Part shown: positions 1-34,494 of the stretch, piece after piece
Position numbering within the stretch: the first letter of the stretch is position 1
Layout of the letters: each line of letters starts with the position of its first letter
Assembly: GCA_020852355.1 (NCBI GenBank)
Contig: JADZBA010000010.1
Location: forward strand, 1 to 34,494
Source of the DNA: Alphaproteobacteria bacterium
GTDB lineage: Bacteria > Pseudomonadota > Alphaproteobacteria > ATCC43930 > Allostellaceae
Reading direction: 5' to 3'
DNA length: 34,494 nucleotides
Notes under the pieces: generated by a model
Database searches by the model: none
The model's input: the letters and a program-made list of their open reading frames with translations, nothing else
What the model was told of the DNA's origin: nothing
Program-made: the position numbers and the translations under genes

Positions 1-869
1 CCGACGACACGCGGCTCGCCGCCCCGGCCGGCAGGTTCGGCCCCTGGGTGATCGGCGACTATGCGCTGCAGCAGACCGAGCGCACGCTCGGCGGCGAGCG
101 GGTGTCGCAGTCCTTGCGCACCAGCGGTGTCAGCGTCGGCGGCGACCATGCGCTCGCTCCCGGCCTCGCCGTCGGCGTCGCCGCCAGCTACGTCACCGGC
201 AAGGCCAAGGCCGGCTACGGCAGCGAGTACGACCCGAGCGCCGTCGGCCTGTCGCTCTACGGCTCCTACGAGCTCGGCGGCTTCTACGTCGACGCCGCCT
301 ACACCTACGGCTTCCAGAAGTTCGACAAGGTCCGCCGGCCCGATCCCTACGGTCTGACCGGCCGCGGCGACTTCGACGGCACCTCGCACACGATCTCTGC
401 CCAGACGGGCTACGACTTCGTCTCCGGGCAGCTCGTGATGGGGCCGGTCGGCGGCCTCAGCTACGTCCGCGGCGACTTCGACGGCTATACCGAGACGGGG
501 GCGGCCGGCGGCAACATCCGCTACTCGGGCGGCGACTTCGACTCGCTGGTCGGCAGGCTCGGCTGGCAGGTCTCCTACCGGCTGCGCGACCGCGACTTCG
601 CCTTCGTGCCGTTCGGCGAGATCGCCTACGAGCGCGAGTTCCTCAACAAGAAGACCAGCGCCGCCTTCAGCCTGGCGAGCGCGGAATCGAGCCTGGGCAC
701 CACGGTGGTCGGCCTGCCGTCGCAGAACCAGCATGCCCTCAGCCTGACCGTCGGCGCCCAGGGGGTGCTCGATGAAACGGTGACGATCGGCCTCGGCTAC
801 AACTTCAAGGTCGGCGACGACGGCTTCACCAGCCACACCCTGACGGGCCGCGTCGGCGTCCGCTTCTGA
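1..869 (+). CDS. Autotransporter beta-domain protein, C-terminal part (5' end outside window)
   Basis: This is the C-terminal membrane barrel of a type V autotransporter, which inserts in the outer membrane and exports its own N-terminal passenger. The reading frame is open from base 3 with no stop and no convincing start, so the gene begins to the left of the window. About 289 residues are visible. They show alternating amphipathic strands rich in Gly, Tyr, Phe and Asp, a GGFYVDAAYTYGF-type strand near one third of the barrel, and a final strand ending in Phe (GRVGVRF), the usual outer-membrane assembly signal. A GDFD tetrapeptide recurs three times in putative loops (twice as RGDFDG, once as GGDFDS). 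The passenger is not visible, so its activity is unknown; a GDSL-esterase or adhesin passenger are both possible. A hairpin follows the stop codon. Confidence 0.85.
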   Translation, partial: DDTRLAAPAGRFGPWVIGDYALQQTERTLGGERVSQSLRTSGVSVGGDHALAPGLAVGVAASYVTGKAKAGYGSEYDPSAVGLSLYGSYELGGFYVDAAYTYGFQKFDKVRRPDPYGLTGRGDFDGTSHTISAQTGYDFVSGQLVMGPVGGLSYVRGDFDGYTETGAAGGNIRYSGGDFDSLVGRLGWQVSYRLRDRDFAFVPFGEIAYEREFLNKKTSAAFSLASAESSLGTTVVGLPSQNQHALSLTVGAQGVLDETVTIGLGYNFKVGDDGFTSHTLTGRVGVRF

Positions 870-882
870 GTGCGCTTCGCCC

Positions 883-911
883 CGCCGCTGCCTCCATTGC
901 GGGCAGCGGCG
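883..911 (+). terminator. Hairpin downstream of the autotransporter gene
   Basis: A perfect 10-bp inverted repeat (883-892 and 902-911) with a 9-base loop begins 14 bases after the autotransporter stop codon. Only a short T run (CCTTTCC) follows, so it is either a weak intrinsic terminator or a 3'-end stabilising hairpin. It separates the autotransporter from the urt promoter region. Confidence 0.55.
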
Positions 912-988
912 AGGTGGCCTTTCCAGCTCTGCCCAATCTTTGAGCGGACCGACCGCCTCTCGAACCGGAGGCGCGAGAGCGGCGGCAC

Positions 989-1004
989 TGGCACACCCTT
1001 TGCT
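989..1004 (+). promoter_or_regulatory. Sigma-54 (RpoN) promoter of the urt operon
   Basis: The sequence TGGCAC-N5-TTGCT matches the sigma-54 -24/-12 consensus (TGGCAC-N5-TTGCW). The GG and GC dinucleotides are separated by exactly ten bases. It lies 78 bases upstream of the urtA ATG, predicting a start near 1015. Sigma-54 promoters need an enhancer-binding activator, and for a urea transporter NtrC is the expected one. A single NtrC-like half site (TGCACCA, 1009-1015) is present, but its partner half is missing, so the activator is inferred rather than seen. Confidence 0.7.
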
Positions 1005-1081
1005 GCTCTGCACCAAGCGGCGAGTTCGACCCCGATGCGATCGGCGGCGGGCGCCGTTGGGAGATTGGGGGCTCGAGAGCC

Positions 1082-2350
1082 ATGAACATGAAGACTGCAA
1101 GCGCATTCGCCGGCGCCGCACTCGCGGCCGCGGCGATGATCGGTCCGGCCGTGGCACAGGACACGATCAAGGTCGGTATCCTGCATTCGCTCTCCGGCAC
1201 CATGGCCATCAGCGAGACGACGCTGAAGGACGTGATGCTGATGCTCATCGAGGAGCAGAACAAGAAGGGCGGCCTGCTCGGCAAGAAGCTGGAGGCCGTC
1301 GTCGTCGATCCCGCGTCCAACTGGCCGCTGTTCGCCGAGAAGGCGCGCGAGCTGATCAGCCAGCAGAAGGTGGCGGCGGTGTTCGGCTGCTGGACCTCGG
1401 TCAGCCGCAAGTCGGTCCTGCCGGTGTTCGAGGAGCTGAACAGCCTGCTGTTCTATCCCGTGCAGTACGAGGGCGAGGAATCCTCGCGCAACGTCTTCTA
1501 CACGGGGGCGGCACCGAACCAGCAGGCGATCCCGGCGGTCGACTACCTGGCGAGCGAGGAGAAGGTGGTGCGCTGGGTGCTGGCCGGCACCGACTACGTC
1601 TATCCGCGCACGACCAACAAGATCCTCGAGGCGTACCTGAAGTCCAAGGGCGTGAAGCCCGAGGACATCATGATCAACTACACGCCGTTCGGTCATTCCG
1701 ACTGGCAGTCGATCGTCGCCGAGATCAAGAAGTTCGGCTCGGCCGGCAAGAAGACCGCCGTCGTCTCGACCATCAACGGCGACGCCAACGTGCCCTTCTA
1801 CAAGGAGCTGGGCAACCAGGGCATCAAGGCGACCGACATCCCGGTCGTCGCCTTCTCGGTCGGCGAGGAGGAGCTGGCGGGCATCGACACCAAGCCGCTG
1901 CTCGGCCATCTCGCCGCGTGGAACTACTTCATGAGCGTGAAGGACCCGGTGAACGACGCCTTCATCAAGCAGTGGCAGGCGTTCATCAAGAATCCCAAGC
2001 GCGTCACCAACGATCCGATGGAGGCCCACTATATCGGCTTCACCATGTGGACGCAGGCGGTGCTGCAGGCCGGCACCACCGACGTCAACGCGGTGCGCCA
2101 GGCGATGTACGGCCAGAAGGCGAAGAACCTGACGGGCGGCATCTCGGTCATGGGCGTCAACCACCACATCTCCAAGCCGGTCCTGATCGGCGAGATCAAG
2201 GGCGACGGCCAGTTCAACACCGTCTGGAAGACCAAGGACCTGGTGCCCGGCGCGGCGTGGTCGCCCTACATCCCCGAGTCGGCGAAGCTCACCGCCGACT
2301 GGACCTATCCGTGGGTGTGCGGCGGCTGCGAGAAGCCGAAGTACAACTGA
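1082..2350 (+). CDS. urtA: Urea/short-amide ABC transporter, periplasmic binding protein UrtA
   Basis: UrtA is the periplasmic receptor that delivers urea (or a close amide) to the UrtBC channel. The 422-residue product begins with a Sec signal peptide (basic NMK start, Ala-rich core, cleavage around AVA-Q25/26). It continues with a type I periplasmic-binding fold in the Leu/Ile/Val-receptor style (IKVGILHSLSGTMAISE, then GCWTSVSRKSVLPVFEE and FYPVQYEGEE), as is typical of UrtA. The C-terminus ends in the family signature WVCGGCEKPKY. The first ATG is used; a second lies two codons on. It is the first gene of urtABCDE, sits behind a sigma-54 promoter, and is followed by a strong hairpin. The related formamide/acetamide receptor FmdD is an alternative, because no urease gene is in view. 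Confidence 0.93.
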   Translation: MNMKTASAFAGAALAAAAMIGPAVAQDTIKVGILHSLSGTMAISETTLKDVMLMLIEEQNKKGGLLGKKLEAVVVDPASNWPLFAEKARELISQQKVAAVFGCWTSVSRKSVLPVFEELNSLLFYPVQYEGEESSRNVFYTGAAPNQQAIPAVDYLASEEKVVRWVLAGTDYVYPRTTNKILEAYLKSKGVKPEDIMINYTPFGHSDWQSIVAEIKKFGSAGKKTAVVSTINGDANVPFYKELGNQGIKATDIPVVAFSVGEEELAGIDTKPLLGHLAAWNYFMSVKDPVNDAFIKQWQAFIKNPKRVTNDPMEAHYIGFTMWTQAVLQAGTTDVNAVRQAMYGQKAKNLTGGISVMGVNHHISKPVLIGEIKGDGQFNTVWKTKDLVPGAAWSPYIPESAKLTADWTYPWVCGGCEKPKYN

Positions 2351-2356
2351 TCGCGA

Positions 2357-2388
2357 CGGCGGGCGGGGCGGCGACGCCCCGCCCGCCG
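2357..2388 (+). terminator. Strong intra-operon hairpin between urtA and urtB
   Basis: A perfect 14-bp GC-only inverted repeat (2357-2370 and 2375-2388) with a GCGA tetraloop starts six bases after the urtA stop. There is no T tract beyond a short GTTTCCC, so it probably does not terminate fully. Such hairpins after a binding-protein gene commonly protect the upstream message end and lower expression of the downstream permease genes; that role is inferred here. Confidence 0.6.
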
Positions 2389-2420
2389 GCCGTTTCCCTC
2401 CATTTGCGAAGGCCGAGCGG

Positions 2421-4025
2421 ATGTCCCCCACCCTCCGCCGCATCGCGCTGGTCCTGCTGCTCGCCCTCGGCGCTCCCGCCGCCTGGGCGCAGGATCTCGC
2501 GGCCCCCCTGCAGGCGCTCGTCGGCGACGACCTCGCGGCCAAGGGCGAGGCGATGGAGGCGCTGGCGCGCACCGGCGACCCGCGCGCCGCCGCCGCCCTC
2601 CAGGCGCTCGGCGACGGCCGGCTGTTCCAGCGCAAGTCCGACCGCAAGGTGGTCATCGCCGCGACCACGCGCGGCGGCGCGCTGACCGACGCCGCGACCG
2701 GTGCGGCGGCGGGATCGGCGACCGCCGCCGACCTCGACGAGGCGAACCTCAACAACCGCCTGCGCCGCCAGCTCTCCGGCCTGCTCGGCAGCCTGACGCT
2801 GACGCTGGGCGACGCGGCGACGCGGATCGCAGCGGCGGAATCGATCTTCAAGACGCGCGACGCCGCCGCCCTGGCGCCGCTCACCGCGGCGATCGCCGCC
2901 GAGAAGGACGCGCGCGTGCGGCGCGCCATGGAGACGGCGCGCGCGGCCGTCGTCCTGGTGACCGACGGTGCGGAGGCCGAGCGCATCGCCGCCGCGGCGA
3001 CGGTCGGGGCCCGCGGCGACCGCGACGCGCTGGGCCTCTTGCTGCAGGCGGCCAATGCGTCGCCGCCCGCGGTGGCGGCGGCGGCGCGCGAGGCGGCCGC
3101 CACGATCCAGCGCCGGCTGGTCATGCTCGATGCCGCGCAGAACGTCTCCTACGGCATCTCGCTGGGCGCGGTGCTGCTGCTCGCCGCCGTCGGCCTCGCC
3201 ATCACCTTCGGCGTCATGGGCGTCATCAACATGGCGCACGGCGAGATGGTGATGCTCGGCGCCTACACGACCTTTGTCATCCAGGACTGGTGCCGCACCG
3301 CGGCGCCGCAGCTCCTCGACCATTCGCTGTTCCTCGCGATCCCGCTCGCCTTCCTCTTCACCGCCGCCGTCGGCGTGCTGCTCGAGCGCTCGGTCATCCG
3401 CTGGCTCTACGGCCGGCCGCTGGAGACGCTGCTCGCCACCTGGGGCCTCAGCCTGGTCATCCAGCAGGCCGTGCGCAGCGTCTTCGGCCCGACCAACCGC
3501 GAGGTCAGCAATCCCACCTGGATGTCGGGCCAGGTCGACGTCTACGGGCTGACGCTGACCTGGAGCCGGCTGTGGATCATCGTCTTCGCGGCGATCGTCT
3601 TCGTGGTCCTGCTCTTCGTGCTGAAGCGCACCGCCTTCGGGCTGCAGATGCGCGCCGTGACCCAGAACCGCGCCATGGCGAGCTCGATGGGCATCCGCAC
3701 GCACCGCGTCGACGCGCTGACCTTCGCGCTCGGCTCGGGCGTCGCCGGCATCGCCGGCGTCGCACTCTCCCAGATCGACAACGTCAGCCCGAACCTCGGG
3801 CAGTCCTACATCATCGATTCCTTCATGGTCGTGGTCTTCGGCGGCGTCGGCAATCTCTGGGGCACGCTGGCGGGGGCGCTGACGCTGGGCATCGCCAACA
3901 AGCTGCTGGAGCCGATGGCGGGCGCCGTGCTCGGCAAGATCGCCATCCTGGTCTTCATCATCCTCTTCATCCAGCGCCGTCCGCGCGGGCTCTTCGCGCT
4001 GCGCGGCCGCGCGGTCGAGGCGTAG
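2421..4025 (+). CDS. urtB: Urea ABC transporter permease UrtB
   Basis: UrtB is one of two inner-membrane channel subunits of the urea importer. The 534-residue product has an N-terminal signal-like segment (residues 1-23). Next is an alanine-rich region of about 200 residues outside the membrane domain, a known feature of UrtB compared with the shorter LivH. The hydrophobic permease domain runs from about residue 240 (NVSYGISLGAVLLLAAVGLAITFGV) to the end. The LivH-type motif GVINMAHGEMVMLGAY and the late GGVGNLWGTLAGA segment are present. It lies 70 bases downstream of urtA, across a hairpin, and four bases before urtC. Confidence 0.93.
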   Translation: MSPTLRRIALVLLLALGAPAAWAQDLAAPLQALVGDDLAAKGEAMEALARTGDPRAAAALQALGDGRLFQRKSDRKVVIAATTRGGALTDAATGAAAGSATAADLDEANLNNRLRRQLSGLLGSLTLTLGDAATRIAAAESIFKTRDAAALAPLTAAIAAEKDARVRRAMETARAAVVLVTDGAEAERIAAAATVGARGDRDALGLLLQAANASPPAVAAAAREAAATIQRRLVMLDAAQNVSYGISLGAVLLLAAVGLAITFGVMGVINMAHGEMVMLGAYTTFVIQDWCRTAAPQLLDHSLFLAIPLAFLFTAAVGVLLERSVIRWLYGRPLETLLATWGLSLVIQQAVRSVFGPTNREVSNPTWMSGQVDVYGLTLTWSRLWIIVFAAIVFVVLLFVLKRTAFGLQMRAVTQNRAMASSMGIRTHRVDALTFALGSGVAGIAGVALSQIDNVSPNLGQSYIIDSFMVVVFGGVGNLWGTLAGALTLGIANKLLEPMAGAVLGKIAILVFIILFIQRRPRGLFALRGRAVEA

Positions 4026-4029
4026 GGGC

Positions 4030-5160
4030 ATGGTGACCCGCCGGCTCCTCGTCGGCTGGACCGGCATCGCCTTCCTGGCGGTGGTGGTCGCGCTCGCCGT
4101 GCTCGTGCCCGCGCTCAATCTCGGGCTGCCACCGTCTTCCCGCTTCCATGTGCCGACCCACATCGTCGTCCTGCTCGGCAAGTGGCTGTGCTACGCGCTG
4201 CTCGCCATCAGCCTCGACCTGGTGTGGGGCTATTGCGGCATCCTGTCGCTCGGTCACGGCGCCTTCTTCGCGCTCGGCGGCTACGCCATGGGCATGTACC
4301 TGATGCGCCAGATCGGCACGCGCGGCGTCTACGGCAATCCGCTGCTGCCCGACTTCATGGTGTTCCTCAACTGGAAGGAGCTGCCCTGGTACTGGTACGG
4401 CTTCGACCAGTTCTGGTTCGCGGCGCTGATGGTGATGCTGGTGCCGGGGGCGCTCGCCTTCCTCTTCGGCTGGTTCGCCTTCCGCTCGCGCGTCACCGGC
4501 GTCTACCTCTCGATCATCACCCAGGCGCTGACCTACGCGCTGCTGCTGGCCTTCTTCCGCAACGACATGGGCTTCGGCGGCAACAACGGCCTGACCGACT
4601 TCCGCGAGATCCTGGGATGGGGCGTGCGCGAGCCGGGCACCCGCGCCGCCCTCTTCGTCGCGACCTGCGTGGCGCTGGCCGGCGGCTTCGTCGCCGCGCG
4701 TGCGATGGTCGTCTCGCGCCTCGGCCTGGTGCTGGTGGCGGTGCGCGATGCCGAGAGCCGCACCCGCTTCCTCGGCTGGCGCGTCGACCGCTTCAAGGTC
4801 TTCGTCTTCACGGCATCGGCGGTGATGGCCGGCATCGCCGGCGCGCTCTACGTGCCCCAGGTCGGCATCATCAACCCCAGCGAGTTCGCGCCGACCAACT
4901 CGATCGAGGCCGTCATCTGGGTCGCCGTCGGCGGCCGCGGCACGCTGGTCGGCGCGGCGCTGGGCGCGGTCCTGGTCAACGGCTTCAAGACCTGGCTGAC
5001 CGGCGCCTTCCCCGAGGTCTGGCTGTTCGCGCTGGGCGCGCTCTTCGTCGCCGTCACCCTGTTTCTGCCCAAGGGCATCCTCGGCACGCTCGGCGGCCGC
5101 AGGCGGCGGCCGGTCCCGCCCACCCCCACCCCGGCCGAGAGCCGGGCTGCCGCGGAGTAG
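4030..5160 (+). CDS. urtC: Urea ABC transporter permease UrtC
   Basis: UrtC is the second channel subunit and pairs with UrtB. It has 376 residues, about the usual length, with LivM-type membrane segments throughout. It carries the characteristic LVWGYCGILSLGHGAFFALGGYAMGMYLMRQ region near residues 62-92, the FRNDMGFGGNNGLTDF segment, and a late AVIWVAVGGRGTLVGAALGA motif. The C-terminal tail (RRRRPVPPTPTPAESR) is basic and proline-rich and probably cytoplasmic. The ATG at 4030 follows the urtB stop by four bases, with a GGGG run as a weak ribosome site, so translational coupling is likely. Confidence 0.93.
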   Translation: MVTRRLLVGWTGIAFLAVVVALAVLVPALNLGLPPSSRFHVPTHIVVLLGKWLCYALLAISLDLVWGYCGILSLGHGAFFALGGYAMGMYLMRQIGTRGVYGNPLLPDFMVFLNWKELPWYWYGFDQFWFAALMVMLVPGALAFLFGWFAFRSRVTGVYLSIITQALTYALLLAFFRNDMGFGGNNGLTDFREILGWGVREPGTRAALFVATCVALAGGFVAARAMVVSRLGLVLVAVRDAESRTRFLGWRVDRFKVFVFTASAVMAGIAGALYVPQVGIINPSEFAPTNSIEAVIWVAVGGRGTLVGAALGAVLVNGFKTWLTGAFPEVWLFALGALFVAVTLFLPKGILGTLGGRRRRPVPPTPTPAESRAAAE

Positions 5161-5165
5161 CGACG

Positions 5166-5915
5166 ATGCCGGTCGAGACCTCGGCGGTCCTCTACCTCGA
5201 CGGCGTCGACGTCTCGTTCGACGGCTTCCGTGCGCTGAACGGCCTGTCGCTGGTCGTCGAGCCGGGCGAGATGCGGGCGATCATCGGCCCCAACGGCGCC
5301 GGCAAGACGACGATGATGGACGTCGTCACCGGCCGCACGCGGCCCGACAGCGGGACCGTGCTGTTCGCCGGCGTCCACGACCTGTCGCGCCTCGACGAGG
5401 CCGCGATCGCCGAGCTCGGCATCGGCCGCAAGTTCCAGCGCCCGACCGTGTTCGAGATGCATACGGTGTGGGACAATCTGCTGCTGGCGCTGAAGCAGCG
5501 GCGCAGCGTCTTCCGCTGCCTGACGGCGCGCACCACGGCGGCGGAGCGCGCGCGCCTCGACGAGATTCTCGGCGTGACGCGGCTGGGCGACCTGCGCGGC
5601 CTGCCCGCCGGCATCCTGTCGCACGGCCAGAAGCAGTGGCTGGAGATCGGCATGCTGCTCGCCCAGGACCCGGCGCTCCTGCTGGTCGACGAGCCGGTCG
5701 CCGGCATGACCGATTCCGAGACCGAGCAGACGGCGATGCTGCTGCGCGACATCAACCGCACGCGCTCGGTCGTCGTCGTCGAGCACGACATGAGCTTCGT
5801 GCGCGCGCTCGGCGTGCGCGTGACGGTCCTGCACGAAGGCTCGGTCATCGCCGAGGGCTCGCTCGACGCCGTCAGCGCCAACGAGCGCGTCGTCGAGGTG
5901 TATCTGGGGCGATGA
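5166..5915 (+). CDS. urtD: Urea ABC transporter ATPase UrtD
   Basis: UrtD is one of two cytoplasmic ATPases that drive import. The 249-residue product has Walker A at 41-48 (GPNGAGKT) followed by the MMDVVTGRTRPD stretch typical of UrtD. A variant signature LSHGQ lies at 151-155, Walker B at about 171-177 (LLLVDEP) and the switch His at 207 (EHDMSFV). It belongs to the LivG-like branch. The ATG at 5166 begins five bases after urtC stops. The frame stays open far upstream inside urtC, but conservation begins at MPVETSAVLYLDGV. The stop is separated from the urtE ATG by a single base. Confidence 0.93.
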   Translation: MPVETSAVLYLDGVDVSFDGFRALNGLSLVVEPGEMRAIIGPNGAGKTTMMDVVTGRTRPDSGTVLFAGVHDLSRLDEAAIAELGIGRKFQRPTVFEMHTVWDNLLLALKQRRSVFRCLTARTTAAERARLDEILGVTRLGDLRGLPAGILSHGQKQWLEIGMLLAQDPALLLVDEPVAGMTDSETEQTAMLLRDINRTRSVVVVEHDMSFVRALGVRVTVLHEGSVIAEGSLDAVSANERVVEVYLGR

Positions 5916-5916
5916 G

Positions 5917-6612
5917 ATGCTGACGGTCGAAGCGATCGACGTCCATTACGGCGCCGCCCAGGCGCTGAAGCGCGTGTCTCTGGCGGCGGCACCCGGGCGC
6001 ATCACCTGCGTCATGGGGCGCAACGGCGTCGGCAAGACCTCGCTGCTGCGCGCCGTCGCCGGCCATCGCGCGCCGAGCGGCGGGCGCATCGTGTGGGAGG
6101 GCCACGACCTCGCGGGACTGCCGCCGCACGAGCGGGCGCGCCGCGGCATCGCCTTCGTGCCGCAGGGGCGCGAGATCTTCCCGCTGCTGTCGGTGGAGGA
6201 GAACCTGCGCACCGGCTTCGCGGTGCTGCCGCGCCACGCGCGCTCGGTCCAGTCGGAGATCTTCGACCTGTTCCCGGTGCTGCGCTCGATGCTGGGCCGC
6301 CGCGGCGGCGACCTGTCGGGCGGCCAGCAGCAGCAGCTCGCGATCGCGCGCGCGCTGGTCATGCGGCCGCGCCTGCTGCTGCTCGACGAGCCGACCGAAG
6401 GCATCCAGCCCTCGATCATCAAGGACATCGGCCGCGTCATCACCCATCTGCGCGAGGTCGGCACCATGGCGATCGTGCTGGTCGAGCAGTATTTCGACTT
6501 CGCCCGCGAGCTCGCCGATACCTTCGTCGTCATGGATCGCGGCGAGGTCGTGCTGTCGGGTACCGGCGACGGGATGGACGAGACCGCGGTCCGCCGCTAT
6601 CTCAGCGTCTGA
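5917..6612 (+). CDS. urtE: Urea ABC transporter ATPase UrtE
   Basis: UrtE is the second ATPase, LivF-like, and forms the nucleotide-binding heterodimer with UrtD. The 231 residues include Walker A 34-41 (GRNGVGKT), the VPQGREIFPLLSVEENL Q-loop region, signature LSGGQQ at 133-138, and Walker B LLLLDEPTEGIQPSIIKDIG at about 154-173. That Walker B extension is diagnostic of UrtE. The ATG overlaps the urtD end closely (one base apart), so the two ATPases are probably made in equal amounts. It completes a full urtABCDE set; no urease gene lies in this window. Confidence 0.93.
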   Translation: MLTVEAIDVHYGAAQALKRVSLAAAPGRITCVMGRNGVGKTSLLRAVAGHRAPSGGRIVWEGHDLAGLPPHERARRGIAFVPQGREIFPLLSVEENLRTGFAVLPRHARSVQSEIFDLFPVLRSMLGRRGGDLSGGQQQQLAIARALVMRPRLLLLDEPTEGIQPSIIKDIGRVITHLREVGTMAIVLVEQYFDFARELADTFVVMDRGEVVLSGTGDGMDETAVRRYLSV

Positions 6613-6641
6613 TCGGCCCGTTTCGGGGCAGGAGACCTCCC

Positions 6642-7634
6642 ATGCGCATCTGTATCTACGGCGCCGGCGCGGTCGGCGGCAACTTCGCCGCGCGCCTGGC
6701 GCGCGCCGGCATCGACGTCACGGTCGTGGCGCGCGGCAGGCATCTGGAGGCGATCCAGGCGCGCGGCCTGACCGTCCAGGCGGGCGAGGAGCGGATCCAT
6801 GTCCGGCCGTTCGCCACCGACGATCCGCGCCGAGCCGGCCCGCAGGACGCCGTCATCGTCGCGCTGAAGGCGCCGGCGCTGCCCGGTGCGGTCGCGCCGA
6901 TGGCGCCGCTGCTGGGGCCCGACACGCCGGTCGTCTTCGCGACCAACGGCGTGCCCTGGTGGTACTTCCACCGTCATCCCGGCCCGCTCGCCGAGCGCCG
7001 CCTGCCGCGCCTCGATCCCGAAGGCGTGCTGTGGGAGCGGCTGCCGGTCGAGCGCGCCATCGGCGGCGTCGTCTACTCGGCGAACGAGATCGTGGCACCG
7101 GGCGTCGTCTCCAACAACTCGCCGACCCGCAACCGGCTGGTCGTGGGCGAGCCCGACGGCAGCGTGTCGGCGCGCATCCAGAAGGTCTCCGAGGCGCTGA
7201 AGTCGGGCGGCATCGATTCCCCGGTCAACACCGACATCCGCGCCGAGGTGTGGACCAAGCTGATGGGCAACCTCGCCTGGAACCCGATGTGCGCGGTGAC
7301 CGGCCTCGGCATCCGCATGATGGCGACCGACCCGGCGCTGCTGGCGCTGGCGCGCCGCGTCCTGGAGGAGGGGCAGCGGGTCGCCGAGGCGCTCGGCGTC
7401 ACCGTCAACGAGGACGTCGACACGCGGATGAAGCGCGCCGAGCGGCCGGGCCCCGGCGCCGGCCACAAGCCGTCGATGCTGCAGGACTTCGAGCTGAAGC
7501 GGCCGACCGAGCTCGATGCGATCGTGCTGGCGGTGCAGGACTTCGCGCGCGAGGTGAAGGTGCCGACGCCGGCCCTCGATGCCGTGGCCGCGCTCGCCGT
7601 CGGCCGCGCCCGGGCGCTCGGGATCTATCCCTAG
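6642..7634 (+). CDS. 2-dehydropantoate 2-reductase family protein (PanE/ApbA-like)
   Basis: This is an NAD(P)H-dependent reductase of the ketopantoate reductase family, 330 residues. The N-terminal Rossmann motif GAGAVG is at 7-12, the TNG motif at 101-103, and the catalytic-type lysine with following asparagine in EVWTKLMGN at 206 and 210. It therefore looks catalytically intact. A GGGGCAGGAG ribosome site lies a few bases before the ATG. It starts 29 bases after urtE on the same strand, with no terminator between, so it is probably co-transcribed with the transporter. The family includes true PanE (pantothenate synthesis) and many paralogues acting on other 2-oxo acids. The residues 104-112 WWYF-type insertion and the operon context make the substrate uncertain, so I do not assign panE. 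Confidence 0.82.
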   Translation: MRICIYGAGAVGGNFAARLARAGIDVTVVARGRHLEAIQARGLTVQAGEERIHVRPFATDDPRRAGPQDAVIVALKAPALPGAVAPMAPLLGPDTPVVFATNGVPWWYFHRHPGPLAERRLPRLDPEGVLWERLPVERAIGGVVYSANEIVAPGVVSNNSPTRNRLVVGEPDGSVSARIQKVSEALKSGGIDSPVNTDIRAEVWTKLMGNLAWNPMCAVTGLGIRMMATDPALLALARRVLEEGQRVAEALGVTVNEDVDTRMKRAERPGPGAGHKPSMLQDFELKRPTELDAIVLAVQDFAREVKVPTPALDAVAALAVGRARALGIYP

Positions 7635-7653
7635 AGCGGTCGCGCCGCCGCCA

Positions 7654-8763
7654 TCAGTCCAGCAGGAACGCCACCCCCGCGCGCTCCGCGATGCCGCGGA
7701 CCTGCCCGACCAGCTTGGCGGGGAGCGGGATGCCCTCGGACCGGCGGCGGTCGTAGCTCGCCCATTCCGGGTCGCCCGGCACCAGCACCGGCTTCGCCGG
7801 GTCGACCGGCGGGGCGGCGCGCAGCGCGTCCATCATCGCGTCCAGGTCGTCGGCGAAATCGCCGGCCGGGCGGAAGGCGGCGGGATCGACGGCCATGAAG
7901 AAATGGCCGAGGTCGTCGTAGGGCGTCGCCCTGGCGCGCGGGTTGGTCGCGGCGGTGCCGCCGTAGATGCCGCCCGCGAGCATGGTCGACATGATCTCGA
8001 TCATCGCGGCCAGCCCGTAGCCCTTGTGGCTGGCCATCTCGGGCAGCCCGCCCAGCGGCGTCAGGCCGCCGTCGGGCCGGCGCGAGCAGTATTCCCGCGC
8101 GGTCGCCGCGTCGGTCACCGGCGCGCCGTTCTCGTCGACCACCCAGCCGGTCGGCACCGGCCGGTCGTTGAGCCAGCACAGCGTCACCTTGCCGACGGCG
8201 ACGGTGCTGGTCGCCATGTCGAGCACGAAGGGGCGGTTGCGGCGCGCGGGCGCGGCGAAGGCGATCGGGTTGGTCGCGAACATGCCCTCGCGCGCCCGCG
8301 TCGGGACGACCGCGCGGGTGCGCGAGCCGGTGCCGGTGATGCCGATCAGGCCCGCCTCGGCGGCGCGCAGCGCATAGGCGCCGGCGGCGCCGTAATGGTT
8401 GCTGTTGCGAACGGCGACGGTGGCGACACCCATCCGCCTGGCCTTGGCGACCGCCAGGTCCATCGCGAGGATCGAGGGGTAGTGGCCGAGCCCGCCGCCG
8501 CCGTCGACCAGCGCGGTCACCGGCGCCTCGCGCACGACCCGCACCGCCGGCGCCATGGCGAGCCGGCCGGTGCGCCGCCGGTCCTCGTAGCTCGGCAGCA
8601 TGGCGAGGCCGTGGGAATCGATGCCGCGCAGGTCGGTCTCGACCATGACGCCGGCGCTGGCGGCGGCCATCTCGCGGGGCATGCCCCAGGCGACCAGGGT
8701 CGACTCGATCTGCAGGCGCACCCGCTCCGCGGGGACGACCTGGAAGCGTTCCAACGTGTCCAT
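7654..8763 (-). CDS. Malate/L-lactate dehydrogenase family oxidoreductase (Ldh_2 family)
   Basis: This is an NAD(P)-dependent 2-hydroxy acid dehydrogenase of the family containing type 2 malate, L-sulfolactate and ureidoglycolate dehydrogenases. From the ATG at 8763 the protein has 369 residues. It shows the family motifs DLRGIDSHG (DSHG at 49-52), NSNHYGAAG with the catalytic-type His at 123, the NPIAFAAPA segment and the C-terminal MASHKGYGLAAMIEIM motif. An in-frame TTG at 8799 would add 12 residues that do not resemble the family. Substrate cannot be read from sequence; ureidoglycolate would fit the nitrogen theme but is only a possibility. It converges with the reductase gene at 7634 (19-base gap) and diverges from the PagL-like gene. 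Confidence 0.85.
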   Translation of the reverse strand: MDTLERFQVVPAERVRLQIESTLVAWGMPREMAAASAGVMVETDLRGIDSHGLAMLPSYEDRRRTGRLAMAPAVRVVREAPVTALVDGGGGLGHYPSILAMDLAVAKARRMGVATVAVRNSNHYGAAGAYALRAAEAGLIGITGTGSRTRAVVPTRAREGMFATNPIAFAAPARRNRPFVLDMATSTVAVGKVTLCWLNDRPVPTGWVVDENGAPVTDAATAREYCSRRPDGGLTPLGGLPEMASHKGYGLAAMIEIMSTMLAGGIYGGTAATNPRARATPYDDLGHFFMAVDPAAFRPAGDFADDLDAMMDALRAAPPVDPAKPVLVPGDPEWASYDRRRSEGIPLPAKLVGQVRGIAERAGVAFLLD

Positions 8764-8820
8764 CGCGCCACTATCGTCGAGGGAATGCGCGGACGGCAAC
8801 CGCTCCGAGTCGCCGGTGCG

Positions 8821-8848
8821 TTGACAGGATTCCCGCGGATTCTAGGGT
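8821..8848 (+). promoter_or_regulatory. Candidate sigma-70 promoter of the pagL-like gene
   Basis: A perfect -35 box TTGACA (8821-8826) is followed after 16 bases by TAGGGT (8843-8848), a weaker -10 box. A transcript starting near 8855 would have a leader of about 35 bases before the ATG at 8892. The spacer and start region are occupied by GGATTC repeats, suggesting control by a DNA-binding protein. Confidence 0.5.
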
Positions 8849-8870
8849 GGATTCGTACCGAATCCGATTC
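8827..8870 (+). repeat. GGATTC repeat cluster with perfect palindrome (candidate operator)
   Basis: GGATTC occurs at 8827-8832, 8837-8842 and 8849-8854. The last copy forms a perfect palindrome GGATTCG-TAC-CGAATCC (8849-8865), and another GATTC follows at 8866-8870. The first two copies are ten bases apart, one helical turn. The cluster covers the spacer and presumed start of the pagL-like promoter, a placement suited to a repressor or response regulator. The binding protein is unknown. Confidence 0.5.
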
Positions 8871-8891
8871 CCGAGTCGGAGTGACGCGACG

Positions 8892-9437
8892 ATGCGCATC
8901 AAGCTGTCCCTGCTCGCCGCAGCGCTCGCGGCCATGCTGCCCCTGTCGGCGCCGGCCGAGGCCCAGCTCGTCTCCGAGCTGAAGGTGGGAGGCGCCTACC
9001 ACGACCCGCCGATCTTCGGCCCGCGCAACGAGCGCAAGGGCTTCGACATCAATGGCGAGGTCCTGTTCACCTCGCCCGGCTTCCTGTCCTTCCTGTGGTC
9101 GCCGCGACCGCATGTCGGGCTGCAGGTGAACACCGCCGGCCTGACCAACCAGGCCTATGCCGGCCTGACCTGGCAGTACGACTTCGACGCCGGTCCGTTC
9201 ATCGCCGGCAGCCTCGGCCTCGCCGTCCACGACGGCGAGCTCGACAGCGACCGCACCGACCGCAAGTCGCTCGGCGGGCGCGTGCTGTTCCGCGAATCGA
9301 TCGAGGTCGGCTTCCGCTTCGGCGAGGAGCGCCGGCATTCCCTCTCGCTGATGCTCTCGCACGTCTCGAACGCCGGCATCTACGAGCGCAACGAGGGCAT
9401 GGACACGATCGCCGCGCGCTACGGCCTGCGCTTCTGA
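8892..9437 (+). CDS. PagL-like lipid A 3-O-deacylase / acyloxyacyl hydrolase family
   Basis: PagL-type enzymes are small outer-membrane barrels that remove an acyl chain from lipid A. The 181-residue product has a clean signal peptide (residues 1-24, ending AEA before Q25), short alternating beta strands and a terminal Phe. The family's active-site region is LSHVSNAGIYERNEGMD, with His157 and Ser159 in H-x-S order. At the position of the third triad residue (Glu140 in Pseudomonas PagL, as I recall it) there is Asp171, a conservative change. An upstream in-frame ATG-like codon at 8847 would precede the signal peptide and overlap the promoter, so the ATG at 8892 with CGGAG upstream is preferred. 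A short GC hairpin (9449-9464) follows the stop. Confidence 0.78.
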   Translation: MRIKLSLLAAALAAMLPLSAPAEAQLVSELKVGGAYHDPPIFGPRNERKGFDINGEVLFTSPGFLSFLWSPRPHVGLQVNTAGLTNQAYAGLTWQYDFDAGPFIAGSLGLAVHDGELDSDRTDRKSLGGRVLFRESIEVGFRFGEERRHSLSLMLSHVSNAGIYERNEGMDTIAARYGLRF

Positions 9438-9484
9438 CGGCGCTCTCTCCGCCCGGCGGGGCGGCCATCGCCGCACGCGCGGGC

Positions 9485-10210
9485 GTGCGGCGCATCGCCA
9501 TGTGGTCGGGCCCGCGCAACCTCTCGACCGCGCTGCTGCGCGCCTGGGAGAACCGGCGCGACACCTGGGTCGTCGATGAGCCGCTCTACGGCTTCTACCT
9601 CCAGGCGACGGGCAAGGATCATCCCGGCCGCGACGCGGTGATCGCCGCCCAGCCGACCGACTGGCGCATGGTCGCCGAGCGCCTGTCGACCGAACGCTGC
9701 GGCGACCGCGCCGTATTCTATCAGAAGCACATGGCCCACCATCTGCTGCCGCAGGTCGGCCGCGACTGGATCGATGCGCTCGACAACTGCTTCCTGATCC
9801 GCGACCCGCGTGCCGTCGTCGCGTCCTACGTGAAGACGCGCGAGACGGTCGGGCTCGACGATCTCGGCTACGAGGTCCAGGCGGAGCTGTTCGCGCGCGA
9901 GCGGCGGCGCACCGGGCGCGTGCCGCCGGTGATCGACGCCGCCGACGTGCTGGCCGACCCGCGCGCCGTCCTGACCGCCCTGTGCCGGCGGCTCGACCTG
10001 CCGTTCGACGAGGGCATGCTGTCGTGGCCGGCGGGGCGCCGCGACAGCGACGGCGTCTGGGCGCCGCACTGGTACGAGGCGGTCTGGCGGTCGACCGGGT
10101 TCGCCCGGCCGCGGGCCGAGGCGGCGACGCTGCCCGCTGCGCTGGGACCCCTGGCGGCGGCGGCCGAGCCGTACTATCGCCGTCTCGCAGAACACCGCAT
10201 CACGGGGTGA
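9485..10210 (+). CDS. Sulfotransferase-fold (P-loop) protein, partner of adjacent aminotransferase-like gene
   Basis: The 241-residue product has the two nucleotide-binding signatures of the PAPS sulfotransferase fold. These are a 5'-phosphosulfate-type loop (SGPRNLST, residues 8-15) and a 3'-phosphate-type segment (IRDPRAVVAS, 105-114). Other blocks are VVDEPLYGFYLQATG (29-43) and GVWAPHWYEAVWRSTGF near the end. These blocks resemble the N-terminal half of plant branched-chain-aminotransferase-like fusion proteins, as I recall them. The start is uncertain: the first ATG (9500) would cut into the first beta strand, so the GTG at 9485 is chosen, without a clear ribosome site. The stop is two bases before the next ATG, so coupled translation is likely. 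Sulfotransferase activity is not demonstrated for this branch. Confidence 0.75.
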   Translation: MRRIAMWSGPRNLSTALLRAWENRRDTWVVDEPLYGFYLQATGKDHPGRDAVIAAQPTDWRMVAERLSTERCGDRAVFYQKHMAHHLLPQVGRDWIDALDNCFLIRDPRAVVASYVKTRETVGLDDLGYEVQAELFARERRRTGRVPPVIDAADVLADPRAVLTALCRRLDLPFDEGMLSWPAGRRDSDGVWAPHWYEAVWRSTGFARPRAEAATLPAALGPLAAAAEPYYRRLAEHRITG

Positions 10211-10212
10211 CC

Positions 10213-11121
10213 ATGGTCCAGGGCTCGCAGGGCTTCGTCGAGGATCCGCGCAACGACCGCGTGCTGCTCTACCTCAACGGCGACCTCGTGCCGCGCGCCG
10301 AGGCCAGGGTCTCGGTGTTCGATGCGGGCTTCGTCCTGGGCGACGGCGTGTGGGAAGGTTTCCGCCTCGTCGGCGGCCGCGTCGCCTTCCTGGAGAAGCA
10401 TCTCGACCGGCTCTGGGAGGGGGCGCGCGCGATCGATCTCGACATCGGCATGGACCGGGCGGCGATGGCGGCCGCTCTCGATCGGACCGTCCGCGCCAAC
10501 GCCATGACCGACGGCGTGCACATCCGCCTGATGGTCACCCGCGGCCTCAAGCGCACGCCCAACCAGGACCCGCGCTACACCGTCGGGCCGGCGACCGTGG
10601 TGATCGTGGCGGAGTGGAAGGAGCCGAACCCGGAGGTCAAGCGCAAGGGCCTGCGCCTGTTCACCTCGACCATCCGCACGACGCCGCCCGACATGTTCGA
10701 CATGCGGCTCAACTCGCACAGCCGGCTGCCGCTCATCACCGCCCTCATCCAGGCGCTCAAGGCGGGCGCCGACGAGGCCCTGATGCTCGATCCGCACGGC
10801 TTCGTCGCGAGCTGCAACGCCACCAACTTCTTCATCGTCCGCAAGGGCGCGCTGTGGACGTCGACCGGCCGGTACTCGTTCAACGGCATCACCCGCGGCA
10901 ACGTGGTCGACCTCGCACGCGCCGACGGCATCCCCGTCGAGCTGCGCGACTTCACGCTGGCCGAGGTCTACGGCGCCGACGAGGCGTTCGCCACGGGTAC
11001 CTTCGGCGGCGTGACCCCGATCGCCGCCGTCGACGGGCGCCCGATCGGCGGCCCCGGCGGTCCGCTGACGCAGCGCCTCGACGCCCTCTACCGGGCGCTG
11101 CTGGCCGCCGAGGCCGGCTGA
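10213..11121 (+). CDS. Class IV aminotransferase-fold protein lacking the PLP lysine
   Basis: The 302-residue product has the whole branched-chain/D-amino acid aminotransferase layout: LNGDLVPRAEARVSVFDAGFVLGDGVWEG (21-49), ALMLDPHGFVASCNATNFFIV (189-209), GITRGNV (225-231) and the late ATGTFGGVTPI motif. Yet the residue aligning with the cofactor-binding lysine is Arg165, and no lysine exists between residues 145 and 183. The glutamate that contacts the PLP pyridine nitrogen aligns with Ser200. Canonical PLP catalysis is therefore doubtful, although the fold is otherwise complete. It lies two bases after the sulfotransferase-like gene; a GTG at 10207 overlapping that stop is an alternative start. 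The product name 'branched-chain aminotransferase' should not be transferred to it. Confidence 0.85.
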   Translation: MVQGSQGFVEDPRNDRVLLYLNGDLVPRAEARVSVFDAGFVLGDGVWEGFRLVGGRVAFLEKHLDRLWEGARAIDLDIGMDRAAMAAALDRTVRANAMTDGVHIRLMVTRGLKRTPNQDPRYTVGPATVVIVAEWKEPNPEVKRKGLRLFTSTIRTTPPDMFDMRLNSHSRLPLITALIQALKAGADEALMLDPHGFVASCNATNFFIVRKGALWTSTGRYSFNGITRGNVVDLARADGIPVELRDFTLAEVYGADEAFATGTFGGVTPIAAVDGRPIGGPGGPLTQRLDALYRALLAAEAG

Positions 11122-11133
11122 CCACCGCCGCCC

Positions 11134-11562
11134 GTGGCCCATCTTCCGGAGTGGCTCTTCGGCGTCGGCTGGTGGCGCCTCTGGCACGGCTTCCTCTGGC
11201 TGTGCCTGGCCTCGGCGGGCTGGCTCGCATGGTGGGCGGCCCGGGTGCTGGTGCCGGGCACCGGGCCGCAGGGCGGCGAGGCCATGTTCGCCCTGGCGGC
11301 TCTCACGCTCCTCGCGCTGGGCGTCGCCACGCTGGTCGACGCTGTCCTGCTCGGCGCCGCGGTCGACGGACCCTGGTGGCTGCGCCGGCTGGCCGTGCCG
11401 CTGGGGGGGCTGGCGGCCTTCGTCCTGGCGCTCCTCATGCTGCTCGCGTTGGTCGAGGTGCTGGCGGACGACGCGGCGGGCGTCGGCTGCTCGGTGCTCG
11501 GCGTGGTCGCCGCCATCGTCGCGCTCAACCTGTGGGCGCTCGCGCGATGCCGCGCGCGCTGA
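11134..11562 (+). CDS. Small integral membrane protein, unknown function
   Basis: This 142-residue protein is made almost wholly of hydrophobic segments. Four transmembrane helices are likely, at about residues 15-38, 48-75, 85-110 and 115-135, with a Trp-rich N-terminus (WLFGVGWWRLWHGFLWLCLASAGWL) and a basic end (ARCRAR). I do not recognise a family. The start is a GTG 12 bases after the preceding stop, with no obvious ribosome site, so the exact N-terminus is uncertain. Its stop lies inside the first codons of the protease gene (a 16-base overlap), which supports its being a real, translationally coupled gene. Confidence 0.6.
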   Translation: MAHLPEWLFGVGWWRLWHGFLWLCLASAGWLAWWAARVLVPGTGPQGGEAMFALAALTLLALGVATLVDAVLLGAAVDGPWWLRRLAVPLGGLAAFVLALLMLLALVEVLADDAAGVGCSVLGVVAAIVALNLWALARCRAR

Positions 11563-12422
11563 TCGCCGCCTGCGCGGCGCTGCTGCTCGCCCTCCCGGCG
11601 GCGGCCCAGGCACCGCTGCCGGGCGTCGTCGGCGCCGACGACCGCCATATCGTCGAGCCGCGCGAGTATCCCTGGAGCGCGATCGGCCGGCTCAACACCG
11701 AGATCGGCCAGCGCTGCACCGGCACGCTGATCGGTCCGCGCCTCGTCGCGACCGCGGCGCACTGCCTCTACAACCGCCGCACCGGCCGGCCGCTGCGGCC
11801 CGAGTCGGTGCATTTCCTCGCCGGCTACGCCCGCGGCGCGTACGTGGCGACGGCGCGCGCCGTGGCGATCCGCAGGGGCGCCGACGGGCCGCCCGGGGAC
11901 GCCGCCCGGGACTGGGCGCTGGTGACGCTGGAGGCGCCGCTCGGCGAACGCGTCGGCTGGATCGGCGCCGCGGCGCTGAACGGTCCGGGCATCGTCGCCG
12001 CGGCCCGCGGCGCAGTCGTGCTGCGCGCGGGCTATGGCCAGGACCGGCCGCACCTGCCGATGGCGGTGCTCGGCTGCCATGTCCTCGGGGCGGGCGCCGG
12101 CGGTGCGCTGGTCGCGCACGACTGTGACGCCGTGCGCGGCGATTCCGGCTCGCCGCTGCTGCTCCTGAAGGACGGGGAGCTGCGTCTCGTCGCCATCCAT
12201 TCCGGCCATCGCGGCCGCGGCGAGACGGTCGCCGGCATCGCCGTGGCCACTGCCGCCCTGCGCACCGCCGCGGGGGACCCGCCCGCCTCGCATCCGCCGG
12301 CGCGGGCGACGGGCATCGACCCGGTGCCGACGGTCACCGTGCGCGCCCTGGCGCAGCGGCTGCGCCGCCCGCCGCCGCCGCCGTCGCTGGCCGCGCTCGA
12401 GCGGCTCTTGCGCGCACCCTAG
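11547..12422 (+). CDS. Secreted trypsin-like serine protease (S1 family)
   Basis: The 291-residue product has a signal peptide (residues 1-20, ending AAA before Q21) followed by a trypsin-fold domain. The catalytic triad is complete: His72 in TAAHC, Asp122 in RDWAL and Ser200 in GDSGSPL. Cysteines around His72 and Ser200 allow disulfides, consistent with a periplasmic or secreted place of action. The mature N-terminus (GVVGADDRHIVEPREYPWSAIGRL) resembles V8/glutamyl-endopeptidase-like bacterial trypsins. The last 50 residues are Pro- and Arg-rich and outside the protease fold. The ATG overlaps the membrane-protein gene. The substrate is unknown. Confidence 0.88.
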   Translation: MPRALIAACAALLLALPAAAQAPLPGVVGADDRHIVEPREYPWSAIGRLNTEIGQRCTGTLIGPRLVATAAHCLYNRRTGRPLRPESVHFLAGYARGAYVATARAVAIRRGADGPPGDAARDWALVTLEAPLGERVGWIGAAALNGPGIVAAARGAVVLRAGYGQDRPHLPMAVLGCHVLGAGAGGALVAHDCDAVRGDSGSPLLLLKDGELRLVAIHSGHRGRGETVAGIAVATAALRTAAGDPPASHPPARATGIDPVPTVTVRALAQRLRRPPPPPSLAALERLLRAP

Positions 12423-12474
12423 GCGGCGTCTATCAGGCGAGGGGGAGTTCGCGGCGCTGGAAGAACGGTTCACC

Positions 12475-13989
12475 GTGCATGAAGGTCTGCCGCCGGACGG
12501 CGAGCTGCCGCCCGGCCTCGTGAGCCCGGCGCAGGACGGTCTCCTGCGCGTCCTCTACAGCCCCGACGACGAGGTCCTGGCCGAGTTCCGCCGCTGGGAG
12601 GCCGGCGTCGCGCTCGACGACCTCGACAGCGGCTGCTACCGCCTCTACCCCGCGCTCTATCACCGCCTCCGCACCCTGGCGCCCGATCATCCGTTTCTCG
12701 GCCGCATGAAGGGGCTCTTCCGTCGCGCCCTCTACCGCAACCAGCTGCTGTTTCGTTGGGCCCGCGAGGTGCTGGGGCGGCTGCGCGCGGCCCGCATCGA
12801 CTGCATCGTGCTCAAGGGCGCGGCGCTGGTCCGCTCGATCGGCTTCTCCGCCGGCTTCCGGCCGATGGCCGACGTCGACCTGCTGGTGCGGCCGCGCGAC
12901 GCGCGACGGGCGATGGAGGTCGCCGACGTCCGCTTCCGGACGGTCCTCGACGACGTGGCGGCGACGGAAGCGCATCTCCATCTCCGCCACGGCCTGTCGG
13001 TCATGGACGAGAGGGAGTTCGAGATCGACCTGCACTGGCGGCTGGCCGGCGCATGGGCCGCCGGCGAGGATCCCGACGCACCGTTCTGGGAGACGGCGGA
13101 GGCGATCGACCTGCAGGGCGAGCCGGCCCTGACGCTGGGGCCGACCGAGCTGCTCTACCATGTGCTGGTGCATGGTCTCGCCTGGAACGCCGTTCCGGTC
13201 GTGCGTTGGGTCTCCGACGCGCTCGGGATCCTGGAGGCGGAAGGCGGGCGGGTCGACTGGGGTCGCCTCGTGCGCCTCGCCGCGCGCTACCGCCAACGGC
13301 CGGCCGTGCGCGTGGCCCTGTCCCACCTCGTGCACCGGTTCGGCGCGCCGGTGCCGCCCGCCGTGCTGGCCGCCCTGGCGCCGCCCTATGCCGCCTCCGA
13401 GCTCGCCGGCTTCGCGGTCCGCACCCGTCCCTGGGCCAGCCCGATCGCGCTCGAGGAGGCGATGGTGCTCACCGCGGCCCGCCTTCCCGAGCTGGAGCGC
13501 CGGCTGCCCGGCCGCCGGCGCCTCGTCTACCTGCCCGACCGCATGGCGACGCCACGGGCCATGGCATGGATACGCTCGCTGGGCGCCGACCATCTCTGCG
13601 AGTTCGCCGCGACCGCGCCGCTGATGGCCGAGGCGCGGCGGCGCATCGTGGAAAGCGCGCAATGGCAGCGCCGGTTCGACGGCGCCGAGGGGGCGCTGTT
13701 CCGCCTCGATCTGTTCCACGACGTCCCGGGCGGCGGCCGCACGCCGGTCTATGCCCGGGTCGGCCGGACCGAGGACGGCAAGTGGGCGATCCGCACGTTC
13801 GCGACCTCGCTCGGCGACTGGCCGCGGGGAGCGGTCGTCTTGAGGCTCGACGCAACGATGGGTTTTCTGCAAACGTCGATTCTCTCGCTGGAGAACGCCA
13901 TGCCGCAACCGTTCCTGCCCACCTGGCCCGGTTTCGTCGCCGCCGCCGTGGCGCCGACGCTGCCCGCGCCGCCGCCGATGGTGCGCTGA
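12475..13989 (+). CDS. Nucleotidyltransferase family protein (NTP_transf_5-like), copy 1
   Basis: The 504-residue protein belongs to the uncharacterised nucleotidyltransferase family seen in peptide and polysaccharide clusters. Key residues are the KG pair at 114-115 (IVLKGAALVRS), the two metal-binding aspartates 133 and 135 (MADVDLLV), and the third acidic position in EIDLHW (Asp185, His187, Trp188). All are present, so it should be active. What it modifies is unknown. The C-terminal 200 residues carry an RRLVYLPDRMATPRAMAWIRSLG segment shared with copy 2. The start is a GTG (12475) 52 bases after the protease stop; a GA-rich tract (12439-12447) lies upstream and no ATG is available. It is followed almost directly by its paralogue. 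Confidence 0.78.
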   Translation: MHEGLPPDGELPPGLVSPAQDGLLRVLYSPDDEVLAEFRRWEAGVALDDLDSGCYRLYPALYHRLRTLAPDHPFLGRMKGLFRRALYRNQLLFRWAREVLGRLRAARIDCIVLKGAALVRSIGFSAGFRPMADVDLLVRPRDARRAMEVADVRFRTVLDDVAATEAHLHLRHGLSVMDEREFEIDLHWRLAGAWAAGEDPDAPFWETAEAIDLQGEPALTLGPTELLYHVLVHGLAWNAVPVVRWVSDALGILEAEGGRVDWGRLVRLAARYRQRPAVRVALSHLVHRFGAPVPPAVLAALAPPYAASELAGFAVRTRPWASPIALEEAMVLTAARLPELERRLPGRRRLVYLPDRMATPRAMAWIRSLGADHLCEFAATAPLMAEARRRIVESAQWQRRFDGAEGALFRLDLFHDVPGGGRTPVYARVGRTEDGKWAIRTFATSLGDWPRGAVVLRLDATMGFLQTSILSLENAMPQPFLPTWPGFVAAAVAPTLPAPPPMVR

Positions 13990-13999
13990 GTTGGAGGCG

Positions 14000-15523
14000 A
14001 TGACGACCTTGGACGGCGCAGCCCTCCTGCCACCCGAAGGCGAGCTGCCGCCCGGCATGATCACGCCGGACCAGGAAGAGCTGCTCCGTATCCTCTACAG
14101 CCCCGACGAGATCGCCGCCCCGCTGTTCGAGCGGTGGCAGGCCCGCGTCGACATGACCGACCTCGACGACGGCTGCTACCGGCTCTACCCGTATCTCTAC
14201 CGCCGCATCCGCGGCTTCGCGCCCGATCATCCGTTCCTCGGCCGGCTGAAAGGCCTGTTCCGCCGCTCGCTCTATCGCAACAACATGCTCTTCCAGTGGG
14301 CGCGCGAGGTGCTGGAGCGCCTGCGCGCCGCGGAGATCGACTGCATCGTGCTGAAGGGCGCGGCGCTGGTGCGCTCGATCGGCCTGTCGGCCGGCTTCCG
14401 GCCGATGGCCGACGTCGACCTGCTGGTGCGGCCGGGCGACGCGCGGCGGGCGATGGAGGTGGCCGATCCGCTGTTCCGCAGGATCCTCGACGATCCGGTC
14501 GGCACCATGGCGCGCATCCAGCTCCGCCATGGCGCCTCGATCATGGACGACCGGCGCCTGGAGATCGACATGCATTGGCGGATCGGCGACGTCTGGGCGC
14601 CGGGCGACGATCCCGATGCACCCTTCTGGGAGACCGCGCAGCCGGTCGAGCTGTCGGGCGCCACGGCGCTCGCCCTGGCGCCGACCGAGCTGCTCTACCA
14701 CGTGGTCGTCCACGGTCTCTCCTGGAACGCCCTCCCGACGGTCCGCTGGATCTCCGACGCCCTCGACATCATGGCGGCCGAGGGCGATCTCCTCGACTGG
14801 CATCGCCTGGTCGCGCTCGCGGAGCGCTACCACCGGCGCGCGACCGTGCGCGTCGCCCTCGCCTATGTGCGCCACCGCTTCGCCGGCCCCGTGCCGGACT
14901 GGGTGCTGGCGGCCCTGGGGCCGCCGTACGATGCGCGCGAGGCCGCCGACTTCCGCCAGGAGATGCTGCCCTGGAAGACGCCCGTCGACATGGCGGACGT
15001 CCGTCTGCTCGCGCCGGACTGGCTCGCGCGCATGCGCGAGCGGGTGCCCGGGCGGCGCTGCATCGTCTTCCTGCCAGACCGCATGGCGACGCCCGACGTA
15101 ATGGGCTGGATCGGCTCCATCGGTGCCGATCATATCTGCGAGTTCCCGGCCGACGGCGTCGTGATGAAGGAGGTCCGCCGCCGCATCGTGGAATCCGAGC
15201 AGTGGCGGCGGGGCTTCTACGGCCGACCCGGTGCGCTGCTGCGGATCGACCCCGGCGATGCCCTGCCGGCCGGGCTCTCCGGCCCGGTCTATGTGCGCGT
15301 CTGGCGCAAGGACGAGCAGTGGCGCATCCGCGCTTTCGTCTCCAGCCTGCGGGACTGGCCGGTCGGCGCTCCCGTGTTGCGCCTCGACTCGGTGGTCGGC
15401 TTCCGCAAGCCGAGCCTGCTGGGCCGGGAGGATGCGGTGCCCACGCCGTGCCTGCCGGCCTGGCCCGGCTTCCCCGAAGGCGCGCTCACGGCGACGCCGG
15501 CCGGGGTCCTGCCGTCGCGGTGA
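14000..15523 (+). CDS. Nucleotidyltransferase family protein (NTP_transf_5-like), copy 2
   Basis: This is a tandem paralogue of the preceding gene, alignable along its whole 507 residues. It has KG at 119-120, aspartates 138 and 140 in MADVDLLV, and Asp190/His192 in EIDMHW, so the catalytic set is intact. Divergence is concentrated in the middle helices and the C-terminus, where copy 2 has GFRKPSLLGREDAVPTPCLPAWPGF. The ATG at 14000 is preferred by comparison with copy 1. A GGAGG at 13993-13997 is too close to serve it well, and a TTG at 13991 is an alternative. It begins 10 bases after copy 1 stops. Its 3' end overlaps the convergent DUF169 gene by 38 bases. Confidence 0.78.
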   Translation: MTTLDGAALLPPEGELPPGMITPDQEELLRILYSPDEIAAPLFERWQARVDMTDLDDGCYRLYPYLYRRIRGFAPDHPFLGRLKGLFRRSLYRNNMLFQWAREVLERLRAAEIDCIVLKGAALVRSIGLSAGFRPMADVDLLVRPGDARRAMEVADPLFRRILDDPVGTMARIQLRHGASIMDDRRLEIDMHWRIGDVWAPGDDPDAPFWETAQPVELSGATALALAPTELLYHVVVHGLSWNALPTVRWISDALDIMAAEGDLLDWHRLVALAERYHRRATVRVALAYVRHRFAGPVPDWVLAALGPPYDAREAADFRQEMLPWKTPVDMADVRLLAPDWLARMRERVPGRRCIVFLPDRMATPDVMGWIGSIGADHICEFPADGVVMKEVRRRIVESEQWRRGFYGRPGALLRIDPGDALPAGLSGPVYVRVWRKDEQWRIRAFVSSLRDWPVGAPVLRLDSVVGFRKPSLLGREDAVPTPCLPAWPGFPEGALTATPAGVLPSR

Positions 15524-16349
15524 CCGCGCCGGCGGCGCGCTTGCCGCCTTCGCCGTAGCTGACGTCCATGCCCTCGGCCGGGTCGGCATTGGCGCCGTAG
15601 GGCGGGATCGGGTAGCGCAGGCCGACCTTGGCCAGCGCCTCCAGCCCCTCGACGCCGCGGCGGAATTCGTCGGGCGGGCAGGCGACCAGCATCTCGTCGT
15701 CGGCGACGCCGCCGTAGCGCCGCTCGGCGTAGCAGGGGATGGAGATCGAGGTCTTGCGCGTCTTCAAGGCGCGGCCCCAGGAATCGGCGCAGGCGCTCTC
15801 GCCGGTGATGCTCATGTCGTAGCGGCGATAGCGGGCGTGCTGGAGGCCGTTGACGAAGAGGATGGTCTGCCCCGGCGTGCCGTAGAAGAGGCAGATGTCG
15901 GGCGGGTCGAGGCGCGCCGCGCGCAGCGGCGAAGCGACGACGCCGACATGGCCGGCGGCCGGCGCGCGCGGCATCGTCGCCTGGTGCAGCCGGGCGTTCT
16001 CCTGGTCGGCGAACCACACGCCGGCCAGCTTGCGCCCGGACAGGTAGTCCTCGCCCGGCGCGTTGAGGCCGATGACGCCGCCGCAGTTGCTCCATGGCCG
16101 GACATTCTCGTGCGCGATGCCGATGGTGAGACCGGCGACGCGCGCCTGGGTGACGAGCTGGCAGGTGGTGAAGCGCCGCCCCGCGCGCGGCCGCCGCAGG
16201 CCGGGCACGGCGGCGAACGCCGCCTCGTCGTCGAAGAGACGCATGCCGATCGGCAGCGTGCGCAGGCGCAGCAACCCTTCGAGTCGCTGCGCCAGATCCT
16301 TCAGCTCGGCCGCCGTCGGCGCCGGCCGCGCGTTCTTCTTTCTGGGCAT
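15486..16349 (-). CDS. DUF169 family protein
   Basis: The 287-residue protein matches the DUF169 family, which is widespread and without an assigned biochemical role. Typical features are the N-terminal RTLPIGMRLFDDE block, FTTCQLVTQAR, a NCGG motif, PDICLFYGTPGQ and the ITGESACADSWGRAL region, with an IPCYAERRYGG block afterwards. Several conserved cysteines could bind a cofactor or metal, but this is inference. GGAGG lies six bases before the ATG at 16349, which fixes the start. It converges on and overlaps the second nucleotidyltransferase by 38 bases, and diverges from the SDR gene across 89 bases. Confidence 0.82.
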   Translation of the reverse strand: MPRKKNARPAPTAAELKDLAQRLEGLLRLRTLPIGMRLFDDEAAFAAVPGLRRPRAGRRFTTCQLVTQARVAGLTIGIAHENVRPWSNCGGVIGLNAPGEDYLSGRKLAGVWFADQENARLHQATMPRAPAAGHVGVVASPLRAARLDPPDICLFYGTPGQTILFVNGLQHARYRRYDMSITGESACADSWGRALKTRKTSISIPCYAERRYGGVADDEMLVACPPDEFRRGVEGLEALAKVGLRYPIPPYGANADPAEGMDVSYGEGGKRAAGAVTATAGPRPASP

Positions 16350-16387
16350 CGTCGTCCTCCGTCGCTGGCCGCGGATATTGCTCCCGG

Positions 16388-16419
16388 CGCGACGGCCGTG
16401 CGACGACAAAACCGTCGCG
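16388..16419. repeat. Inverted repeat in the DUF169/SDR divergent promoter region
   Basis: CGCGACGG (16388-16395) and its exact complement CCGTCGCG (16412-16419) are separated by 16 bases, placing the arms about two helical turns apart. It lies 20 bases before the SDR ATG. It could be an operator or a leader hairpin; in GC-rich DNA an 8-bp repeat can arise by chance. Confidence 0.35.
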
Positions 16420-16438
16420 ACCGCAGGAGGGGAGCACA

Positions 16439-17194
16439 ATGGCCGACAGTCCCGGAACGCTCGTCGTCACCGGCGCCGGCCGCGGCATCGGCGCCGCCGT
16501 CGCCCGCGCCGCCGCCGCGGCCGGCTGGCGCGTCGCCGTGCACTACGGGACGTCGCGCACGGCGGCCGAGGCGGTGGTCGCGGAGATCGCCGCCGCGGGC
16601 GGGACCGCCGCCGCCTTCCCGGCGGAGATCGCCGATGCGGCAGCGGTCGCCGACCTGTTCGCCGCCGTCGACCGCAGGCTCGGCCCCGTCGCCGGCCTCG
16701 TCAACAATGCCGGCATCATCGGCGCTCGGGCGCCGATCGCCGCGCTCGCCCCGGGGCTGGTCGAGCGCGTGCTCGCCGTCAACGTCGCCGGCACGATGTA
16801 CGCGACGGCGGAGGCGGTGCGGCGCATGGCGCGGAGCCGCGGCGGTGCCGGCGGCGCGATCGTCAACGTTTCCTCGCTGGTCTCGCTCACCGGCGGCCTG
16901 CCGCAGGAGGTGCACTATGCCGCCAGCAAGGGCGCGGTCGACAGCCTGACGCTGGGCCTCGCGCGCGAGCTGGCGGCGGACGGCATCCGCGTCAACGCGG
17001 TGCGGCCGGGCATCATCGCGACCGACATCCACGAGGTCCATGGCGGGCGCGCCTTCGTCGAGGGCTTCGCGGCCAACATCCCGGCCGGCCGCGCGGGCAC
17101 GGCGGAGGAGGTCGCGGCGACGGTGCTGTGGCTGCTCTCCGAAGCGGCGGCCTACGTCACGGGCGCGCTCCTCAACGTGGCCGGCGGGCGGTAG
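16439..17194 (+). CDS. Short-chain dehydrogenase/reductase (classical SDR, FabG-like)
   Basis: This NAD(P)-dependent oxidoreductase has 251 residues, the standard classical-SDR length. It has the cofactor motif TGAGRGIG (11-18), NNAG (89-92), catalytic Ser at 145/146, and Tyr160-x3-Lys164 (HYAASKGA). The active site is complete. A Thr-Asp pair (IIATDI) follows the PG motif as usual. HYGTSR after beta strand 2 (no acidic residue) suggests an NADP preference, which is inference. AGGAGGGG lies six bases before the ATG. The stop is only three bases from the convergent stop of the potC-like gene. FabG itself usually sits with fatty acid genes, so the substrate here is unknown. Confidence 0.88.
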   Translation: MADSPGTLVVTGAGRGIGAAVARAAAAAGWRVAVHYGTSRTAAEAVVAEIAAAGGTAAAFPAEIADAAAVADLFAAVDRRLGPVAGLVNNAGIIGARAPIAALAPGLVERVLAVNVAGTMYATAEAVRRMARSRGGAGGAIVNVSSLVSLTGGLPQEVHYAASKGAVDSLTLGLARELAADGIRVNAVRPGIIATDIHEVHGGRAFVEGFAANIPAGRAGTAEEVAATVLWLLSEAAAYVTGALLNVAGGR

Positions 17195-17197
17195 GGC

Positions 17198-18007
17198 TCA
17201 CACGCTGGCCGAGCGGATGTCGCCGATGCGCTCCACGACCAGCAGCGCCACCACGGCGAGCGCCATCTGCACGGTGCAGACCGCGGCGACCGACGGATCG
17301 AACTGGTTCTGCAGGTAGCTCAGCATCACCACCGGCAGCGTGTTGGTCGAGGACGTGCCGAAGAAGAACGAGATCGGGAGGTTGTCGAGCGAGATCAGGA
17401 TCGCGAAGAGCGAGCCCGCGAAGACGCCGGGCTTGATCAGCGGCAGGGTGACGAGCCGGAAGGTCTCGAACCGGCCGGCGCCGAGGATCGCGGCGGCTTC
17501 CTCCAGGTCGCCCGGCACCGCCCGGTAGACGGCGATGACGTTGCGCGTGACGTAGGGGATGGCGATCACCGTGTGCGCCACCAGCAGCGCGTCGAACGAG
17601 ACGCCGAAGCCCAGCGCCGAGAGGTAGTAGAGCAGCGCGAAGCCGAGCACGATCGCCGGCATGGAGAGCGGCGCCAGCAGGAAGGTGGCGAGCGCCTGGG
17701 CCAGCGGCCGCTGCGAGCGCGCCAGCGCCAGCGCCGCCGGGATGCCGAGCAGGCAGGCGAGCAGCGCCGAGGAAAAGGCGAGCTGCAGGCTGACCAGCAG
17801 CGAATCGATGAAGGGCCGGTACTCGACGATGCGCCGGTACCAGCGCAGCGAGACGGACTGGATCGGGAAGCTGATGAACTCCGCCTCGCCGAACGACACC
17901 ACCACGACGACGACGATCGGCGCCATGACGAAGAGGAAGAACAGCACGACGAAGGTGCCGAGGCCGACCTTCGCCCAGTCGGTCCGCCGCCGCCGGCGCG
18001 CCCTCAC
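17198..18007 (-). CDS. ABC transporter permease, PotC-like (spermidine/putrescine family)
   Basis: This is the second inner-membrane channel subunit of a polyamine-type importer, 269 residues with about six membrane helices. The EAA loop that contacts the ATPase is EEAAAILGAGRFETFRLVTLPLIKPGV, and the first helix is VGLGTFVVLFFLFVMAPIVVVVVVSF. The start is a GTG at 18007 whose last two bases and next two form a GTGA overlap with the upstream permease stop, so the two are translationally coupled. It is the last gene of the leftward unit regulator-ATPase-permease-permease. Confidence 0.88.
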   Translation of the reverse strand: MRARRRRRTDWAKVGLGTFVVLFFLFVMAPIVVVVVVSFGEAEFISFPIQSVSLRWYRRIVEYRPFIDSLLVSLQLAFSSALLACLLGIPAALALARSQRPLAQALATFLLAPLSMPAIVLGFALLYYLSALGFGVSFDALLVAHTVIAIPYVTRNVIAVYRAVPGDLEEAAAILGAGRFETFRLVTLPLIKPGVFAGSLFAILISLDNLPISFFFGTSSTNTLPVVMLSYLQNQFDPSVAAVCTVQMALAVVALLVVERIGDIRSASV

Positions 18008-18879
18008 GCCTTCACCCCGCGGCGCGCGATCAGGCGCAGCTGCACGAACAGGCAGGCGACCGCGAAGACCAGCAGCACGTTGCCCATGGCCCCGGCGAAG
18101 GCGGTGTCGCGCGTCAGGTTGAACTGCTGGTAGATCAGCAGCGGCAGCGTCACGACGTTGCCGCCGCCCAGCAGCAGCATGGTGATGAAGCTGCCGTTGG
18201 TCAGCATGAAGACGAGGATGCAGCCGGTCGCCACCCCGTCGAGGCTGAGCGGCAGGGTCACCGACAGGAAGGCGCGCAGCCGGCCGGCGCCGAGGATCAT
18301 CGCGGATTCCTCCAGCCTCGGGTCGATGCGCTGGAGGACGGCGGCGATCGACAGCACCATGAACGGCACGAGGACGTGGACCAGGCCGACATAGACCATG
18401 GCCGGATCGTTCACGAGGTTGAGCGGCCGCTCGATGATGCCGAGGTCGCGCAGCACCACGTTGACGACGCCGCGGCGGGCGAACAGCACCTGCCAGCCGA
18501 AGGTGCGCATGATGATCGAGGTCAGCAGCGGCGCGATCAGCAGCATGATCATCAGCGTCTGCCAGCGCCCGGCGTAGCGCACGAAGAAGTAGGCGACGGG
18601 ATAGCCCACCAGCAGGCTCGCGACCGTGACGATGGCGCTGACCTGGAGCGTGCGCCAGGTGACCGCGAGATAGTAGGGGTCGCTCAGCAGCTTGCGGTAG
18701 GGCGCGGTGGAGAAGCCGTCGGGCCCGAAGAAGCTCTTGATGCCGTTGTCGATCAGCGGCAGCAGGAAGAAGGCGAGCAGGAAGCCGACGGCGAGCAGGC
18801 TCCAGCCGAGGCCGAGGCCGACGAAGCGCCGGGCGCGCCGGCGCCGGGCGGGGACGGCGGCGATGTCGCCCGCCGTCAT
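18004..18879 (-). CDS. ABC transporter permease, PotB-like (spermidine/putrescine family)
   Basis: This is the first channel subunit, 291 residues, with an arginine-rich cytoplasmic start (ARRRRARRFVGLGLG) and six predicted helices. The EAA loop is EESAMILGAGRLRAFLSVTLPLSLDGV. The segment VTWRTLQVSAIVTVASLLVGYPVAYFFVRY is typical of PotB. Its ATG overlaps the ATPase stop as ATGA, and its own stop overlaps the next permease start as GTGA. This is a tightly coupled three-gene transporter core. Confidence 0.88.
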   Translation of the reverse strand: MTAGDIAAVPARRRRARRFVGLGLGWSLLAVGFLLAFFLLPLIDNGIKSFFGPDGFSTAPYRKLLSDPYYLAVTWRTLQVSAIVTVASLLVGYPVAYFFVRYAGRWQTLMIMLLIAPLLTSIIMRTFGWQVLFARRGVVNVVLRDLGIIERPLNLVNDPAMVYVGLVHVLVPFMVLSIAAVLQRIDPRLEESAMILGAGRLRAFLSVTLPLSLDGVATGCILVFMLTNGSFITMLLLGGGNVVTLPLLIYQQFNLTRDTAFAGAMGNVLLVFAVACLFVQLRLIARRGVKA

Positions 18880-19970
18880 GGCGCCTCGTCGTCGAGAAGC
18901 ACCAGCCACTCCGCGGGCCAGCCGAGCCGCACGGCGTCGCCTGGGGCCAGCGCGGCACCGTCGACCAGCGGCGTCTGGCGATAGGCGAAGACCGGGACGG
19001 CGCGGCCCGGGACCTCCAGCGAGTAGGCATGGTAGCTGCCGCGGAAGACATGCTCGACGACGCGCGCCGGGATGCCGTCGCCGTTCCGCGCGACGTCGAT
19101 CTTCTCCGGCCGCACGGCGACCAGCCGACGCCCGCCAAGTATTCCCTCGCCCGGCACCAGCGAGCGCACGGTCGCCGTCCCCGCCGCCACGGCCAGCGCC
19201 AGGCGGCCGCCCTCGGCACGCTCGACGGTGGCTTCGAAGACGTTGGCGGTGCCGAGGAACTCCGACACGAAGCGGTTGCGCGGGCGCTCGTAGACCGCGG
19301 ACGGCGGGCCGACCTGCAGGATCTCGCCGGCCGACAGCACGGCGACCCGGTCGCTCATCGTCAGCGCCTCCTCCTGGTCGTGGGTGACCAGGATCGAGGT
19401 GATGTCGAGGCGCTTCTGGAGCTGGCGAAGCTCGAACTGCATGCCCTCGCGCAGGTTCTTGTCGAGCGCGCCGAGCGGCTCGTCGAGCAGCAGCACGGAC
19501 GGATCGGTGACCAGTGCGCGCGCCAGCGCGACGCGCTGCTGCTGTCCGCCCGAGAGCTGGTGGGCGAAGCGGTCCTCGAATCCGGCGAGCCGGACGAGGG
19601 CCAGCGCGTCGCGCACCTTCTGCCCCTGGGTCGCCTTGTCGACCCGGCGCATGCGCAGGCCGAAGGCGATGTTCTGCCCGACCGTCATGTGCGGGAAGAG
19701 GCTGTAGTTCTGGAAGACCATGCCGAGGTTGCGCCGGTTGGGCCGCAGGTCGGTCACGTCCACGCCGCCGATCCGCACGGTGCCGGTGTCCGGGGTCTCG
19801 AACCCGGCGATGACGCGCAGCGTCGTCGTCTTGCCGCATCCCGAGGGTCCGAGCAGCGCCAGCATCTCGCCCGGCTCGACCGACAGGCTCGTCGGCCGCA
19901 GCGCATGCACCGGCCCGAAGGTCTTGCTGATGTCCTCGAGCGCGACCGAGAGGGCGGGACGGTCGGTCAC
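18876..19970 (-). CDS. ABC transporter ATPase, PotA-like
   Basis: This ATPase energises the importer; it has 364 residues. It shows Walker A 41-48 (GPSGCGKT), Q-loop Gln87 (VFQNYSLFPHMTV), signature LSGGQQ 139-144, Walker B LLLDEP 160-165 with the LGALDKNLRE D-loop, and switch His197. A C-terminal TOBE-type regulatory domain (about 240-360) carries VRPEKIDV and a FRGSYHAYSLEVPG strand, as in PotA. The start is the GTG at 19970: GGAGAGGAAGGA lies seven bases upstream and conservation begins just after. The frame stays open further upstream, but that part reads as low-complexity Arg/Ser and is not coding. It follows the regulator gene by 58 bases. Confidence 0.9.
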   Translation of the reverse strand: MTDRPALSVALEDISKTFGPVHALRPTSLSVEPGEMLALLGPSGCGKTTTLRVIAGFETPDTGTVRIGGVDVTDLRPNRRNLGMVFQNYSLFPHMTVGQNIAFGLRMRRVDKATQGQKVRDALALVRLAGFEDRFAHQLSGGQQQRVALARALVTDPSVLLLDEPLGALDKNLREGMQFELRQLQKRLDITSILVTHDQEEALTMSDRVAVLSAGEILQVGPPSAVYERPRNRFVSEFLGTANVFEATVERAEGGRLALAVAAGTATVRSLVPGEGILGGRRLVAVRPEKIDVARNGDGIPARVVEHVFRGSYHAYSLEVPGRAVPVFAYRQTPLVDGAALAPGDAVRLGWPAEWLVLLDDEAP

Positions 19971-20028
19971 GGCGACGTCCTTCCTCTCCGCCCTTCGGAC
20001 CACGACCGTGGCGCGAGGCCGTGCGTTC

Positions 20029-20655
20029 TCACAGGTGCCGCTCCGGCAGGGTCTGGCCGATGATCCACAGCACGCGCACCGGGCGGTCGGATTCGTTCCA
20101 GAAGCGGTGGGGGAGCGCGCTGTCGAACTGGAAGCTGTCGCCTTCCTCCAGCGTCGCCTCCTGCTCGCCGACACGCAGCGAGAAGCGGCCCTCCAGCACC
20201 AGCCCGGCCTTCTCGGCGGGATACATCAGCACCGACTCGCCCGAGCCGCCGCCCGGCGGAATGTTGAGCACCATGAACTGCATGTTGACCGCTGCGGCCG
20301 AGGACAGCAGCTCCTTCACCACCAGCTCGGGCCCGAGGTCGAGGCGCGGCCGCCGGGCGGCGCGGCGGACGAACTCCGGGTCGCCGGCCGACGATGGCGG
20401 CTCGTCCTCGGCGAACAGCGCGCTGAGGGGCACCGCCAGCGCCATGCGGATGCGCGTCAGGGTGCGCAGCGATGGATTGGCGAGGTCACGCTCGATCTGG
20501 CTCAGCATGCCGACCGAGATGCCCGAGCGCTGTGCCAGCTCGCTCAGGGTCAGCCCGTTCTCCTGGCGCAGCCGGCGAATGCGGGCGCCCACCAGCGGGC
20601 CGTCGCCGTCGGCGAGGCCGCCGTCCGCCTCCTCGGTTGTCGCGCTCGCTGCCAT
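20029..20655 (-). CDS. XRE-family transcriptional regulator with cupin sensor domain
   Basis: The 208-residue protein has an N-terminal lambda-repressor-type helix-turn-helix (about 22-80: ENGLTLSELAQRSGISVGMLSQIERDLANPSLRTL). A cupin beta-barrel (about 105-205: VLNIPPGGGSGESVLMYPAEKAGLVLEGRFSL, then LPHRFWNES) follows. This is the PuuR-like architecture, in which the cupin binds a small ligand. It is encoded divergently from the binding-protein/hydantoinase operon and leads the transporter operon, so it most likely controls both. The ATG at 20655 is preferred; a TTG at 20670 would add five residues. Confidence 0.88.
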   Translation of the reverse strand: MAASATTEEADGGLADGDGPLVGARIRRLRQENGLTLSELAQRSGISVGMLSQIERDLANPSLRTLTRIRMALAVPLSALFAEDEPPSSAGDPEFVRRAARRPRLDLGPELVVKELLSSAAAVNMQFMVLNIPPGGGSGESVLMYPAEKAGLVLEGRFSLRVGEQEATLEEGDSFQFDSALPHRFWNESDRPVRVLWIIGQTLPERHL

Positions 20656-20666
20656 CCCCGCCCGTT

Positions 20667-20678
20667 TCAATATACTGA
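20667..20678. promoter_or_regulatory. Near-palindrome upstream of the regulator gene (possible autoregulatory site)
   Basis: TCAATATACTGA is palindromic at 10 of 12 positions and is an AT-rich island in GC-rich DNA. It lies 11 bases upstream of the regulator ATG. It could be an operator, or part of a -10 region for either strand. Support is modest. Confidence 0.3.
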
Positions 20679-20728
20679 TCGCGCCGAGCCTAATCTGGGC
20701 CCGTGTTACGGATCAATGAAAATGGAAT

Positions 20729-20760
20729 GGACAGCATTTCGCCAGTGGTGAATTCTGTCC
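20729..20760. promoter_or_regulatory. Dyad-symmetric candidate operator upstream of the binding-protein gene
   Basis: GGACAGCATT (20729-20738) and AATTCTGTCC (20751-20760) are complementary at 9 of 10 positions and spaced two helical turns apart. They lie in the regulator/binding-protein divergent gap, about 35 bases before the ATG at 20794. This is the natural place for the XRE-cupin regulator to bind; which protein binds is inference. Confidence 0.45.
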
Positions 20761-20793
20761 GCGTCGTTTTCCCCTGAGCAGGAGGGCAGCAGC

Positions 20794-21825
20794 ATGCGGA
20801 CCCGAGCGATCATCGGCCCCTTGGTCGGGGCGGCGGCGTGCGTCGTGGCGGCATCGGGCGCCTCGGCGGCCGATCTCGTCGTCAACGCGTTCGGCGGGAT
20901 CTGGGAGAAGGGCTTCCGCGACTGCTACGTCAAGGAGTTCGAGGCCAAGACGGGCAAGAAGGTCGACGTCGTCATCGGCAACCCGATCCAGCTCATGAAC
21001 CAGGTCGAGGCGAACCGGGCGAAGCCGCCGATCGACGTCATCGTCAACTCGATCGACGGCGCCTACGACGCGATCAAGCGCGGCCTCGTCGATCCGTTCG
21101 ACGCCGACAAGCTGCCCAACATGAAGGACATCAACCCCGACTTCCTGAAGGCGGGGCGCGGCTACGGCACCATCCTCAACTACGGCGCCATGGGCATCGC
21201 CTACAACACCAAGGCGGTGAAGAACCCGCCCAAGGACTGGAAGTCGTTCGTCGACGGCACCATCAAGGGTGAATGGAAGGCCGCCATCCCCAGCATCAAC
21301 TACCTGTCGACCTACCTGACCACGCTGTGGATGTACGCGCATGTCTACGGCGGCGGCGTCAACGACATCGGTCCGGGCATCGAAGTGGTCAAGAAGATGA
21401 AGGCGAGCGGCAATCTCGTCTTCTGGTCGGACGTGAACCAGTTCCTCAACATGCTGAAGTCGGGCGAGGTCGATATCGGCATGTACTGGGACGGCCGCAC
21501 CTGGGCCTATGCCGACGCCGGCAATCCGGAGATCTCCTACATCAACCCGAAGCCGGGCGCGGTGATCAACCCGACGCTGATCCAGAAGGTGAAGAACGGC
21601 TCGCCGCTCGGCTACCAGTTCATCGACGTGACGCTGCAGCCCGGCCCGCAGGCCTGCTTCGGCAACCTGCTGCAGTACGGCATGTCGAACCAGAAGGTGA
21701 CCTTCGAGCCGAAGGTTGCCCCGCGGATCACCAAGTTCGAGGAGATCCTGTGGCCGCCCTTCGAAGAGTCGCTGCCCCACACCGCCGGCTGGATCGAGCG
21801 GTGGAACAAGGAGATCGGCGGCTGA
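20794..21825 (+). CDS. Periplasmic binding protein, PotD-like (polyamine-type ABC importer)
   Basis: This is the receptor of the importer encoded leftwards; it has 343 residues. A signal peptide covers about 1-25 (cleavage after ASA). The mature protein has the type II binding fold: LVVNAFGGIWEKGFRDCYVKEFEAKTGKKV at the N-terminus, the IDVIVNSIDGAYDAIKRGLVDPFD block, and GYGTILNYGAMGIAYNTKAVK. AGGAGG lies upstream of the ATG. Splitting receptor and permeases across a divergent promoter is unusual, but both halves share the regulator region. The ligand is unknown. Its co-transcription with hydantoinase-type genes suggests a cyclic amide or N-carbamoyl compound rather than a polyamine. Confidence 0.88.
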   Translation: MRTRAIIGPLVGAAACVVAASGASAADLVVNAFGGIWEKGFRDCYVKEFEAKTGKKVDVVIGNPIQLMNQVEANRAKPPIDVIVNSIDGAYDAIKRGLVDPFDADKLPNMKDINPDFLKAGRGYGTILNYGAMGIAYNTKAVKNPPKDWKSFVDGTIKGEWKAAIPSINYLSTYLTTLWMYAHVYGGGVNDIGPGIEVVKKMKASGNLVFWSDVNQFLNMLKSGEVDIGMYWDGRTWAYADAGNPEISYINPKPGAVINPTLIQKVKNGSPLGYQFIDVTLQPGPQACFGNLLQYGMSNQKVTFEPKVAPRITKFEEILWPPFEESLPHTAGWIERWNKEIGG

Positions 21826-21833
21826 TCTCCCGC

Positions 21834-21863
21834 GACCGGGCGGCCGTGCGCGGCCGCCCGGTC
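21834..21863 (+). terminator. Strong hairpin between binding-protein gene and hyuA
   Basis: A perfect 13-bp inverted repeat (21834-21846 and 21851-21863) with a TGCG tetraloop starts eight bases after the binding-protein stop. It is followed by CCCCTTCTTGCTT, which is too weak a T tract for full termination. It likely stabilises the abundant binding-protein message and attenuates read-through into hyuA; this role is inferred. The arrangement mirrors the hairpin after urtA. Confidence 0.6.
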
Positions 21864-21889
21864 CCCTTCTTGCTTCCCGGAGAGACCTG

Positions 21890-23935
21890 ATGGGCTATCG
21901 CGTGGGCGTCGACATCGGCGGCTCCTTCACCGACTTCGCGGTGCTGGACGAGGCCGACAACAGCATTCGCTCGCTGAAGGTGTTCTCGCGCCCCGATCAG
22001 CCGGGGGCCGAGGTGCTGCACGGCATGCGCCTGCTGGAGGAGCGCTACGGCATCGCGCCCGCCGCGGTCTCCTACTTCACCCACGGCACCACCGTCGGCA
22101 TCAACACGGTGATCCAGCGCAAGGGCCTGAAGCTGGCGCTGTTCACGACGCGGCATTTCGAGGACGTGCTGGAGCTGGCGCGCCTCAAGATCGCCGACAT
22201 GTACAACCTGTTCTCGCGCCGCCCGACGCCGCTGGTCGCCCGCGACCGGGTCTTCCCGATCGACGAGCGTATCGACGCCGACGGCAGCGTGCTGACGCCG
22301 CTCGACCGCGCCAGCGTCGAGGCCGCGCTGGCCGCCGCCAGCGCCAAGGGCTGCGAGGCGGTCGTGGTGTCGCTGCTGCACTGCTACCGCAATCCCGCGC
22401 ACGAGCGCGCGGTCAAGGCGATCGCCGCCGAGGTCGCGCCGGGCCTGCCGGTGATCCTCTCCTCCGACGTCTGGCCGATCATCCGCGAGTACGAGCGCAC
22501 CATCACCGCCGCGATCAGCGGCTACGTGCAGCCGCGGGTCGCCCACTATCTGGGCTCGCTCCAGGCCGCGCTGAAGACCGCCGGCGTCGCGCCGGAGCCG
22601 CGCATCACCAAGTCGAACGGCGGGGTGATGACGGCCGAGCAGGGCAAGTCCGACTGCATCCAGATGATCCTGTCGGGCACCGCGTCGGGGGTCATCGGCG
22701 CCAGCTTCATCGCCGGGTCCTGCGGCCTGAAGCGGGTCATGAGCCTCGACATCGGCGGCACCAGCGCCGACGTGGCGCTGATCCACGACGGCCGGCCGCA
22801 ATACGGCGTCGGCGAGCTGATCGGCGAGTTCCAGATCTTCATCCCCTCGGTCTCCGTCTCCTCGATCGGCGAGGGCGGCGGCTCGATCGCCTGGGTGGAC
22901 GAGCTGGGCGTGCTCAAGGTCGGACCGGAGAGTGCCGGCTCCAACCCCGGCCCGGCCTGCTACGGCCGCGGCGGCACGCGCCCGACCATCACCGACGCGT
23001 TTGCCGTGTGCGGCCTCATCGGCCACGGCGCGCTGGGCTACGACGCGGTCAAGGTCGACGCGGCGGCGGCGCGCGCTGCCGTCGCCACCGTCGCCGATCG
23101 GCTCGGCGTCCCGGTCGAGGACGCGGCGGAGGCGATCATCAAGGTCTCCGTCGCCGGCATGTACGCCGAGGTCAGCGGCCTCGTCTCGCGCTTCGGCATC
23201 GACCCGCGCGAGTACGCGCTGATGGGCTTCGGCGGCGCCGGGCCGATGATGGCCTGCATCCTCGCCCGCGAGCTGAAGGTGCCGCAGGTCGTGGTGCCGA
23301 CGACGCCGGGCGTGCTGTCGGCGCTGGGCGGCCTCATCGCGGACATGAAGAACGACTTCATCCGGACCGTCTATTGCCCGCTCGACGACGCGGCGGTGGC
23401 GACGATGGGCACGATCTTCGCCGAGCTCGGCGCGCGCGCGCGGGCCTGGCTGCACGACGAGCAGGGCTATCGCGGCGTCGCCGACGTGCGGCTGTCGGCC
23501 GACATGCGCTACCGCGGCCAGTCCTTCGAGATCGAGGTGCCGCTGGAGGCGGCCTGGATCGCGGCCGGCGACCGGGCGGCGATCGCCGAGGCGTTCCACC
23601 GCGAGCACGAGACGCTGTTCGGCCATGCCGACCGCGCGGCCGCCGTGCAGGCGATCAACCTGCGCCTCGTCATCGCCGGCAGCACGCCCAAGCCGGCCCT
23701 GCCGGCGCTGGCCGCGGGGGAGGGTGCCCCGGCGCCGGCCGGCCACGCGACGGCGCGCCTCGACGGCGCCGACCATGCGGTGCCGCTCTACCGCCGCGCC
23801 GACCTGCGCGCCGGCCAGCGCTTCGTCGGGCCCGCGGTGGTGCTGCAGGACGACTGCACCACCGTCGTCACGCCGGGCTCGACCGTCACCGTCGATCCCT
23901 TCGGCAACCTGCTGATCCAAGTCCAGCCGCTCTGA
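21890..23935 (+). CDS. Hydantoinase/oxoprolinase family protein, subunit A (HyuA-like)
   Basis: The 681-residue protein is the ATP-binding subunit of the hydantoinase/oxoprolinase/acetone-carboxylase family. These enzymes use ATP to open cyclic amides or activate carbonyl compounds. Features are the N-terminal phosphate loop GVDIGGSFTDFAVLD (5-19), THGTTVGINTVIQRKG, the second phosphate loop SLDIGGTSADVALI (about 285-298), and GEGGGSIAWVDELGVLKVGPESAGSNPGPACYGRGG. A C-terminal domain begins near residue 500. GGAGAG precedes the ATG by five bases. It overlaps nothing and is followed 17 bases later by the B subunit. Whether the substrate is a hydantoin, 5-oxoproline or another compound cannot be read. 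Confidence 0.9.
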   Translation: MGYRVGVDIGGSFTDFAVLDEADNSIRSLKVFSRPDQPGAEVLHGMRLLEERYGIAPAAVSYFTHGTTVGINTVIQRKGLKLALFTTRHFEDVLELARLKIADMYNLFSRRPTPLVARDRVFPIDERIDADGSVLTPLDRASVEAALAAASAKGCEAVVVSLLHCYRNPAHERAVKAIAAEVAPGLPVILSSDVWPIIREYERTITAAISGYVQPRVAHYLGSLQAALKTAGVAPEPRITKSNGGVMTAEQGKSDCIQMILSGTASGVIGASFIAGSCGLKRVMSLDIGGTSADVALIHDGRPQYGVGELIGEFQIFIPSVSVSSIGEGGGSIAWVDELGVLKVGPESAGSNPGPACYGRGGTRPTITDAFAVCGLIGHGALGYDAVKVDAAAARAAVATVADRLGVPVEDAAEAIIKVSVAGMYAEVSGLVSRFGIDPREYALMGFGGAGPMMACILARELKVPQVVVPTTPGVLSALGGLIADMKNDFIRTVYCPLDDAAVATMGTIFAELGARARAWLHDEQGYRGVADVRLSADMRYRGQSFEIEVPLEAAWIAAGDRAAIAEAFHREHETLFGHADRAAAVQAINLRLVIAGSTPKPALPALAAGEGAPAPAGHATARLDGADHAVPLYRRADLRAGQRFVGPAVVLQDDCTTVVTPGSTVTVDPFGNLLIQVQPL

Positions 23936-23952
23936 TCGCGCGAGGTCCCGCC

Positions 23953-25941
23953 ATGGCCATCGACCGTCTCAACCTGCAGATCCTGGCGCACCATTGCGGA
24001 GCCGCCGCCGAGGCGATGGCCTACACGCTGATGCGCACGGCGCACTCGACCTTCGTCAAGGAGACGGAGGACTTCTCGTGCGGCATCCTGACGACCGAGG
24101 GCGTCACCTTCGCGTCGCCCAAGGGTCTCGGCGCCACCTGGTACATCGGCCTCGACTACGGGCCGGCGATCCGCATGATCGACAGCTACGAGGAAGGCGA
24201 CGTCTGCCTGACCAACGATCCCTACAGCGGGTTCGTCGCCACCCATTCGCCCGACATCCACATCTGGAAGCCGATCTTCTGGAAGGGCGAGCTGGTCGCC
24301 TTCGTCGCCGGCCACATCCACAACACCGACGTCGGCGGCGCCGTGCCGGCGACCCTGTCGCGCACGCTCTCGGAGGTGCAGCAGGAGGGCCTGCGCGTCC
24401 CGCCGGTCAAGATCCTCGCGCGCGGCAAGCCGAACGTCGACGTGCTGAAGATCATGAACATCAACGTGCGCGTGCCCGAGCAGAACTGGGGCGACCTCAA
24501 TGCCCAGTTCGCCTCGGTCAACGTCGGCGAGCGCAAGGTGCACGAGATCATCGAGCGCTTCGGCCTCGACACCTTCAAGGCGGCGCAGCGCGAGCTGCTC
24601 GACTATGCCGAGACCCAGGCGCGCGCCATCGTCCGCGACATCCCCGACGGCGATTACTTCTTCTCCGAGTTCGCCGACGAGGATTCCGACGGCGGCCCGC
24701 CCTGCCGCATCGCCATCACGCTGCGCGTGCGCGGCGAGACGCTGGAGCTCGACTATACCGGCAGCGACCCGCAGCTCTCCGCCTCCCTCAACATGCCGAC
24801 CGGCGGGCGCGAGCGGCACGTGCTGCCGATGGTCGGCCTCGGCTACGTGCTCTACACGCTCAATCCCAACCTGCTGCTGAACGCCGGCGTGCTGCGCGTG
24901 GCGCGCGCCATCCTGCCCAGGGGGACCGTCGTCAACTGCGAGCCGCCGGCCGCCGTCGGCATGCGCAGCCTGACCTGCGCCGTCACCCAGCTCTGCACCT
25001 TCGGCGCGTTCGCCCGTGCGCTGCCCGAGCGCATGGCCGCCTCGCCGGCGGGCGGGCTGTCGATCATCAACGTCAAGACCACCGACACCACGGGCACCCC
25101 GGTGATGGCCTCCCTCGGGCCGGTCGGCGGCGGCTCGGGCGGCACGCCGACCGACGACGGCGTCGAGGGCTCCGGGGCCAACGCGTCCTTCCTCAAGAAC
25201 ACGCCGGTCGAGATCAGCGAGTCCGAGATCCCGGTGCGCTTCCGCCGCTACCATCTGTGGGCCGGCAGCGGCGGGCCCGGGCGCTTCCGCGGCGGCCTCG
25301 GCACCGTGATGGAGTTCGAGGTCTTCGCGCCGGAGACGATGGTGACGGCGCGCAACCGCGACCGCTCGCGGTTCGCCTGCTGGGGCACGGCCGGCGGCCG
25401 TGCCGGCGCGCTCTCGCGTTTCGTCAAGAATCCGGATTCCGACCACCCGGTCGAGCTCGGCAACAAGGACATCGTGCAGTGCGAGCCGGGCGACGTGCTG
25501 CGCATCGTCGGCGCCGGTGCGGGCGGCTGGGGCAGCCCGCTCGACCGCGACCCCGAGAAGGTGCTGCAGGACGTGCGCTGCGGCTTCGTGTCGGTCGCGG
25601 CGGCACGCGCCGACTACGGCGTCGTCGTCGCGGGCGACGCAGTCGACGCGGCGGCGACGACCGCGCTGCGCGCCGCCATGCGGCCGGCCGCGAGCAACGC
25701 GGCGTTCGACTACGGCGCCAACCGCAGCGCCTTCGAGGCGGAATGGACCGAGGCCGCCTACGACGCGCTGACCACGGCGCTGGCGCGCACGCCGGTCGTC
25801 TGGCGCCATTTCCTGAAGAAGGCGGTGTTCGCCGCCGTCGAGCGCGGCGAGCACGGCACGCTCGCCGGCGCGGAGCGCGTCCGCCGCGTCGTCGCCGACC
25901 TGATGCGCCGCTATCCGGCGCTGGGGGCGCTGACGGCATAG
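23953..25941 (+). CDS. Hydantoinase/oxoprolinase family protein, subunit B (HyuB-like)
   Basis: The 662-residue protein is the partner subunit of HyuA-like enzymes. Diagnostic stretches are the MRTAHSTFVKETEDFSCGI region, LTNDPYSGFVATHSPDIHIWKPIFW, VAGHIHNTDVGGAVP with conserved His/Asp metal-type residues, GTVVNCEPPAAVGMRS, and GSGGPGRFRGGLGTVMEFEV near the end. The length fits the family (about 550-700). The ATG at 23953 follows subunit A by 17 bases, with GAGGT upstream. The 75-base gap after its stop, shared with the convergent nitrile hydratase operon, has no clear terminator. Confidence 0.9.
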   Translation: MAIDRLNLQILAHHCGAAAEAMAYTLMRTAHSTFVKETEDFSCGILTTEGVTFASPKGLGATWYIGLDYGPAIRMIDSYEEGDVCLTNDPYSGFVATHSPDIHIWKPIFWKGELVAFVAGHIHNTDVGGAVPATLSRTLSEVQQEGLRVPPVKILARGKPNVDVLKIMNINVRVPEQNWGDLNAQFASVNVGERKVHEIIERFGLDTFKAAQRELLDYAETQARAIVRDIPDGDYFFSEFADEDSDGGPPCRIAITLRVRGETLELDYTGSDPQLSASLNMPTGGRERHVLPMVGLGYVLYTLNPNLLLNAGVLRVARAILPRGTVVNCEPPAAVGMRSLTCAVTQLCTFGAFARALPERMAASPAGGLSIINVKTTDTTGTPVMASLGPVGGGSGGTPTDDGVEGSGANASFLKNTPVEISESEIPVRFRRYHLWAGSGGPGRFRGGLGTVMEFEVFAPETMVTARNRDRSRFACWGTAGGRAGALSRFVKNPDSDHPVELGNKDIVQCEPGDVLRIVGAGAGGWGSPLDRDPEKVLQDVRCGFVSVAAARADYGVVVAGDAVDAAATTALRAAMRPAASNAAFDYGANRSAFEAEWTEAAYDALTTALARTPVVWRHFLKKAVFAAVERGEHGTLAGAERVRRVVADLMRRYPALGALTA

Positions 25942-26016
25942 GCGGCAGCACCGGCGCGCGCGTCCGCAGCGACGGGAGCGCGATCCGCTGCGGCAACGCG
26001 GCCGGGAGCCCCGGTG

Positions 26017-26373
26017 TCAGCGCTGCAGCACGATCGGCTTGCCGTGCGGGGTGGCGCGGACGGCGGCGTCCCAGGCGTCGCGCCTGGCGTGCAGCTCGGC
26101 GTCGCTGACCGCGCCCTTGGCCTTCACCAGCCGCTCCAGCGCGGCCAGCCAGTGGCGATAGTAGGTGTCGCCCCGGTCGGGATCGCCGGCCGCCTGGGCC
26201 CGGGTGATCTCCGCGGCCAGGGTCTCCGCCCATTCCGTCCAGGTGAAGAGGCCGCCCTGGTGCAGGCGCACGGCCATGGCGAAGGCCGCGGCCTCCCACG
26301 GCTCGCGGAAGACCGGGCCGTCGGCGTCGCGCGGGATCGCCGGCAGCCGGTCGAGATCGACGGCGGTCGTCAT
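26017..26373 (-). CDS. Nitrile hydratase accessory (activator) protein
   Basis: The 118-residue protein is homologous to the nitrile hydratase beta-subunit N-terminus and matches the small accessory proteins that help load cobalt into the alpha subunit. Recognisable parts are GPVFREPWEAAAFAMAVRLHQGGLFTWTEWAETLAAEI and DTYYRHWLAALERLVKAKG, matching the beta subunit's WE..AFA and YY.HWL motifs. The ATG at 26373 overlaps the beta-subunit stop as ATGA. It is the last gene of the operon, in the alpha-beta-activator order known for cobalt enzymes of pseudomonads. Confidence 0.85.
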   Translation of the reverse strand: MTTAVDLDRLPAIPRDADGPVFREPWEAAAFAMAVRLHQGGLFTWTEWAETLAAEITRAQAAGDPDRGDTYYRHWLAALERLVKAKGAVSDAELHARRDAWDAAVRATPHGKPIVLQR

Positions 26374-27023
26374 GCCGCTTCCAGGTAGTCGTCCCAGAGG
26401 TCGACCAGGACGCGGTCGGCGGCGGGCGCGTCGGGGCCCCACAGCGTCTGCGCCGTGAAGCGCACGGCGTAGCAGCGCTGCGGCGCCTCGCCGGCGCCGG
26501 TCGCATGGCTGTCGGGAAAGACGAAGACGCCGTGGTCGCGCTCGATCACGCCGACATGGCCGCGGACGTAGCGCGGCATGCGGGTGTGGCCGCGCGGATG
26601 CAGGTTGCGCACGCGGACCGCGTCGCCCGGCCGGTAGCGCGGCGGTGCATTGGCCGGCCGCCGGGCGAGGCGGCGCTGCGTCAGCAGCGTCGGCACGCGC
26701 GACGCCGGCACGGCCGGCACCGGCCCGGGCCCCGCGGCCTCGCCGCTCTCCAGCTCGGCCGCCGACACCAGCCCGCGCTCGACCAGCAGGCGGCGCAGGC
26801 CGCGCAGCCAGTGCTCGTAGTAGGTGGAATTCAGATAGATCTGCGGGTCGGTGTCCTCGCGCGCGAAGCGCGCCATGTCGATGTTCCAGCGGCCGAGCAT
26901 GCCGCAGGCCAGCGTCACGGCGAAGGCGCGTCGCTCCCAGGGATGATGGAAGCGGGGCTCGTTCGGATCGGGAGCGATCGCGCCGAAGCCGTGCATGCCG
27001 CCGAGGTCGTGGGCGCCGTCCAT
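26370..27023 (-). CDS. nthB: Nitrile hydratase beta subunit
   Basis: This is the structural beta subunit of nitrile hydratase, which hydrates nitriles to amides in the cytoplasm. It has 217 residues, the normal length. It begins with the signature MDGAHDLGGMHGFG, followed by EPRFHHPWERRAFAVTL and YYEHWLRGLRRLL. The C-terminal SH3-like domain (about 130-217) contains RYRPGDAVRVRN, PRYVRGHVGVIERDHGVFVFPDSHA and the final WDDYLE. A Pro/Ala-rich linker of about 15 residues joins the two halves. The ATG lies four bases after the alpha stop and the gene ends in an ATGA overlap with the accessory gene. Confidence 0.93.
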   Translation of the reverse strand: MDGAHDLGGMHGFGAIAPDPNEPRFHHPWERRAFAVTLACGMLGRWNIDMARFAREDTDPQIYLNSTYYEHWLRGLRRLLVERGLVSAAELESGEAAGPGPVPAVPASRVPTLLTQRRLARRPANAPPRYRPGDAVRVRNLHPRGHTRMPRYVRGHVGVIERDHGVFVFPDSHATGAGEAPQRCYAVRFTAQTLWGPDAPAADRVLVDLWDDYLEAA

Positions 27024-27027
27024 GGCC

Positions 27028-27672
27028 TCACGCCTCGCCGGGGCGGAGCGGCTCGCCGACCCCGATCATCGAATCGCGGGTGACGAGGCGGGCGAGCGCC
27101 GCCTCGTCCATGCCCTCGGTGCCGGGTGGCCGCTGCGGCAGCACGAGGTAGCGCAGTTCCGCGGTCGAATCCCAGACGCGGACCTCCACGTCCTCGGTCA
27201 CCGCGGTGCCGAACTCCGCCAGGACCGCCCGCGGCTCGCGCACCGCCCGGGCGCGATAGGGGGCGGACTTGTACCAGACCGGCGGCAGGCCGAGGACCGG
27301 CCACGGGTAGCAGGAGCACAGCGTGCACACGACCATGTTGCGCACCCGGTCGGTGTTTTCCAGCACCACCATGTCCTCGCCCTGGCGGCCGATATAGCCG
27401 AGCTCGGCGATGGCCGCCGACGCGTTCTCCAGCAGGCGCGCCTTGAAGCCGGGGTCGGACCAGGCCTTGGCGACGACGTGCGCGCCGTTGCGCGGCCCGA
27501 CCTTCGTCTCGTAGGTCTCGATCAACAGGTCGAGTGCGGCGGGGTCGACCAGCCCCTTGTCGACCAGCAGCGATTCGAGCGCCTTCACCCGCAGCTCGAC
27601 CTCGCTCCAGCGCTGCTCGTCATGGTCATGGTCGTGATGGTGACCGTGATGGTCGTGATCGTGCGTGCCCAT
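27028..27672 (-). CDS. nthA: Nitrile hydratase alpha subunit, cobalt type
   Basis: This is the metal-bearing subunit, with 214 residues. The metal site is CTLCSC at 116-121 within [17 protein letters not shown]. Thr at the second position is the mark of cobalt rather than iron enzymes (iron enzymes have Ser). The two flanking cysteines are the ones oxidised in the mature family members. The N-terminus has nine histidines among the first 17 residues, alternating with Asp, a plausible metal-gathering tail. The ATG at 27672 is chosen because GGGAG lies eight bases upstream and the family start fits; the frame remains open upstream without coding character. It starts 31 bases after the preceding gene, suggesting one transcript. 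Confidence 0.93.
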
Positions 27673-27703
27673 GGCGACAGTCTCCCGCCGACGGGAACGG
27701 AAA

Positions 27704-29650
27704 TCAACGGCCGGGACCGGCGGCCAGCAGCTCGGCCCAGCGGATACCCGCCCCGGGATCGGCGCCGGCGGCGAGCCAAGGCAGCCCGGCGCCGCTTTCG
27801 AGCGGCCGCACGTCGCCGTCGGCCGGCGTCGCGATCGCGGTGACGGCGCCGGCATCCGGGGCATGCGTCGACCACCAGCTCTGGCCGATGGCCGCGGCGA
27901 TCCGCGCCGCGCCCTCGGCCCGGCGGGCGGGGTCCTCGTCACGCCCGGCGGTCGCCAGCGCAGCCGGCGCCACGCTCGCCGCCAGCGAGGCCAGCGCGCG
28001 CACGGCGGTCCGTGCCTCGGCCAGGGGCGCGGCGAAGCCGAGCACGACCGGGACCGACCACGCGTCCTTGCCGGAGTCGCCGTCGGTGGCGGCCAGCACG
28101 TAGGCGGCGAGGGGCCCTTCCTTGCCCGTGCAGGACATCGCGACCTCGCCGGCCTCCAGCTCGACCGAGCCCGGTAGCGGCACGAGGCCGCGCGACAGCG
28201 GTTCCGCCAGGTCGGCGCGGCGGCGGCGATGGACGGCGTCGGGATCGCCGGCGCAGCGGCCGGCGAGGATGCGCATGCCATGGACCTCGGCGTAGCCGAG
28301 GCCGGGCATGTGCCGGGCGACCAGAACGGGCGTGCCGTCGGTATGGCGGAAGGTCGCTCCTTCCTGGATGCCGGCGGCGCGCAGCCGCTCGGTCGGCAGC
28401 AGGAAGAGCGGCAGCTCGGGGTCTCCCAGGAAGATGCGGGCGCCGCCCGGGGAGGTCGCGCTCAGATGCCAGGCCGGCGTGCCGTCGCGGCCGATGCGGG
28501 TGCCGCCCTCGGCGGTCCAGCCGACGGGGACCTCGGCCGAGAAGCCGCCGGCGGGGTCGGACCAGCGGCGGGTGCGCAGCGCCGCTTCGGCGGGCGGCGG
28601 GCCGGCGAGGCGCAGCGAGGCGAGGATGCGGGCGGCGGTCGCGGCCGTGTCCGCCGTCCATGCCGGTGCGCTCGCCACCGCCAGCAGGCCGCCGCCGGCC
28701 GCCGTGCGCAGCACCGCGCGCCCCGCGTCGCGGTCGCCGTCGCGCAGCGGGGCGACGAGCAGCCCGTCGCCGGCCGCGGCGGGCGGGCCGACCGCGCGGT
28801 CGGGCACCGCCGCTGCGGCCATCGCGGGCAGCAGCGCGCGCGCCGCTCCGCCGGACAGGGCCTCGGCGCGGCGGAAGGGCCACCAGACCACCCGGGCACC
28901 GTCGGGTCCCGTGGCGGCCACCATGCCGTCGGCGCGCTGCGTCGCCGTCCAGTCGCCGGGGAGCTCCAGGGTGACGCGGCCCAGTCGCCGGGGGATCCAG
29001 GCGGCCGCCGGGGCGGGGTCGGCGGTGCCCATGCGGACCTCGCGGAAGGCGAAGCGGCCGGGACCGACGGCGGCCACGCCGGCGCGGGCGCCGGCCGCGC
29101 CGCCGCGCGCGGTCTCCGCGATGCGGATGCCGTTGGCGGTCGCGACCAGGCGGCCGCCCTCCTCGGCGAGCGCCAGCCGGACAAAGCCCGTCGCCGCCGG
29201 CAGGTGCCGGCCGGATTCGCGCTTCAGCCCGGCCGCGTCGCCGCGGTAGAGGCCGATCTCGCCCGAGCGCTCGACCAGCATCAGGGCGTAGCGCCGCGCC
29301 GCGCCGGCGCCGTGCAGGTCGAACAGCAGGCCGGCGCCGACCAGCGCGTCCGCGGGCGCCGCGCCGGGCTCGATGCGCACCATGGCGGACAGCGACAGAG
29401 GCCCGGCCGGAGGCGCCAGCGACATGAAGCGGGCGCCGTAGGGCGACACGCGGTTGGTCAGCACGTAGGCGTCGTCCGCGACCGCCATCTCCCAGTCGCC
29501 GGCCCGCCCGACGAGGCCCTGGGGCGCCAGCGGGCCGAGCAGGCGAAGCAGCGCATCGGCGGACGGGGCCTGCTGTGCGGCGGCAGCGGTCGCGAGGCCG
29601 ACGAGGATGCCGAGCGCGAGCAGCGGCCGGGTGGGCGGCAGCCGGGGCAA
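27704..29650 (-). CDS. Secreted protein of unknown function with LamG-like and repeated C-terminal domains
   Basis: The 648-residue product begins with a signal peptide (about 1-26, cleavage after AAA before QQ). Residues 40-205 look like a concanavalin-type beta-sandwich: [64 protein letters not shown] and FAFREVRM. Two related segments follow, near 220 ([11 protein letters not shown]) and near 365 ([11 protein letters not shown]), each resembling a short domain common in secreted proteins of this type. I recognise no enzyme motif. The start is a TTG, the only one that keeps the signal peptide, 18 bases after the ialB-like stop. It leads directly into the nitrile hydratase genes. Confidence 0.72.
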
Positions 29651-29668
29651 GGCGGCGCTCGCCGGCCG

Positions 29669-30214
29669 CTACTTCAGCGAGGCGAGGCCGCGCGCCAGGC
29701 CCTGCAGCGACAGCGGCAGGGCGGCCGCCTGGCCCTGCGGGCTGCGGAAGGCGACGATCGCCTGCTTGCCGCCGCGCAACTGCTTCTGCATGTCCTCGGT
29801 CAGCGTCACCGCGGCCGTGCACGAGCCGGCGTCACAGGCCTGGATCGGGATGGTGGTGAAGGCGCCTTCGTCGATGCGCAGGCCGACACCGGCGTTGCGA
29901 TCGACCTGCACCGGCAGCTTGATCACCATGGCCATCTTGCGATCGGGCGTGAGGCGGCCGATGGCGACCGCGATCAGCGGCTGCCGCGGGTTCTCCTTGG
30001 GCCCGACGAACTGGCGCAGCGAGCACAGCTCGGCACGGCCGGTCTTCTCGCAGCCGCGCTGCCAGTCTCCGAACGACTGCGGCCGGGCGGCCGGCGCCGG
30101 GGCGGCGCCGCGCTGCTGCGCCGGTGCGGGCGCGGCGGCGAATCCGAGGAGGGCCGCGGCGAGAGCGGCGGGCAGGAGTGGTCGCATGGCGAATCTGGTC
30201 AGGGAGAGGATCAT
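29669..30214 (-). CDS. Invasion-associated locus B (IalB) family periplasmic protein
   Basis: The 181-residue protein matches the IalB family, common in alphaproteobacteria and first named for a Bartonella invasion factor; most members are not virulence factors. A signal peptide is followed by an Ala/Pro-rich linker. The family pattern comes next: FGDWQRGCE (GDW at 49-51, Cys55), CSLRQF (Cys64), a PVQVDRNAGVGLRID block, QACDAGSCTAAV with a second cysteine pair, and LPLSLQGLARGLASL at the end. Two ATGs are possible, 30214 and 30187; the second gives a more standard signal peptide. It is the first gene of a leftward unit that continues into nitrile hydratase. Confidence 0.83.
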   Translation of the reverse strand: MILSLTRFAMRPLLPAALAAALLGFAAAPAPAQQRGAAPAPAARPQSFGDWQRGCEKTGRAELCSLRQFVGPKENPRQPLIAVAIGRLTPDRKMAMVIKLPVQVDRNAGVGLRIDEGAFTTIPIQACDAGSCTAAVTLTEDMQKQLRGGKQAIVAFRSPQGQAAALPLSLQGLARGLASLK

Positions 30215-30322
30215 TGCCTATCTAGCCCGAATGCGGCGAGGATGCCACTGGCAGGCGCTGTCGTCGGCGGGGCGAACGCCGGGCGGCGCCGGGCCGTTCC
30301 CCGCGCGCGCGGTTCTGCGGCG

Positions 30323-30351
30323 TTGACACGTCGGCGACCCCTAACTATGGT
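30323..30351 (+). promoter_or_regulatory. Sigma-70 promoter of rpmJ
   Basis: TTGACA (30323-30328) and TATGGT (30346-30351) are separated by 17 bases, an ideal spacing. Transcription would start near 30358, giving a leader of about 36 bases before the rpmJ ATG. A full -35 box is in line with strong ribosomal protein expression. Confidence 0.7.
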
Positions 30352-30393
30352 CCGCCGCTCATTTTCGCCCCCCCGGGGTCCGAGGAATTCGCG

Positions 30394-30519
30394 ATGAAGG
30401 TCGTCAACTCGCTCAAGTCGATGAAGAAGCGCGACAAGAATTGCCGCGTCGTGCGGCGCAAGGGTCGCGTCTACGTCATCAACAAGTCCAATCCGCGCTT
30501 CAAGGCTCGCCAGGGCTGA
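30394..30519 (+). CDS. rpmJ: 50S ribosomal protein L36, zinc-independent long form
   Basis: L36 is a small protein of the large ribosomal subunit. The 41-residue product ([20 protein letters not shown]..., ending NPRFKARQG) is the long form usual in alphaproteobacteria. It keeps only one cysteine (Cys17), so it lacks the C4-type zinc site of the short form. The gene stands alone, with its own promoter upstream and an intrinsic terminator 37 bases after the stop. Its basic composition and sequence leave little doubt. Confidence 0.95.
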
Positions 30520-30555
30520 CGCCGGCGGCCGGGCCGTTCGCGGCCCAGCCTTCGC

Positions 30556-30587
30556 AAGCCGCGCCTTCGGGCGCGGCTTTTCGTTTC
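30556..30587 (+). terminator. Intrinsic terminator of rpmJ
   Basis: A perfect 10-bp stem (30556-30565 and 30570-30579) with a stable TTCG tetraloop is followed by a T-rich run (TTTTCGTTTC). This is the clearest rho-independent terminator in the window. Confidence 0.9.
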
Positions 30588-30641
30588 TGGCGGCGGCGGC
30601 GCGCGGTTGCTAACCTCCCGACCCATGCGGGAGCCGACGCC

Positions 30642-32126
30642 ATGAAGATGCCCGAGCCCGATGCCGGCACGCTGGCGCGGCGCGATGCGATCGTCGCCGC
30701 TCTGGCCGCGATCGTGCCGGGCGGGGTCATCGACCGTCCGGACGCGATGCGCGTCTATGAGACGGACGCGCTGACGGCCTATCGGCAGATGCCGCTCGTC
30801 GTCGTCCTGCCGGAGACGACCGAGCAGGTGGCGGCGGTGCTGCGCTGGTGCCACGCGCACAAGGTCAAGGTCGTGCCGCGCGGCGCCGGCACGTCGCTGT
30901 CGGGCGGGGCCTTGCCGCTGGCCGACGGCGTCCTCCTCGGCATGGCGAAGTTCAACCGCGTGCTGCGGATCGATGCGGCCGACCGCGTCGCCGTGGTCCA
31001 GCCCGGGGTGACCAACCTCGGCATCTCCCAGGCGGTCGCCCATCTCGGCTTCTACTACGCGCCCGATCCGTCGAGCCAGATCGCCTGCACCATCGGCGGC
31101 AACGTCGCGGAGAATTCGGGCGGGGTGCACTGCCTCAAATACGGCCTCACGACCAACAACGTGCTCGGCGTCGAATTGGTGCTGATCACCGGCGAGGTGG
31201 TGCGTCTGGGCGGCCGGCACCTCGACGCCGAGGGTTACGACCTGCTCGGCGTCGTCGTCGGGTCGGAAGGGCTGCTCGGCGTCGTCACCGAGGTGACGGT
31301 GCGCATCCTGCCCAAGCCGGCCAGCGCGCGCGCCGTGCTGATCGGCTTCGCCACCAGCGAGGCGGCCGGCGACTGCGTCGCGGCGATCATCGCGGCCGGG
31401 ATCATCCCCGGCGGCATGGAGATGATGGACCGCCCGGCGATCCACGCCGCCGAGGACTTCGTCCACGCCGGCTACCCGCGCGACGTCGAGGCGCTGCTGA
31501 TCGTCGAGCTCGACGGCCCGCCGGCCGAGGTCGACCACCTCATCGGGTCCGTCGAGGCGATCGCCCGGGCCAAGGGCGCGGTGATGCAGCGCGTCAGTGC
31601 CGACGAGGCGGAGCGGCTGACCTTCTGGGCCGGCCGCAAGGCGGCCTTTCCCGCCGTCGGCCGGATCAGCCCGGACTATTTCTGCATGGACGGCACCATC
31701 CCGCGCCGCCGCCTGCCCGAGGTGCTGACCGCCATGCGCGAGATGGAGACGCGGCACGGGCTGCGCGTCGCCAACGTCTTCCATGCCGGCGACGGCAACC
31801 TGCATCCGCTCATCCTCTACGACGCCAACCGGCCGGGCGAGCTCGAACGGGCCGAGGCGTTCGGCGCGGACATCCTCCGGCTCTGCGTCGCGGTCGGCGG
31901 CGTGCTGACCGGCGAGCACGGCGTCGGGGTGGAGAAGCGCGACCTGATGGGGACGATGTTCAGCGACGTCGACCTCGCCCATCAGCAGCGCCTGAAATGC
32001 GCCTTCGACCCCGACGGTCTGCTCAACCCGGGCAAGGTCTTCCCGACGCTGCACCGCTGCGCCGAGCTCGGCCGGCTGCACGTGTCGGGCGGCAAGCTGC
32101 CGTTCCCCGACCTGCCGCGCTTCTGA
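30642..32126 (+). CDS. glcD: Glycolate oxidase subunit GlcD (FAD-binding)
   Basis: GlcD is the flavoprotein subunit that oxidises glycolate (and often D-lactate) to the 2-oxo acid, passing electrons to GlcE/GlcF and the quinone pool. The 494 residues show the FAD-binding PCMH-type domain (PRGAGTSLSGGALP near 79-92, IGGNVAENSGGVHCLKYG, and VVGSEGLLGVVTEVTVRILP). The C-terminal flavin-linked oxidase domain has HAGDGNLHP at 381 and GEHGVG at 424. A GGGAG lies 10 bases before the ATG at 30642; a second ATG is two codons later. The stop shares one base with the glcE start (TGATG). D-lactate dehydrogenase is the main alternative, made less likely by the glcE and glcF neighbours. Confidence 0.93.
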   Translation: MKMPEPDAGTLARRDAIVAALAAIVPGGVIDRPDAMRVYETDALTAYRQMPLVVVLPETTEQVAAVLRWCHAHKVKVVPRGAGTSLSGGALPLADGVLLGMAKFNRVLRIDAADRVAVVQPGVTNLGISQAVAHLGFYYAPDPSSQIACTIGGNVAENSGGVHCLKYGLTTNNVLGVELVLITGEVVRLGGRHLDAEGYDLLGVVVGSEGLLGVVTEVTVRILPKPASARAVLIGFATSEAAGDCVAAIIAAGIIPGGMEMMDRPAIHAAEDFVHAGYPRDVEALLIVELDGPPAEVDHLIGSVEAIARAKGAVMQRVSADEAERLTFWAGRKAAFPAVGRISPDYFCMDGTIPRRRLPEVLTAMREMETRHGLRVANVFHAGDGNLHPLILYDANRPGELERAEAFGADILRLCVAVGGVLTGEHGVGVEKRDLMGTMFSDVDLAHQQRLKCAFDPDGLLNPGKVFPTLHRCAELGRLHVSGGKLPFPDLPRF

Positions 32127-33343
32127 TGATCCTGAAGCCGGACGACGCGGCGCGCCTCGCCGAGATGGTCGCGGGCGCGCTGGCCGAAGGGGCGCCGCTG
32201 GAGATCGTCGGCGGCGGCACCAAGCGCGGGCTCGGCCGGCCGATGCAGACGCGCGCCACGCTCGATCTCTCGGGCCTCGCCGGCGTCACGCTCTACGAGC
32301 CCGACGAGCTGGTGCTGTCGGCGCATGCCGGCACGCGGCTCGCCGACATCGAGGCGGCGGTCGCCGCCCAGGGCCAGATGCTGGCCTTCGAGCCGCCCGA
32401 CCTCGGGCCGCTCTGGGGCGCGGCGGTGGGGGCGCAGACCATCGGCGGCGTGCTGGCGACCAACCTCGCGGGGCCGCGGCGGATCAAGGCCGGCGCGGCG
32501 CGCGACCATTTCCTCGGCGCCGAGGCGGTCGGCGGCCGCGGCGAGGCGTTCAAGGCCGGCGGGCGCGTCGTCAAGAACGTCACCGGCTACGACCTCTGCA
32601 AGCTGTTCGCCGGCTCGCACGGCACGCTGGTGGCGCTGCACGGGGTGACGCTCAAGGTCATGCCGATGCCCGAGAAGACGCGCACCGTGCTGCTGCTTGG
32701 CCTCGAGCCGGCGGCGGCGGTGGCGGCGCTCGCGGCGGCGCTCGGCAGCGCGCATGAGGTGTCGGGGGCGGCCCATCTGCCCGCGTCGCTCGCCCGCCGC
32801 TCCGCGGTCGACCTGGTGGCCCGGGCCGGCGCGGCGGTGACGGCGGTGCGCGTCGAGGGGCCGGGACCGTCGGTGGCCGTGCGCTGCGCCGCCCTGCGCG
32901 AGCAGCTGGGCAGGGGGGCCGAGGCCGCGGAGCTGCATTCCATGCGCTCGCTGGCGCTGTGGCGCGAAGTGCGCGACGTGGCGTCCCTGCTGCCGGACGT
33001 GACGGCGGCCTTGTGGCGGGTCTCGGTCGCACCCTCCGACGGACCGGCGGTCGCCGCCGCCGTGGCGGCGCGCGCGCCGACGGAGGTGCTTTTCGACTGG
33101 GGCGGCGGCCTGCTGTGGCTCGCCGTGCCGGGCACCGGCGATGCCGGTGCTGCGATCGTCCGCGCGGCGGTCGACGCCGTCGGCGGCCACGCGACGCTGG
33201 TGCGCGCGGATGCCGCGGTGCGCGCCGTCGTGCCGCCCTTCCATCCCCAGCCCGCCGCGCTCGCCGCCCTGTCGCGGCGGGTCAAGGACCAGTTCGACCC
33301 GCGGCGCATCCTCAACCCCGGCCGCATGGCGGCGGACCTCTAG
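32126..33343 (+). CDS. glcE: Glycolate oxidase subunit GlcE (FAD-binding)
   Basis: GlcE is the second flavin-binding subunit of membrane-associated glycolate oxidase. The 405 residues begin with a short FAD-binding domain: GGGTKRGLGRP at 29-39, AHAGTRLADIEAAVAAQGQMLAFEPPD, GGVLATNLAGPRRIKAGAARDHFLG and VVKNVTGYDLCKLFAGSHGTLVAL. The C-terminus (VKDQFDPRRILNPGRM) is typical of the oxidase family. The ATG at 32126 overlaps the glcD stop by one base, so production is coupled. It ends four bases before glcF. Confidence 0.92.
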   Translation: MILKPDDAARLAEMVAGALAEGAPLEIVGGGTKRGLGRPMQTRATLDLSGLAGVTLYEPDELVLSAHAGTRLADIEAAVAAQGQMLAFEPPDLGPLWGAAVGAQTIGGVLATNLAGPRRIKAGAARDHFLGAEAVGGRGEAFKAGGRVVKNVTGYDLCKLFAGSHGTLVALHGVTLKVMPMPEKTRTVLLLGLEPAAAVAALAAALGSAHEVSGAAHLPASLARRSAVDLVARAGAAVTAVRVEGPGPSVAVRCAALREQLGRGAEAAELHSMRSLALWREVRDVASLLPDVTAALWRVSVAPSDGPAVAAAVAARAPTEVLFDWGGGLLWLAVPGTGDAGAAIVRAAVDAVGGHATLVRADAAVRAVVPPFHPQPAALAALSRRVKDQFDPRRILNPGRMAADL

Positions 33344-33347
33344 GCCG

Positions 33348-34494
33348 ATGCAGACGCATTTCTCCCTGGCGCAGCTCGCCGATCCCGACATCGCGGTCGC
33401 CGACGGCATCCTGCGCGCCTGCGTGCATTGCGGCTTCTGCACCGCGACCTGCCCGACCTACGTGCTGCTCGGCGACGAGCGCGACAGCCCGCGCGGCCGC
33501 ATCTACCTGATCAAGGAGATGCTCGAGAACGACCGGCCGGCGACCGGGGACGTGGTGCCGCACATCGATCGCTGCCTCTCCTGCCTCTCCTGCATGACGA
33601 CCTGCCCGTCGGGCGTCCACTACATGCACCTCGTCGACCACGCCCGCCGGCACGTCGAGGAGACGTACCGTCGGCCATGGCGCGACCGGGCCCTGCGCGC
33701 GCTCCTCGCCTTCGTGCTGCCGCGGCCGACGGCCTTCCGCCTGGCCCTCGCCGGCGCGTCGGCGCTGCGGCCGCTCGGCCGCGTTCTGCCGGGGCGGCTG
33801 GGCGCCCTCTTCGCCCTGCTGCCCGCGGCGGTGCCGGGTCCCTCGCCGTGGGAGGGGGCGCGCGTGTTCCCGGCCGAGGGGCCGCGGCGCAGGCGCGTCG
33901 CGCTGCTCGAGGGCTGCGCCCAGAAGGTGCTCGACCCGGCCATCAACGAGGCGACGGTGCGGCTGCTGACGCGCCACGGCTGCGAGGTGGTGGTGGCGAA
34001 GGGGGCGGGCTGCTGCGGCGCCCTCGTCCATCACATGGGCAAGGAGCATCCGGCCCTGGTCCAGGCCAGGGCCAACGTCGCCGCCTGGACGCGCGAGATC
34101 GACGGCGCCGGGCTGGACGCGATCGTCGTCAACGCGTCGGGCTGCGGTACCACGGTCAAGGACTACGGCTTCATGCTGCGCGGCGAGGCGGCATGGGCCG
34201 ACAGGGCCGCGCGCGTCTCGGGGCTGACCCGCGACGTCAGCGAGGTGATGGCCGACCTCGGCCTGAAGGACGCGGGCGGCGCGCCGCGGCTGCGCGTCGC
34301 CTACCATGCGGCCTGCTCGCTGCAGCACGGCCAGCGTGTGCGCGAGGCGCCCAAGGCCCTGCTGGCCGCCGCCGGCTTCGAGGTCGCCGAGGTGCCCGAA
34401 GGCCATCTCTGCTGCGGCTCCGCCGGCACCTACAACCTGCTGCAGCCCGAGCTGGCGACCCGGCTGCGCGACCGCAAGGTCGCCAACATCGCCA
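33348..34494 (+). CDS. glcF: Glycolate oxidase iron-sulfur subunit GlcF (3' end outside window)
   Basis: GlcF carries electrons from the flavin subunits to the respiratory chain. The frame runs off the right edge: 382 residues are visible, most of the usual 400-430. Two [4Fe-4S] motifs are intact, Cys25/28/31/35 (CVHCGFCTATCP) and Cys76/79/82/86 (CLSCLSCMTTCP). Two CCG-type domains follow, with KGAGCCGALVHHMGK and HLCCGSAGTYNLLQP. The ATG at 33348 is four bases after the glcE stop. The order glcD-glcE-glcF is the standard one. Confidence 0.92.
   Translation, partial: MQTHFSLAQLADPDIAVADGILRACVHCGFCTATCPTYVLLGDERDSPRGRIYLIKEMLENDRPATGDVVPHIDRCLSCLSCMTTCPSGVHYMHLVDHARRHVEETYRRPWRDRALRALLAFVLPRPTAFRLALAGASALRPLGRVLPGRLGALFALLPAAVPGPSPWEGARVFPAEGPRRRRVALLEGCAQKVLDPAINEATVRLLTRHGCEVVVAKGAGCCGALVHHMGKEHPALVQARANVAAWTREIDGAGLDAIVVNASGCGTTVKDYGFMLRGEAAWADRAARVSGLTRDVSEVMADLGLKDAGGAPRLRVAYHAACSLQHGQRVREAPKALLAAAGFEVAEVPEGHLCCGSAGTYNLLQPELATRLRDRKVANIA

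Follow-up and report, generated by a model that had tools for sequence, protein, structure and literature searches.

The class IV aminotransferase family, which textbooks define by its PLP-binding lysine, holds a large, old and selected branch in which this lysine is missing. One member, an "aminotransferase-like protein" of Variovorax paradoxus, has already been crystallised, as the wild type (PDB 7z79, 2022) and as "mutant N174K" (9j32, 2025), so the lysine-less type as such was already known. In the open literature (subscription journals lay outside the search), we found no paper on 7z79/9j32 or on plant homologues, and no description of the function of the lysine-less protein, of its pairing with a sulfotransferase, of a branch with histidine at the lysine site or of the invariant Lys113 reported below. 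Here we describe a lysine-less gene and its neighbor in a stretch of 34,494 nucleotides of alphaproteobacterial DNA, referred to as the window, and compare them with the known systems.

The open reading frame is intact, and its product of 302 residues matched Pfam Aminotran_4 (PF01063) with an E value of 5.5e-42 (144.6 bits against a gathering cut-off of 28.5). It also matched 18 NCBIfam class IV models, each with a score under the curated cut-off, and none of the IlvE, DAAT and PabC equivalog cut-offs was reached. The AF2 model of the protein has a mean pLDDT of 89.7. Compared with two Stella homologues, the gene shows a dN/dS of about 0.19-0.27 and is under purifying selection; this ratio and the conservation of the sites described below rule out decay. 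Ten other proteins encoded in the same genome match Aminotran_4, and because those that were aligned carry the lysine, the lysine-less protein is an extra, specialised paralogue. Eleven matches in total (L081-L088, own genome) are many for one bacterium. Elsewhere in the window lie tandem NTP_transf_5 paralogues, a DUF169 gene and a gene for a nitrile hydratase beta subunit, near which, and on its strand, the text of the open reading frames suggests genes for an alpha subunit and an accessory protein (Table 1).

Table 1. Coordinates of the lysine-less gene, its signature codons and other features of the window.
Feature	Position	Strand	Evidence or remark
PagL-type lipid A 3-O-deacylase gene	8847..9434	+	directly upstream of the sulfotransferase gene
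Sulfotransfer_5-family (PAPS-sulfotransferase-like) gene	9500..10210	+	PF19798 E 5.7e-61, 206 bits vs cut-off 23.2
Lysine-less class IV aminotransferase-like protein, Asn type, 302 aa	10213..11121	+	Aminotran_4; 7z79 TM 0.94
Trp47 codon, lysine-less clade signature	10351..10353	+	Phe/Tyr in Lys type
His103 codon, replaces substrate-carboxylate Tyr of branched-chain aminotransferases	10519..10521	+	His 124/124; Tyr 10/14 Lys type
Lys113 codon	10549..10551	+	124/124 lysine-less vs 0/14 Lys type
Asn167 codon, catalytic-lysine position	10711..10713	+	alignments; = N174 of 7z79
His169 and Ser170 codons, invariant in Asn type	10717..10722	+	116/116
Ser200 codon, pyridine-nitrogen Glu position	10810..10812	+	Ser/Thr 116/116 Asn type
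NTP_transf_5 gene (PF14907, "uncharacterised nucleotidyltransferase"), first of tandem	12475..13986	+	few bases from the second
NTP_transf_5 gene (PF14907), second of tandem	13991..15520	+
DUF169 (COG2043) gene	15489..16439	-
Nitrile hydratase beta subunit gene	26373..27023	-	N and C domains

Residues 163-172 read DMRLNSHSRL, and there is no lysine between K145 and K183, just as a first-pass annotation made from the sequence alone had stated; the flanking motifs that it listed (LMLDPHGFV, NATNFF, GITR and GTFGGVTP) are present as well. That annotation mistook Arg165 for the residue at the lysine site. Alignments with lysine-bearing paralogues from the same genome (BLAST and MAFFT) and with solved structures place the PLP-lysine column two residues later, at Asn167. 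The residue corresponds to N174 of the Variovorax protein, and since 9j32 carries a substitution there, its depositors identified the same position. A lysine at the cofactor site had been proposed as something that structural comparison could reveal; the alignments place none there, and the nearest solved structure, 7z79 (TM 0.94), has Asn. Scoring residues 165 and 200 across the family, as had been suggested, was informative for the second residue alone. At position 165, K, R and T all occur across the family, and judging by the alignment the residue carries no information on the lysine site. At position 200, where Ser200 does align with the glutamate that contacts the pyridine nitrogen, all 116 Asn-type sequences have Ser or Thr, and Glu is found in 8/8 His-type and 14/14 lysine-bearing sequences. 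The Schiff-base lysine and the pyridine-nitrogen glutamate of branched-chain and D-amino acid aminotransferases are both absent from the protein. All 116 non-identical Asn-type sequences have Asn167, a recurrence that, on alignment evidence, is far beyond chance.

A search of 84,980 species genomes yielded a best 80 relatives from Alphaproteobacteria, Gammaproteobacteria, Actinomycetota, Chloroflexota, Balneolota, Bacteroidota, Verrucomicrobiota and others, every one with Asn at position 167. In other phyla searched, we found a second branch of 8 sequences, which have His at 167 and keep Glu at 200. In a maximum-likelihood tree built without the motif columns, the Asn and His branches each had a support of 99 and were joined in one lysine-less clade (SH-aLRT 97) apart from the lysine-bearing sequences, with the exact root among the Lys types unsure because of long branches to distant paralogues from the own genome. 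The lysine-less clade is present in at least five phyla. Within it, the group of 7z79 is marked by an LNxHS motif, Asn at the lysine site, Ser/Thr at the glutamate site and W47, H103, K113 and N202, all of which the protein encoded in the window possesses. A His/Asn swap of positions 167 and 169 between the two branches was considered and rejected, as sequences of the His branch have Asn, Ala or Cys at the second of these positions.

Loss of the two textbook residues is accompanied by a set of new ones. Trp47, His103, Lys113, Glu134 and Asn202 occur without exception in the 124 lysine-less proteins (116 of the Asn and 8 of the His type) and are essentially missing from 14 lysine-bearing sequences, where position 47 is Phe or Tyr, 103 mostly Tyr (10/14), 113 Gly, Asp, Ala or Pro, and 134 mostly Thr. 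The 5'-phosphate cup of Arg66, Gly225, Thr227 and Thr261 (Arg, G-I-T, T) is present in the protein and retained across the lysine-less proteins save for single substitutions. The claim that both cofactor contacts are lost was therefore right for the lysine and the glutamate; with the cup kept, a loss of PLP binding is unsupported. The invariant new residues, the kept cup and the low dN/dS (about 0.19-0.27) imply that the protein has been maintained and has acquired a new site, with no sign of decay. The earlier proposal that the protein is maintained in a changed role is thus well supported, by these residues, by purifying selection, by the single clade spanning at least five phyla and by a near-obligate partner. 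What the first-pass annotation missed was Lys113 and the adjacent upstream sulfotransferase gene, the strongest clue.

The stop codon of the sulfotransferase gene (10208-10210) lies two bases before the ATG of the lysine-less gene. Its product keeps the P-loop and the R...S 3'-phosphate motif, with S5, R8, S11, T12, R103 and S111 invariant, as are Glu29, Lys78 and His83. The model (pLDDT 94.8) has a fold closest to PAPS sulfotransferases, CurM first, and together with the motifs it suggests a putative PAPS-dependent-type sulfotransferase. The own genome holds a single copy of it. The PagL-type gene directly upstream did not show up as a conserved neighbor of the pair. We also rejected a conserved larger operon: across phyla, the sulfotransferase alone recurs.

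Of 81 loci, 54 have a sulfotransferase homologue adjoining the lysine-less gene, and the two genes share a strand without exception. The lysine-less gene comes first in most Asn-type loci; the order is the opposite, with the sulfotransferase gene leading, in His-type loci and in Stella/Zavarzinia. Among 200 Pseudomonadota genomes, the same 11 hold both genes, which are adjacent in 9 and apart in 2. In 148 genomes from the phylum of a Rhodothermales genome, the lysine-less protein occurs in 17, and the sulfotransferase in 16 of those and in no others. The lysine-less protein is encoded in 13 of 198 Actinomycetota genomes, and a strong sulfotransferase match is found in 12 of those and nowhere else, at a cut-off (E < 1e-45) chosen after two well-separated score groups were visible. 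Pooling the three phylum samples (546 genomes) gives 39 genomes with both proteins, 2 with the lysine-less protein only, none with the sulfotransferase only and 505 with neither (Fisher test, 1e-57, uncorrected for relatedness). No sulfotransferase was found beside lysine-bearing genes in 13 loci with short flanks, and the loci examined contained no bacterial fusion of the two proteins. At one locus (L155, G369:C4:367635-368354), the sulfotransferase match beside an Asn-type gene has one in-frame TAA, which may mean that the copy is broken or that the assembly contains an error. Ten Actinomycetota genomes (L202-L211) contain a weak Sulfotransfer_5 paralogue only (E > 1e-31, 30-34% identity) and no lysine-less aminotransferase, which implies that the wider sulfotransferase family has other roles.

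A different context is confined to one Asn-type sub-branch, which includes Azospirillum, Phreatobacter, Agrobacterium and Thioclava, among others, and into which 7z79 falls by sequence. Here the lysine-less gene sits next to genes for a GntR regulator and a polar amino acid ABC importer, together with a ProC-like or MmgE/PrpD gene and, in many cases, a ClC channel gene. The sulfotransferase was absent from the genomes of all 9 importer loci whose genomes were searched, showing that the lysine-less protein can work without it. In the importer branch, the lysine-less protein therefore has its own function and can be fed by import rather than by a sulfotransferase. The ClC-type channel (L089, L091, L096 and others), which follows the lysine-less gene or the importer, has a C-terminal extension and an unusual GMEAG/GMEAA motif; it was also inspected as a possible fluoride-type ClC, which might hint at a halogenated substrate.

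On balance, we consider it probable that the locus encodes a two-protein module, in which a rebuilt, lysine-independent fold-type IV protein and a PAPS-dependent-type sulfotransferase act on the same small metabolite. The PLP lysine would have been lost once, in the ancestor of the lysine-less clade, after which the active site was rebuilt. The protein would still be an enzyme, sharing a small, amino-acid-like metabolite with the sulfotransferase, and would form no internal aldimine at the classical site; in the transporter-linked branch, the substrate would be imported instead. The kept phosphate cup would hold non-covalent PLP/PMP or a different anionic group, perhaps the sulfate carried by the sulfotransferase product, while the new residues (W47, H103, K113, E134 and N202) would carry out the chemistry. 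The cofactor arrangement may take one of three forms: PLP/PMP bound without a covalent link, a histidine acting as the base; PLP attached to Lys113; or a PLP-free site whose cup binds sulfate or another anion. The kept cup also fits ordinary PLP binding, and in this respect it counts against the two-protein module. We regard as unlikely a so far undescribed pathway that depends on sulfation, where the cup now holds the sulfated product of the adjacent sulfotransferase and the lysine, perhaps PLP as well, has been given up. It is similarly doubtful that Lys113, His103 and Trp47 together with the Asn167/His169 pair form the new catalytic center that such a pathway would use.

Other readings have to be weighed against the module. 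A lysine-free PMP/PLP enzyme with a histidine base is possible, though we would not expect it. ColD is a dehydratase with histidine in place of lysine, and here the base would be His167 in one branch and His169 in the other. The kept cup favors PMP or PLP, the His branch has its histidine exactly at the lysine site and keeps Glu200, and the Asn branch has the invariant His169 and, facing the ring nitrogen, Ser/Thr, which is the contact that fold-type II PLP enzymes use. However, the His branch has no histidine at position 169, and the base would therefore have to move.

Somewhat less probable is that the protein is a pseudoenzyme, which would partner the sulfotransferase in a binding or regulatory capacity and have no catalytic activity. 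The absence of both textbook catalytic residues and the strict pairing are what one would predict from such a role, but the clustered invariant polar residues (W47, H103, K113, E134, N202, N167, H169 and S170) resemble an active site, and the importer-linked branch keeps the protein where there is no sulfotransferase to partner.

It is more doubtful still that the lysine was relocated, such that Lys113 forms the Schiff base in place of Lys167 and the protein remains a PLP enzyme. In D-amino acid transaminase, the loop after T-R-G bears substrate-binding residues and lines the active site, in this fold that of the partner subunit, and Lys113 sits in this loop. The strict presence of Lys113 in lysine-less and its absence from lysine-bearing sequences fit a relocation, as does the gain of K113 and the loss of K167 on one tree branch. 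Against it, the loop is modelled less confidently (block pLDDT 78), an invariant lysine may merely bind a carboxylate or sulfate, and the Asn branch has lost the glutamate too. The paired loss and gain make a relocation of the catalytic lysine testable on the existing crystal structure. Finally, despite the overall family resemblance, an ordinary transaminase whose lysine is missing through misalignment or sequencing error is refuted for practical purposes by the same residue in 116 different sequences and by the crystallographers' choice of that Asn for mutation in 9j32.

Returning to the two-protein module, the pairing suggests that many bacteria possess a two-protein pathway yet to be characterised, and the strict link to the sulfotransferase provides a direct handle on function, with two genes and one metabolite. 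The name "aminotransferase class IV", which databases routinely give to the lysine-less branch, is probably misleading. The Arabidopsis proteins At3g05190 and At5g27410 (branched-chain aminotransferase-like), which we take to be eukaryotic sulfotransferase-aminotransferase fusions with the His-type motif, would, if this is true, extend the module to plants. A paper that covers plant sulfotransferases (PMC12506393) is silent on an aminotransferase link.

Among the known systems, the sulfotransferase resembles the PAPS sulfotransferases CurM ST (4gbm) and tyrosylprotein sulfotransferase in its P-loop, its R...S 3'-phosphate motif and its fold, but it shares less than 20% identity with the nearest solved sulfotransferases. 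Bacillus D-amino acid transaminase and aminodeoxychorismate lyase (PabC) are fold-type IV relatives of the lysine-less protein that differ from it in the lysine, the glutamate and the carboxylate-binding set; it scored 131.5 against a cut-off of 277 and 130 against 308 with their respective curated models. The best lysine-bearing matches are archaeal and bacterial branched-chain aminotransferases (5mqz, 5cm0, 5e25; PRK08320, 233 bits against a cut-off of 363), which share the fold, the phosphate cup and R105, but have the Lys and the Glu, Phe/Tyr47 and Tyr103 and lack Lys113. Closest of all is the Variovorax protein (7z79 and its N174K mutant 9j32; 66% identity, TM 0.94), which, like the protein described here, belongs to the Asn branch and has Asn at the lysine site and Ser at the glutamate site, and whose closest branch, unlike this locus, adjoins an amino acid ABC importer and has no sulfotransferase.
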